This document shows positions 1 to 48,789 of a stretch of 48,789 bases of DNA, piece after piece (position 1 is the first letter of the stretch; each line of letters starts with the position of its first letter). The translations under genes were made by a program, and so were the position numbers. Under the pieces are notes generated by a model that made no database searches, was not told the DNA's origin, and was given only the letters and a program-made list of their open reading frames with translations. Source of the DNA: Anaerolineae bacterium. Its GTDB lineage: Bacteria; Chloroflexota; Anaerolineae; Aggregatilineales; UBA2796. Where the stretch lies: contig JANWYI010000016.1 of assembly GCA_025055255.1 (NCBI GenBank), forward strand, positions 19,195 to 67,983, given 5' to 3'.

Positions 1-516
1 GTGCCGATACCATGGCTCATTGTAGCGACGCGCGCCTTTTGCCTCGCGTGAGCCGATGATCACATCGTAACCTTCTAACGCAGGCGGCAAAAACTTGCTG
101 AGTTCCTCAATAGGCATGGAAAGGTCAGCATCGCATAGAAAACGGTAGACGCCGCGCGCCGCCAACATGCCGCGCCGCACAGCGCGACCTTTGCCGCGCG
201 GCTCACCTGCGAACAGACGCACATAAGGATGATCCTGCATGAAGGCACGTACCACGCCAACCGTGTCATCTGTGCTGCCGTTCTCAACTACGATCACCTC
301 AGCGCTGTACGGCTGTTGCTGCAGGAAAGCATCTATTTTGCGCAAAGTCTCAGGCAGACGTAGCGCCTCATTCAGAGCTGGGATAATGATCGAGAGAAAC
401 GGACGATCTGACTCGTTGGCAGGCGTTGAGACTTGCTCTGGCACAGATAACATCCTATTTTCGTGCGCTGCACGATTGGCGCTCTCCGAAGGCAGCGCAG
501 CAAAATCATGCCACAT
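1..516 (-). CDS. Glycosyltransferase family 2, C-terminus beyond window edge
   Basis: This is the N-terminal part of a GT-A fold glycosyltransferase; the frame runs open off the left edge. The first strand reads LSIIIPALNE, followed by VIVVENGSTDDT for nucleotide binding, and CDADLSMP carries the DxD-like metal site. CDADLSMP and the later IGSREAKGA are typical of the dolichyl-phosphate glucosyltransferase / polyprenyl-phosphate sugar transferase branch, so a lipid-linked sugar donor is likely but the sugar is unknown. Several starts are possible: ATG at 537, ATG at 516 with GAGGA about 10 bases upstream, or ATG at 453 with no clear ribosome site. I chose 516. It lies 59 bases downstream of the radical SAM gene on the same strand and may be cotranscribed. 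Confidence 0.85.
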   Translation of the reverse strand, partial: MWHDFAALPSESANRAAHENRMLSVPEQVSTPANESDRPFLSIIIPALNEALRLPETLRKIDAFLQQQPYSAEVIVVENGSTDDTVGVVRAFMQDHPYVRLFAGEPRGKGRAVRRGMLAARGVYRFLCDADLSMPIEELSKFLPPALEGYDVIIGSREAKGARRYNEPWYRH

Positions 517-575
517 TTGCGTGTGTTCCTCATGCATGTAGTATGTGCAGCGCACTGAGCGCTGTGCCTGAGTCT

Positions 576-2510
576 TTATTGACTGACAGGCAAGAGCGGA
601 ATAATCTCATTAGCTGATGGCACTTGTGCGCCGCGCGCTGCTTTTGGCTTCACAGGTGGACATTCCCATGCCTCAGCAGGCGTCTGGCTGCGCACTTCGG
701 CAAACTTGGGCAGAATTCCGCAGGCAAAGCACTTGTGACGGCAATCTACGCGCGTCTCGCCGCGTTGAGACATCAAATAGTCCTCCAGCAAGAACTTCTT
801 CTTGACAGCCGCGTCAATGTGATCCCACGGGAAAACCTCATCAAGCGGACGCGGACGATGTGTGTAGAAGTCCATGCTCAAGCCTTCAGCGGCAAATGCC
901 TCGCGCCACAGCTCTGGCTTGTGCTGATCCTGCCAAGCGTCAAACTTGGCGCCGTTGCGCCATGCGCGTAGGATCACCTTGCCAAGACGACGGTCGCCGC
1001 GCGAGAGGAAAGCCTCAAAGAGCGTTTCCTGCGGATTGTTCCAGCGCAGGCGCAGACCGTTGCCACGCAGCTCGCGTTTGAGCAGCTCTTGCTTGGCGTA
1101 TATCTGCTCTAAGCTATCCAGCGGCGACCACTGAAACGGCGTATGCGGCTTGGGAATGAACGTGCTGACGCCGACGTTGACATTAGCTTTATTGCCGTGA
1201 AATGGACGCCCTTGCGCCAAGACTGCCTTCGAAAGATCGGCAATCGCCTTGACATCTTCAAGCGTCTCGCTGGGATGCCCAATCATGAAGTACAGCTTGA
1301 TTGTGCGCCAACCGCGCTTGTAAATCTCGCGCGCCGTCTCCAGCACCTGTGCATCTGGCACGTATTTGTTGATGATGTCACGCATTTTTTCGGTCGCTGC
1401 TTCAGGCGCCAGTGTGAAGCCGCTGCGCCGCGTATCGCGTAGAGCATCCATTAAGTCAGCACTCATGGTCTCAATGCGCAAGCTGGGCAAGCCAATGCTC
1501 AAACCTTGAGCGCCCCAACGGTCGCCAATCTCGCGCACCAAGCGTTTGACGTGCGTGTAATCTGACGAGGAGAGCGAAAGCAGGCCAATTTCCTCGAAAC
1601 CTGTGTTGCGCACGATCTGATCTACGGCAGCTACAATTTCCTCAACAGTGCGTTCGCGCACAGGTCGCGTGACCATGCCGGCATGGCAGAAGCGGCAACC
1701 GCGTGTGCAGCCGCGCATAATCTCAATTGGCGCACGGTTGTGAACGGTATCCACATTTGGCACGATGAAGCGCGTGAACGGCTCAGGCAGGATTGGCACA
1801 ATGCGCTTCAGCACGCGCGGCGGCGCCTCAGGCACGTTCGGCGTCACTGAGGCAATGGTGCCGTCATCATAGTAGCGCACGTCATAGAAGCGTGGCACAT
1901 ACATACCTTGAACTTGTGCTAGAGCACGCAGCTGCTCCTCGCGCGATTTGCTGCGCGTTGCTATGATTACACGCGCAATGTCAAGAATGATCTCCTCGCC
2001 TTCGCCGATCACGAAAGCGTCAATGAAGTCCGCCATTGGCTCTGGATTGTAGCAGGCGTGTCCGCCGGCGATGACTAGCGGATAGCGCTCATCGCGCTCA
2101 GCAGAGAGCACAGGCATGCCTGCGAGGTCAATCAGGTTGAGCGCATTGGTGTAGAGCTGTTCGTACGGCAAACTAATGCCGAGCAGGTCAAATTCACGGA
2201 TCGGGCGCTTGCTCTCAAGGCTGTAGAGCGGAATGCCGTGTTGGCGCATCAGCGCTTCCATGTCCAGCCATGGGCAGTAGACACGCTCTGCCAGCATGTT
2301 GGGCTGTTTATTGAAGATATCATAGAGAATCATCAGCCCAAGGTTGGACATACCGAGATCGTAGATGTCTGGGAAAGCGAGCGCTGCACGGAAAGAGACT
2401 GACTCCCAGTCTTTTCGTACACTGTTGTACTCGCCACCGACATAACGCCCTGGTTTAACAACTGAGAGCAACAGACGGTCTAAATGACGCTCAATTTGCT
2501 CTGGTGTCAT
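576..2510 (-). CDS. B12-binding domain / radical SAM protein, TIGR03960-like
   Basis: This 644-residue protein matches the TIGR03960 family of cobalamin-binding-like radical SAM proteins, whose reaction is unknown. The N-terminal half (about 40-180) has the B12-binding-like Rossmann region, including FPDIYDLGMSNLG and VIAGGHACYNPEP. The radical SAM cluster CTRGCRFC uses Cys268, Cys272 and Cys275. A second cysteine group near the C-terminus (Cys590, Cys594, Cys597 in CRHKCFACG) is characteristic of the family. In many genomes this gene is fused to or followed by a DUF2344 (TIGR03936) partner near rplU/rpmA. Here the protein ends soon after the C-terminal cysteines, and the next gene is a glycosyltransferase. 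The ATG start is preceded by GGAGTGAG. Confidence 0.9.
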   Translation of the reverse strand: MTPEQIERHLDRLLLSVVKPGRYVGGEYNSVRKDWESVSFRAALAFPDIYDLGMSNLGLMILYDIFNKQPNMLAERVYCPWLDMEALMRQHGIPLYSLESKRPIREFDLLGISLPYEQLYTNALNLIDLAGMPVLSAERDERYPLVIAGGHACYNPEPMADFIDAFVIGEGEEIILDIARVIIATRSKSREEQLRALAQVQGMYVPRFYDVRYYDDGTIASVTPNVPEAPPRVLKRIVPILPEPFTRFIVPNVDTVHNRAPIEIMRGCTRGCRFCHAGMVTRPVRERTVEEIVAAVDQIVRNTGFEEIGLLSLSSSDYTHVKRLVREIGDRWGAQGLSIGLPSLRIETMSADLMDALRDTRRSGFTLAPEAATEKMRDIINKYVPDAQVLETAREIYKRGWRTIKLYFMIGHPSETLEDVKAIADLSKAVLAQGRPFHGNKANVNVGVSTFIPKPHTPFQWSPLDSLEQIYAKQELLKRELRGNGLRLRWNNPQETLFEAFLSRGDRRLGKVILRAWRNGAKFDAWQDQHKPELWREAFAAEGLSMDFYTHRPRPLDEVFPWDHIDAAVKKKFLLEDYLMSQRGETRVDCRHKCFACGILPKFAEVRSQTPAEAWECPPVKPKAARGAQVPSANEIIPLLPVSQ

Positions 2511-2528
2511 CGCTCACTCCGCTCCGCG

Positions 2529-2537
2529 TGCTAAAAT
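2529..2537 (+). promoter_or_regulatory. Possible extended -10 promoter for the 2586 gene
   Basis: TGCTAAAAT matches an extended -10 (TGn plus TAAAAT), with transcription expected near 2544, about 40 bases before the ATG at 2586. No convincing -35 is visible. The same TGCTAnAnT form occurs before several other genes in this window. Confidence 0.4.
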
Positions 2538-2585
2538 ACGACATATTCAGCGCAATTTGCCGACTGGGAAAAGTACTGCCAAGCT

Positions 2586-3344
2586 ATGAGTCAATTCTAT
2601 CGCAACCAGCCACCTGAACAACCGCCGCATGAGCCCGAGCCGCCGCGCAGCTACAAGCCTGAGGACTATCTCGGTACGTCTCAACCTGAGCGACCAATGC
2701 GCCACTTGTATGATATCTTGATAGCACAGTTGCCGCCTTGGTTGCCACGCGATCTGCTGCTCATAGGCGCACTGATAACTGCAGGCACGGCTGGCAGTCT
2801 CTGTCTGCTCGGCTTCTGTCTGCTCATCACTTTCTCTGAGAGCCTTATCCCGCGCCCAAGCACGCCAACGCTCGCTGTAGTTGCCACAGTCACACCAATC
2901 TTTGTGACCGCTACGCCTGAAGCCTCGCCTGTGCCGTTCTACGATACCTCGCGGATTGGCAGTTTCCTCAATCCCTTCATTGACGCCAATCTTGAAGGCA
3001 TGCAGGTGCTTGTCATCGAAGTGCTAGACCCAGTCACTGGCAGTTACGTGCGCAGCGCACCTATTAGTGCCAATACACTGGAAATGCAGCAATTCATCAC
3101 TGCCTTCAACATTGCGCAAGCAATTGTAGCGCCTGATTTGACCTGTCCCGATCATGTGCGCTTTCTGATCGCACGCGCCGATGGCTCGTTCATCTCAATC
3201 GGCGCGTGCTTGAAAGGCGTGGTCATTCTGCGCGGCGCAGCCCTGCCCAATCTTGGCGGCAATGACCTACCAATGGGACCTTATTTCACAGACATCTTGA
3301 CGCCGTATCTGCCTAGCACCTATCAGGCGCTGCTGCAGCGCTGA
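2586..3344 (+). CDS. Single-pass membrane protein of unknown function
   Basis: I do not recognise this 252-residue protein. It starts with a Pro/Glu-rich hydrophilic segment of about 50 residues. One strong membrane helix follows at about 58-85 (LLLIGALITAGTAGSLCLLG). Next is a Thr/Pro-rich stalk and an extracytoplasmic domain from about 115 with no motif I can place. The layout fits an inside-out orientation with a globular domain outside. It is divergent from the radical SAM gene (75-base gap). Its stop codon directly abuts the stop of the convergent isomerase gene, with no intergenic base. A 6-bp hairpin (3327-3332 with 3336-3341) sits just before the stop. Confidence 0.75.
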   Translation: MSQFYRNQPPEQPPHEPEPPRSYKPEDYLGTSQPERPMRHLYDILIAQLPPWLPRDLLLIGALITAGTAGSLCLLGFCLLITFSESLIPRPSTPTLAVVATVTPIFVTATPEASPVPFYDTSRIGSFLNPFIDANLEGMQVLVIEVLDPVTGSYVRSAPISANTLEMQQFITAFNIAQAIVAPDLTCPDHVRFLIARADGSFISIGACLKGVVILRGAALPNLGGNDLPMGPYFTDILTPYLPSTYQALLQR

Positions 3345-4349
3345 TCACTCTCGTCGTTTCTGGAAAGCAGCGTCAAAAGCAGCGGCAGACGGCGCAATGT
3401 CGGCGCGGCGCACCACTTGGACTGCCTCGGCAGCACCTGCCTCGCGTTGCATGCCGCTATCTTCCCATTCAACCGAGAGCGGACCAGTGTAGCCAATTGC
3501 GTTCAGGCTGCGCACGATCTGCTCAAAGTTGATCTCGCCACGCCCTGGCGAGACAAAATCCCAGCCGCGTCGCCGATCTCCAAAGGCAAGGTGCGAGCTG
3601 AGGATGCTGCGCCGTCCGTCAAGCCGTTTAAGCGAGTCCTTGATGTGGACGTGATAGATTCGGTCGGCGAACTCTTCGATGAAGGCGACTGGATCAACGA
3701 ACTGGTGGTTGAGATGGCTCGGATCGAAGTTGATGCCGAAGGCAGGTCGCCGATTAATTGCTTCCAGCGCTTTATGCGTCGTGAAAATGTCATACGCAAT
3801 TTCAGTTGGATGCACCTCAAGGGCAAAGCGCACGCCGACCTCGTCAAAAACGTCCAAGATTGGATTCCAACGCGCAGCAAAGTCGGCGTAGCCTACCTCG
3901 ATCATGGCATCACTGGTCGGCGGAAAGCGGTAGAGCAAGTGCCAAACGCTGCTGCCCGTGAAGCCGTTCACTACTTTCACGCCAAGCATAGCCGCAGCGC
4001 GCGCCGTGTTCATCATCTCCTGCGCAGCGCGCTGGCGCACACCTTCTGGCTCGCCGTCACCCCAGACGTGCGGCGGCAAGATGCTCTTATGGCGCTCATC
4101 AATCGGATCGCAGACACATTGCCCAACTAAGTGATTGCTGATTGCAAAGCAGCGTAAGCCGTGCTTGGCGAGGATATCTAGGCGCGATTGGATGTAGCCA
4201 TCTTCGCTCAGCGCCCGCGAGACTTCAAAATGATCGCCCCAGCACGCCAATTCGAGCCCATCGTAGCCCCACGCAGCCGCTTTCTCCGCTAGGACGCTCA
4301 GTGGCAGGTCTGCCCATTGCCCAGTGAATAGAGTAATAGGTCTAGCCAC
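3345..4349 (-). CDS. Sugar phosphate isomerase/epimerase, TIM barrel (AP endonuclease 2 family)
   Basis: This 334-residue protein belongs to the xylose isomerase-like TIM-barrel superfamily. The opening [13 protein letters not shown] strand is typical. Metal ligands appear in family order: Glu178 (ALEVHPTE), Asp209 and His212 (FDPSH), His235 (HVHIKD), and Glu294 or Glu296 (VEWED). Members isomerise or epimerise sugars or inositol derivatives; the substrate cannot be read from sequence. Start is GTG, with GAGAGGA about 8 bases upstream. It follows bioY by 51 bases on the same strand, so it may end a PIN/TRAM-gltX-bioY transcript, although no functional link is evident. Confidence 0.88.
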
Positions 4350-4400
4350 GTTAAAAATCCTCTCAGAGGCTCTGTTTTCGCCTGATTTCAGCGCCCCGAT

Positions 4401-4952
4401 CTACATAATCCAGCTGATACGAAGTGCGCGCCCAAGACGAATGAGCGACACTGCCAAGAGCGCCTTGCCAAAGTCGGCGAGGATGAATGGCGCCACGCCA
4501 AGCGCGATAGCACGTTCCCAGCTACCTACAAAGCCTAGCATGACCAGAGCGCCGCCAATGTAAATGACCAAAACAGACACGCAGCAGATCGCAAACGCGC
4601 TCCATGTGCCGCGTCCACGCCCAATGCCTGCTAGGGCTGCAGCAGGCAGAAAAGCGATCAAGTAGCCCGCTGTTGGACCTGCAAAGGCAGCCGTGCCAAG
4701 CCCGCGCGCGTCTAGTGGCAAGCCTGAGGCAATAGCAACTAGATAAGCACCTACGCTTGCCGCTGCCTCACGGCTACCTAAGGTCAGACCGAGCAGCAAG
4801 ACCGCCAGCACTTGAAAAGTAATCGGCACAGGCGTGTTCGGCAAAGTGACTGTGACTTTGGCAGACAGGCTCAGCAAAAGCACTGCAATGCTGATTCGCA
4901 AAAATAACGTCAAAATTGCCTTGAGCGGCTGAACTTGAGCATGTGTACGCAT
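4401..4952 (-). CDS. bioY: Biotin transporter substrate-binding subunit BioY
   Basis: This is a 183-residue, six-helix S component of an ECF biotin importer. The BioY hallmarks are TVTLPNTPVPITFQ near residue 35, then LGSREAAASVGAYL and GPTAGYLIAF, which line the biotin pocket. The frame could extend upstream into gltX, but ATG at 4952 has GGAAGG at good spacing, leaves 55 bases after gltX, and gives the usual length. No bioM/bioN ATPase or transmembrane subunit is nearby. The protein would act alone or with an ECF module encoded elsewhere. Confidence 0.93.
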   Translation of the reverse strand: MRTHAQVQPLKAILTLFLRISIAVLLLSLSAKVTVTLPNTPVPITFQVLAVLLLGLTLGSREAAASVGAYLVAIASGLPLDARGLGTAAFAGPTAGYLIAFLPAAALAGIGRGRGTWSAFAICCVSVLVIYIGGALVMLGFVGSWERAIALGVAPFILADFGKALLAVSLIRLGRALRISWIM

Positions 4953-5007
4953 TCTGGCACCTTCCACTCCCGTAAAAGTTGAAACGCAGAGCTGGATTAT
5001 AGCGCAA

Positions 5008-6504
5008 TCAGGCTGCCAGTGTGTGGAGTAAAGCACGTTGCAAACGTTCACGTACCTCAGCCACGCTCAGCAGCGCTAGGATGTCCGTGAGATGCGCGCC
5101 GCCAGTTGCGCCTGTCAGCGCGACACGAATTGGCGGCAAAACTTGCTTGCCACTCAGGTTGTGTGACTGCTTTAGCTGATCGCGCACACTTTTTAGCAAT
5201 GCCTCTGCTTCAGCGTGCGTCAATTGCAGCGTTTGAGGCAACGCTGCACTCAGTGTGTTGAGCGCTACGGCGGCACTTTCAGCTTGCAAGAGTGCCAATG
5301 CTTCAGGTGTAAAGGTTTGTGGCGGCTCAAAGGCAAAGCGCGCCACTTTGACTACGTCGCCAATGGCAACTAGCTCATCACGGATAGCAGCGATGAGCGC
5401 CTCACACCACGCTGAATCTGAGAGCTGCGCTGCTTCAGGATAAGCAGCGCGCAAATACGGCATGGCGAGCGCGCTCAGCTCGGCATTTGAGAGCCGCTTC
5501 ATGTGCTGCTGATTGAACCAATTGAGCCGATCTACGTCAAAGACGGCAGGACTGGTGCTGAGCCGATCCAGCGTGAAGCGCACCACGATCTCTTCAGGCG
5601 TCATGATCTCTTCAGTGCTGCCTGGATGCCAGCCCAGAAAGGCGAGATAGTTAAAGATAGCCTGTGGCAAGTAGCCGCGTTGACGCAGGGTCGCTACGCG
5701 AAGCATTTCAGCGTACTCGGCGTACTCAGCTGAGTGTTCAGCATCATCGCGCTTCTTAATCTTGCGGCGTTCATGATCTGTGACGAGCGGCAAGTGGACA
5801 AACTGTGGCGCCTGCCAGCCAAGCGCTGCATACAAATTGACGTGAATTGGTGTGGACGGCAACCACTCGTCTGCGCGGATAACGTGCGTGATGCGCATGT
5901 CGTGATCGTCCACTACAGACGCTAAGTGGTAGGTTGGATAGCCGTCAGACTTCAAAATAATAGGATCGCCGTGGTCGGCATTCTCAAAGTGAATTGTGCC
6001 GCGCAAAACGTCACGAACAAGCGTTGTACCGCTCTCAGGCATGACAAAGCGCACAACATGATGTTCAGCTGCGCTCAATGCACGCTTGCGGCAATGATTG
6101 TCGTAGCGTGGCTTCTGACCACGCGCCTGCTGCGTGCGGCGCACAATTTCAAGGCGCTCTGGCGAGCAGTCGCAGTAGTAAGCGTGACCAGAGTCGAGCA
6201 GTTGCTGAACGACTTCATGATAGCGCGCCAAATTGTGTGATTGAATGTAGCGCGAGCCGTTCTCTGTGTCCGGACCTTCGTCCCACGTCAAGCCAAGCCA
6301 GCGCAAGGCATCCATCAGCTCTTCCTGAGCACCTGCCACAATGCGCTCGCGGTCAGTGTCCTCAATGCGCAGAATGAACTGACCGCCTGTGTGCCGCGCC
6401 CACAGCCATGCAAAAAGTGCTGTACGCAGATTGCCTAAGTGTGTGCGTCCTGTAGGACTCGGCGCGTAGCGCGTACGCGCAGGATTAAAACCGTGTTCGC
6501 TCAT
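5008..6504 (-). CDS. gltX: Glutamyl-tRNA synthetase
   Basis: This class I synthetase (498 residues) charges tRNA-Glu with glutamate in the cytoplasm. The HIGH-equivalent region is APSPTGRTHLGN at about 14-25, followed by LRIEDTDRER. The KMSKS-equivalent loop reads KIKKRDD at 248-254, where the usual Ser is Lys. After it comes an Ala/Glu/Tyr-rich stretch (EYAEYAEM) before GYLPQAIFNYLAFLGW. The C-terminal helical anticodon-binding domain is complete. Its ATG overlaps the stop codon of the upstream PIN/TRAM gene by one base (TAATG), which suggests translational coupling. Whether the enzyme is discriminating cannot be decided from sequence alone. Confidence 0.95.
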   Translation of the reverse strand: MSEHGFNPARTRYAPSPTGRTHLGNLRTALFAWLWARHTGGQFILRIEDTDRERIVAGAQEELMDALRWLGLTWDEGPDTENGSRYIQSHNLARYHEVVQQLLDSGHAYYCDCSPERLEIVRRTQQARGQKPRYDNHCRKRALSAAEHHVVRFVMPESGTTLVRDVLRGTIHFENADHGDPIILKSDGYPTYHLASVVDDHDMRITHVIRADEWLPSTPIHVNLYAALGWQAPQFVHLPLVTDHERRKIKKRDDAEHSAEYAEYAEMLRVATLRQRGYLPQAIFNYLAFLGWHPGSTEEIMTPEEIVVRFTLDRLSTSPAVFDVDRLNWFNQQHMKRLSNAELSALAMPYLRAAYPEAAQLSDSAWCEALIAAIRDELVAIGDVVKVARFAFEPPQTFTPEALALLQAESAAVALNTLSAALPQTLQLTHAEAEALLKSVRDQLKQSHNLSGKQVLPPIRVALTGATGGAHLTDILALLSVAEVRERLQRALLHTLAA

Positions 6505-7574
6505 TATTTCCTCGAAGTGTCGTCAAGGCGTGCAAAGTACATCTTGCCTGCTGAAGTCTGAATCATGCGCACGATCACCACGTCTACCTTTCGGTCGAGG
6601 TGACGGCGACCATCTTCGACCACTACCATTGTGCCGTCATCAAGGTAGCCGACGCCTTGCCCAGGCTCGCGTCCCTCAGCAATTATCTGCAACGTGATCA
6701 CCTCATTTGGCAAGATAACTGCTTTGACAGCGTTAGCCAGCTCGTTGATATTCAGCACCTCTACACCTTGCAAGTTGGCAGTGCGCTTAAGCGTGTAGTC
6801 TGTTGTGAGCAACAGCGCGTTCATCTGCTTGGCGAGCGCGATCAGCTTGTGATCCACTTCGCGGGCAGTTTCCACGTCCACATCGAGCAGCTGCACAGGC
6901 GCTTTGCTCTCACGCTGAAGCTCCTCAAGGATTTCCAAGCCACGCCGTCCGCGATTGCGCCGCAGCGTATTGCTGTCATCAGCAATATGCTGAATTTCGC
7001 GCAGCACAAAGCTCGGCACGATCAGCTCACCTTGAATAAAGCCTGTCTTGCTGATGTCAAGGATACGCCCGTCAATGATAGCGCTGCTATCCACCAGAAT
7101 CTTAGTGCTGCCGATATAAGTCGGCTGAAGCGAGCGCTCAGAGTCTTTTTCAGCAGGGCGCAGCAGACGCGGCACAATCCTGACCAAGTCTTGGGCGCGC
7201 AGGGCAAAGATAGTCACGCTTAGATAGCTAAAAGCAACCATTGTAATGACAGGCAGCCACTGGTTGAGCGGCGACGGCAGCAAACTGAGCGGCACAGCGG
7301 CAAGCGCAGCAACAGCGAGACCAAAGAGTAAGCCGATAATGGCTGTGACTAACGTCTCTGCAGGCGTCTCCATGATGGCGGCGCGCGCAAGACGCGCTGG
7401 GCGTGTAGTGAAGTAGGGCGTCAAGATGAGGCCGGTTAAGGCGCCGACCATGCCAAACAAAAGCGTGGTCGCTTCACGGGTGAGCGGCGGGACATCCAGT
7501 TCAGCGCCTAGGCGCGCGCCGACTAGCGACAGGGCAATCATGCCGACAAGCCGCCAGACCAACTCGAACGTCAT
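6504..7574 (-). CDS. Membrane-anchored PIN/TRAM domain protein (YacL family)
   Basis: This 356-residue protein has four predicted N-terminal membrane helices (about 5-22, 36-54, 75-100, 105-124). A cytoplasmic PIN nuclease-like domain follows (about 156-280), with acidic residues in ILVDSSAIIDGR, FVLREIQ and TTDYTLKR. It ends in a TRAM RNA-binding domain (about 288-350, including GQGVGYLDDGTMVVVEDG). This is the architecture of Bacillus YacL and relatives, which are presumed membrane-tethered RNases; the substrate is unknown. ATG is preceded by GGAAAGG. It is the first gene of a likely operon with gltX and bioY. Confidence 0.92.
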   Translation of the reverse strand: MTFELVWRLVGMIALSLVGARLGAELDVPPLTREATTLLFGMVGALTGLILTPYFTTRPARLARAAIMETPAETLVTAIIGLLFGLAVAALAAVPLSLLPSPLNQWLPVITMVAFSYLSVTIFALRAQDLVRIVPRLLRPAEKDSERSLQPTYIGSTKILVDSSAIIDGRILDISKTGFIQGELIVPSFVLREIQHIADDSNTLRRNRGRRGLEILEELQRESKAPVQLLDVDVETAREVDHKLIALAKQMNALLLTTDYTLKRTANLQGVEVLNINELANAVKAVILPNEVITLQIIAEGREPGQGVGYLDDGTMVVVEDGRRHLDRKVDVVIVRMIQTSAGKMYFARLDDTSRK

Positions 7575-7886
7575 GTGTGCGCCTTTCCAAAACTTATGCT
7601 GAACTAACGCTTAATTTTAGCAGACCGAGTAGGCTTTGCAGAGGTTGAATTCTTTCGCCGCTGTCCGAAGAAAACAGGTCTGATAAGGCTGTTGCCACAG
7701 CGCTGTGTTGCAATGGCAGAACTTTAATTTTCGATGCGTGCCACGCAAGATAGGTCGCTGCGCAATTATGAGCTAGATTGCGCTAGAGCGTCTTCTGGTG
7801 TCTGACACTGAGCTTCACCACTTGACATTGCTGCTTGCTCGCTGCAGCGCAGGCATATTGTTAGTGCAACAGCTGAGGCACACAGC
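7575..7886. other. Intergenic region, no gene seen
   Basis: This 312-base gap lies between the kinase gene end and the PIN/TRAM gene start, both on the minus strand. Close to the PIN/TRAM ATG, the minus strand has TGCTAAAAT (7614-7622), an extended -10, with CTGCAA (7636-7641) as a weak -35 at 16-base spacing. I see no convincing ORF, RNA fold or repeat in the remainder. Confidence 0.5.
7614..7641 (-). promoter_or_regulatory. Possible promoter of the PIN/TRAM-gltX-bioY genes
   Basis: On the minus strand, CTGCAA is followed after 16 bases by TAAAAT, which is itself preceded by TGC. The start of transcription would fall about 35 bases before the ATG at 7574. The -35 is weak; the extended -10 is the main support. 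Confidence 0.35.
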
Positions 7887-9800
7887 TCATCCAAGTGGTG
7901 CAGCAGTGCGCGTAACTGTGGCAGTTGGTCTGTATGCTGGCGTGAAATCAGGTGTCAGCGTGTGCGTAATTGCTTGAGATGGCGTGGCAGTGTGCGTTGG
8001 CGTAGGCAGCGCCGCACCATCAAGCGTCCAGACAGTGAATTTCTCGTAGCGCGTCACAGCTCCCGATTTCTCATTGTCAGGATAGAAGCCTGTGCCAACC
8101 CCCACGAAACCTGCTCTCTGGTAGTGCGAGACATCTAGCTCAGCGATCAGCTCGCCGTTAACGAACAGTACAGCTACCTCGCCTTGCACTATAAGGCGTA
8201 CCCAGATGCTGCTGTCTGGTTCAACAGTCAAATTCTTTATAGAGCCGCTGTTGATAGTCTCAACCATCCAGTTGCCTGCGCTATCAGGATAGCCGTGCAA
8301 CAGTGCGTAGCTCTTGCTGTGAGAAATGACCAGACGATACTGACCGCGCTCTGTGTCTCGAAAGAAGAAACCATGTGACCAAGCATGACCAGCATACGGG
8401 ACGTAGAAACGCGCCTCGATCACGCTATCGCGCAGGCGTGAATTTCCGAAATAGCGCCTTTCTACAAGCCCGTCATGTGGATTATGGACGAGTACACCGT
8501 TTATCGGACCGACAAACAACCTAGCTCCCAGAGGTAGTGACGTATCTGCAACAGGCGTACGTGCGGCTGCGCTTGTTGCAGTTGCAGTCAGCGTGTGGAC
8601 AAGTACAGCAGAAGTAGCCCCAGCAAAAACGTCTGTTTGTGCAGCTATGGCAGGCGGTAAAGTCGGCTTAGGCGACGTAGGCGTCAAAGTTGCTACATCA
8701 GTTGCTGCGCTCATGCCAATGACAGGGGACGGCGTGAAAGTCTGAGACAATAGTCTCGGTGAGATTGCACGGCTGACCAGAAGGATAGCGCCACTGAGAA
8801 GCACAGCAACAACGATGACTATCCCTGAAACGCGCGGTAGAGCAGCGTGTTGCCGCTGTACCTTACGCGACGTGGCTGTTGGGCTGTCAGACGTCGCCTC
8901 AGTGCTGACTGCTTCCTTGCTTAGCGGCTGAGCAACTTGTCGTGTAACGTTAACGTCCACACCAACAGGCGTCTTGCCGCTCAGCGCCTCACGGAAAGCC
9001 TTTGCGAAGGCACTTGCACTCTGAAAGCGTTCCTCAGGCGCTTTTGCCATGCCTTTCAGCAAGACTTGCTCAAGGCTTTGTGGCAGCTCAGGTCGTTTTG
9101 AGTGCAAAGATGGTGGCTTGTCATACAAGTGCTGATATATCAAGGCGAACAGTGTATCGCCTGCAAAGGGCAACTCGCCTGTGAGCAACTCATACGCCAT
9201 GACTGCCATCGCGTAGATGTCAGTACGTCCATCTACACTTTGTCCCTGCCACTGCTCTGGCGCCATGTAGCTTGGTGTTCCCATAGCTGTACCAGTGCTG
9301 GTCATGCGCATCAGCTCATCAGAGATACGCGCAATTCCGAAGTCAGTCAGAATCGCGTTACCGTCTTGATCGAGCAGAATGTTCTGTGGCTTTAGGTCAC
9401 GATGCACAATGCCGCGCGCATGGGCATGATCGAGCGCCTTACCGATCTGATCGAGGTACGTCGCTACTTCCTCAGCGTCCAGCCTGCCGCGCGCTCTTAA
9501 ATGTGCAGCAAGACTACCACCAGCGACAAGCTCCATCACTAGGTACAGTAAGTCCTTTTGGCTGCCGAAATCGAAGAGCTTGAGGATATGTGGATGACTG
9601 AGCGAGGCAACTGTCTTTGCCTCTCGCTCAAAGCGCTTAATGAAATCAGGACTCTGTGTCAGCCTTGTCTCAATGACTTTAATGGCTACATCGCGCTCAA
9701 CACTGGCTTGCCGTCCCCGATAGACCGTTGCTGTGCTGCCTTCGCCAAGCACGCCTGTGATCAGGTATTGCCCAAGTTGCTGCCCGACTAAGTCTGTCAT
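7887..9800 (-). CDS. Transmembrane Ser/Thr protein kinase with beta-sandwich-like ectodomain
   Basis: This PknB-type kinase has 637 residues from the chosen start. The catalytic core is complete: glycine loop LGEGSTATVYRG, Lys41, HRDLKPQN (133-140), DFG (153-155) and APE (180-182). A linker leads to one membrane helix (about 325-345), a Thr/Pro-rich stalk, then an extracytoplasmic region (about 435-600). That region contains the segments HGFFFRDTERGQYRL and WVRLIVQGEVAVLFVNGEL, which resemble concanavalin-like or DUF1080-type sandwiches. A second Thr/Pro-rich tail ends the protein. ATG at 9800 was preferred to an upstream alternative because GAGGCG lies before it and MTDLVGQQLGQY is a typical kinase N-terminus. 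The ligand is unknown. No phosphatase gene is adjacent. Confidence 0.93.
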   Translation of the reverse strand: MTDLVGQQLGQYLITGVLGEGSTATVYRGRQASVERDVAIKVIETRLTQSPDFIKRFEREAKTVASLSHPHILKLFDFGSQKDLLYLVMELVAGGSLAAHLRARGRLDAEEVATYLDQIGKALDHAHARGIVHRDLKPQNILLDQDGNAILTDFGIARISDELMRMTSTGTAMGTPSYMAPEQWQGQSVDGRTDIYAMAVMAYELLTGELPFAGDTLFALIYQHLYDKPPSLHSKRPELPQSLEQVLLKGMAKAPEERFQSASAFAKAFREALSGKTPVGVDVNVTRQVAQPLSKEAVSTEATSDSPTATSRKVQRQHAALPRVSGIVIVVAVLLSGAILLVSRAISPRLLSQTFTPSPVIGMSAATDVATLTPTSPKPTLPPAIAAQTDVFAGATSAVLVHTLTATATSAAARTPVADTSLPLGARLFVGPINGVLVHNPHDGLVERRYFGNSRLRDSVIEARFYVPYAGHAWSHGFFFRDTERGQYRLVISHSKSYALLHGYPDSAGNWMVETINSGSIKNLTVEPDSSIWVRLIVQGEVAVLFVNGELIAELDVSHYQRAGFVGVGTGFYPDNEKSGAVTRYEKFTVWTLDGAALPTPTHTATPSQAITHTLTPDFTPAYRPTATVTRTAAPLG

Positions 9801-9835
9801 TGCGTTGCGCCTCGTTCGCACTACACAATGGCATA

Positions 9836-9865
9836 AGCATACCATAAAGCGCTAGAAGACGGCAA
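9836..9865 (-). promoter_or_regulatory. Candidate promoter of the Ser/Thr kinase gene
   Basis: On the minus strand, TTGCCG (9860-9865) is separated by 18 bases from TATGCT (9836-9841). It lies about 35 bases upstream of the kinase ATG, which fits a sigma-70-type promoter of moderate quality. Confidence 0.4.
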
Positions 9866-9949
9866 AAGACTAAAGACTAGAGCAGGTCGAGTAGCTCCGA
9901 CCTACAAGGTATCTCTTTTGATAGAGGCAAATGGTGCCTATCTGTTGCA

Positions 9950-10193
9950 CTAGCGTACGCTCCAAATGCGCACTGCGCTACTCTCTGCGACAGTGGCAAC
10001 ATAGTGTCCGTCAGGTACCAAGCCGCACAGATATCGCTTTGAAAGTTCCAAGCAACCTGCCTGTCAGCAACATCGAGTTGACGGAAGTTTTTTCCGTCAA
10101 CTAACCACACTGCAGCGATAGCTCTGCTTAAACGGATTGCTTGGAGACGTTCAGTGTAGCACGAAGTGTGTAAGCGCAATAACTTGCACAATG
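9950..10193 (-). pseudogene. Remnant of a WD40-repeat gene, frameshifted
   Basis: On the minus strand, one frame reads VWLVDGKNFRQLDVADRQVA, and a neighbouring frame continues with GLVPDGHYVATVAESSAVRI before a stop at 9950-9952. Joined by a frameshift near 10020-10035, these match the end of one WD40 blade and most of the next: a D-G-x-Y-V-A-T-V core and a terminal R-I-W. No intact gene spans the region. It lies directly upstream of a kinase gene on the same strand, and WD40 repeats often accompany such kinases. I infer a decayed gene end; the homology is judged by eye and could be coincidental. Confidence 0.35.
10077..10101. repeat. Perfect 10-bp inverted repeat (hairpin)
   Basis: GTTGACGGAA (10077-10086) pairs perfectly with TTCCGTCAAC (10092-10101) across a 5-base loop. 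It lies inside the WD40 remnant, about 95 bases beyond the rlmD stop. It could act as an rlmD 3' hairpin, but no T-tract follows on the minus strand. Confidence 0.5.
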
Positions 10194-11462
10194 CTAGGTG
10201 CGCACGAGTACTGCTAGACACTCAATGTGGTAGGTTTGTGGGAACATGTCGAGCGGCTGGACAACTTGCAACGTATAGCCTTTAGCGAGCAGACGCTTAG
10301 CATCTCTGGCAAGCGTGGCAGGATCGCATGAAACGTACACAATTTTGGCAGGCGCAAGCGCACTCAAAGCGTCGAGAGCAGACGCTTCCATGCCGCTGCG
10401 CGGCGGATCGAGCACCACAGCGTCAAAGCGCTCTTCTAGCTCTGGCAAGACGTCTTCCACTAAGCCTTCGATCAGCGTGACGTTGGTCAGGTCGTGCAGG
10501 TTAGCATCAGCATCGTCCACAGCTGTTGGCGAGCCTTCGATAGCAGTCACAGTCGCGGCGCGCTCAGCCAGAAATGCTGTGAAAAAGCCAACGCCGCTGT
10601 ACAAATCCAGCACATTCTCAGTGCCTTGTAAGGCGAGGTACTCAAGCACTAGGTCTACTAGCTGCTCAGCAATTGGCAAGTTGACTTGGAAAAAACTGCC
10701 CGCTGTGACCTGAAAAGTGCGTCCTTTGATAGTGTAATGAACCTTGCCTGTGCCGATGAGCGCCTGCGGATACTCATCTTCCGAGAGAAAGCTGACTGAG
10801 AGCGGCAAATCTAGCTCAATGGCAGGCGGCATGTCGTCTACGGTACTGAGCGCAATCAGACGATCATCGCTCTCTGTGCCGACTTGCAGCCGAACGCGCG
10901 ATAGGATGTTGCCGTCAAGCATTTGCAGGTCGAGCCGCTCTAACAAGTCTTGCAATTCAGGGCGGATGATGTGACACTCTTGAATTGGCACGATCTGCTG
11001 GTCATCTGTGCCGACAAAGCCAATCTGTCCATCAGGCGTCACATGCAAGGTGACGTGCGTGCGATATTGCCATGGATTTGGGCTAGGAATAGTCGGCAGG
11101 ACAGGCGGCTCAGCGATGCCGCCGATGCGCGTTAGCTGATCAGCCACGATCTGCTGCTTGAAGAGAAGCTGTGCATCATAATCAATGTGTTGCCAGTGGC
11201 AGCCGCCGCAGCGCTTCGGTCCGAAGTGCGGGCAGCGTGGCAAGACGCGCGCCTCTGAGGCTTCTAATAACGTCACGCCTTCAGCGTAAGCGAAGCGTCC
11301 TTTGTCTTGTGTAATGCGCGCTAGAATGCGCTCACCGGGAATGGCATATGGCACAAAAATGGCGCGTCCTTCATAGCGACCAATTGCGCTGCCGCCATGC
11401 GCCATTGTGGTAAGCTCTAGTTCAACTAAGTCATCCGACTGTTCAGCATGTGTCTCGGTCAT
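10194..11462 (-). CDS. rlmD: 23S rRNA (uracil-5-)-methyltransferase, RlmD/RumA type
   Basis: This SAM-dependent 5-methyluridine methyltransferase has 422 residues. A TRAM domain comes first (about 9-68). An iron-sulfur cysteine set follows at Cys77, Cys85 and Cys88 (RCPHF, KRCGGCHW). The C-terminal methyltransferase domain has motif I LDLYSGVGFFTAFLAE, the DPPRSGM loop, catalytic Cys379 in VYVSCDPATLARD, and the base Glu414 in HIEC. RlmD versus the related RlmCD or TrmA cannot be fully settled by eye, but the cluster and TRAM domain favour the RlmD/RlmCD group. AGGAAG lies 8 bases before the ATG. The start codon overlaps the start of the divergent gene at 11461. Confidence 0.92.
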   Translation of the reverse strand: MTETHAEQSDDLVELELTTMAHGGSAIGRYEGRAIFVPYAIPGERILARITQDKGRFAYAEGVTLLEASEARVLPRCPHFGPKRCGGCHWQHIDYDAQLLFKQQIVADQLTRIGGIAEPPVLPTIPSPNPWQYRTHVTLHVTPDGQIGFVGTDDQQIVPIQECHIIRPELQDLLERLDLQMLDGNILSRVRLQVGTESDDRLIALSTVDDMPPAIELDLPLSVSFLSEDEYPQALIGTGKVHYTIKGRTFQVTAGSFFQVNLPIAEQLVDLVLEYLALQGTENVLDLYSGVGFFTAFLAERAATVTAIEGSPTAVDDADANLHDLTNVTLIEGLVEDVLPELEERFDAVVLDPPRSGMEASALDALSALAPAKIVYVSCDPATLARDAKRLLAKGYTLQVVQPLDMFPQTYHIECLAVLVRT

Positions 11463-12036
11463 GACCGATCTTCCTAGTCCGACGCAAGTTTTGACCTTTT
11501 CTCATCCGCGACCGTACATGCGGCGCGCGCTCACGCGGTTGACGGCGCTTGGTCTGGTCGCGTGCAGCGCTGCTATCATCGTGCAACTGATCCTTGCATT
11601 CCTGATCAGTGCGCTCGGACTTCTATTCTTGCTCAGCGCGCTCTTCACAGCGACCTTGCTCATCCCGCTGCTCCTGCAGACCGTGTTACATCCAGAGATC
11701 AGGCTGAGCGCTAACGGCATCTGGTTGCGCCCAATGCTCTGGCGTGAGCAGTTTGTGCCGCGCCGTGCCTTGCTGCGCTGTGTGCGCCATCCGCTCATCC
11801 CTGAAAGTGAGACCAATGCTGCGCTAGAGCGTTGGCTGTTCGGCAAAAAACATCGCCGACGTGAAGGCTACGCCGTGATTGTAGCACGCGACGCGCTACC
11901 GCCGCTTTACCGTTTACTAGCACGCCTTGCCAATGCGCCTGATGCCGCAGCTTTTGCCATTTCTAGCACGACACATCGGAATTATGACCAACTGTGTGCT
12001 GCTATCGCCGCCTTGCTCGCCTGCTCGACGGACTAG
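11461..12036 (+). CDS. Two-helix membrane protein with PH-like cytoplasmic domain
   Basis: This 191-residue protein of unknown function has two adjacent membrane helices (about 25-75). The following soluble domain, IRLSANGIWLRPMLWREQFV then ALLRCVRHPLIP, looks like the strands of a bacterial PH-like (bPH) fold; that is an inference. ATG at 11461 shares the palindrome CATG with the divergent rlmD start and has no ribosome site. ATG at 11518 is an alternative that would keep both helices. Its 3' end overlaps the convergent glycosyltransferase gene by 35 bases. Confidence 0.7.
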   Translation: MTDLPSPTQVLTFSHPRPYMRRALTRLTALGLVACSAAIIVQLILAFLISALGLLFLLSALFTATLLIPLLLQTVLHPEIRLSANGIWLRPMLWREQFVPRRALLRCVRHPLIPESETNAALERWLFGKKHRRREGYAVIVARDALPPLYRLLARLANAPDAAAFAISSTTHRNYDQLCAAIAALLACSTD

Positions 12037-13273
12037 GCGCTGTCATATCCTCGCTGCCGATCAGTGAAAGATAGGTGTCGGTCAGCAACATTGCGCTGCG
12101 CGCCCAAGAGTGACGCTCAACTACCCAGTTGCGCCCGTGATGACTCAAGCGTGCCGCCTCGTCCGGATCGTCCAGCAGACGTAGCACAGCGTCGGCGAAG
12201 GCGCGCGGCGTGTCAACAATCCGCATATGCCGTCCGTCTTGGGCGCCTAGACCTTCTGCGCCTAGCGATGTGCTGACCACAGGACAGCCGCACGCGAGTG
12301 CCTCTAGCAACTTGAAGCGCGTGCCGCTGCCGCTGCGCAGCGGACAGACAAACAAACCTGCGCGGCTCAAAAACGGGCGTGTGTCCTCTACTAAGCCCTG
12401 TACTCGCAAGCCGTTGCGCGGATCAGCGGCTAACCGTAGCAAAGCAGGCGTTGGATCCTTGCCTAGCAAGGTGAGCGTGAAATTCGGACGTTTGGCGCGG
12501 ATGAGCGGCATGATCTCGCGCATAAAGTAGATGACAGCGTCTTCATTGGGAAAATACTTGTAGTCGCCCATGAAAATAGCGCTGTCAGGATCGCGGCGGA
12601 TGTTACTTGGTTTGAAATAATCCACATCCACGCCATTCGGCGAGAGAACAGTCGGCACGCCGGGTGCAGCGCGCTTAACAATCTGTGCATCCACCTCGGA
12701 CATCACGCCGACTAGCGTCGCCGCGCTCCAAGCCTGTGGCTCAAAGAAGCGCATTTTGAGCGCCTCAAGCGCGATAGCTGGTCGCTGATAGAGTGGGGCG
12801 ACGCGCGCATAACGCCACCATGCCAGATATTCAATCGCGGGCTCGGAGAGAAAGACTGGCACAGGCAAGTCAGGCGGCAAATTTTGCAGCATGTAGAACG
12901 ACTCGACGTGGATTAGGTCGAACAGGCGCACGCGCAGCAGACGCTTGACGGTCTCGCGGAACTCAGCTGAGGTGTACAGGCGCATCGTGATCGGCTTGAT
13001 CGAAGTTAAGCTGAGCATGGCTGCGCGCAGCTTGTTTGGACTAGACGGGCGGCTGATCACGACTAGATCACAGAGCGCCTGCAATGGACTCAGGTCAAAA
13101 GTGCGCTCTTCAGGACGTCCAAAGCAGACCACTGTGAAGGCGAAATCGCGTGTCAGGCGCTTGAGCAAATTGTAGGTGCGTGAGCGTCCACCGCTGACAG
13201 GCGGATAAGGCAGGTATGGCGTCAGCATCAGGACGCGCGGGCGGGAAGCGCTCAGAACAGCTGCTCCTTCCAC
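12002..13273 (-). CDS. GT4-family glycosyltransferase
   Basis: This 423-residue GT-B fold glycosyltransferase opens with VLMLTPYLPYPPVSGGRSRT, the acceptor-side glycine loop. The C-terminal donor domain has IFMGDYKYFPNEDAV, VQGLVEDTRPFLSRAGLFVC, and SGSGTRFKLLEALACGCPVV, which contains the retaining E-x7-E-type motif. It resembles the family found in exopolysaccharide loci that transfers hexoses from NDP-sugars; donor and acceptor are unknown. The annotated start is GTG at 13273. AAGGAG lies just inside this reading frame, so translation may begin a few codons later. It overlaps the convergent gene ending at 12036. Confidence 0.88.
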   Translation of the reverse strand: MEGAAVLSASRPRVLMLTPYLPYPPVSGGRSRTYNLLKRLTRDFAFTVVCFGRPEERTFDLSPLQALCDLVVISRPSSPNKLRAAMLSLTSIKPITMRLYTSAEFRETVKRLLRVRLFDLIHVESFYMLQNLPPDLPVPVFLSEPAIEYLAWWRYARVAPLYQRPAIALEALKMRFFEPQAWSAATLVGVMSEVDAQIVKRAAPGVPTVLSPNGVDVDYFKPSNIRRDPDSAIFMGDYKYFPNEDAVIYFMREIMPLIRAKRPNFTLTLLGKDPTPALLRLAADPRNGLRVQGLVEDTRPFLSRAGLFVCPLRSGSGTRFKLLEALACGCPVVSTSLGAEGLGAQDGRHMRIVDTPRAFADAVLRLLDDPDEAARLSHHGRNWVVERHSWARSAMLLTDTYLSLIGSEDMTAPSPSSRRARRR

Positions 13274-13415
13274 ACAATAGCTTTGCGCTACACAATCGCT
13301 TCGCAGTTAATTGTGGCGCAGCCTGAACATTTGGTCAAGGCTTGTACGCTGCAGAGCATGTCTGGGTTTGCAGGCGATTTAGGCAGCTACGGTATACTAG
13401 ACTGAAAGTTGACCC

Positions 13416-13444
13416 TTGCGCTGCTATGCAGTCTTTGCTATAGT
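13416..13444 (+). promoter_or_regulatory. tRNA-Asp promoter
   Basis: TTGCGC (13416-13421), a 17-base spacer and TATAGT (13439-13444), with TGC directly before the -10. Transcription would start about 10 bases upstream of the tRNA. Confidence 0.6.
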
Positions 13445-13461
13445 TGAACTAGTCAAGCGAC

Positions 13462-13534
13462 GGCCCCGTAGTGTAGCGGTTAACACGCCGGCCTGTCAAG
13501 CCGGAGATCGCGGGTTCGAACCCCGTCGGGGTCG
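13462..13534 (+). tRNA. tRNA-Asp (GTC anticodon)
   Basis: All arms fold. The acceptor stem GGCCCCG pairs with CGGGGTC (one G-T pair), with discriminator G. The D stem is GTGT/ACAC with GGTTA in the loop. The anticodon stem CCGGC/GCCGG encloses CTGTCAA with anticodon GTC. The T arm is GCGGG-TTCGAAC-CCCGT. CCA is not encoded. It stands alone, with a promoter in front and a hairpin about 20 bases behind. Confidence 0.97.
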
Positions 13535-13556
13535 CTGAAGTGTTGTACTCAACGTA

Positions 13557-13589
13557 AGAGAGCGTCTAACCTATTGGCAGACGCTCTCT
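13557..13589 (+). terminator. Strong hairpin after tRNA-Asp, probable terminator
   Basis: AGAGAGCGTCT (13557-13567) pairs perfectly over 11 bp with AGACGCTCTCT (13579-13589) across an 11-base loop. It is placed between the tRNA and the convergent hydrolase gene. The downstream T-run is poor, so it may act as a processing or Rho-assisted signal rather than a classical terminator. Confidence 0.5.
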
Positions 13590-13662
13590 GACTTTGGATA
13601 CGTGCCTTAAAGAGCAGACTCAACGCCTGCAAAACGCTGTGCGCCTTGTGCGTAGCAACCTG

Positions 13663-14541
13663 TCAAGCCTCTCTGGACAGATACTGGTCAAACCACGCTA
13701 CCATGCGTTGCCTGAAGGCTTCTGACGCTACTTGCGCAGCCTGATGGTGCGCAGCGCCTTCGACCTGCCAGACAACTACCTGTGAGCTGCAGCGCGCAGC
13801 AAGCTCCGTTATCTCGGTCGCGCTGATCAAGTCATCATGTGTACCATGAATCAGCAAGATCGGCGCACGAATATGCTCGATCCAGCGGATTGCGTCCGTC
13901 TGATCCATCCTGCCGCGCGTAATCGCTGCAGCGAGTGCTAGCGCCCATGCTGCAAGTAGCCAGCCGAGCGGAAATGGCACGCTGTAGCGCCGCAAGCGCC
14001 GCGCTAGAGTCCGCTTCAGGCGCACAACTGTCCCTTCTGCCACAATTGCAGCGATCCGATCTGAGATCGCCGCTGCAATAATCGCCGTTGTAGCGCCCAA
14101 GCTGAAGCCCAGCACGCCAACTTGTAAAATGCCACGCTCAGCTAAAAAGTCTAGCGCTCCCAGCAGATCGTCTTTCTCATACATACCAAAGGTGACGTGC
14201 TGTCCCTCTGAGCGCCCGTGCGCGCGGAAATCGAACATCAACACATTGAAGCCTGCAGCGTGCAGAGTCTGCGCATGCGGCAGCTCGCGCTCACGGCTGC
14301 CTTCGCGTCCATGACAAATGACCACAGTCCGCTTCGTAAGTTGTGGCGCAGGAATCCACCAGCCGTCAAGGCGCAAGCCGTCACGGCTGTGAAATTGGAC
14401 TGGCTCGTATGGCAAGCCGTAGCGCTCAGGTGAATCAGCTGGGCTAGGCGGCACAGGACGTATCAAGACACGCGCTGTAAAATAGGCGCACAGAAAAAAG
14501 CTGAGTATGGCTAAGCTGGAAAGCGCGCAGAGCCAGCTCAA
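13663..14541 (-). CDS. Membrane-anchored alpha/beta hydrolase
   Basis: This 292-residue alpha/beta hydrolase has an N-terminal hydrophobic anchor (about 5-27). The oxyanion region is VVICHGREGS, the nucleophile Ser147 is in GVLGFSLGA, the acid Asp is in LIHGTHDDL (236/237), and the His is in EGAAHH (265/266). The layout resembles bacterial serine hydrolases of the YqkD/BEM46-like group; the substrate is unknown. A second hydrophobic stretch (about 190-208) may form part of the cap. The start appears to be TTG with AGG close upstream, 6 bases after the stop of the lipoprotein gene, so the two are probably cotranscribed. Confidence 0.85.
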   Translation of the reverse strand: MSWLCALSSLAILSFFLCAYFTARVLIRPVPPSPADSPERYGLPYEPVQFHSRDGLRLDGWWIPAPQLTKRTVVICHGREGSRERELPHAQTLHAAGFNVLMFDFRAHGRSEGQHVTFGMYEKDDLLGALDFLAERGILQVGVLGFSLGATTAIIAAAISDRIAAIVAEGTVVRLKRTLARRLRRYSVPFPLGWLLAAWALALAAAITRGRMDQTDAIRWIEHIRAPILLIHGTHDDLISATEITELAARCSSQVVVWQVEGAAHHQAAQVASEAFRQRMVAWFDQYLSREA

Positions 14542-14547
14542 GGTCGC

Positions 14548-15759
14548 CTACTTTGGCGGCAGAATCTCTGTGATCTCGACGCGGAGCAGCTTATCGCCAG
14601 GCGGCGGATTCGGATAGCGGAGCGGATCAGACGGGTCACGTTTGGTTAAGCGGCGCAGCACGTCCATGCCACGCCGTACTCTGCCAAAAATGGTGTACTG
14701 TTTGTTGAACCCTTCCTGCGGCTGTGGCGCCAGCGTGATGAAGAATTGCGAACTCGCGCTGTTCGGCACGCCGCGCTGATTCGCCATTGCCACCATGCCT
14801 TCACGGTCAAAGAGCAAGCCATTGTCATGCTCATCAACGATGAAATAGCCCGCTGTGCCTCTGCCGCTGCCGCTCGGATCGCCTGTCTGCACGATGTCAT
14901 CGGTCACAAGGTGAAAGGTGATGTTGTCATACCAGCCTTGCCGCGCCAAAAAGACAAAGTTGTTCACAGCAACAGGCGCGGCGCGTGTGAACAGCTCAAT
15001 CTCGACCTCGCCTTTCTCAGTGTAGAGCGTGGCAAGGTACTGCGCGTCGAGATTAATTTGCAGCGCAGGCTGCTTGGCGAATTGGCGCTGGCGCAGCAAG
15101 ATCAGACGCGCCATGTCGCCAATAGCGCGCTCGTCCAGCAAGCCACTATATGGTTGACCTTGCATAAATAGCGCAGGTGCGCCGCGCAAGCCGCGTTGAC
15201 GTGCCTCTTCAATAGCGCGGTTGATCACAGGCGCGTAGGTCTGTGCATCAAGCGCGGTCTCGAAGGCGACAAGGTCTGCAATGCCAACGCGACGTGCGTA
15301 CTCAGGCAGTGCATCGCGGAACTGCTCAGGCGTCAGCGAGCGCCATGCGGCTTGCTCAGCGAAGAGCAGGTCGTGCAGTTGCCAGAAAACGCCTTGCGCT
15401 GCAGCCGCCTCTAGCGCTTGCGCCGCGAGGAAGGCTTTATCGTTTTGCGGCTGCGGAAAATGCCGCCATGTCAGGCGGATTTGCTCAGGATATTCAGTAT
15501 AGAGCCGCAGCAAGGCGCGCGCGACGATTAGACACGGCTCGCATTGAAGGTCGCCGTAGTGAACAATGTGCAAGTAGGCGTCCGCCTTGCCCAAGTCATG
15601 ATCAGCGCTGCCGCGATCAGGCGTCGGCGTGCGCGGCGGCAAGGTGACAATTACAGTCGGCGGCCTGATTGGCGTCGCCGTTGGTGATGGCACGGTTGTA
15701 CACGCGCTCAGCACTAGCGCGATGCACAGATAGGCTAAGAACTGCCTACGCTCTGCCAT
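14548..15759 (-). CDS. Lipoprotein fusing a DsbA-like thioredoxin domain to a cyclophilin
   Basis: This protein has 403 residues from ATG 15759. A lipoprotein signal ends in LVLSAC (Cys20). After a Pro/Thr linker comes a DsbA-like thioredoxin domain (about 58-220) with redox motif CEPC (Cys73/Cys76) and cap-helix residues. The C-terminal cyclophilin peptidyl-prolyl isomerase domain (about 235-400) includes FHLVTDDIVQTGDPSGSGRG, SASSQFFITLAPQP and YTIFGRVRRG. It would fold extracytoplasmic proteins, joining disulfide or thiol chemistry to proline isomerisation. A start 7 codons upstream is possible, but ATG 15759 gives a standard signal peptide. It overlaps the end of the SDR gene by 14 bases. 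Confidence 0.9.
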   Translation of the reverse strand: MAERRQFLAYLCIALVLSACTTVPSPTATPIRPPTVIVTLPPRTPTPDRGSADHDLGKADAYLHIVHYGDLQCEPCLIVARALLRLYTEYPEQIRLTWRHFPQPQNDKAFLAAQALEAAAAQGVFWQLHDLLFAEQAAWRSLTPEQFRDALPEYARRVGIADLVAFETALDAQTYAPVINRAIEEARQRGLRGAPALFMQGQPYSGLLDERAIGDMARLILLRQRQFAKQPALQINLDAQYLATLYTEKGEVEIELFTRAAPVAVNNFVFLARQGWYDNITFHLVTDDIVQTGDPSGSGRGTAGYFIVDEHDNGLLFDREGMVAMANQRGVPNSASSQFFITLAPQPQEGFNKQYTIFGRVRRGMDVLRRLTKRDPSDPLRYPNPPPGDKLLRVEITEILPPK

Positions 15760-16477
15760 AGACAGGAATTGCTGCGCCACTGATATCGCGCGCGCTGTCC
15801 GAGATTAGGAAAAGGATGACCTCTGCAATGGACTCAGGCGTGACCCACTTGCTATGGTCAGCGTTCGGATCGCTCATGCGATTCTGAGGCGTGTCAATCA
15901 CACTAGGCAAAATCGCATTGACGGTAATGCCATACTGAAGTAACTCAGCCGCCATGCTCTCAGTCAAGCGCAGCACAGCTGCTTTGCTGGCACTGTAGCC
16001 CGAAATTGTCGGCACGCCGCTGAGCGCTGCGCGCGCGCTGATGTTGACGATACGTCCGCCTGCTTGACGCGCCACCATGTGCCGCGCTACTGCTGCGCTG
16101 AGCAAAAACGCCGTCTTAGCGTTAATATTCATCATGAAGTCCCAAATTTCTTCGTCCATCTCGTGGACAGGACCGCCAGCGCGAAAACCGCCTGCTATGT
16201 TGACGAGGATGTCTACTTTGCCGTAGTGTGCTACCACGCGGCTGACAAACTCATCAATAGCAGCGCGTTTCTGTGTCAAATCAAGAGCGCCGATTAAGGC
16301 TTGCTCAGGGTCGAGGTTCGCCTCGCGCAAACGCTGACGCAAAGTGTCCTCGCGCAGGTCTACCAATGCCAATCGAATGTTCGCAGCGTGAAACAGCCGC
16401 GTCACAGCGATGCCCAGATTGCCGCCTGCGCCGCTGATCACGGCTACCTTGCCTGCCAGTTCAGGGTAAATCGCCAT
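15746..16477 (-). CDS. Short-chain dehydrogenase/reductase
   Basis: This classical SDR has 243 residues. The cofactor loop is SGAGGNLG (15-22), NIAGG stabilises the core (Asn93/94), and the catalytic set is Asn119, Ser147, Tyr161 and Lys165 (YSASK). Asp40 after the second strand favours NAD(H) over NADP(H). The substrate is unknown, and the family includes 3-oxoacyl and sugar reductases. The C-terminal GAAIPVYGRA matches the usual SDR ending. It leads a three-gene minus-strand run with the DsbA-cyclophilin lipoprotein and the hydrolase. An extended -10 lies 42-50 bases before its ATG. Confidence 0.9.
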   Translation of the reverse strand: MAIYPELAGKVAVISGAGGNLGIAVTRLFHAANIRLALVDLREDTLRQRLREANLDPEQALIGALDLTQKRAAIDEFVSRVVAHYGKVDILVNIAGGFRAGGPVHEMDEEIWDFMMNINAKTAFLLSAAVARHMVARQAGGRIVNISARAALSGVPTISGYSASKAAVLRLTESMAAELLQYGITVNAILPSVIDTPQNRMSDPNADHSKWVTPESIAEVILFLISDSARDISGAAIPVYGRA

Positions 16478-16518
16478 ATCATGCCATGACTTTTACAGGA
16501 TGTAATGGTGCGTGGCAG

Positions 16519-16527
16519 ATTATAGCA
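16519..16527 (-). promoter_or_regulatory. Extended -10 promoter for the SDR operon
   Basis: The minus strand reads TGCTATAAT, a perfect -10 with TGn extension. Transcription would start near 16512, about 35 bases before the SDR ATG. No good -35 is visible. Confidence 0.5.
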
Positions 16528-16597
16528 TATTGATGCGCTTTACGATGTCTGTGTAGCTTTGAGCGAGCTGAGCACTGCTTCTTGGCTGACTTTGAGC

Positions 16598-18052
16598 TCA
16601 TGTACCGCTCAAGCTGAGCATCTTGCCCAGTGTGCGCAGCATGATCAGCAAGTCAAGCGCAATGCTCTGGTGGCGGATGTAGTACAGGTCGTACTGCAGC
16701 TTGACCAGTGCATCTTCCTCAGTGTTGCCGTACTTGTAGCAAATTTGCGCCCAGCCAGTCAAACCTGGCGCCACGAGCAAGCGCGTACGGTAGAAGGGAA
16801 TCTTCTGTGTCAACTGCTCAATAAAAACAGGACGCTCAGGGCGCGGACCGACGATGCTCATCTCGCCGCGCAGCACATTCCACAGCTGCGGCACTTCATC
16901 CAGACGAGTCTTGCGCAGCCAACGACCGACGCGCGTGACGCGCGGATCGTCCTTGCGTGCCCACTGCGGACCGCTCAACTTTTCAGCGTCTTGCACCATG
17001 CTGCGCAGCTTGACAATTTGAAATGGCTTTCCGCCGCGTCCAAGCCGCTCTTGGCGGTAAAAAATTGGACCACGTGAGTCGAGGCGAATGAGCAACGCCA
17101 AAGGCGGCAAAATCACGGCAAAGCACGCCAAGCCGATCAGCGCTAACGTCACGTCAATCAAGCGCTTAATCGCTAAGTACAGCCGAAAACTGAGCGTGTC
17201 GCCGTCTAATGGCAAGACCAATTGCCAATCAAACTGTCCAACATGCTCAATTGGCACGCGCCCTGTGATCTGCTCGTAGAGCAGCGGCATCGGCGTGATT
17301 GCGATGCCTTGCTCATAGCACGCCATGACAGCTTGGAACAGTTCAGCAGACAGCATGCCGTTGTGCGCCAAGATTAGCTCAGAGACGTTATGCTGCCGCA
17401 CAACTTGAGTTAGGTCATCGCTCAGACTGAGCTGCCGCAAGTTGAGTAGACGCGAATCACTGCTTAACTCGCTTGGCACATAGCCGATAATTTCGTAGTC
17501 GTTCGGCGCTTCCTGCGCGATTGTCTGGGCGAGCGCTGCAGCTGCTTTACCGTTGCCGATCAGCACAGCACGACGCGGCTGTTGTGACCAGCTGAATAAG
17601 CGTGGACGGCTGACACGCCACATCCCGACTAGCGAAAAAGCAGCTACGGCATAGTAAAGCGTGAACAAGCGCGGTAGATCAAGACCGCTCGGAACAACTA
17701 GGAAGAAGATGAACAGGTAGATGATGACTACTTGGACGCTAATGAACAGCAGGCGCGCAAACATCGCGGCATTCTGATAAGCAAGACGCAAATTGTTGAA
17801 ACCGTTCAGCCGCGCCACAATCAGCCACAACAGTGGCATGATGATGAACCAATGCGCACGGCGAGCAACAAAGTCCAGGTCGAACGGCTCAGGCGCCGTC
17901 AACGACCAAGCAACCATTGCCACGAGCGTTGCTAATAGACAGGCAACTGTGTCGCCAACTAGCAACAAAAAGCGGCGCTCAGAGAGGCGCAGCTGCCAAC
18001 TATTCGAGCGCTTGGCACTCGCGGGCTGTGAAAGGGATTCAGCGGAGCGCAT
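16598..18052 (-). CDS. Polyprenyl glycosylphosphotransferase (WcaJ/WbaP-type)
   Basis: This 484-residue enzyme starts a lipid-linked saccharide by moving a sugar phosphate from a UDP-sugar to undecaprenyl phosphate in the membrane. Four N-terminal helices (about 28-140) precede a CoA-binding-like Rossmann domain with [15 protein letters not shown] further helix (about 300-325) leads to the catalytic domain, with [50 protein letters not shown] and GPRPERP. The end, [18 protein letters not shown], is typical. The gene stands alone between the SDR operon and the divergent kinase, though several glycosyltransferases lie elsewhere in the window. Confidence 0.95.
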
Positions 18053-18186
18053 TCGACTATCCAGTTTGTGGTGTGTGACTTGTCACCCTGCATTATAAGC
18101 TATAGAGCGCTCTGCGGCGCGCCTTTTCGAGAAACTTTGAGAAAGTTGTGATGCTCTGACACACAAATGCATAAATGCTGCGCGCG

Positions 18187-18195
18187 CGCTACAAT
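18187..18195 (+). promoter_or_regulatory. Possible -10 element for the histidine kinase operon
   Basis: CGCTACAAT gives the hexamer TACAAT at 18190-18195, about 35 bases before the kinase start. There is no clear -35. Low confidence. Confidence 0.3.
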
Positions 18196-18229
18196 CGTAA
18201 CAGCGCTCTGTACCTTGTGAGGGATGCCG

Positions 18230-19066
18230 ATGACTGGTACTGAAAATCCTTTAGCGGCTGCACGCCAAGCACTGGTTGATGCACGCAACCAGCTCTCTGA
18301 AGTGCAGCAGGCACTAGAGCAACTGGATACGCTGCTTGAGCAGGCTGAGTCACAGCGCGCTGCACAGACCGAGCAGCACGTCAAACTTGTCTCAACCATT
18401 GTCCATGAGCTACGCAAGCCTATGACCAGCATTCGCGGCTATGCCGATATGCTGGCTAAACCGAACATGGTCGGCACGCTCAATCCGATGCAACAGAACT
18501 TTGTGGAGACAATCCGCAATAACATCGTGCGCATGGATTGGCTGCTGAGCGATATTAGTGACATCAACAAGCTGCAGGCACAGCGTCTGCGTCTAGAGCG
18601 CAAGATGCTGACATTTGAGTCGCTGCGCGGCGAAATAGAGGCGGCTGTGAGCAGTTTGGTCAGTGAGTATGGGCACACGCTCACTATCCAGATTGAGCCT
18701 GAGTTGCCTGTGATTAACACTGATCCAAAGCAACTGGTCAAAGTGATCGTGCTGCTGCTGCGCAACGCAATCTTTTACACTCCAAAAGGCACAGGTCAGC
18801 TGCTGCTGAAAGCAGAGCCAACGGGTAGAGCAGGCGAAATGCGGATTAGCGTCTGCGATAACGGCATTGGCATGCGTCCTGAGGACGTGGCACGGCTTGG
18901 CGAGCTGTTTTTCCGCGCTGATCACGAGTTAGTGACCAACACCAAAGGCTACGGCTTGGGCATTCCTGTGGTCAAGGGCTTGTTGGCGCTGATGGATAGC
19001 CAGCTGGAAGTCCAGAGTGCGCTTGGGCAAGGTAGCACTTTCAGCTTCAGGCTTCAAGGCATTTAG
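18230..19066 (+). CDS. Soluble sensor histidine kinase
   Basis: This 278-residue HisKA/HATPase_c kinase has no membrane helix. A coiled coil (about 8-52) precedes the phosphoacceptor His59 in VHELRKPMTSIRGYADML. The ATPase domain has the N box LLRNAIFYTPKG, G1 VCDNGIGM, a phenylalanine-containing F box (ELFFRAD), and G2 GYGLGIPVVKGL. No PAS, GAF or receiver domain is present, so input probably comes through the coiled coil or a partner. ATG 18230 is preferred to ATG 18224 because GAGGG sits 7 bases before it. No response regulator is adjacent; a sigma factor gene follows after 3 bases. Confidence 0.92.
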   Translation: MTGTENPLAAARQALVDARNQLSEVQQALEQLDTLLEQAESQRAAQTEQHVKLVSTIVHELRKPMTSIRGYADMLAKPNMVGTLNPMQQNFVETIRNNIVRMDWLLSDISDINKLQAQRLRLERKMLTFESLRGEIEAAVSSLVSEYGHTLTIQIEPELPVINTDPKQLVKVIVLLLRNAIFYTPKGTGQLLLKAEPTGRAGEMRISVCDNGIGMRPEDVARLGELFFRADHELVTNTKGYGLGIPVVKGLLALMDSQLEVQSALGQGSTFSFRLQGI

Positions 19067-19069
19067 AGC

Positions 19070-19741
19070 GTGGAGATTGGCGTATCTGTGCCTGAACGCA
19101 CAAACGAAGAATGGCTGCGCGACCTAGCTGATGGCTCGCCGAACCGTGACGCTGCGCTCGATGCGCTGCGTGGACGCTTGAAGCGTGGCTTGTTCTATTA
19201 CCTCAGCCGTGAGCGCAGCGACCTCGCCGATCATCCGCCTGAGGAAATTGAGCAGATGGCGGAAGACTTTGCTCAAGAGGCGCTGCTGCGCATCCTAGCA
19301 AACCTCGACTCATTTCGTGGTAACAGTCAATTTACTACATGGGCAACGCGCATTGCTGTGCGGCTCGTCATCAGCGAACTGCGCCGACTGCGTTATAAGG
19401 ACTTCTCTCTCGACTCACTTCTAGACAGCAACGAAAATCGTGCCGCTGACGCAAACATACTGACCGTTGCTGAGGAAGACAGTCCTGAGCGCAGCGCTGA
19501 AAAGCGCGACGCTTGGCTGCGCATTGAGCGCGCCTTGAACGAGGCGCTCACAGCGCGTCAACGTGCAGCTTTCGAGGCGCTGATCTTAGAAGGCGTGCCG
19601 CTTGACATCGTGGCAGAGCAGTTGAACACCAATCGCAACGCGCTCTACAAGCTGATCTTCGACGCGCGCCGCAAGTTGCGCCAACATCTGGAAGCACAAG
19701 GCTTGTCGCCTGAGTACATCCTTGAACTGTTTGAGAGCTAG
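19070..19741 (+). CDS. ECF-type sigma-70 family factor
   Basis: This 223-residue sigma factor has region 2 at about 35-110 (AEDFAQEALLRILANLDSFR then FTTWATRIAVRLVISELRR) and region 4 at about 150-212 (LTARQRAAFEALILEGVPLD, a helix-turn-helix with LNTNRNALYKLIFDARRKLR). Region 3 is absent, as in ECF factors. The start appears to be GTG at 19070, with a second GTG at 19088. No zinc-finger anti-sigma gene follows; instead a histidine kinase precedes it by 3 bases and a polytopic membrane protein follows by 5. Either neighbour might control it, as inferred from position only. Confidence 0.9.
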   Translation: MEIGVSVPERTNEEWLRDLADGSPNRDAALDALRGRLKRGLFYYLSRERSDLADHPPEEIEQMAEDFAQEALLRILANLDSFRGNSQFTTWATRIAVRLVISELRRLRYKDFSLDSLLDSNENRAADANILTVAEEDSPERSAEKRDAWLRIERALNEALTARQRAAFEALILEGVPLDIVAEQLNTNRNALYKLIFDARRKLRQHLEAQGLSPEYILELFES

Positions 19742-19746
19742 GCGCT

Positions 19747-20661
19747 GTGAAAGACTTGGTCGCCTTGCGCTTGCTGCGCGCCGTGATCTGGCACATTCAA
19801 AGCGAACGAAGTCCGATTTACCGCGCTGCATGGCGACCGAGCCGCTTGCGAATACCGTTTGGCTTGATTTATCTACTGCTGTTGCTCAGTTTCCCATTAC
19901 TGCGCTTGCTTGAGATGAGTAGCGGCGTACCATTTTTCATTTACCGCGATCAGGCGCTTATCAGCGTCGGACTGGTCAGCGCAGCCCTGATCAGCCTGCT
20001 GCCATACGGCACGCTCACAGCGCTAACAGCTTCAGGTCTCTCACGCCTGCGCTTGGCTCAAACTTGGGACATGTTCCTGTTGACGCCTGCTGAGTCGCAT
20101 GAAGTGCTCACGGCTGTGACAGCTGCATCAATTCGTCCGCAGTGGCGCGCCATCCTAGGCGGCTTGCTGCTGAGCGCTCTGTCCAGCATAGGGACAGCAG
20201 TAGTTGCAGCGCTCAGCTTAGCAGCAAATGGCGCATGGCTGTGGGCAACGCTCTTAATTGTGCTATGCATGCCGTTAATGTATGCACGTATCCAAGAGGT
20301 AGCGTTGAGCCTGCTGGTTGGTAGACGGCTGAGCTATGTTGCGCCGCGCAGCGCCTTTGTACTCGGCATGATGAGTGGCATAGCCGTGCGTCTAGCTGTG
20401 GCTGTTTTAGCGTTGCTCTTAAGCGGCGCAGCCGAAGGAATGGCAGCGTTGAGCGCTGAAATTGTGCGCCTTGCTGACATTTTGCCGAGCAATGCAATGC
20501 TAGTCGGTTCAGCGCTCGCCATTAGCATGGCGTTGCTCATGGGCGAGTTCGCGCTGATTGCTCTCGCGCCGAATCTACTCAGCTTGCTAGTTGCTCTGAC
20601 GATTTTTGGTATTCGCAGCGCGCTAGTGCGCCAGTTAGCGCAACGTACAGAGTCTGCTTAG
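19747..20661 (+). CDS. Polytopic membrane protein, ABC-2-permease-like, unknown
   Basis: I do not recognise the family of this 304-residue protein. It has about six hydrophobic segments (near 35-55, 72-100, 138-180, 210-235, 245-262, 270-295). After the first helices come SGLSRLRLAQTWDMFLLTPA and then VLTAVTAASIRPQW, an arrangement reminiscent of ABC-2 type membrane subunits, where a cytoplasmic segment follows helix two. No ATPase gene is next to it. GTG start at 19747, 5 bases after the sigma factor stop, so it is cotranscribed and could be a target or membrane regulator of that sigma factor. Its last four bases overlap the convergent YtxH gene. Confidence 0.75.
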   Translation: MKDLVALRLLRAVIWHIQSERSPIYRAAWRPSRLRIPFGLIYLLLLLSFPLLRLLEMSSGVPFFIYRDQALISVGLVSAALISLLPYGTLTALTASGLSRLRLAQTWDMFLLTPAESHEVLTAVTAASIRPQWRAILGGLLLSALSSIGTAVVAALSLAANGAWLWATLLIVLCMPLMYARIQEVALSLLVGRRLSYVAPRSAFVLGMMSGIAVRLAVAVLALLLSGAAEGMAALSAEIVRLADILPSNAMLVGSALAISMALLMGEFALIALAPNLLSLLVALTIFGIRSALVRQLAQRTESA

Positions 20662-20891
20662 CGCTGATTAAGCCGTCTTGCTGTTGCCTTGCCTTCAGCG
20701 AGTGCGTCTTCAAGACTTTCGCCTGTCATTTGGCGTCGAACACTATTTACGCGCTCATCTAGCGCTTGCTGAATAGCTTGGCGTGTTTCCTTGCCGCTAC
20801 GCGGCGCATTCCACAATGCCCACAGCGCGCCGATAACAGCTCCGATTAGTGCGCCGATGATGAAAGAACGCCCTTCGCCGCGCTCAGCCAT
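20658..20891 (-). CDS. YtxH-domain small membrane protein
   Basis: This 77-residue protein has one glycine-rich N-terminal helix (about 9-28, FIIGALIGAVIGALWALWNA) followed by PRSGKETRQAI, the conserved YtxH turn, and an amphipathic helical tail. YtxH proteins are small envelope or stress-associated proteins without a known activity. It ends the VanW gene set and starts 1 base after the previous gene. GGAAG lies before the ATG. Confidence 0.88.
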   Translation of the reverse strand: MAERGEGRSFIIGALIGAVIGALWALWNAPRSGKETRQAIQQALDERVNSVRRQMTGESLEDALAEGKATARRLNQR

Positions 20892-20892
20892 C

Positions 20893-21360
20893 TCACTTCC
20901 GTGCCTTGCCGCTCAAATTGCGCCGAATAGCCAGCAGCTCACGAAAGAAGACGCCTATGCCAACAGCCGTTGAGGTCACACGGATGACAGGCATTGCCAC
21001 ATTGCGGCTGATAAAAGCAGTCGTGTCGCGCGCTGTGCTGACCGTCTCTTGTGCTTCCTCAATAATCGGTTTAACTTCGCTGCTCAGAATATTGATCAGC
21101 GTACTGATTTGCGCGATCAGGATCACTAGCGCCATTGCAATCAAGATGCTCTGCAGCGCGAGGATTACGATGAACAAGTCGCGCAAGATGCGGAAAAAGT
21201 TTGCCACGCCTTCGGAGTCGGCAATGCCGCCAATGATTGCAATGATGAACAAGACCATAACTACGCCGATGAAGCCACCAATACCGATCATCAGCCAGCG
21301 CGTCATCCCGCTCGGCGCTGACTCAGCTGCTTGATCTGAAAGTACCTGATTATCTGTCAT
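20893..21360 (-). CDS. Two-helix membrane protein, unknown
   Basis: This 155-residue protein has two membrane helices (about 20-45 and 65-90), then a helical segment (LSSEVKPIIEEAQETVSTAR) like those of DUF948/YtxG-type proteins that pair with YtxH. ATG 21360 is chosen over upstream codons because AAGGA precedes it and the ATGA overlap with the upstream gene stop implies coupling. Likely a membrane scaffold acting with the adjacent YtxH protein. No enzymatic motif. Confidence 0.8.
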   Translation of the reverse strand: MTDNQVLSDQAAESAPSGMTRWLMIGIGGFIGVVMVLFIIAIIGGIADSEGVANFFRILRDLFIVILALQSILIAMALVILIAQISTLINILSSEVKPIIEEAQETVSTARDTTAFISRNVAMPVIRVTSTAVGIGVFFRELLAIRRNLSGKARK

Positions 21361-21629
21361 CCTTGTCCTTTTGTTCCTTGCCCTGATAGAAAGCGCGCAA
21401 TGAACAGCGCTAGCCACGCGCCGAAAGTCGCCGTGAAGGTGTTCAAGACGCCAATTGCCAGCACGTTCACCTCAAAAATGGCGCCGAATATCTGTCCGAC
21501 GGCGAAGCCGAGCCAGCTGGCAAGCAAGTAGAGCGCTAGTTGGCGCGCACTGCCGCCAAAGATCACGTGAAAGAGCGCGCCGTAGAGCGTCGCCAGCAAA
21601 AAGCCAAAGACGATCGGCGGACTCGGCAT
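21357..21629 (-). CDS. Small membrane protein with three hydrophobic segments, unknown
   Basis: This 90-residue protein is almost wholly hydrophobic, with helices near 5-25, 30-50 and 55-80. There is no recognisable motif. It starts 3 bases after the VanW stop and ends in an ATGA overlap with the next gene, so it belongs to the same operon. A structural or accessory membrane role is the most that can be said. Confidence 0.78.
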   Translation of the reverse strand: MPSPPIVFGFLLATLYGALFHVIFGGSARQLALYLLASWLGFAVGQIFGAIFEVNVLAIGVLNTFTATFGAWLALFIARFLSGQGTKGQG

Positions 21630-21632
21630 TCT

Positions 21633-23540
21633 CTAGCGCTGCTTAGGTGCATAGCCCGGCGCAACCAAAAATTGCGCTGACCAAGGCACATAGCGGCTGA
21701 AAAACTCCTCGTTATTGACCAGAATCTGCCCGTCAAGCGTGCGAATTGTCCGCCAGACGCGCGCATCCACGCCGTCTACCGCGTAGTCTATCTGGCGCAC
21801 CTCGCCAGGACGCACATTTGGACTTTCTGTGTACTTCGGCTTACCATGCGGCACAACGTTGCTCAAGCGCGGACCAGTTTTTTCTACGATCCGTCCGCTG
21901 CTTGTGCTGTAGAACGTGATGGTCAGCGATTGCTTCGACGGCACAAAGTTGACGGCAATCAGGATGTGATAAGGCGTGTCGTTACGGAACTTCAGGTCAA
22001 TGATCGGCGCGTAGACAGTTGCATCCATGCCGACACCTGCTGAATAGCGCCGTCCATTGGCAATGGCTGTGCCGCTCTCATAGTAGCCGACGCGGTAACC
22101 ATGTGGATAGCGCTCGACAATCGGATAGCCGCCAAAAAACGCTGCTTGGAAGATCGTGGTGCTGACCTGACAAACGCCGCCGCCGACGCCTTCAATGGTG
22201 CGGTCGCCATAGATGACCAAGCCTGTTTCGTAGCCTGTTTCGGGCGAGATGTCGCCGATGTACTTGTTAAACGAGAAAACTTCGCCGGGCGCAATTACCA
22301 AGCCGTGAAAGCGTTGCGCCGCCACTTGAATGTTCGTGCGTCGCTCAGCCGTAGAGCCGTAAAAGAACGTCGTCGCCTCAACGATCTTCTCAGTGATGCC
22401 GAGCTCAGCTGCGGTCGCCTTGCTGTGCGCTACAGGCTTCATAGTGATGAAGCTGAGTGGTACACGCCGATCCTCAGCGCGGAAAATGGCAGCCTCGAAC
22501 GCTTTCAGGCTGCTCTCGACGTCCAACTCGCGCCCTTCGATGCTATCTTCAATTGGCAGAAGCTCTCGGCGCACCTCGTTAAAGACAAAACGCGCATTGC
22601 GCGGCTCAATGCGCAGCTGCGGCGCAAGCTCGACCAAGAAAGCGCGCAGCGGCTCAGCGTTGGCACTGACCGTATAGCGCGCTGTGCCGTCGCCATTTTC
22701 CACACGCTGAATCCTCAGCAAGCCGCTGATGAATTCAACACTGGCTTGCCAAGGTCCGGGATCGCCTTCACGAGGCGCGGGCAAGTAGAGTTGAATTGGG
22801 CTGGAAAGTGCAAGGCGGACTTTCGCAGCAGCTTCTTCTACGTCGCGCACAGCAGGCTGAGTTTCGCGGATGACAATTGGAATCTCAGCGCCGGTCGTCA
22901 ACGTCAAAACGACTTGCCGCAGCAAGCCAAGCGTCGCGTCCACATCCACTTGTCTGCCAATTTGACTGGCAGTGGCAATCACCTGTGTGCCGTTCAAACT
23001 GAGCGTGGCGTCCAGCACGGGACGGTTGATCTCAGCGGCAATTTGGTTGATGATGGTCGCAGCTTGCGATTGGTCGAAAACGACAATCGGCTGTACTGAA
23101 GCGCCGTTCAGCCATGCATCGGCTTGCTCAAGCAGATTTTCTAGTAGATTGCCACGCCGTCCGATCTTAAAAGCAGCCTCAACTGTTTGCAGCGGATTGT
23201 AGCTAACGCCAAGCTCTGTGGCTGTCCTCTGCCAGAAGCGTTCGCCGTCACGGAAGGTGAAGACAGCGCTTTCGCCATAAGTGAAACGTGCAGCCAGAGC
23301 TGTCATTGCTTGCTGATGCGTCATACCAGAAAGGTCTACGCCGAAGGCAGAGACGCCAGGATAGATTCGCTGATTGAACTGCAGCTGATGCAGCGCCAAG
23401 TAGAGCATTCCCAGCAAGAAAAGCAGAATGACGGCTGTAGCGCCGAGCAACGGGATGCGAATCATCCATGCGAGCAGCGCTGAGTGCCGTTCAGGACGCA
23501 CATAGTGCCGCTCATCATAGGGAGCCTGCCAAGTTTCCAT
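21633..23540 (-). CDS. VanW family protein with peptidoglycan-binding-like domains
   Basis: This 635-residue membrane-anchored protein has a helix at about 28-52. Two repeats of the PG_binding_4/YoaR type follow (about 60-190 and 230-345; for example GVSAFGVDLSGMTHQQAMTA). The VanW domain lies at about 380-520, with FNKYIGDISPETGYETG and GVGGGVCQVSTTIFQAAFFG. A G5-like tail ends with LVNNEEFFSRYVPW. VanW proteins are linked to cell-wall metabolism in Gram-positive-like and Chloroflexota envelopes; their activity is unknown. ATG 23540 was chosen over a TTG five codons upstream. It leads an operon with three small membrane proteins. Confidence 0.93.
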   Translation of the reverse strand: METWQAPYDERHYVRPERHSALLAWMIRIPLLGATAVILLFLLGMLYLALHQLQFNQRIYPGVSAFGVDLSGMTHQQAMTALAARFTYGESAVFTFRDGERFWQRTATELGVSYNPLQTVEAAFKIGRRGNLLENLLEQADAWLNGASVQPIVVFDQSQAATIINQIAAEINRPVLDATLSLNGTQVIATASQIGRQVDVDATLGLLRQVVLTLTTGAEIPIVIRETQPAVRDVEEAAAKVRLALSSPIQLYLPAPREGDPGPWQASVEFISGLLRIQRVENGDGTARYTVSANAEPLRAFLVELAPQLRIEPRNARFVFNEVRRELLPIEDSIEGRELDVESSLKAFEAAIFRAEDRRVPLSFITMKPVAHSKATAAELGITEKIVEATTFFYGSTAERRTNIQVAAQRFHGLVIAPGEVFSFNKYIGDISPETGYETGLVIYGDRTIEGVGGGVCQVSTTIFQAAFFGGYPIVERYPHGYRVGYYESGTAIANGRRYSAGVGMDATVYAPIIDLKFRNDTPYHILIAVNFVPSKQSLTITFYSTSSGRIVEKTGPRLSNVVPHGKPKYTESPNVRPGEVRQIDYAVDGVDARVWRTIRTLDGQILVNNEEFFSRYVPWSAQFLVAPGYAPKQR

Positions 23541-23593
23541 AACTGTCTGTCTCAAAATTACTCTGCCAGAGCAAGCGTTCTCAGATATGGATG

Positions 23594-23622
23594 ACTATAG
23601 CTGATTTGGCTATGTGCGGCAA
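23594..23622 (-). promoter_or_regulatory. Promoter of the VanW operon
   Basis: Minus strand: TTGCCG (23617-23622), 17 bases, TATAGT (23594-23599). The expected transcript start is about 47 bases before the ATG at 23540. Confidence 0.5.
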
Positions 23623-23782
23623 GGCGTCCTGCGAGCGAGACTGTCTGCAGCGGTGAACGTAACATTTTGGCGTTCTCTACAGATGAGGAAGGTCTTACTA
23701 GCAGCACTTCAGACGAATTTGAGTTGAAACGAGCGAGCAGCAATCTGTTGTACTTTAGATATTCCTCGGCGTTTCAGTCTAC

Positions 23783-23811
23783 TTGAAGTCTACAGCAGAC
23801 CGTTGTATAAT
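23783..23811 (+). promoter_or_regulatory. Promoter of the DUF4388-GTPase genes
   Basis: TTGAAG (23783-23788), 17-base spacer, and a perfect TATAAT (23806-23811). Transcription near 23818 would give a leader of roughly 117 bases. Confidence 0.65.
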
Positions 23812-23934
23812 CGCACCAAAGTGCTTGGGCAAGCCAAATGCTTGAATCATGTGAAGGCAAATCGGGCTTGCGAGGAAGCTATTGTGCGTGATGGCACTAG
23901 GGAAATGAGAGAATCCAGCGAGGCAAAGTAGCTC

Positions 23935-24837
23935 ATGGCAAGACCGAGACAACTGAAGGGCACCCTTCAAGATTTGCATACCACACAGCTGCTGCACCTG
24001 ATCAATCTCGCCAAGAAAACTGGCACACTCCACATCTATGAAGGCGTGCCAACAGGGCGCGAGGTCATCATGGGCGATGGAGAGACGAGACGCCCAGAGC
24101 TACAGATCGGCGAGGAACGTGCGCGCGTGGCGTTCCGCGAGGGGAAACTGATCTACGCACGTCTGGCGAGCCAGAGCGATCACCTTGCCACAGTGTTGCA
24201 CAGAGCAGGCAAGCTGAATGACGTTCAACACAACATCATCCTCAACAAGGCGCCGCGCGCCAGCGACAAGGCTCTAGCGCTGCTGCTGATCAACGCCAAC
24301 TACGTCTCGCAGGCAGATATCATCCAGAGTGTCCAGCGCTACACACTAGAGATCGTCTACGACCTTGCCAACTGGACGAAAGAGCCGTTCATCTTTGAGG
24401 AAGGCGAGCAGCCGCCGCCTGACAAGATCACTGTGCCGATTGATCTCGAAAACGTGATCATTGAGATGATTCGGCGTGACAGCCGCGACAAAATGTTGCT
24501 GGAAGCGCTTCCCAATCTTGACTTCGCTTTGCGCTTCCCAGAGTCGCCTGCTGAAAAGTTTGCCAAGGGCAAGGTACAGCTCAGCGTGGATGAGTGGCGC
24601 GTTGTCTCGTTCATCAATGGCAGGAATACCATTCGGCAAATTGCCAAAGCCTGCAATATGACTGAGATGGGCATTCGCCAAATTGTTTACGGACTGTTGA
24701 GCGCAGGCTTAGTAGAACTGGTGAAGCCTACCGCGCCTGACGCCTCAAAGCTGGGGCGCCGTCCGGGACAAGTTGGCGGTAACATGCCACAGCGTCCAGT
24801 CATTGACAAGTTGATTAATCGCATCAAGAGTCTCTAG
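23935..24837 (+). CDS. DUF4388 (PATAN-like) regulatory protein
   Basis: This 300-residue protein has an N-terminal DUF4388 domain (about 5-115; LKGTLQDLHTTQLLHLINLA and RVAFREGKLIYARL are its core strands). A second helical module (about 115-190) is followed by a winged-helix-like C-terminal region (about 205-265, VVSFINGRNTIRQIAKACNM). DUF4388 proteins are signalling adaptors often found with small GTPases and gliding or type IV pilus polarity genes. It precedes an MglA-like GTPase by 77 bases, so a GTPase partner role is inferred. GAGG lies 11 bases before the ATG. Confidence 0.88.
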   Translation: MARPRQLKGTLQDLHTTQLLHLINLAKKTGTLHIYEGVPTGREVIMGDGETRRPELQIGEERARVAFREGKLIYARLASQSDHLATVLHRAGKLNDVQHNIILNKAPRASDKALALLLINANYVSQADIIQSVQRYTLEIVYDLANWTKEPFIFEEGEQPPPDKITVPIDLENVIIEMIRRDSRDKMLLEALPNLDFALRFPESPAEKFAKGKVQLSVDEWRVVSFINGRNTIRQIAKACNMTEMGIRQIVYGLLSAGLVELVKPTAPDASKLGRRPGQVGGNMPQRPVIDKLINRIKSL

Positions 24838-24914
24838 TATAATGAGGGTAAGTTCTGATACAAGCATTTGTCCGCGTTTCCAAAGTGCTGTGCTAGGCAG
24901 GTAGGGCGGTCACT

Positions 24915-25457
24915 ATGGCAGTTCAAACAGTGAAAATGGTCATCACTGGACCTTATGCATCAGGGAAGACGGAATTCATCCGTTCCATCAGCGAAATTGA
25001 TGTCGTTTCGACCGACACAAAGGTTTCAGAAGGCACTTATGAAGCTACAGTGAAAGATCAGACCACTGTGGCAATGGACTTCGGGCGTATCACCATTGAC
25101 GACGACTTGGTGCTGTATCTGTTCGGCACGCCCGGTCAGCGGCGCTTCGACTTCATGTGGGAAATCTTGGCAGAAGGCATGCTCGGCTTTGTGGTGATGG
25201 TAGATAGCACCAAGCCTGAGACGTTCCGCGAGGCGAAGTCTATCCTTGAAACTTTCCGCGCCTACGCGCCGACGCCTTACGTGGTGGCTGCAAACAAGCA
25301 GGACTTGGAAGATGCTTGGCCGGCTGAAGACCTGCGCATTGCGCTCCGCATTGATGATAACGTCAAGCTGCTGCCTTGTGTGGCGAAGGACAAAGAGAAA
25401 GTTAAGGTTGTCCTGCTAGAGTTGCTCTACTCGATTCTTGAGGAGATGGACAACTAG
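24915..25457 (+). CDS. MglA-like small Ras-type GTPase
   Basis: This 180-residue bacterial small GTPase has P-loop GPYASGKT (12-19), switch II GTPGQRRFDF (71-80), and the base motif NKQD (127-130). A conserved acidic region, TVAMDFGRITIDDDL, precedes switch II. The family hydrolyses GTP and acts as a polarity or signalling switch with roadblock or DUF4388 proteins. No roadblock/LC7 gene is present here, so the DUF4388 protein upstream is the likely partner. Gln75 is in the position of the Ras catalytic Gln. Confidence 0.93.
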   Translation: MAVQTVKMVITGPYASGKTEFIRSISEIDVVSTDTKVSEGTYEATVKDQTTVAMDFGRITIDDDLVLYLFGTPGQRRFDFMWEILAEGMLGFVVMVDSTKPETFREAKSILETFRAYAPTPYVVAANKQDLEDAWPAEDLRIALRIDDNVKLLPCVAKDKEKVKVVLLELLYSILEEMDN

Positions 25458-25538
25458 CCGCTGCGGCACTGCGCATGACTCCACATCCTGTGCCGAGCTT
25501 GCTGCTCGGCGCAGGCTACCCACAGGAGTACCCTTCGG

Positions 25539-26324
25539 GTGACATCGCTGGTAACCGATCAGGGCATCATACACTATGAGGCTTACGGACGTGGGCGTCC
25601 TGTCATCTTGCTGCACGGCTGGATGGAGTCATGGTCGGTCTGGCGGCAAACTATCGAGGCGCTTGGCAAGGAGTTCCGCACCTACGCGCTCGACTTTTGG
25701 GGCTTTGGCGAATCAGTTGGCAAAAGCTACACAGTGGACACTTATGTCGAGATGGTTAACCAATTCCTAGACCGTCTCGGCATTGTCAAAGCGCCGCTAA
25801 TCGGGCATTCAATGGGCGGCACAGTGTCGCTCAGCACTGCCATGCGCTACCCTGAGAAAGTTGTCAAAGTTGCTGTGATTGGCTCGCCTATTCATGGCAG
25901 CTCGCTGAACATTTTGCTTAAACTCTCAGGTATTCCTGCTATTGCGGCGCTGCTCTTCCGCATGCCGCCTGTGCTCAATTTCTTCACGCTGATTGGCGGC
26001 TACTTAACAACTCCGCGCGCGGGCTACCAATTTTACCGCCAAGTGCGCGCCGAGATGTCGCAAGTCTCCATGCACTCTTTCTTTCAAAGCATTGGCACAC
26101 TGCGCCGCACGGACTTGCGTCCACATTTGAGCAAAATTCGCCCGCCAACGCTCGGAATCTACGGCAGGTGGGACTTTATTGTGCATCCCAATCAGGCAAA
26201 GGTGCTCCAAAAAGGCGTGCCACACGCTAAGACCCTGATGTACCCTGACGCAGGTCACTTGCCCATGATGGACACACCTGACCGCCTGATCCGCGACATC
26301 CGCGAGTTCCTGCTGGCAAAGTAA
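25539..26324 (+). CDS. Alpha/beta hydrolase
   Basis: This 261-residue soluble hydrolase has the oxyanion loop LLHGWMES, the nucleophile Ser91 in LIGHSMGG, the acid Asp212 in YGRWDFIV, and His240 in DAGHLPMMD. It resembles the epoxide hydrolase/esterase/MhpC group; the substrate is unknown. The start is GTG with AGGAG about 10 bases upstream. It follows the GTPase gene by 81 bases on the same strand. Its stop codon is 3 bases from the convergent sufU stop, and a 5-bp hairpin covers both. Confidence 0.9.
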   Translation: MTSLVTDQGIIHYEAYGRGRPVILLHGWMESWSVWRQTIEALGKEFRTYALDFWGFGESVGKSYTVDTYVEMVNQFLDRLGIVKAPLIGHSMGGTVSLSTAMRYPEKVVKVAVIGSPIHGSSLNILLKLSGIPAIAALLFRMPPVLNFFTLIGGYLTTPRAGYQFYRQVRAEMSQVSMHSFFQSIGTLRRTDLRPHLSKIRPPTLGIYGRWDFIVHPNQAKVLQKGVPHAKTLMYPDAGHLPMMDTPDRLIRDIREFLLAK

Positions 26325-26327
26325 GGC

Positions 26328-26723
26328 TCAGCCTTGCGGCGCGTGTTCAGCGCGATATTTGCGCTCAGCGGCTTTCGCAGTGTTCAGCGCAAGGGTAGCA
26401 CATTTCGGACGCGAGATCACCACCTCGCGTCCGATCTCATCAATGAAAGCGTCAACGTCCATCTCGCGCACTTCGCTCAGCGTCATGCCGATTAGCATCT
26501 CAGTGAGCATGGACGCAGCTGCCTGTGAGATCGTACAACCTTCGCCTTCAAAGCTGGCGGCGATCACACGCTCATCAGCGTCCACTTTTAGGTAAATAGT
26601 CACGATATCGCCGCAGCCCGGATTGCCGCCTTTGATCGAGACCGTTGCATCTTCCATTTTGTAGCGATTGCGCGGATTCTCATAGTGATCCAGCAAGTTT
26701 TCGATGTAGAACTGCTTATCCAT
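26328..26723 (-). CDS. sufU: SufU-type iron-sulfur scaffold / sulfur transfer protein
   Basis: This 131-residue member of the IscU/SufU superfamily has Cys37 and Asp39 in GNPGCGD, Cys63 in GEGCTISQAA, and Cys108 in RPKCATL. These are the zinc or cluster ligands of the family. In Gram-positive SUF systems SufU shuttles sulfur from SufS to SufBCD. No sufS cysteine desulfurase is in this operon; a rhodanese-family protein is encoded in its place just upstream. ATG 26723 was chosen over a GTG two codons upstream. It is the last gene of the suf operon. Confidence 0.92.
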   Translation of the reverse strand: MDKQFYIENLLDHYENPRNRYKMEDATVSIKGGNPGCGDIVTIYLKVDADERVIAASFEGEGCTISQAAASMLTEMLIGMTLSEVREMDVDAFIDEIGREVVISRPKCATLALNTAKAAERKYRAEHAPQG

Positions 26724-26743
26724 GCTCACTCGCCTTTGCTAAG

Positions 26744-27619
26744 TTATGGACGCTCAATAGGTGCGCCGACCAAATTGCCCCACTCTGTCCATGAGCCGTC
26801 GTAGTTGCGCACCTTCGGATAGCCCAGCAGATAGTGTAGCACAAACCATGTGTGGCTGCTGCGCTCGCCGATGCGGCAATAGGTAATCACGTCATCTTCA
26901 GGCTTCAAGCCAACTTGCCCTTCGTAGATGGCGCGCAGCTCCTCAGCGCTCTTGAAAGTGCCGTCTTCGTTGGCAGCTGTTGCCCATGGCACGTTCTTCG
27001 CGCCTGGGATGTGCCCGCCACGCAGCGCGCCTTCCTGAGGATATGCCTCCATGTGCAGCAACTCGCCGCTGTACTCCTTTGGACTGCGCACGTCAATCAG
27101 TGGCAGGCGCGCCATGCTATGCGCTAGGACTTGGTCACGGAAGGCGCGGAATGTGCGATCATCGCGCTCAGGTGCCACGTAATGAGCGCGCGGATAGCTC
27201 GGCTTTTCGCGCGTTAACGGACGCCCTTCGTCAATCCACTTTTTGCGCCCGCCATCCATGATTCGCGCTTTGGTGTGTCCAAATAGCTGGAAGACCCAGA
27301 AAGCATAGCACGCCCACCAGTTATTCTTGTCACCATAGAAGACAACTGTGGTATCGTTGCTAATGCCGTTGCTCGCCATCAGCTCGGCAAAGCGCGCGCT
27401 ATCAAGATAGTCGCGGCGCAGCTGATCGTTCAAGTCGCGCATCCAGTCGAGCTGAATGGCGCCTGGAATGTGCCCTTGATCGTAGAGTAAGATGTCCTCA
27501 TTCGACTCAACTAGGCGAACGCTTGGATCGTTCAAATGGTCGGCTACCCACTGTGTGCTGACTAGCGCCTCTGGATGTACATAGCCTTTTGCAGCGATAT
27601 TCGGGTCGATCTCAGTCAT
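26744..27619 (-). CDS. Thiosulfate/3-mercaptopyruvate sulfurtransferase (tandem rhodanese)
   Basis: This 291-residue protein has two rhodanese domains: an inactive N-terminal one (about 15-140, including [11 protein letters not shown]) and a catalytic C-terminal one (about 155-288) with Cys248 in YCRIGERS. The C-R-x-G-E-R loop fits thiosulfate sulfurtransferase better than mercaptopyruvate sulfurtransferase. Located between sufD and sufU with short gaps, it could supply or handle persulfide sulfur for Fe-S assembly; this is inferred from context. No cysteine desulfurase gene is in the operon. Confidence 0.92.
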
Positions 27620-27635
27620 GACAATCTCCCTTCGG

Positions 27636-28982
27636 TCAGACAGGTTGTGCTACACGCTCAAGTTTCTCTTCAATGTGCGCCGTCAGACGCGCCCGCACCT
27701 CTTCAAAAGGAATGCGCTGCATGATCGGGTCGAAGAAGCCTGCCACGATCAGCCGCTCAGCATCTTGGCGCGTCATTCCGCGCGACATCAAGTAGAAAAT
27801 CGGCTCGTCTTCTAACTTGCCGACGGTCGCTGCGTGTGTGCAACGCACGTCATTTGCCTCGATCTCCAGACCAGGAATAGAGTCAGCGCGCGCCTCAGGA
27901 CTTAGCACAAGATTGCGGTTCGCTTGAAAGCCGTCGGTCTTCTGGGCGTGCGGCAGCACCTTGATCATGCCTTGCCAGACCGTGCGCGCCTGATCCTTCA
28001 GCGCGCCTTTGAAGAGCAGGTCACTTGTGGTATGCGGCGCGTTATGATTCTGCTGTGTATCATGGTCAAAGAACTGATGACCATCAGCGAAGAATAGACC
28101 TGACATGCGTCCAAAAGCGCCTTCGCCGTCTAGCTCGATCTCGGCGAACTGTTTGACGAAACGTCCGCCCATAGTGCCGATGATCCAGTCCAACTGTGCG
28201 CCTGCTGCCACGCGCGCGCGCTCATGGCGGATATCATTGGCGTTGCGCGCCCAGTCCTGCAACGAGACGAAGCGTAGATTGGCACGTTCGCCGAGAATCA
28301 GCTCGGTCATGCCGATATACGCCATATGTTCAGGCGCCTCAGCCGAGAGATACTCATGCAGATAGGTGACCTGCGCGCCTTCTTCTAGCACGACCAGCAC
28401 ATGCCCTAGTGATAAGCCGCTTGTCGTATTATAGAAGACGCTGTGCAGTGGCAACTCGATAACTGTGCCGCGCGGCACATACAGGAAGACGCCATGCGTC
28501 CAGAACGCGGCATGCATCGCTGCGAACTTGTCCTCATTTGGATGGACAGCCGTTGTCATCAAATGCTTGCGCAAAAGTTCCTCGTGCTGGCAGACAGCCG
28601 TCTCAAAGTCGCAGAAGATGACGCCTTGCGCCTTGAGTGCGTCGCTCAGCTCGCTATGCACAATTTTGCCGTCTACAGCGGCGATCAAGCCGCCTTGCGC
28701 GTCGCCGATCAGCGGCGCGAGATTCTCGGCTGGGATTGCCTCAATGCCTGCTGACGTGCCATACACGACTCTGCCTGCTTGTTCCCAGCGGATAGTCGTG
28801 TAGTCAGTGCGCCGCCATGCCTCGCTCTGCAAAGACGGCATGTTCAGCGTATCGTAGAGTTCCCACGCTGTCAGACGTGCATTTAGCAGCCAAGACGGCT
28901 CATTCTTAGCAGCGCTCAGCTGCTCCACCATCTCACGAGTTAACTTAGGCGCGATCAGTTTGTTGCGTGTGCGTAGAGTCAC
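27636..28982 (-). CDS. sufD: Fe-S cluster assembly protein SufD
   Basis: This 448-residue SufB/SufD-family beta-helix protein is the partner of SufB in the SufBC2D scaffold. Typical segments are [73 protein letters not shown], and C-terminal [20 protein letters not shown]. The start is GTG with GGAG about 10 bases before it. It is separated from sufB by 95 bases that hold an 11-bp hairpin, and followed by the sulfurtransferase after 16 bases. It contains no intein, unlike sufB. Confidence 0.95.
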
Positions 28983-29023
28983 GGTTCAACTTTCTCCGCG
29001 TCAGTACCATCTTGTAACTTCAG

Positions 29024-29053
29024 GCAGAAGGCGGACTGTCCGCCGCCTTCTGC
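29024..29053. repeat. 11-bp hairpin in the sufB-sufD gap
   Basis: GCAGAAGGCGG (29024-29034) pairs perfectly with CCGCCTTCTGC (29043-29053) across 8 bases, and an alternative inner pairing GGCGGA/TCCGCC is possible. It lies in the suf transcript between sufB and sufD. On the plus strand it is followed by ATTTTTG, but on the coding strand by no U-run. It could tune sufD expression or protect the upstream message. Confidence 0.65.
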
Positions 29054-29077
29054 ATTTTTGCTCTACGGTTCAGCGGC

Positions 29078-32000
29078 TTAGCCGACTGAGCCTTCCATTT
29101 GCAGCTGTACAAGGCGATAGAGCTCGATGCTGTACTCTGCTGGCAGCTCTTTAGCAACTGGCTCAATGAAGCCGCTCACAATCATCGCATTTGCTGTATC
29201 CTCGTCAATGCCGCGCGACATCATGTAGAAGAGCTGCTCTTCGTTCACCTTGCTCACAGACGCCTCATGCCCAATGGTGACGTCTTTCTCGTCAATCTCA
29301 ATGGACGGATAGGTGTCAGTGCGGCTCAGCTCGTCCATCAGCAGCGCGTCGCAGACCACTGTAGACTTGCTGCCGACCGCGCCTTCGTTCACCTTCAGCA
29401 AGCCGCGATAGCTGCTGCGTCCGCCGTGCATCGAGATGGACTTGCTGATGACGCGGCTCGTGGTGTGCGGCGCAGCGTGGACGATCTTAGCGCCTGCGTC
29501 TTGGTGCTGACCCTTGCCGGCGAAGGCGATTGAGAGTACCTCGCCATGCGCGCCTGGCTCTACAAGGTAGACAGCAGGGTACTTCATGGTCAGCTTTGAA
29601 TTGTGGACGATGAAGCCCTGCGAGACGAAGTTACCTGTCCCTTCTACTTCGATATCCCACGTCGGCACAGGCACAGAGGCTTCAGAGACCGTAACCTTCG
29701 CCACTTCGAGCTGGTCGCCTAGGGCGATATTGGAGCGCCCAGTCCTGCGGTTGACTGTTGTTCGCAGCGTGCAACGCTCAGCCTTTTCGCGCAGCGCTGA
29801 GCTGATGTGCGGCAATAGACGCGAGTCAATACGCGCTTCAAGGCGGTAAGCGCCGTGCGCTGTGACACGGTTGCCCATGATCACCACCTCGCGTGGCTGA
29901 TCGAACTCAGTGTACAGGCGTGCAGGGATGCCGAGCGTGGTCAGCACATCTGCCATGTCCTGCAGCAAGGCGCGGTTGCTGGACTTCCAGCTGAAGCGCC
30001 GCTTAGCGCTGATCACACTTCCATCAGCGTCGAGGTAGCCTGCCACGAATGCCAAGCGCTGCGACTCAGGCAATGAATAGACCCAGCTTGGCACGCGCTT
30101 CTCGCCTGCCTCGCCCGTGAAGCCGTTCAGGACAAAAAGCTCAGCCAGTTCTTCCTTGCTCCACGCCAGATGGACGCCGTCAGCGCGCTCAGTTGGCTCT
30201 ACCTCAACAATTGCGCTCATTGTGCTAACCAAGCGTCCGCGTGCGCGGTCTGAGCGCGGCGTTGAAAAGCCGACTTTGGCAAAGCGGATCGCGTCGGACG
30301 TTTGTGCCATCTTTAGCTCAAGGTTGCCGTCACCCAGCCAGTAGCCGAACAGCCACATGAGGTCGTCCGTTGTGTACTCTGGGACGCTCAACCGCGACTG
30401 GCGCTGACGCTCCATGACTAAATTGTCATCGTACTGGTCAGACGACTCGAACTTAGTCAGCAGGGACGGCATCTTCAGGCGATACGGGACGCCGTAGTCC
30501 AGTGAGGTGAGCGGGATCAGCGTCTTCTTGAGGTGATCGGCGCGCACATAGCCCAGGCGGTAGCGCCCTAACTTCTCCGGCGCCTTCGGATCGTAAATGT
30601 ATGAGTAGAACGGATGATTAGCTGTGACGCGCAAGCGCCGTGCACCCGCTGAGACCTCATGCACAGGCTGATAGCCTGAGAAGCGCTTGGCAAGCACCTT
30701 GCGGAAGCACAACGTCTGATTCTGCTCATCCCACGAGAGGACAAGGTCGCCTACGTTGACCTGCTCAATCGGCTTCACGCCTTCGGGCGTGGTCACAGTC
30801 GAGCCTTCCGCCAAACAGCCAATATTGCAGTCAACCCATTCCATTACTGCGTCTTGGTACGCCACAGCGCGCTTAGTGACTAAGTTGTAGACATTGTTTG
30901 ACCAGTTCTGGATCGTTGTATAGCGTGCGCGCCCGCCGCGCTTGACAATGATCTCAACGACTGCGCTGTGCAGACTGTCCGAGCTATAGGTAGGCGCCGT
31001 GCAGTTGTGAACGGCGAAGCCTCTCACCACGTAGGCGTTCGGCGCGTGAGTCAGCTCAAAGTTATAGACAGGTCCTTCATAGGGCTGCTGGCTGATCCGC
31101 TTGATCGGGACGAGGAAGTAATTCTGCGTACGGTGCACTCTGCTCTGCTGCTTGTCGGGCGAGTAGTGCAGGATGTACTGGTCGCGCTGTGCTACCTCGC
31201 GCCCTTGAATCGTATCCTTGCCGCTCTTGCGCACGTTGATCGTGGCGTAATAGCCTTGACGAGCCAAAAGCTCCTGAAGCTGCCACGCCAGAGTTTGTGA
31301 GGCAGTTGTGGCGCGCATCATCAAGCCCTTGCGCTTGCGGTAGACGCTGCCGTTGCCTTTGAAGTACGTCTCCAGCAAGTGCGCCTGCCGCTCAACAGGC
31401 TGCTCCATGACCGCCTTGCTGAGCTGCTTGGTCGCGGCGTCCTTGCCGCAATGCTCAAGGCACAAGTCCATTAAAGGCTGCGAGTAGACGCGCACTTCAA
31501 CGCTGTGGCGTCCCTTCTGAGCGATCTCCATCACTGTCTTGCCCGCCACGCGCTCAATCAGCGCCTTGACCTCATCAATGCTCTCGCACTCAGCCTCGTT
31601 AAAGCTGAACGCAACCACAGGCTGATTGAGCGTCTTGTGGACATAAGCAGAGCCTTTGGCGAGGTAATAGCCGAGCAGCCGCATGACATCAATAGTCAGG
31701 CGCGGATCAGGGCGCGTGAGCTTAGCAATTGGGAAGACTAAGAAATCGCCCTCTTGCAGCTCACCTGCAGGCAGGAATTGCAGCGTGGTGCGCTCTAACA
31801 GCGCGCTATCTACCTCTGGCTTGCGGTTTGGCTTGCGCGCGTCGCGCTTGACTCGCACTGTCTCACGCTTGACTGCCAAGACAGGATGCTCAGGCGTCAG
31901 GCGGAATGTGTTGGCGGCTGAGAGCGGCTGAATCACCACCAAATTGCCCTTGAATGGGCGTGCGCGCACGCTCTGCACTACGCCTTGACAGCCGTCACTG

Positions 32001-32809
32001 TTCAGGACAGCGTCGCCGGGCTTGATTGCCTCAATGTTAACCCAGCGGTCGCCCAAACTGACCTGCTCGCCGGGCGGCAAGCAGCCCTCAACGTAATGCA
32101 CAGAGGCGCCTTCGTCCACGATGATCAGCGTACGCTCAAACTGACCCATGTTGGTCGTGTTGATGCGGAAGTACGCCTGTAGTGGCATTTCCACATGCAC
32201 GCCCTTCGGCACGTAAATGAACGAGCCGCCTGACCAGACCGCGCTGTTAAGCGCCGCAAACTTGTTGTCGGTAGGCGGAATAACTGTTGCCCAGTATTCG
32301 CGGAACAGGTCAGGATACTGCTTGAGAGCGCTATCCGTGTCGAGAAAAATCACGCCTTTGGCTTCCAAGTCCTTGCGGATCGAATGGTAGACCACTTCAG
32401 ACTCGAATTGAGCGCCTGCGCCTGCCAAGAACTTGCGCTCTGCCTCTGGAATGCCCAGACGATCAAAAGTGTACTTGATTTCCTCTGGCACTTCGTCCCA
32501 AGAGCGCAGCTGACGGTCTGTGGCGCGCACATAGTAGTAAATATCATCGAAGTCAATGCCGCTCAAGTCGCCGCCCCAAGTTGGCATCGGCTTGCGATAG
32601 AAAATTTCTAGCGAGCGCAGGCGGAAGTCGCGCATCCACTGCGGCTCACCTTTCATCTCGCTGATTGCAGCGACTACTTCACGGCTCAAGCCCTTCTGCG
32701 CCTTGAAGACGTAGCGCTCTGGCACATGGAAGCCGTACTTTTCATCGTAGTTCTGCTTCAGCTCAGCCAACTGCTGATTCGGATCAGGCTGCATCACTTG
32801 CTCACTCAT
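29078..32809 (-). CDS. sufB: Fe-S cluster assembly protein SufB with two inteins
   Basis: The precursor is 1243 residues; removing two in-frame inteins leaves a normal SufB of 477 residues. Extein 1 is residues 1-242, ending GASVHYVEG. Extein 2 is 603-664 ([12 protein letters not shown] to [12 protein letters not shown]). Extein 3 is 1071-1243 ([20 protein letters not shown] to the end). Both insertions hit highly conserved SufB blocks. SufB works with SufC and SufD to assemble Fe-S clusters, so a working protein requires both splicing reactions. ATG is preceded by GAGGG at 7 bases, 35 bases after sufC. The later residues, [20 protein letters not shown], are classic SufB. Confidence 0.97.
29600..30817 (-). 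other. SufB intein 2 (Cys665-Asn1070) with intact LAGLIDADG motifs
   Basis: This 406-residue intein sits between NIG and SKLTMKYP of SufB. Splicing block A starts [17 protein letters not shown]; block B has TANHPF (Thr729, His732); the C-terminal blocks are [21 protein letters not shown]-like, ending His-Asn, with Ser1071 as the +1 nucleophile. The central endonuclease has both LAGLIDADG helices with acidic residues: [11 protein letters not shown] (Asp827) and [12 protein letters not shown] (Asp929). It therefore appears able to splice and possibly to home. Confidence 0.95.
31004..32083 (-). other. SufB intein 1 (Cys243-Asn602) with degenerate LAGLIDADG motifs
   Basis: This 360-residue intein sits between VHYVEG and CTAPTYSS of SufB. 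Block A is [20 protein letters not shown]; block B is LTPEHPV (Thr305, His308); the end is [10 protein letters not shown] through VVRGFAVHN, with Cys603 as the +1 nucleophile. Splicing residues are all present. In the endonuclease, the first helix reads [10 protein letters not shown], with Lys385 where an acidic residue is expected, and the second [12 protein letters not shown], with Asn486 in place of Asp. Cleavage activity is probably lost while splicing is kept. Confidence 0.95.
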
Positions 32810-32844
32810 TGGATTCCCTCATCCATGCACTCATCTTGCGATTG

Positions 32845-33615
32845 TCAGGCAGCCGCGTACTTCTCAGCCACCCAGTCGTAGCCTTCTTGCTGAATCTTCT
32901 CAGCCAGCTCAAAGCCGCCTTCTTCCACAATGCGCCCGTCATACATCACGTGCACGAACTGCGGCTTAATGTAGTTCAGGAATTGCTCATAGTGCGTGAT
33001 GACCAAGACGCCCAAGTTCGGTCCGATCAGTTTATTCACGCCTTCAGCGACCACGCGCAGTGCATCAATATCCAGACCGCTGTCCGTCTCATCCAAGATG
33101 GCAATCTTCGGCTCTAGCGTGGCAAGCTGTAGAATCTCAGCGCGTTTTTTCTCGCCGCCACTGAAGCCGTCGTTTAGGTAGCGTCCAGCAAAGCTCGGAT
33201 CGATCTTGAGCATTTGCATCTTGCCCAGCAGCAGGCGGCGAAAGTCCTGAATGCTGATGCCCTTATCTTCGGGATTCGCTTCCTTGCGCCGCGCATTGAT
33301 CGCAGCGCGCAAGAAGTTTGCCAGCGTCACGCCTGGCACAGCCACAGGATACTGGAAGGCAAGGAACAAGCCGGCGCGGCTGCGCTGATCTGGCTCCATC
33401 TCGAGCACATCTTGCCCGTCAAAAATGATCTGCCCTTCGTCAACTGTATAGGCAGGATGTCCCATTAAGGCGTAGGCAAGCGTGCTCTTGCCTGAGCCGT
33501 TGCGTCCCATCAAGGCATGAATTTCGCCTTGCCGTATGGTCAGGTTCACGCCTTTCAAAATTGGCTTGCCGTCTATGCTCACGTGCAAATTGCGGATTTC
33601 GAGAACAGCGGTCAT
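32845..33615 (-). CDS. sufC: SufC, ABC-type ATPase of Fe-S assembly
   Basis: This 256-residue cytoplasmic ATPase has Walker A GRNGSGKST, Q-loop FLAFQYPVAVPGV, signature FSGGEKKRAE, and Walker B IAILDETDSGLD, the latter two being SufC-specific. It drives conformational change of SufB-SufD during cluster assembly. ATG 33615 was preferred over one 11 codons upstream because VLEIRNLHVSIDGKPIL is the usual N-terminus and AGGAGG lies 11 bases before it. It is the first gene of the suf operon, with a clear promoter about 60-90 bases upstream. Confidence 0.96.
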   Translation of the reverse strand: MTAVLEIRNLHVSIDGKPILKGVNLTIRQGEIHALMGRNGSGKSTLAYALMGHPAYTVDEGQIIFDGQDVLEMEPDQRSRAGLFLAFQYPVAVPGVTLANFLRAAINARRKEANPEDKGISIQDFRRLLLGKMQMLKIDPSFAGRYLNDGFSGGEKKRAEILQLATLEPKIAILDETDSGLDIDALRVVAEGVNKLIGPNLGVLVITHYEQFLNYIKPQFVHVMYDGRIVEEGGFELAEKIQQEGYDWVAEKYAAA

Positions 33616-33674
33616 TGGGCAAAACGCCTCCTCGTGTGTTAACTCCATTGAAGTGAAAAGTTCAGCTGGCTGAG

Positions 33675-33703
33675 AGTATAGCAGATTGACAAAAAAGTGT
33701 CAA
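33675..33703 (-). promoter_or_regulatory. Promoter of the suf operon
   Basis: The minus strand has a consensus TTGACA (33698-33703), a 17-base spacer and TATACT (33675-33680) preceded by TGC. Transcription would start near 33668, about 53 bases before the sufC ATG. This is the strongest promoter match in the window. Confidence 0.8.
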
Positions 33704-33704
33704 T
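33685..33704. promoter_or_regulatory. Operator-like palindrome overlapping the suf -35
   Basis: ATTGACA (33685-33691) and TGTCAAT (33698-33704) form a perfect 7-bp inverted repeat with a 6-base A-rich spacer. It covers the -35 and part of the spacer of the suf promoter, where a bound repressor would block RNA polymerase. SUF operons in other bacteria are commonly controlled by SufR or Rrf2-type regulators; no such gene is in the window, so the regulator is unknown. Confidence 0.5.
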
Positions 33705-33782
33705 TAAAAAGATAAATATAAAGAAAATCTGCGACAAGTAGCGTACTGCCCTCAACGGCGCGCCTGCGTCACGTGAGCGTGC

Positions 33783-33811
33783 TTGACAGATCGTTCGGAG
33801 CGATCTAGCAT
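33783..33811 (+). promoter_or_regulatory. Candidate promoter for the NUDIX-glyA/gcvT genes
   Basis: Consensus TTGACA (33783-33788), 17 bases, and TAGCAT (33806-33811). The spacer carries a 6-bp inverted repeat, AGATCG/CGATCT, with 7 bases between the arms. That arrangement could be an operator or chance. Transcription near 33818 gives a leader of about 128 bases. Confidence 0.45.
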
Positions 33812-33857
33812 AGCAGGTGAGAGGCATTCGTCCAACAGTATGTGCATTGGCTCAAAT

Positions 33858-33913
33858 AGATTGCTTAGTTTCGCAGTAGCGTGCGCAATACTGCCTCTGT
33901 GAGGAAGCAATCT
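33858..33913 (+). promoter_or_regulatory. Possible structured 5' leader upstream of the NUDIX gene
   Basis: AGATTGCTT (33858-33866) pairs with AAGCAATCT (33905-33913). Inside that loop, GCAGTA (33873-33878) pairs with TACTGC (33889-33894), and GCG/CGC can pair within. This nested stem lies in the predicted leader between the 33783 promoter and the ATG at 33946. It does not resemble the glycine or THF riboswitch consensus that I know. Confidence 0.35.
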
Positions 33914-33945
33914 TCTGCAGCACGAGCCTTTGGGAATAAGACACT

Positions 33946-34386
33946 ATGGGTACTATTGTGCGCAGTCCAGCTGTGCGAGCCGTGTTGCTCTACGAAGACC
34001 GATTCTTGCTAGTGCAACACCATAACTGCCTGCCAGAGACAATCGGCAAGTGGGGTTTGCCGGGAGGGCGCGTTGAGGCAAGCGATCCAAACCTTGAAGC
34101 GGCGCTCCACCGCGAGCTTTACGAAGAATTCGCTATGACAGCCGAGATCATCGGTTTCGTGGCGATGTACACTTACCGCGAGCGCGCTCATCACATCTAC
34201 TTTGCTCGTCCGCGCAGCCTGAACTTCAAGATCAACCGCAATGAAATCCTAGATATCACATGGTGGACGCTCGCTGAAGTAATGCAGTGCCACTCCAAAG
34301 GCAAACTGCACACAGGCTTTGAGCTGGCTGCTATCCGCGCCAGCCTTGCCCGCTATGGCAATCGTATCCACAGCAGCACTGCCTGA
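33946..34386 (+). CDS. NUDIX hydrolase
   Basis: This 146-residue protein has a NUDIX fold. GKWGLPGGRVEASDPNLE leads to HRELYEEFAM, the NUDIX helix. The box is slightly off consensus: Asp instead of Glu with one extra residue before RELYEE, and no Gly after EE. The metal-binding Glu residues of RELYEE are intact, so hydrolysis of a nucleoside diphosphate derivative is plausible; the substrate is unknown. It precedes the SHMT/GcvT fusion gene by 51 bases on the same strand and probably shares its transcript. Confidence 0.88.
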   Translation: MGTIVRSPAVRAVLLYEDRFLLVQHHNCLPETIGKWGLPGGRVEASDPNLEAALHRELYEEFAMTAEIIGFVAMYTYRERAHHIYFARPRSLNFKINRNEILDITWWTLAEVMQCHSKGKLHTGFELAAIRASLARYGNRIHSSTA

Positions 34387-34437
34387 GCATTGCGCGTCAT
34401 TGCCGTTACCGTTTCATAGTCCTCAATTGGAGAGAAT

Positions 34438-37400
34438 ATGTTACAAGACTTTCTGTTTCGCGGCGATCTCGCCGATCTCGACCCTGATGTCGCCGATCTG
34501 ATCAACCTTGAGGCAGCGCGGCAACGCCGTCGCTTGATCATGATCCCGTCTGAGTCCACAGTGCCGTACGCTGTGCGCCAAGCGCTGACCTCACACTTCC
34601 ACAACCTGTACGCCGAAGGCTATCCGCCTGAGGAAATGCGGACAATGCCTGAGTCAGCGCTGTTGGACTTTGACTTGCACCTCGCTGATTTTCGTCGCTA
34701 CAGCGATCCGCGCTATTACAAAGGCACAGAGTTCGTTAACTTGATCGAGTCCTTAGCGCAGCGGCGTTGCGCTGAGCTGTTTGCCACAGGTCGCTTGAGC
34801 GCTGACCAGCTGTACGTGAATGTGCAGCCGCTCAGCGGCGCGCCTGCCAATAGCGCGGTCTACACTGCCTTGTTAACGCCCGGCGACACGATTATGGGCA
34901 TGGATTTGCTGCATGGCGGTCATTTGACGCATGGCAGTCCAGCAGCGCGCAGCGGCAAGCAATACAACGCTGTCTTCTACGGCGTGCATCCTGAGACCGA
35001 GCTGATTGACTACGATGCTGCTTACGCTACAGCAATGCAGCATCGTCCTAAGATCATCATCGGCGGCTATTCGTCCTACCCTTGGGCGCCTGACTGGCAC
35101 AAGTTCCGCGAGATCGCCGACGCCTGCGGTGCGCTGCTCATGGCAGATATTGCGCACGTGGCAGGGCTGGTCGCAGCAGGTGTCTATCCGTCGCCTGTCG
35201 GCATTGCCGACATTGTCACTTTTACAACGCACAAGACGCTCGGCGGACCGCGTGGCGCCGTGATCATCACGCATCGCGCTGACCTAGCTAAGAAGCTGGA
35301 CCGCGGCGTTTTTCCGGGCGAACAAGGCGGACCGCACGTCAACAGCATTGCTGCGCTTGCCATTACGCTGAAACTTGCGCGCACAGAGCAATTCAAGGCA
35401 CTGCAGGCGCAAACTGTGAAGAATGCCGCGCGCCTTGCCGAGAAATTGCGCGAGCACGGCTTGCGCATCGTATACGGCGGTACAAACACACATTTGCTGG
35501 TGGTAGATGTCAGCACAATTCGCGGCACAGATGACACGCCGCTCAGCGGCGACATGGCAGCGCGCATTCTAGACCTAGTCGGCATTACCTGCAATCGCAA
35601 CACCATCCCAGGCGACACCTCAGCGGCACGTCCGAGCGGCATACGGCTCGGAACGCCGTGGATCACGCAGCGCGGTTTCCGCGAGCCTGAAATTGACCGC
35701 CTCGCCTCGATCATCGCGCACACGCTCAAGGCGACGCAGCCTTTCAGCTACACGGGCAAAGGCGGCAAGGACGATCCGCGCGCAAAGTTGCCCTTTGAAG
35801 CGTTGATAGACGCCCGTCACGCCGTGGCGACGCTCTGCGATGAAGCAGGCATTGACTACACATTGCCCGTAGTTGGTAAGCGCATGACCGAGAAAGGCGC
35901 GCAGCACATTTCGCTCTGGGTAGATGAGATGGCAGAGCGCGGCGCACTCTCACTCGCCATACGCGGCGCTGCAGCAACCGACTTCCTGCGCGTCGCGCTC
36001 ACAAGCCGAGTTTATGGCTTGCAAATCGGTGACTCTGAGCCGACTAGTCTGTTGGATAAAGACGGTAGCCTGATTGCAAGCGGCATCCTAGAGCGCGTCG
36101 GCGCGGAGACGTACCACTTACATTTGAACGCTGAAGGTGGACGCGCCGCAGCGTGGCTGCAGGCGCTCTCAGACGGCTTCACGGTCTACGATCCGCTCGA
36201 CATTCACGGCAAATTGTCAGGTGCCGTCGTAGTGAACGTTCTTGGCAAGCCGAGCAAGCTGATAGACGTGCCAGTTGGCACATTAGCAGGCTTCTGCGCA
36301 GACAAGGACTACTTCGTCGGCGCGCGCGGCGCATGCCTATCCGCTGAGCGTGGCACGCCGTTACCTGTCTTTACGTGGCAAGAGCCAACTGATCAGCCGC
36401 TCAAGCGCACGCCGATCTATGACGTTCACAAGCGTCTGGGCGCTAAGATGGCGCCGTTTGGTGGCTACGAAATGCCGCTTTGGTACAAGAGCGTGAGCGC
36501 AGAACACGCTGCTGTGCGCACAACCGCTGGAGTCTTCGATGTCTCACACATGGGCGTCTGGGACGTGCGTGGACGCGGCGCGCTGCATTTCTTGGATCGG
36601 CTGACGACGAACGACGTGCGGACGCTGAAAGTTGGTGACGCGCAGTACAGCTACTTGCTGGGCATTGACGGCGTGCCGCTCGACGACATTTACGTCTATC
36701 GGCTGGCAGAGGATCACTTCATGCTAGTGGTGAATGCCAGCAACAACGACAAGGACTGGGCTTGGGTGAATGCTGTGCGGCGCGGCGAGGTTCAGATCGA
36801 TCCGACGCGACCGTCTGCGCGCCTGCTGGACGACCCTGATGACGTGATCCTGCGCGACCTGCGCGACTTGCAACATGGCGACGCTTGCCGCGTGGATATC
36901 GCCCTGCAAGGGCAGGCGAGTCTGGGCATTTTGCAAAGCATGGCGCACAGTGAGGCAGATAAGAAGCGCCTAGCGAACATGGCGTGGTCAACTGTGGCGC
37001 ACTTCAAGCTAGGTGAGTTCGATTTGATCGTGTCACGGACAGGCTACACAGGTGAGCGCGTCGCTTTTGAGCTGTTCGTGCATCCACACCAAGCAGCAGC
37101 GCTCTTCGAGGCGCTGATCGCAGCAGGCGCGCAACCATGTGGGCTTGCAAGTCGAGATAGCACGCGCATCGAGGCAGGTTTGCCGCTCTACGGACACGAG
37201 CTTGGCGGCGCACACGCCTTCACACCAGGCGACGCAGGCTTCGGCAGCTACGTCAAGCTGTGGAAGCCGTTCTTCGTCGGCAAATTGGCTTATTTAGAGC
37301 GCGAGCGCAAGCGTGACGCGACCATTGTGCGTTTCCGCATGTTACACAAAGGCGTGCGTCCGCCACAGGCAGGCGCTGCCGTGCTGGATCGGCGCGGCAA

Positions 37401-37617
37401 TGTGATCGGCATGGTCACGTCGTGCAGCATTGACTCAGAAGGCTATCAGTGCGGTCAGGCGTATGTGAAAGAGGCATTTAGCGCACCTGAGACGCCGCTC
37501 CTGATCTTGAACGTCGGTAAAGAGGCGACTCTGCCTGCCAGTGTTGCACTAGGCGACCGACTGCCTGTGCCTGATGGAGCAGTTGTGCTGCCGCGCTTCC
37601 CTACCAAGAAAAAGTAG
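34438..37617 (+). CDS. Fusion of serine hydroxymethyltransferase, GcvT-like domain and aminomethyltransferase
   Basis: This 1059-residue protein combines two folate one-carbon enzymes. SHMT occupies about 1-440: [28 protein letters not shown], and PLP-binding Lys266 in [12 protein letters not shown]; it interconverts serine and glycine. A middle region (about 485-650) reads [20 protein letters not shown], which parallels [20 protein letters not shown] in the downstream domain, so it looks like a degenerate GcvT/YgfZ-type fold. A complete GcvT follows (about 655-1055) with [23 protein letters not shown] and SRTGYTGE; it transfers the aminomethyl carbon of glycine to THF. Fusion suggests channelling of THF intermediates. 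No gcvH or gcvP is nearby. GGAGAG precedes the ATG. Confidence 0.93.
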
Positions 37618-37620
37618 CGT

Positions 37621-39117
37621 TCAAGTGAGCATGGCTGCTTGCCGCCGATAGCGCTCAGCTAACTGGCAGTAAGCAGCATGCACTGCAACGCTCGGCGTGT
37701 AGGCTTGGCATGGCGATTGCATGGCGCTGAAGGCAGCCGCTAGGTCAGGGAAAATGCCGAGCAACGTTGCAGCGTACATAGCAGCGCCGCGCAAAGCGCC
37801 GCTCAAGCTATCATAGGTAACTACCTCAACGTTGAGAATATCTGCCATCATCTGCGCTAAGAGCGGACTACGCGCTCCGCCACCTGTTAGACGCAATGGC
37901 GGCGTAAAGTCGGGTAAAAAGGCGTAACAGTGTGCTGCTGCTAGTGCTACACCTTCATAGACGGCGCGCAATAGATGCGCGCGTGTATGCAGCAATGAGA
38001 CGCCTGAAAATTGCGCGCGCGCCTCTGGCAACAAATGTGGTGCGCGCTCGCCTGAGGGCGCAAGAAACGGCAAATACAGGATGCCTTCTGCGCCAACAGG
38101 TATCCGTGCCAACTGCGACTCTAGCTCAGCCGTGCCGATCATGCCGTACGGCTGCGTCAAACCAGGATAGAGCAACTGCGCCCAATATTCGATGTTCGGC
38201 GTCGCTAGCATCGTTGGCACAAAGCGAATGTAGCCGTGCTGAGACGGAATGTATGTAGTGCCGCCAATTTGGCTGTCTTGGCTGCTTAGCTCGGCAAGGC
38301 TGACCTGATGGATACCTGCCGTGCCAAAGACGCTGCAGGCTGTGTTCAGCGCGCCGCCGCTCACGCTGATCAGCTCGGCAACCACGTCAAAAGGCGCCAG
38401 AACAACAGGCAAGTCGGCAGGCAGACCGAGCGCCTTAGCCCTATCAGAGCGCAGTGGCGCGATGCACTCGCTTGGCAGGCGTACAGGCGGCAATTTCTCA
38501 GCGAGTTCGCTCAGCCCCAGAATTTCCAAGACGCGCGGCTCAAATTGACGTGACCGCCAATCTAAATAGGTGTGACTAGCATCGCTCTGATCCGTGATTG
38601 CCTCACCTGTCAGCTGAAAGAATAGCCAGTCTTTGGCAAAAAAGACACGCCAAGTTTCATCGAGCGTGCATGGCTCATGTTCTAGCAACCAAGCTAATTG
38701 CGCTGTTTGGTGCGAGGCAGAGAGCGCTGTGCCTGTGTAGTGTGCTACCAGTCTAGCGCGTCCGTCTGCCTGCCAGCGCCGAACCAGTGGCACGGCGCGC
38801 GCATCTTGCCAGATGATTGCAGAGCGCACAGGGCTGCCATCGGCGCGCAGTAGACGCGTACCATCGCCTTGCGCCGTCACAGCTAACGCGCGATAGGCAT
38901 GTTGTGGCAAGTCAGCTGTGCGGACACATTCAGCAAGGCAATCAAAGGCAGTCTCTTGAAGAGCAACTAGGTCTTGTTCACACCAAGTAGGCTGTAAACG
39001 CTGTAACAGACACGACCGCGCAGCGCGCGCCAAGCGCTTGCCGTGCAAGTCAAAAACAGCTGCCTTGACGTGAGTAGTGCCTAAATCTATTGCGATAAGG
39101 GCATCGAGTGCGTTCAA
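37621..39117 (-). CDS. FGGY-family carbohydrate kinase
   Basis: This 498-residue sugar kinase has an N-terminal phosphate loop IAIDLGTTHVKAAVFD, IIWQDARAV in the substrate region, and the C-terminal FGGY signature region LRLTGGGARSPLLAQMMADI. Domain order and length match xylulokinase, L-xylulokinase and gluconokinase relatives; the sugar cannot be assigned. The start must lie before IAIDLGTT. TTG at 39117 is the only usual start codon in the open frame there, and no strong ribosome site precedes it, so expression may be low. It is convergent with the SHMT/GcvT gene, with 3 bases between stops. Confidence 0.88.
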   Translation of the reverse strand: MNALDALIAIDLGTTHVKAAVFDLHGKRLARAARSCLLQRLQPTWCEQDLVALQETAFDCLAECVRTADLPQHAYRALAVTAQGDGTRLLRADGSPVRSAIIWQDARAVPLVRRWQADGRARLVAHYTGTALSASHQTAQLAWLLEHEPCTLDETWRVFFAKDWLFFQLTGEAITDQSDASHTYLDWRSRQFEPRVLEILGLSELAEKLPPVRLPSECIAPLRSDRAKALGLPADLPVVLAPFDVVAELISVSGGALNTACSVFGTAGIHQVSLAELSSQDSQIGGTTYIPSQHGYIRFVPTMLATPNIEYWAQLLYPGLTQPYGMIGTAELESQLARIPVGAEGILYLPFLAPSGERAPHLLPEARAQFSGVSLLHTRAHLLRAVYEGVALAAAHCYAFLPDFTPPLRLTGGGARSPLLAQMMADILNVEVVTYDSLSGALRGAAMYAATLLGIFPDLAAAFSAMQSPCQAYTPSVAVHAAYCQLAERYRRQAAMLT

Positions 39118-39469
39118 AATAACTATCAGTGGTCAGCTAGGGTTTGCACAATTTCTCCGATCTTACCTCTAGAGCAGGCTACAGGCAATAATTCAGCAAG
39201 CCTGTGCTACCTGAGGCTGTGAGCTCGCAGAGCAAAGTTCAAACCTTAGACAATCGTGCTAAGTTAGCTAATCTTTTCAAAGACTTGTCAACGAGCTGCT
39301 GACTTCGAGTTGGCTACCAAATAATTTGTGTCTTGCAGAACAAATGCAGCTTTCTGCCGATCCCACCTAGATTAAAAGCGCTTGAGCAGGTTTTGCTATG
39401 CAGTTGCGCGATTGCTAAATTTGGATAAACTGCAGATCAACGTCCATTAGACAAGTGCGAGAGAGTCCT
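39118..39469. other. Divergent intergenic region
   Basis: This 352-base gap between the FGGY kinase and the DICT gene is AT-richer than its surroundings. A plus-strand promoter candidate lies at 39404-39431. I see no other gene, repeat or RNA element. Confidence 0.5.
39404..39431 (+). promoter_or_regulatory. Candidate promoter of the DICT gene
   Basis: TTGCGC (39404-39409), 16 bases and TAAACT (39426-39431), about 40 bases before the ATG at 39470. Moderate match only. Confidence 0.35.
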
Positions 39470-40120
39470 ATGCCGATTGCCATTGATCCAACGCTGTCTG
39501 TCTATGCGCTTGCCGCTCGCGTTGCAGATAGCGCTGCAATGATCAATCATCGCCGCACAATGACGCTCATCAGCTACGAAATCGAGAATGCAGTGCTGCA
39601 CGACGGCGCTAGAGCGCGTATTTTCGCGGGCTTCCAGAAAATGAGCTTCTTCTTGCCGCAAGTCAAGCGCTATCAGCGCCTTGCGCAGCGCGCCGAGTCA
39701 GTTTACGTCTTCGGCGTGCCAGATGTGCCAGTGCCGAACATCCCTAACGTCACTTACGTCACGATCAGTCCACGCGATCAACTTGCCAAAGAGTGGTTTT
39801 TGTTGGCAGATGCACCTGACTATGCCAGCATCCTCGCTACGGAGGAGCTGACCACGTGGGACGATCCTGATCATGAGCGCGTTTTCAAAGGCGTGTGGTC
39901 GTTTGATGAGAACATTGTGACCATTGTGCAGGAGTGGCTGACTAGTCTTGTGGATGCACGTCCGCTTGGTGAGCGCAAACGCGATCCAAAGGCGCAGCTT
40001 GTCTACATGCAACGCACAACTATGCGTATTGCCAGCCGCTTGGTCAAGCTCTCGGAGCAGCGCACGCCACAAGCCGTTGAAACAGCCAAAGAGCTTGAGT
40101 TCGCTATGCCGCGCTTCTGA
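39470..40120 (+). CDS. DICT sensory-domain protein
   Basis: This 216-residue protein has a DICT domain over most of its length (about 5-150). The domain is known from diguanylate cyclases and two-component proteins. The matching segments are RRTMTLISYEIENAVL, YQRLAQRAESVYVFGVPDV and PRDQLAKEWFLLADAPDY. No catalytic output domain is attached, so it probably senses a small molecule and acts on a partner. ATG 39470 is favoured over a GTG five codons upstream because GAGAG sits at correct spacing. It is followed after 117 bases by a baeRF-like gene. Confidence 0.85.
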   Translation: MPIAIDPTLSVYALAARVADSAAMINHRRTMTLISYEIENAVLHDGARARIFAGFQKMSFFLPQVKRYQRLAQRAESVYVFGVPDVPVPNIPNVTYVTISPRDQLAKEWFLLADAPDYASILATEELTTWDDPDHERVFKGVWSFDENIVTIVQEWLTSLVDARPLGERKRDPKAQLVYMQRTTMRIASRLVKLSEQRTPQAVETAKELEFAMPRF

Positions 40121-40237
40121 GCAATGTGTGAAGTGGCACGCCAAGCCTTGACTCGACTGCATTTTATGCTGAAATAGGCGCTGTCAAATCTATGCAGCGC
40201 TGAGTCTGCTGCGCTGTGCCACTCTGAAGGAGACCTT

Positions 40238-41347
40238 ATGCTACGTGAGGCAGAACATCTGCTCAAAGAGTTTGTCGCATACGTGGAGAACGCCGAAGAG
40301 CGTCCAAGCATTCTATCGCTCTACCTCGTAGTAGACCCAGCTGATCCTGCTAACCAAGCTGACACACCTGCATGGCAAATCTATCTGCGCAACGCTCTGA
40401 CCGAGATCGAAAACCAGCTTGATCCTGAGCAGGTCAAGCACTGGAAAACTGTCCGCCTATCGGATACCTCTGAGAAGACCGAGTGGGCGCGCACAAGGTT
40501 GCGTCTTGAGAATTACCTCGATAGCTATCGTCCGCAGGGTAAAACGCTAGTATTATTTGTCAGCGCTGATGAGTTGCTTGCTTACGAACTGCCTGTACGC
40601 CTGCGGAACCATGCACACTACGGCTGGATGCAGATCAAAGACTTCCTCTACGCGCTGGACGAATATGAGCAGCATCTGGTCGTGCTTTTCGCTCAAGACA
40701 AGGCGCGCGCGGTCAGTCTGTTTCTCGGCACCTCAGCCAGCGATGTAACTGTCAACCTAGACCAGACGTGGCAACGCAAAGACAGCCGTAAGACGGCACA
40801 CGCTGCACAGATCGCGCGCCGTCAGGATGAGCTGGATCGGCGCTTCGTGCGCTACATCGCCGATGAGATCAACCAGGTCTTTGTGAAAGACCAAGACGTG
40901 GATCGCGTCGTGCTAGGCGGCAACGTGCAGTTGGCACACGCTGTGCGCGCTTTCTTGCATCCATCTGTAGCGCGCAAAGTCATTAGCATTGCTAAAATTC
41001 CGTTCGACGCGCCACCACATGAAATTGCTGATCAAATTCGCTCAATCGCATATGCTGCCGAGCGCGACCATGAGCTAATTCTAGTACAAGACACGATCAA
41101 CATGGCGAAAGCAGGCAAGCGTGCTGCGCTTGGCTTGAGCGACGTCAATCAAGCGCTGGACGTATACGCTGTCAGCGTGCTGATCTTGCCGTATCCGATT
41201 GAGACGCCAATTTTGACGGGCATTGTGGACGAATTGCTGGTCAAGGCGCTGCACAGCGGCAGCCAAGTGGAATTTGTGCGTGGCGAGGCGGCGAATTTGC
41301 TGCTCACAGAAGGCGGCGTGGCAGCGCAGCTTTATTATACGCTCTGA
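40238..41347 (+). CDS. Bacterial eRF1-like (baeRF family) protein
   Basis: This 369-residue protein resembles the bacterial archaeo-eukaryotic release factor families, which share eRF1/Pelota domains. The central part has HLVVLFAQDKARAVSLFLGT and RYIADEINQVFV; the C-terminal part has DVDRVVLGGNVQLAHAVRAF and GLSDVNQALDVYAVSVLIL, typical of eRF1 domain 3-like folds. These proteins are proposed to act at ribosomes or on hibernating or stalled complexes; the activity is not known. AAGGAG precedes the ATG at ideal spacing. The stop is 1 base from the stop of the convergent hydrolase. Confidence 0.8.
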   Translation: MLREAEHLLKEFVAYVENAEERPSILSLYLVVDPADPANQADTPAWQIYLRNALTEIENQLDPEQVKHWKTVRLSDTSEKTEWARTRLRLENYLDSYRPQGKTLVLFVSADELLAYELPVRLRNHAHYGWMQIKDFLYALDEYEQHLVVLFAQDKARAVSLFLGTSASDVTVNLDQTWQRKDSRKTAHAAQIARRQDELDRRFVRYIADEINQVFVKDQDVDRVVLGGNVQLAHAVRAFLHPSVARKVISIAKIPFDAPPHEIADQIRSIAYAAERDHELILVQDTINMAKAGKRAALGLSDVNQALDVYAVSVLILPYPIETPILTGIVDELLVKALHSGSQVEFVRGEAANLLLTEGGVAAQLYYTL

Positions 41348-41348
41348 G

Positions 41349-41990
41349 CTAGAGTCGGTGCGCCAGTAGCCATTCGTACAGTCCAAAACTAGGCGCAAAG
41401 GCTTTGATCGCTGTCTGAATGTGATCAGCACCTTCCAGCAGGCTCACCTTGACCTTGCCGCCGCATGTTTCAAGCGCAGTGGCAAGGTTGCGCGTGTTCT
41501 CACATGGCACAACTTCGTCGGCATTGCCGTGAATTGCCCAGACTGGCACGTCTTTCAGGTCGCACAGGTGTGCTAGAAAGTGCGGGTCAGGTGGAATGCG
41601 CGCTGCTACAGGCGCAATAGCTGCAAACAGGCGCGGCGCGCGCGCTGCGATGTACCATGTGCCTTGTCCGCCCATGCTGAAGCCTGTCAGGTACAGCCGC
41701 GTCGAGTCAAAGCTGTGCATTTGGCGTACGACATCAATCAAGGCGAGAACAGCCGCAGCGTGATCAGTCCAACGTGTTTCCAGTGGACACTGCGGCGAGA
41801 GCACAGCAGCAGGGAAATCTGAGCGTGTCTCTAGGAGTGCAGGCAAGGCGTAACGCCTGACCATGTTCAGATCAGTGCCGCGCTCACCGCTGCCGTGCAA
41901 AAAGACGATCAGCGGCAAGTCCTCAGCTGGCTGATCGTCAGGCAAGTAGAGTAGATAGTTCAGAAAGCGTGAGGTATAGCCCTGCTGCAT
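41349..41990 (-). CDS. Predicted esterase/phospholipase-like alpha/beta hydrolase
   Basis: This hydrolase has 213 residues. Oxyanion loop FLHGSGERGTD, nucleophile Ser105 in LTGFSMGGQGTW, acid Asp in IHGNADEVVP, and His in EGADH match the poly(3-hydroxybutyrate) depolymerase/esterase (prolyl oligopeptidase-like) group. The E-R-G-x-D after HG is typical of that subgroup. No signal peptide is seen. The reading frame extends far upstream, across the tlyA start, but ATG 41990 with AAGGAT nine bases before it begins just before the first strand. The substrate is unknown. Confidence 0.86.
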   Translation of the reverse strand: MQQGYTSRFLNYLLYLPDDQPAEDLPLIVFLHGSGERGTDLNMVRRYALPALLETRSDFPAAVLSPQCPLETRWTDHAAAVLALIDVVRQMHSFDSTRLYLTGFSMGGQGTWYIAARAPRLFAAIAPVAARIPPDPHFLAHLCDLKDVPVWAIHGNADEVVPCENTRNLATALETCGGKVKVSLLEGADHIQTAIKAFAPSFGLYEWLLAHRL

Positions 41991-42010
41991 CGGCGCGATC
42001 CTTTTTGCGC

Positions 42011-42016
42011 TATAAT
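42011..42016 (+). promoter_or_regulatory. -10 element directly before tlyA
   Basis: A perfect TATAAT lies only 8 bases before the ATG at 42025, with no clear -35. If used, the transcript would begin at or next to this ATG (leaderless) or leave TTG 42043 as the start, with AAGGA at 42034-42038 as its ribosome site. Confidence 0.45.
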
Positions 42017-42024
42017 TCCTAGCC

Positions 42025-42840
42025 ATGTATTCGAAGGAACGTTTGGATATTTTACTTGTTGCGCGCGGAAAAGTGGAGTCGCGTGAGCTGGCGCGGCGCT
42101 TAATCATGGCAGGTGAGGTGCGCGTCAACGGACAGGTCGTGGACAAGCCCGGTCAGCGCGTGCCGACTGATGCTGACCTGTCCGTTGAGACGGCGCCGCG
42201 CTACGTTAGTCGTGGCGGCGACAAGCTAGCCGCAGCGCTGCGTGCGTTCGCTGTGCCAGTAGATGGACAGGTTTGCGCCGATGTCGGCGCCAGTCATGGC
42301 GGCTTCACAGACTGCTTGCTTCAGCACGGCGCAGCGAGAGTGTACGCCATAGACGTAGGTTACGGACAGCTGGACTATCGTTTGCGCGTTGATCAGCGTG
42401 TTGTCGTCATGGAGCGCACCAATGTACGCTACCTTTCGGCATTGCCAGAGCCTGTGCGTCTTGCTGTGATTGATGTCTCATTCATCTCGCTGCGGCTGGT
42501 GTTGCCTGTGGTGCGCGCCTGGCTGACTGAGGATGCGCATGTCGTGCCGCTGATCAAGCCGCAGTTTGAGGCAGGCAGGCGTGATGTCGGCAAAGGCGGC
42601 GTGGTGAAGTCAGCGGATGTCCATCGGCGCGTGCTGTCCGATGTACTGGATACGGCGCGCACTGAAGGTCTCGTGCCATTCGGCTTAATCCGTAGTCCAC
42701 TGCGCGGCGCCTCAGGCAATGTAGAGTTTTTAGCGTGGTTGCGCTACAAAGCGCCTGAAGAGACGTCTTTTGATCAAAGTGCCGCTATTGACGCGGCGCT
42801 GCGCGATGCAGATGCAGCAGATGGAGCTAACTCAACATGA
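42025..42840 (+). CDS. tlyA: TlyA family rRNA methyltransferase (S4 domain)
   Basis: This 271-residue protein has an N-terminal S4 RNA-binding domain (about 5-65; [20 protein letters not shown]) and a FtsJ-like Rossmann methyltransferase (about 70-255; [37 protein letters not shown] with the catalytic Lys). TlyA 2'-O-methylates rRNA cytidines (16S C1409 and/or 23S C1920). The start is ATG 42025, whose CATG overlaps other-strand coding, or TTG 42043, which has the better ribosome site. Its stop overlaps the rpe start (ATGA), so the two are coupled. Confidence 0.92.
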
Positions 42841-43514
42841 CCGTTCACATTGCACCATCTATCCTAGCCGCTGACTTCACCAAGCTAGGCGAAGAAGTGC
42901 GCGCTGTCAGCGAAAATGGCGCTGACTCCATTCACATAGACGTGATGGACGGACACTTCGTGCCCAACTTAACCTTCGGCGCGCCGATTATCTCGGCTGT
43001 TAGACGCGCTACGACCTTGCCGCTAGACGTCCACTTGATGATCGAGCAACCAGAGCGCTACCTTGAGCAGTTTGTCCAAGCAGGTGCTGACATGCTAACC
43101 GTGCATGTGGAAACTTGTCCGCACTTACATCGGACACTGCAAGCTATTCACGATCTAGGCGTGAGAGCAGGCGTCGCGCTCAATCCGCATACGCCTTTTG
43201 AGCTAATCCGCGAAATTTTGCCTGACGTTGAGCGCGTCCTAGTCATGACGGTCAATCCAGGTTTTGGCGGTCAGCGTTTGATTCCGCGCACGCTGAACAA
43301 GGTAGCACAAATTCGAACGGCAATCGCGGCGCTCGGTCAGCCGATTGAGCTGGGCGTAGATGGCGGCGTAGATTGCAGCACAATTGGCGAGTTGGCGCAC
43401 AGCGGCGCCGATGTCTTTGTGGCAGGTAGTGCCATTTTCGGCGCAGCGGAAGGCGTTGCAGCGGCAATTGCAGCTTTGCGCGCCGCAGCCGCACGAGACC
43501 GGCACACTGTCTGA
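42837..43514 (+). CDS. rpe: Ribulose-phosphate 3-epimerase
   Basis: This 225-residue TIM-barrel enzyme of the pentose phosphate pathway interconverts ribulose 5-phosphate and xylulose 5-phosphate. Key features are [17 protein letters not shown] (Ser), [18 protein letters not shown] (catalytic Asp and metal His), [23 protein letters not shown], and [12 protein letters not shown] with the second catalytic Asp. It is translationally coupled to tlyA by a 4-base overlap. Its metabolism connects loosely with the sugar kinase nearby. Confidence 0.96.
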
Positions 43515-43581
43515 ATTACTTGAGCAGGTTGTCAGCACACTGGCTCAGTTGCGTACCCAAGCAAGCGCTGTTGTGACTTAA

Positions 43582-43611
43582 TTGACGATCCTGACCTGCC
43601 TGCGGTATGCT
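43582..43611 (+). promoter_or_regulatory. Promoter of ppc
   Basis: TTGACG (43582-43587), 18 bases, TATGCT (43606-43611). The expected transcript start is about 26 bases before the ATG at 43644. Confidence 0.55.
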
Positions 43612-43643
43612 CTTGCCGTCTGAGGCAAGTGGAGTGCGTTCTC

Positions 43644-46361
43644 ATGCTATTTTTCAGCTCCAAGACGAATGATTTCGAGAAAGTGGATCGAGATATCCGC
43701 TTTCTGATGCAGTGTTTCCGCGAAGTGCTCGAAGAAAACGGCGAGCAAGACTTGGCTGAAGCGTTGCCGTGGCAAGCCGAGCCATCATCAGCGCCTGCGC
43801 GAATACCGAGCGCACTTAAGCTGACTCAAGCCTACTCGATTGCTTTTCAGCTGCTTAACATCGTGGAAGAAAATGCGACTGTACAATATCGCCGTCAGTT
43901 GGAGAGCCGCGATGAGATCAGTCGGCTTTCAGGTCTGTGGAGCCAGAACCTGCACGCACTCTATCAGCGCGGCTTGTCAGGCGAACAGGTAGCCGCGACT
44001 CTGGCACAAGTGCGCGTCGAGCCTGTGCTGACCGCACATCCAACTGAGGCGAAGCGCTACACAGTCTTAGAGCAGCACCGAGCGCTCTACTTGCTGATGG
44101 TGCAGCTGGAAAACCAAATGTGGACGCCGTATGAGAGGCGCATGTTGCGCGAATCGATCAAGGCGGCGCTAGAGCGTTTATGGCGCACGGGCGAAATCTA
44201 CCTTGAGAAGCCTGATGTAACGGCTGAATTGCAAAATGTCTTGTATTACCTGCGGCACGTCTTTCCAGAGGTGCTTGACGTGCTGGATCAGCGCCTGTAT
44301 CAGGCATGGGTCGAGGCGGGCTTTGCGCCTGAGCTGCTCAAGTTTGCCGAACATCGTCCACGTCTCAGCTTTGGCACATGGGTTGGCGGCGACCGTGACG
44401 GACATCCACTGGTCACAGCAGAGGTGACGCGCCAAGCTCTGGAGAAGCTACGTGCCACTGCGCTTGACCTTCAGCGCAGCTACCTGACTGAGCTTGCTAA
44501 AAAGCTGAGTCTTTCTCGCTTTCTACAGCCTGTGCCTGCTGCGCTCAGCGAGCGGATCGCCCAAGTGAGCGAACAACTCGGCGAGGCAGGTGCGCGCGCG
44601 CTGCAGCGCAATCCTGAAGAGCCGTGGCGCCAATTTGTCAACCTGATGTTGGCTCGCCTGCCCGATCAAGCGCCGCCTGAGCAGGCTTATGCCACACCTG
44701 AGGCATTGGCGGACGACCTTCGCTTCCTCTACCAAACTTTGCTGGACATCGGCGCACGGCGACTTGCCTACAGCGACGTCTTGCCTGTTTTACGCATTGT
44801 TCAAACCTTCGGCTTTCATCTGGCTGTGCTAGATATTCGCCAAAACAGCCGCTTCCACGACCTAGCCATTTCACAGCTGCTGGCTGCTAGTGGCGCTGTA
44901 GACACTGACTTCCCAAACTGGGCAGAGTCCAAGCGCCGTGAGTTCCTAGAGGCAGAGCTGCGCATGGCGCGTCCGTTCACCATGCCGAACGCCAAGCTCG
45001 GCGCAGAGGCAGAGGCAACGTTGTCGTGCTACCGCGTCCTTGCTGACCACATCGCGCGCTACGGCGATCAGGGCATTGGCGCGTTGATCGTCAGCATGAC
45101 GCGCGACGTCTCAGACTTGTTAGCGGTCTACTTGCTGTGCCGTGAGGCAGGTTTGCTGCTCAGCACGCCTGAAGGCTTGGTTTGTCAGCTGCCTGTTGTG
45201 CCACTCTTTGAGACAATTGACGACTTGGAGCGCAGTCCAAGCATCTTAATGGCGTTTTTAACACAGCCGATCACGCAGCGCAGCCTTGCCTATCAGCAGA
45301 AGCGACGCGGCACGGCGACACCTGTGCAGCAAGTCATGATCGGCTACAGCGATAGCAACAAAGATGGCGGCATCACAGCGAGTTTGTGGCACTTGCACAT
45401 GGCGCAACGCGCTCTAGCCAGAGTTGGCGAGGCTTGCGGCGTGCGCGTACGCTTCTTTCACGGACGCGGCGGCTCGATCAGTCGTGGCGGCGGACCAACG
45501 CATCGCTTTTTGCGCGCTTTACCACCAGAGGCACTTCAGGGCGACCTGCGCTTGACTGAACAAGGTGAAGTGATCGCGCGCAAATACGCCAATCGGCTGA
45601 CAGCGGCACATAATCTGGAGCTGCTGCTCTCCGGCACATTGCGCACCACGCTCGAAGAGCGTTCGCAGATGCCACACTTGCTTGAGCCAGTTCTGAGCCG
45701 TCTCGCCGAACGCAGCCGCGCACACTATCAGGACCTGCTGCATGAAGATGACTTCATCACGTTCTACAGGCAGGCGACGCCGATTGACGTGATCGAATCC
45801 AGTCGGATTGGGTCGCGTCCAGCAAGGCGGACTGGGCAACAGACGCTCGCTGACTTGCGTGCCATTCCTTGGGTCTTCAGTTGGAGCCAAGCGCGCTTTT
45901 TCCTCTCAGGCTGGTACGGACTGGGCACAGCGCTAAGCGAGCTGCAAGCCGAGTCGCCGCAAGATTTCACAGCAGTCTGCAACCATGCTTTTGACTGGGC
46001 AGTGCTTCACAACATTTTAAGCAGCGCAGCAACCAACGTCATGTTGGCTGAGCCGACGATCATGAGTCGCTACGCAGAGTTGGTGAGCGACTCAGCGCTG
46101 CGCGAACGGCTGATGGCGCTGATCATGGCAGAGCTGGAGCGCACACGGCAAGTGCTAGAAATCATCTATGGCGGCACGCTTGATGAGCGGCGTCCGAATG
46201 TAGCGCAAGAGATTGCGCTGCGCCAGACGTTGCTGGAGCGGTTGCACGATGAGCAGATCAGCTTGCTGCGCGCGTGGCGTGCGTCACGCTCAGAAGATTT
46301 GTTGGCGCAGTTGCTCTGGACAGTCAACGCAATTGCAAACGGTCTGGGCACAACAGGTTAA
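43644..46361 (+). CDS. ppc: Phosphoenolpyruvate carboxylase
   Basis: This 905-residue enzyme adds bicarbonate to PEP to form oxaloacetate, replenishing the TCA cycle. Catalytic segments include VLTAHPTEAKRYTVL (His), FGTWVGGDRDGHPLVT, GYSDSNKDGGITAS, and FFHGRGGSISRGGGPTHRF, the signature glycine-rich loop. The C-terminus INAIANGLGTTG-like ending is complete. ATG 43644 with GGAG at 9 bases is preferred over GTG 43629. Allosteric sites were not assessed. It has its own promoter candidate and stands alone between rpe and the sugar cassette. Confidence 0.96.
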   Translation: MLFFSSKTNDFEKVDRDIRFLMQCFREVLEENGEQDLAEALPWQAEPSSAPARIPSALKLTQAYSIAFQLLNIVEENATVQYRRQLESRDEISRLSGLWSQNLHALYQRGLSGEQVAATLAQVRVEPVLTAHPTEAKRYTVLEQHRALYLLMVQLENQMWTPYERRMLRESIKAALERLWRTGEIYLEKPDVTAELQNVLYYLRHVFPEVLDVLDQRLYQAWVEAGFAPELLKFAEHRPRLSFGTWVGGDRDGHPLVTAEVTRQALEKLRATALDLQRSYLTELAKKLSLSRFLQPVPAALSERIAQVSEQLGEAGARALQRNPEEPWRQFVNLMLARLPDQAPPEQAYATPEALADDLRFLYQTLLDIGARRLAYSDVLPVLRIVQTFGFHLAVLDIRQNSRFHDLAISQLLAASGAVDTDFPNWAESKRREFLEAELRMARPFTMPNAKLGAEAEATLSCYRVLADHIARYGDQGIGALIVSMTRDVSDLLAVYLLCREAGLLLSTPEGLVCQLPVVPLFETIDDLERSPSILMAFLTQPITQRSLAYQQKRRGTATPVQQVMIGYSDSNKDGGITASLWHLHMAQRALARVGEACGVRVRFFHGRGGSISRGGGPTHRFLRALPPEALQGDLRLTEQGEVIARKYANRLTAAHNLELLLSGTLRTTLEERSQMPHLLEPVLSRLAERSRAHYQDLLHEDDFITFYRQATPIDVIESSRIGSRPARRTGQQTLADLRAIPWVFSWSQARFFLSGWYGLGTALSELQAESPQDFTAVCNHAFDWAVLHNILSSAATNVMLAEPTIMSRYAELVSDSALRERLMALIMAELERTRQVLEIIYGGTLDERRPNVAQEIALRQTLLERLHDEQISLLRAWRASRSEDLLAQLLWTVNAIANGLGTTG

Positions 46362-46372
46362 AGCGGTAAATG

Positions 46373-46381
46373 TGCTACAAT
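46373..46381 (+). promoter_or_regulatory. Extended -10 promoter of the GT2-GNAT-aminotransferase cassette
   Basis: TGCTACAAT lies just after the ppc stop, about 30 bases before the ATG at 46411. No -35 match is evident. Confidence 0.45.
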
Positions 46382-46410
46382 TGCGGCACATCGGTCGAAC
46401 TTCAGGAACT

Positions 46411-47364
46411 ATGGCACAATCTCTTTCAATCGTCGTCCCTGTCTATAACAGCGAACAGAGCTTGCCTCTGCTTGTAGAGGCAATTCAAGTTGCACTTAAG
46501 GACTACAGCGCGCCATTTGAGCTGATTCTAGTCAACGACGGCAGCCGTGACCAGAGCTGGTCGGTTGTGCAGTCGCTTGTCGAGCGTCACGCATGGATCA
46601 CAGGCATTGATCTCATGCGCAACTATGGTCAGCACAACGCGCTTCTGTGTGGCATTCGCGCTGCAAAGCATGACGTGATTGTTACAATGGATGACGACTT
46701 GCAACATCCACCTGCTGAGATTCCGAAGCTCCTAGCAGAGCTGGAAAAAGGCTACGATGTGGTCTACGGCACGCCTGACCAAGAACAGCGTAGCCTGCTG
46801 CGCAATCTCGCTACACAAGTGACCAAAATTGCCCTGCAAAGTGCCATGGGCGTGCAAGCAGCGCGCAAAGTCAGCGCCTTCCGCGCTTTTCGAACAGAGG
46901 TGCGCAACGCCTTTATGCATTACAACAGTCCGTATGTCTCGATTGATGTGTTATTGACTTGGGGAACGACGCGCTTTTCGGCTGTGACAGTCCAGCATGC
47001 GCCGCGCCGCTTTGGCAAGTCCAACTATACGCTGCGCAAGCTGATTGTGCACACATTCAACATGCTGACAGGCTACAGCGTGCGCCCACTGCAATTTGCC
47101 AGCTTGATCGGCTTCGTTTTCACTGCTTTTGGTTTTTTGATTTTCCTCTACGTCGTTGGTCGCTACCTGATTGAAGGCGGCAGCGTGCCGGGCTTTCCAT
47201 TCTTGGCGTCTATCATTGCCATTTTCTCAGGCGTACAGCTGTTCACGCTTGGCATCATGGGTGAGTACCTTGCACGCATCCATTTCCGCATCATGGAGCG
47301 CCCGCAAAGCGTCATCAGGCGGGTCGTCAAGCAGGCAGAGCCTGAGGAAGTGAAGGCGTCATGA
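46411..47364 (+). CDS. GT2 polyprenyl-phosphate sugar transferase (ArnC/GtrB-like)
   Basis: This 317-residue enzyme has a GT-A catalytic domain (about 1-225) with LSIVVPVYNSEQSLP, ILVNDGSRDQSW, VTMDDDLQHPP (metal-binding DDD) and KVSAFRAFR. Two C-terminal membrane helices (about 228-250 and 262-288) follow. This is the layout of undecaprenyl-phosphate glycosyltransferases such as ArnC, GtrB and the DPM1-like group, which make lipid-linked monosaccharides. ATG 46411 with CAGGA close upstream was chosen over an upstream frame that overlaps ppc. It shares an ATGA overlap with the acetyltransferase gene. Confidence 0.93.
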   Translation: MAQSLSIVVPVYNSEQSLPLLVEAIQVALKDYSAPFELILVNDGSRDQSWSVVQSLVERHAWITGIDLMRNYGQHNALLCGIRAAKHDVIVTMDDDLQHPPAEIPKLLAELEKGYDVVYGTPDQEQRSLLRNLATQVTKIALQSAMGVQAARKVSAFRAFRTEVRNAFMHYNSPYVSIDVLLTWGTTRFSAVTVQHAPRRFGKSNYTLRKLIVHTFNMLTGYSVRPLQFASLIGFVFTAFGFLIFLYVVGRYLIEGGSVPGFPFLASIIAIFSGVQLFTLGIMGEYLARIHFRIMERPQSVIRRVVKQAEPEEVKAS

Positions 47365-48095
47365 AAACTGCCCAAGTAGCGCTCTCGCCGATAGATGAGA
47401 TGCGCTTCGGCATTCGCGTGGCGCGCATCCATGAGCTGACGCAGGAGACTCTTGATGAAACGTTGGAATTCTGCCGCGATCACGCCGTCAAGATGCTGAT
47501 TGCGCGCACGCCGAGTCAAGCTATTCGCTTTGTCCAGCAGCTGGAAGACCTCGGCTTTCGCTTGATGGACACGCTAGTCTACTATCGCCGCGATCTAGTT
47601 CGAACGCCTGTCCCTGAGCTGCAAAATGCAGCGCTGACTCGTCCTGTACGCACAGGCGATGAGACAGTCGTACGCGAGATCGCGGCGCAGGCTTTTCAAG
47701 GCTATCTCGGTCATTATCACGCCGATCCGCGCCTTGATCTAGCAGCTTGCGATGCTGTGTACGTCTCGTGGGCAGAGCGTTCCTGTGTGGATCGTGCAGT
47801 GGCGGATGAAGTGCTAGTTGCCGAGCTGGAAGGTCAACTCGTGGGCTTTCTAACGCTGCGGCGTAACACGCCTGAGCAAGTTGAGATCGTCCTGAACGGC
47901 GTTGCGCCATCTGCACAGGGACGCGGCGTGTACAGAGAGCTGGTCATTCACGCGCTTGTACAAAGCAAGGCTTGGAAAGCTCAGGAGACCGTTGTCTCTA
48001 CACAAATTGTCAACCTTGCGCCTCAGAAAGTCTGGGTACGCCTTGGCTTTGAGCCATTCCAGTCTTACTACACCTTCCACAAATGGTTTGATTGA
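47361..48095 (+). CDS. GNAT acetyltransferase, WecD-like
   Basis: This 244-residue protein has a C-terminal GNAT domain (about 95-240), with VLVAELEGQLVGFLTLRR then LNGVAPSAQGRGVYRELVIH, the acetyl-CoA loop Q-G-R-G-V-Y. The N-terminal part is a degenerate GNAT-like half, as in WecD. With the next gene resembling WecE, it may acetylate a dTDP-4-amino-4,6-dideoxyhexose made by that enzyme; this follows the E. coli wecD-wecE pairing. ATGA overlap couples it to the GT2 gene. Confidence 0.85.
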   Translation: MKTAQVALSPIDEMRFGIRVARIHELTQETLDETLEFCRDHAVKMLIARTPSQAIRFVQQLEDLGFRLMDTLVYYRRDLVRTPVPELQNAALTRPVRTGDETVVREIAAQAFQGYLGHYHADPRLDLAACDAVYVSWAERSCVDRAVADEVLVAELEGQLVGFLTLRRNTPEQVEIVLNGVAPSAQGRGVYRELVIHALVQSKAWKAQETVVSTQIVNLAPQKVWVRLGFEPFQSYYTFHKWFD

Positions 48096-48097
48096 TC

Positions 48098-48789
48098 ATG
48101 AGCATCACCATTCCTTTTAACCGTCCGTGCTTGATGGGCAACGAACAGACGTACATCCTGCAGGCGATAGCCAACGGTCACGCTGCAGGCGATGGAGCTT
48201 TTACCAAGCAGTGCCATGCCTTTCTAGAGCAGCAACTTGGCGTCCCAAAGGCGCTGCTGACCACAAGCTGTACTCATGCGCTGGAAATGGCGGCGTTGCT
48301 GCTTGACCTGCGTCCAGGCGACGAGGTGATCTTCCCATCGTTCACCTTCGTCTCGACTGTGAACGCCTTTGTGCTGCGCGGCGTGCGTCCGATCTTTGCT
48401 GACATTCGTCCTGACACGCTTAACCTTGATGAACGGCAACTGGAGCGTCTGATCACGCCGCGTACGCGCGCGATTGTGCCTGTCCACTACGCTGGCGTCG
48501 GCTGCGAGATGGACACAATCGTAGACATCGCAGCGCGCTATGATCTTGCTGTTGTCGAGGATAACGCGCACGGCTTGTTTGGCAAGTATCGCGGGCGCTA
48601 TCTCGGCACGTTTGGCGCACTGGCGACGCAGAGCTTCCATGAGACCAAGAACTTCACCTGTGGCGAAGGCGGCGCTTTGTTAGTCAACGACATGCAGTAC
48701 GCTGAACGTGCCGAGATCATCCGCGAGAAAGGCACTAATCGTAGCCGCTTCTTTCGCGGTCAGGTTGACAAGTACACATGGGTAGACCT
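48098..48789 (+). CDS. DegT/DnrJ/EryC1/StrS aminotransferase, WecE-like, cut by window edge
   Basis: The first 230 residues of a PLP-dependent sugar aminotransferase are visible; the C-terminus is outside. NRPCLMGNEQTYILQAI, the phosphate site TTSCTHALEMAALLLD, DEVIFPSFTFVSTVNAF, VEDNAHG and the PLP Lys in SFHETKNFTCGEGGAL all match WecE (dTDP-4-amino-4,6-dideoxygalactose transaminase). Two bases separate it from the acetyltransferase stop. It would convert a dTDP-4-keto-6-deoxy sugar to the 4-amino sugar using glutamate. Confidence 0.92.
   Translation, partial: MSITIPFNRPCLMGNEQTYILQAIANGHAAGDGAFTKQCHAFLEQQLGVPKALLTTSCTHALEMAALLLDLRPGDEVIFPSFTFVSTVNAFVLRGVRPIFADIRPDTLNLDERQLERLITPRTRAIVPVHYAGVGCEMDTIVDIAARYDLAVVEDNAHGLFGKYRGRYLGTFGALATQSFHETKNFTCGEGGALLVNDMQYAERAEIIREKGTNRSRFFRGQVDKYTWVD

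Follow-up and report, generated by a model that had tools for sequence, protein, structure and literature searches.

Balon proteins, exemplified by MSMEG_1130/Balon (PDB code 8v9j), are described in the accessible part of PMC10901736 as proteins without a GGQ motif that bind to the ribosomal A site, and their genes are reported there in a stress-operon setting. Among the baeRF proteins, family 10 (PF18854) has been proposed as possibly catalytic owing to a conserved glutamine residue, according to the accessible portion of PMC6514570. Sensor-fused hibernation factors exist in archaea, where HibA is an HPF-CBS protein (PMC13324472, accessible in part). With respect to the DICT domain (PF10069), which is the sensory domain common to DICT histidine kinases and cyclases, a 2022 review, in its accessible sections, names it among the sensory domains without discernible physiological purpose (PMC8846402). 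No link to ribosomes appeared in the accessible parts of the literature retrieved for "DICT domain", and searches for "DICT" together with "TrmB", for "PF10069", and for "ribosome hibernation" together with "Chloroflexota" returned no publications.

In the window, i.e., the whole stretch of 48,789 nucleotides analysed here, a DICT gene and a baeRF gene occur side by side on the same strand, separated by an intergenic gap of 117 bp:

37621-39117, minus strand: FGGY carbohydrate kinase, upstream flank, not the neighbour of DICT in the related genomes G001 or G003
39470-40120, plus strand: stand-alone DICT protein of 216 aa (PF10069, E 3.3e-21; AlphaFold2 model)
40238-41347, plus strand: baeRF family 10 protein of 369 aa, Balon/MSMEG_1130-like (PF18854, E 9e-20)
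41349-42146, minus strand: alpha/beta hydrolase, downstream convergent flank

The initial annotation had named both domains and described an island of two plus-strand genes with minus-strand genes on either side; the island is real, both open reading frames are found where it placed them, and the names are right, the Pfam scores of 76 bits for DICT and 71.8 bits for baeRF_family10 lying above the gathering cut-offs of 23.8 and 27.1, respectively. The DICT start was set at the ATG codon at 39470, an alternative GTG start at 39455 being possible. Homologues of both proteins in the genus share 82-88% amino-acid identity, and the dN/dS ratio amounts to about 0.03-0.13 for the two genes in the pairs with estimable dS (dS is saturated for the baeRF pair G000-G004), so that DICT and baeRF are real genes under purifying selection. 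The named relatives of DICT include those of Chloroflexi bacterium CFX4 (a MAG), isolate J076 and isolate 629H.12; the further relatives belong to Aggregatilineales or Anaerolineae MAGs. Elsewhere in the window, a 1059-aa fusion of serine hydroxymethyltransferase with a GcvT-like aminomethyltransferase extends over 34438-37617, and a DNA match spans the fusion in all four genus relatives.

The AlphaFold2 model of DICT, obtained with 44 sequences, displays a pLDDT of 88.7 and a pTM of 0.88. Two regions can be distinguished along the polypeptide chain:

39527-39961, plus strand: DICT residues 20-164, predicted phospholipase-D-like fold, TrmB-like (Foldseek; VIA-align)
39986-40105, plus strand: C-terminal helices of DICT, residues 173-212, no output domain (DSSP; alignment with L038)

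Foldseek returned TrmB as the sole match of this model below E 0.001, and the structure comparison performed with VIA-align gave 24 chains at Z of at least 8, the best solved match being the sugar-binding domain of TrmB (2f5t_X; Z 10.3, rmsd 3.0, 125 aligned residues). Most of the remaining chains listed correspond to TrmBL2, phospholipase D, PPK1, Zucchini or FAM83-type proteins, which have phospholipase-D folds. In the predicted model the match covers most of the DICT domain, and the matched region extends beyond the Pfam DICT match (residues 9-126). The likeness to TrmB concerns the predicted fold; the identity is 7%, and the window DICT is devoid of any DNA-binding domain. Inspected by eye, the invariant columns of the DICT alignments A4 and A6 contain no conserved H-K-D set, the HKD motif being the mark of a catalytic phospholipase D, so that a non-catalytic, TrmB-like ligand-binding role becomes the natural reading. 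On the basis of this model, DICT is probably a sensor with a phospholipase-D fold. A TrmB-like fold, if the prediction holds, would describe DICT more specifically than any publication that was found, and the hypothesis of a non-catalytic phospholipase-D fold binding a small ligand is directly testable.

The C-terminal helices of DICT align with the linker preceding the HisKA domain of the order-level DICT kinases, e.g., the DICT-HisKA-HATPase protein of locus L158, which shares 43% identity with the window DICT over residues 27-207. DICT therefore looks like a kinase sensor minus the kinase, and it differs from the DICT histidine kinases and cyclases by its stand-alone organization without output domain. 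Since the protein ends where the HisKA linker begins in the kinases of the order, it might be read as what is left of a DICT histidine kinase in decay, devoid of any current function. Such a remnant is highly improbable, however, because the DICT dN/dS of 0.06-0.13 across the five genus genomes indicates purifying selection and because DICTs of this stand-alone kind, about 170-250 aa long, are found repeatedly in the order. A kinase-derived sensory domain still under selection is preferred. Other DICTs are fused to kinases or cyclases; in L110 and L152, the fusion partner of DICT is an adenylate/guanylate cyclase domain, an architecture leading straight from sensor to second messenger.

Taken alone, the window baeRF gives only weak matches to PDB entries. 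A profile built from 26 order-level homologues (A5) matches MSMEG_1130/Balon (8v9j) over its full length, positions 2-353 of the profile being aligned with residues 7-374 at E 1.3e-29, followed among the PDB matches by Pelota, the Balon protein Rv2629 and eRF1. At the level of this profile, baeRF thus exhibits the three-domain homology to the solved Balon proteins. With 53.7 bits against a cut-off of 480 for the NCBIfam MSMEG_1130 equivalog (NF052288), baeRF is a Balon-like relative located outside the equivalog. The structure model of baeRF, built from three near-identical sequences, reaches a pLDDT of 39.7 and its fold was left unused. No relatives of baeRF were found among viral contigs.

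Like MSMEG_1130/Balon (8v9j; PMC10901736, accessible in part), the window baeRF contains neither a GGQ nor a NIKS string. It differs from it in the middle domain, where the loop is shortened, in its score far under the equivalog cut-off, and in its neighbourhood, since it adjoins DICT instead of RaiA/HPF; the HPF gene of the same genome lies on another contig and not beside baeRF. The shortened loop corresponds to the following region:

40730-40843, plus strand: baeRF residues 165-202, catalytic-loop region in shortened form, GGQ absent

Between two conserved columns, this region comprises 38 residues in all four genus baeRFs and 41-56 residues in the other 22 proteins. At the examined loop position, which was placed by hand against eRF1 and is therefore approximate, a Lys residue occurs in the four genus proteins and a Gln residue in eight of the 22 order members outside the genus. 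The window baeRF scores above the Pfam cut-off of family 10, and it might be an active peptidyl-tRNA hydrolase rescuing stalled ribosomes, as the conserved glutamine has suggested for this family (PMC6514570, accessible in part). Apart from family membership, the Gln residues of the eight order members speak for such an enzyme; it is nevertheless improbable here, given that the genus proteins differ from family 10 by the Lys residue at the examined position and by the shorter loop, that GGQ is lacking, and that the closest solved relative of baeRF is a hibernation factor. The lack of GGQ together with the shortened loop renders an A-site plug, i.e., hibernation, likelier than peptide release, i.e., rescue. 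As judged from sequence, baeRF is probably a Balon-like hibernation factor, a distant full-length homologue of MSMEG_1130/Balon which, by homology, would insert into the A site of the ribosome during stress and leave the peptide unreleased. The initial annotation had offered "rescue or hibernation": the second term is a fair description in view of the full-length match, and the first has become the less likely of the two in view of the missing GGQ and the short loop. A Balon-like factor with an altered loop in Chloroflexota, together with the fold hypothesis for DICT, is useful as it stands.

The same annotation had also suggested that the two genes form a signal-controlled module, to be checked by the neighbourhood of both genes in related genomes. 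DICT and baeRF are adjacent in four of the five genus genomes, namely G000, G002, G003 and G001; in G001, baeRF immediately follows DICT but is cut off by the contig end after some 20 codons, and the pair was counted as adjacent. The adjacency is broken in G004, where DICT and baeRF are located on different contigs among unrelated neighbours. Among the 154 genomes of the order, DICT occurs in 42 and baeRF10 in 33; outside the genus, 11 genomes carry both families and, by visual inspection, the genes are adjacent in none of them, being located on different contigs except in G490, where they lie at least 375 kb apart. In the phylum sample (400 genomes, DICT in 40 and baeRF10 in 123), 18 genomes besides G000 carry both and adjacency was again seen by eye in none, the closest pair on the same contig being about 169 kb apart. 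Only two of the 80 DICT loci of named genomes contain baeRF, both from the genus (L138 and L140), although some DICT loci are short and a neighbour past the contig end would be missed. No DICT gene was found within the stretches of the 24 order-level baeRF10 loci, which include that of G004. The neighbourhood comparison thus went against the module, the pair not being adjacent outside the genus in either sample (0/11 and 0/18).

Inside the genus, the retention of the pair was compared with that of gene order in general over 40 kb of the window against the four genus relatives. Thirty neighbouring pairs in four genomes gave 87 scorable comparisons (33 were not scorable), 67 of which are kept, i.e., a background of 77%, some of the breaks being possibly contig ends; DICT-baeRF is kept in three of four genomes, a count that includes G001 through a lowered presence threshold for baeRF and is thereby biased towards the pairing. 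Retention of the pair thus equals the background. In favour of the pairing, the junction between FGGY and DICT is lost in the two genomes that can be scored (G001 and G003), where the pair stays intact while the upstream neighbour differs. Concerning the ancestral order of the split and the pair, the gene trees do not resolve the genus; in a larger DICT tree, G004 falls within the genus at modest support (92/75), in which case the separation of its DICT and baeRF would be secondary.

A conserved element occurs in the gap between the two genes:

40146-40176, plus strand: conserved block between DICT and baeRF resembling a promoter, with TTGACT-N16-TGAAAT at 40148-40175, in five genus sequences

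Twenty of the 28 aligned columns of this block are identical in the five genus sequences, compared to 6/26 and 9/63 in the remaining parts of the gap. The aligned sequences include that of G004, where the block precedes the lone baeRF, and the DNA that follows the lone DICT of G004 does not contain it. The block does not correspond to a full sigma-70 consensus, and a consensus scan of the gap reported neither promoter nor terminator. As a regulon signature the block was rejected, since no second copy was found in the genome within 3 mismatches. Its conservation in the gap and its persistence with the lone baeRF of G004 lead us to infer, from sequence comparison, that baeRF may possess its own promoter or operator. 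The idea of a co-transcribed DICT-baeRF operon is weakened by the same block.

In this respect, DICT and baeRF are quite likely two separately controlled genes that are neighbours in one genus by lineage history. According to this scheme, baeRF would be transcribed from a putative promoter located in the gap, DICT would act as a sensory domain of kinase origin with a predicted ligand-binding fold, and their adjacency would reflect the history of the lineage rather than a functional unit. Several features run against separate control: the co-orientation and the short gap make a read-through from DICT possible, the pair is intact in G001 and G003 despite another upstream neighbour, and the block departs from a consensus promoter. 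The first two of these features, together with the presence of the pair in four of the five genus genomes (with only the first baeRF codons before the contig end in G001), also speak for a two-gene signal-controlled hibernation module, in which DICT would bind a ligand and set the expression of baeRF or its entry into the ribosome in trans. The archaeal HibA (PMC13324472, accessible in part) shares with such a module the principle that a sensor is combined with a hibernation factor; the proteins are nevertheless unrelated, and HibA is a fusion whereas DICT and baeRF are neighbouring genes. If functional, the pairing would mean that ribosome hibernation is switched by a dedicated ligand sensor. 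The module is unlikely, however, owing to the split in G004, the absence of the pair outside the genus in both the order and the phylum sample, the retention equal to background (3/4 vs 67/87) and the separate block before baeRF; the signal-controlled module proposed at the outset thus finds no support in the distribution, the retention or the gap.

Another argument in favour of the module comes from the neighbours of DICT in the sister family. RsgA, another ribosome factor and a GTPase of ribosome assembly, is encoded one or two genes downstream of a stand-alone DICT on the same strand in three of the 25 DICT loci examined for neighbours, five of which come from the genus. These three loci (L100, L101 and L106) represent three genera of the sister family, and in the DICT tree their DICTs belong to a clade of 14 rows that is unresolved. 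G493, the closest relative of one of the RsgA-linked DICTs, has no RsgA in its stretch, and each of the 154 genomes of the order contains RsgA-family matches. The DICT-RsgA adjacency is a weak lead for a link between stand-alone DICT and translation. A more general scheme, in which a DICT freed from its kinase and endowed with the predicted phospholipase-D fold would act in trans on stress factors of the ribosome, the Balon-like baeRF10 in the genus and RsgA in the sister genera, gating hibernation by a small ligand, appears improbable. Two separately controlled genes remain the preferred reading.

Depending on the genome, baeRF10 occurs in other surroundings. A co-oriented gene for a YitT-family membrane protein lies upstream in seven of the 24 order-level loci (L118, L123, L131, L134, L135, L136 and L036), and in three others (L122, L128 and L137) baeRF10 directly follows a co-oriented gene for an HtrA-type protease, itself preceded by DnaJ. 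Both arrangements fit the stress-operon setting of Balon genes, as reported in the accessible part of PMC10901736. Upstream of DICT, a small FHA-domain protein is found beside a JAB-family (MPN) protease in two loci, at 8123-9192 of L031 and at 1173-2245 of L029.
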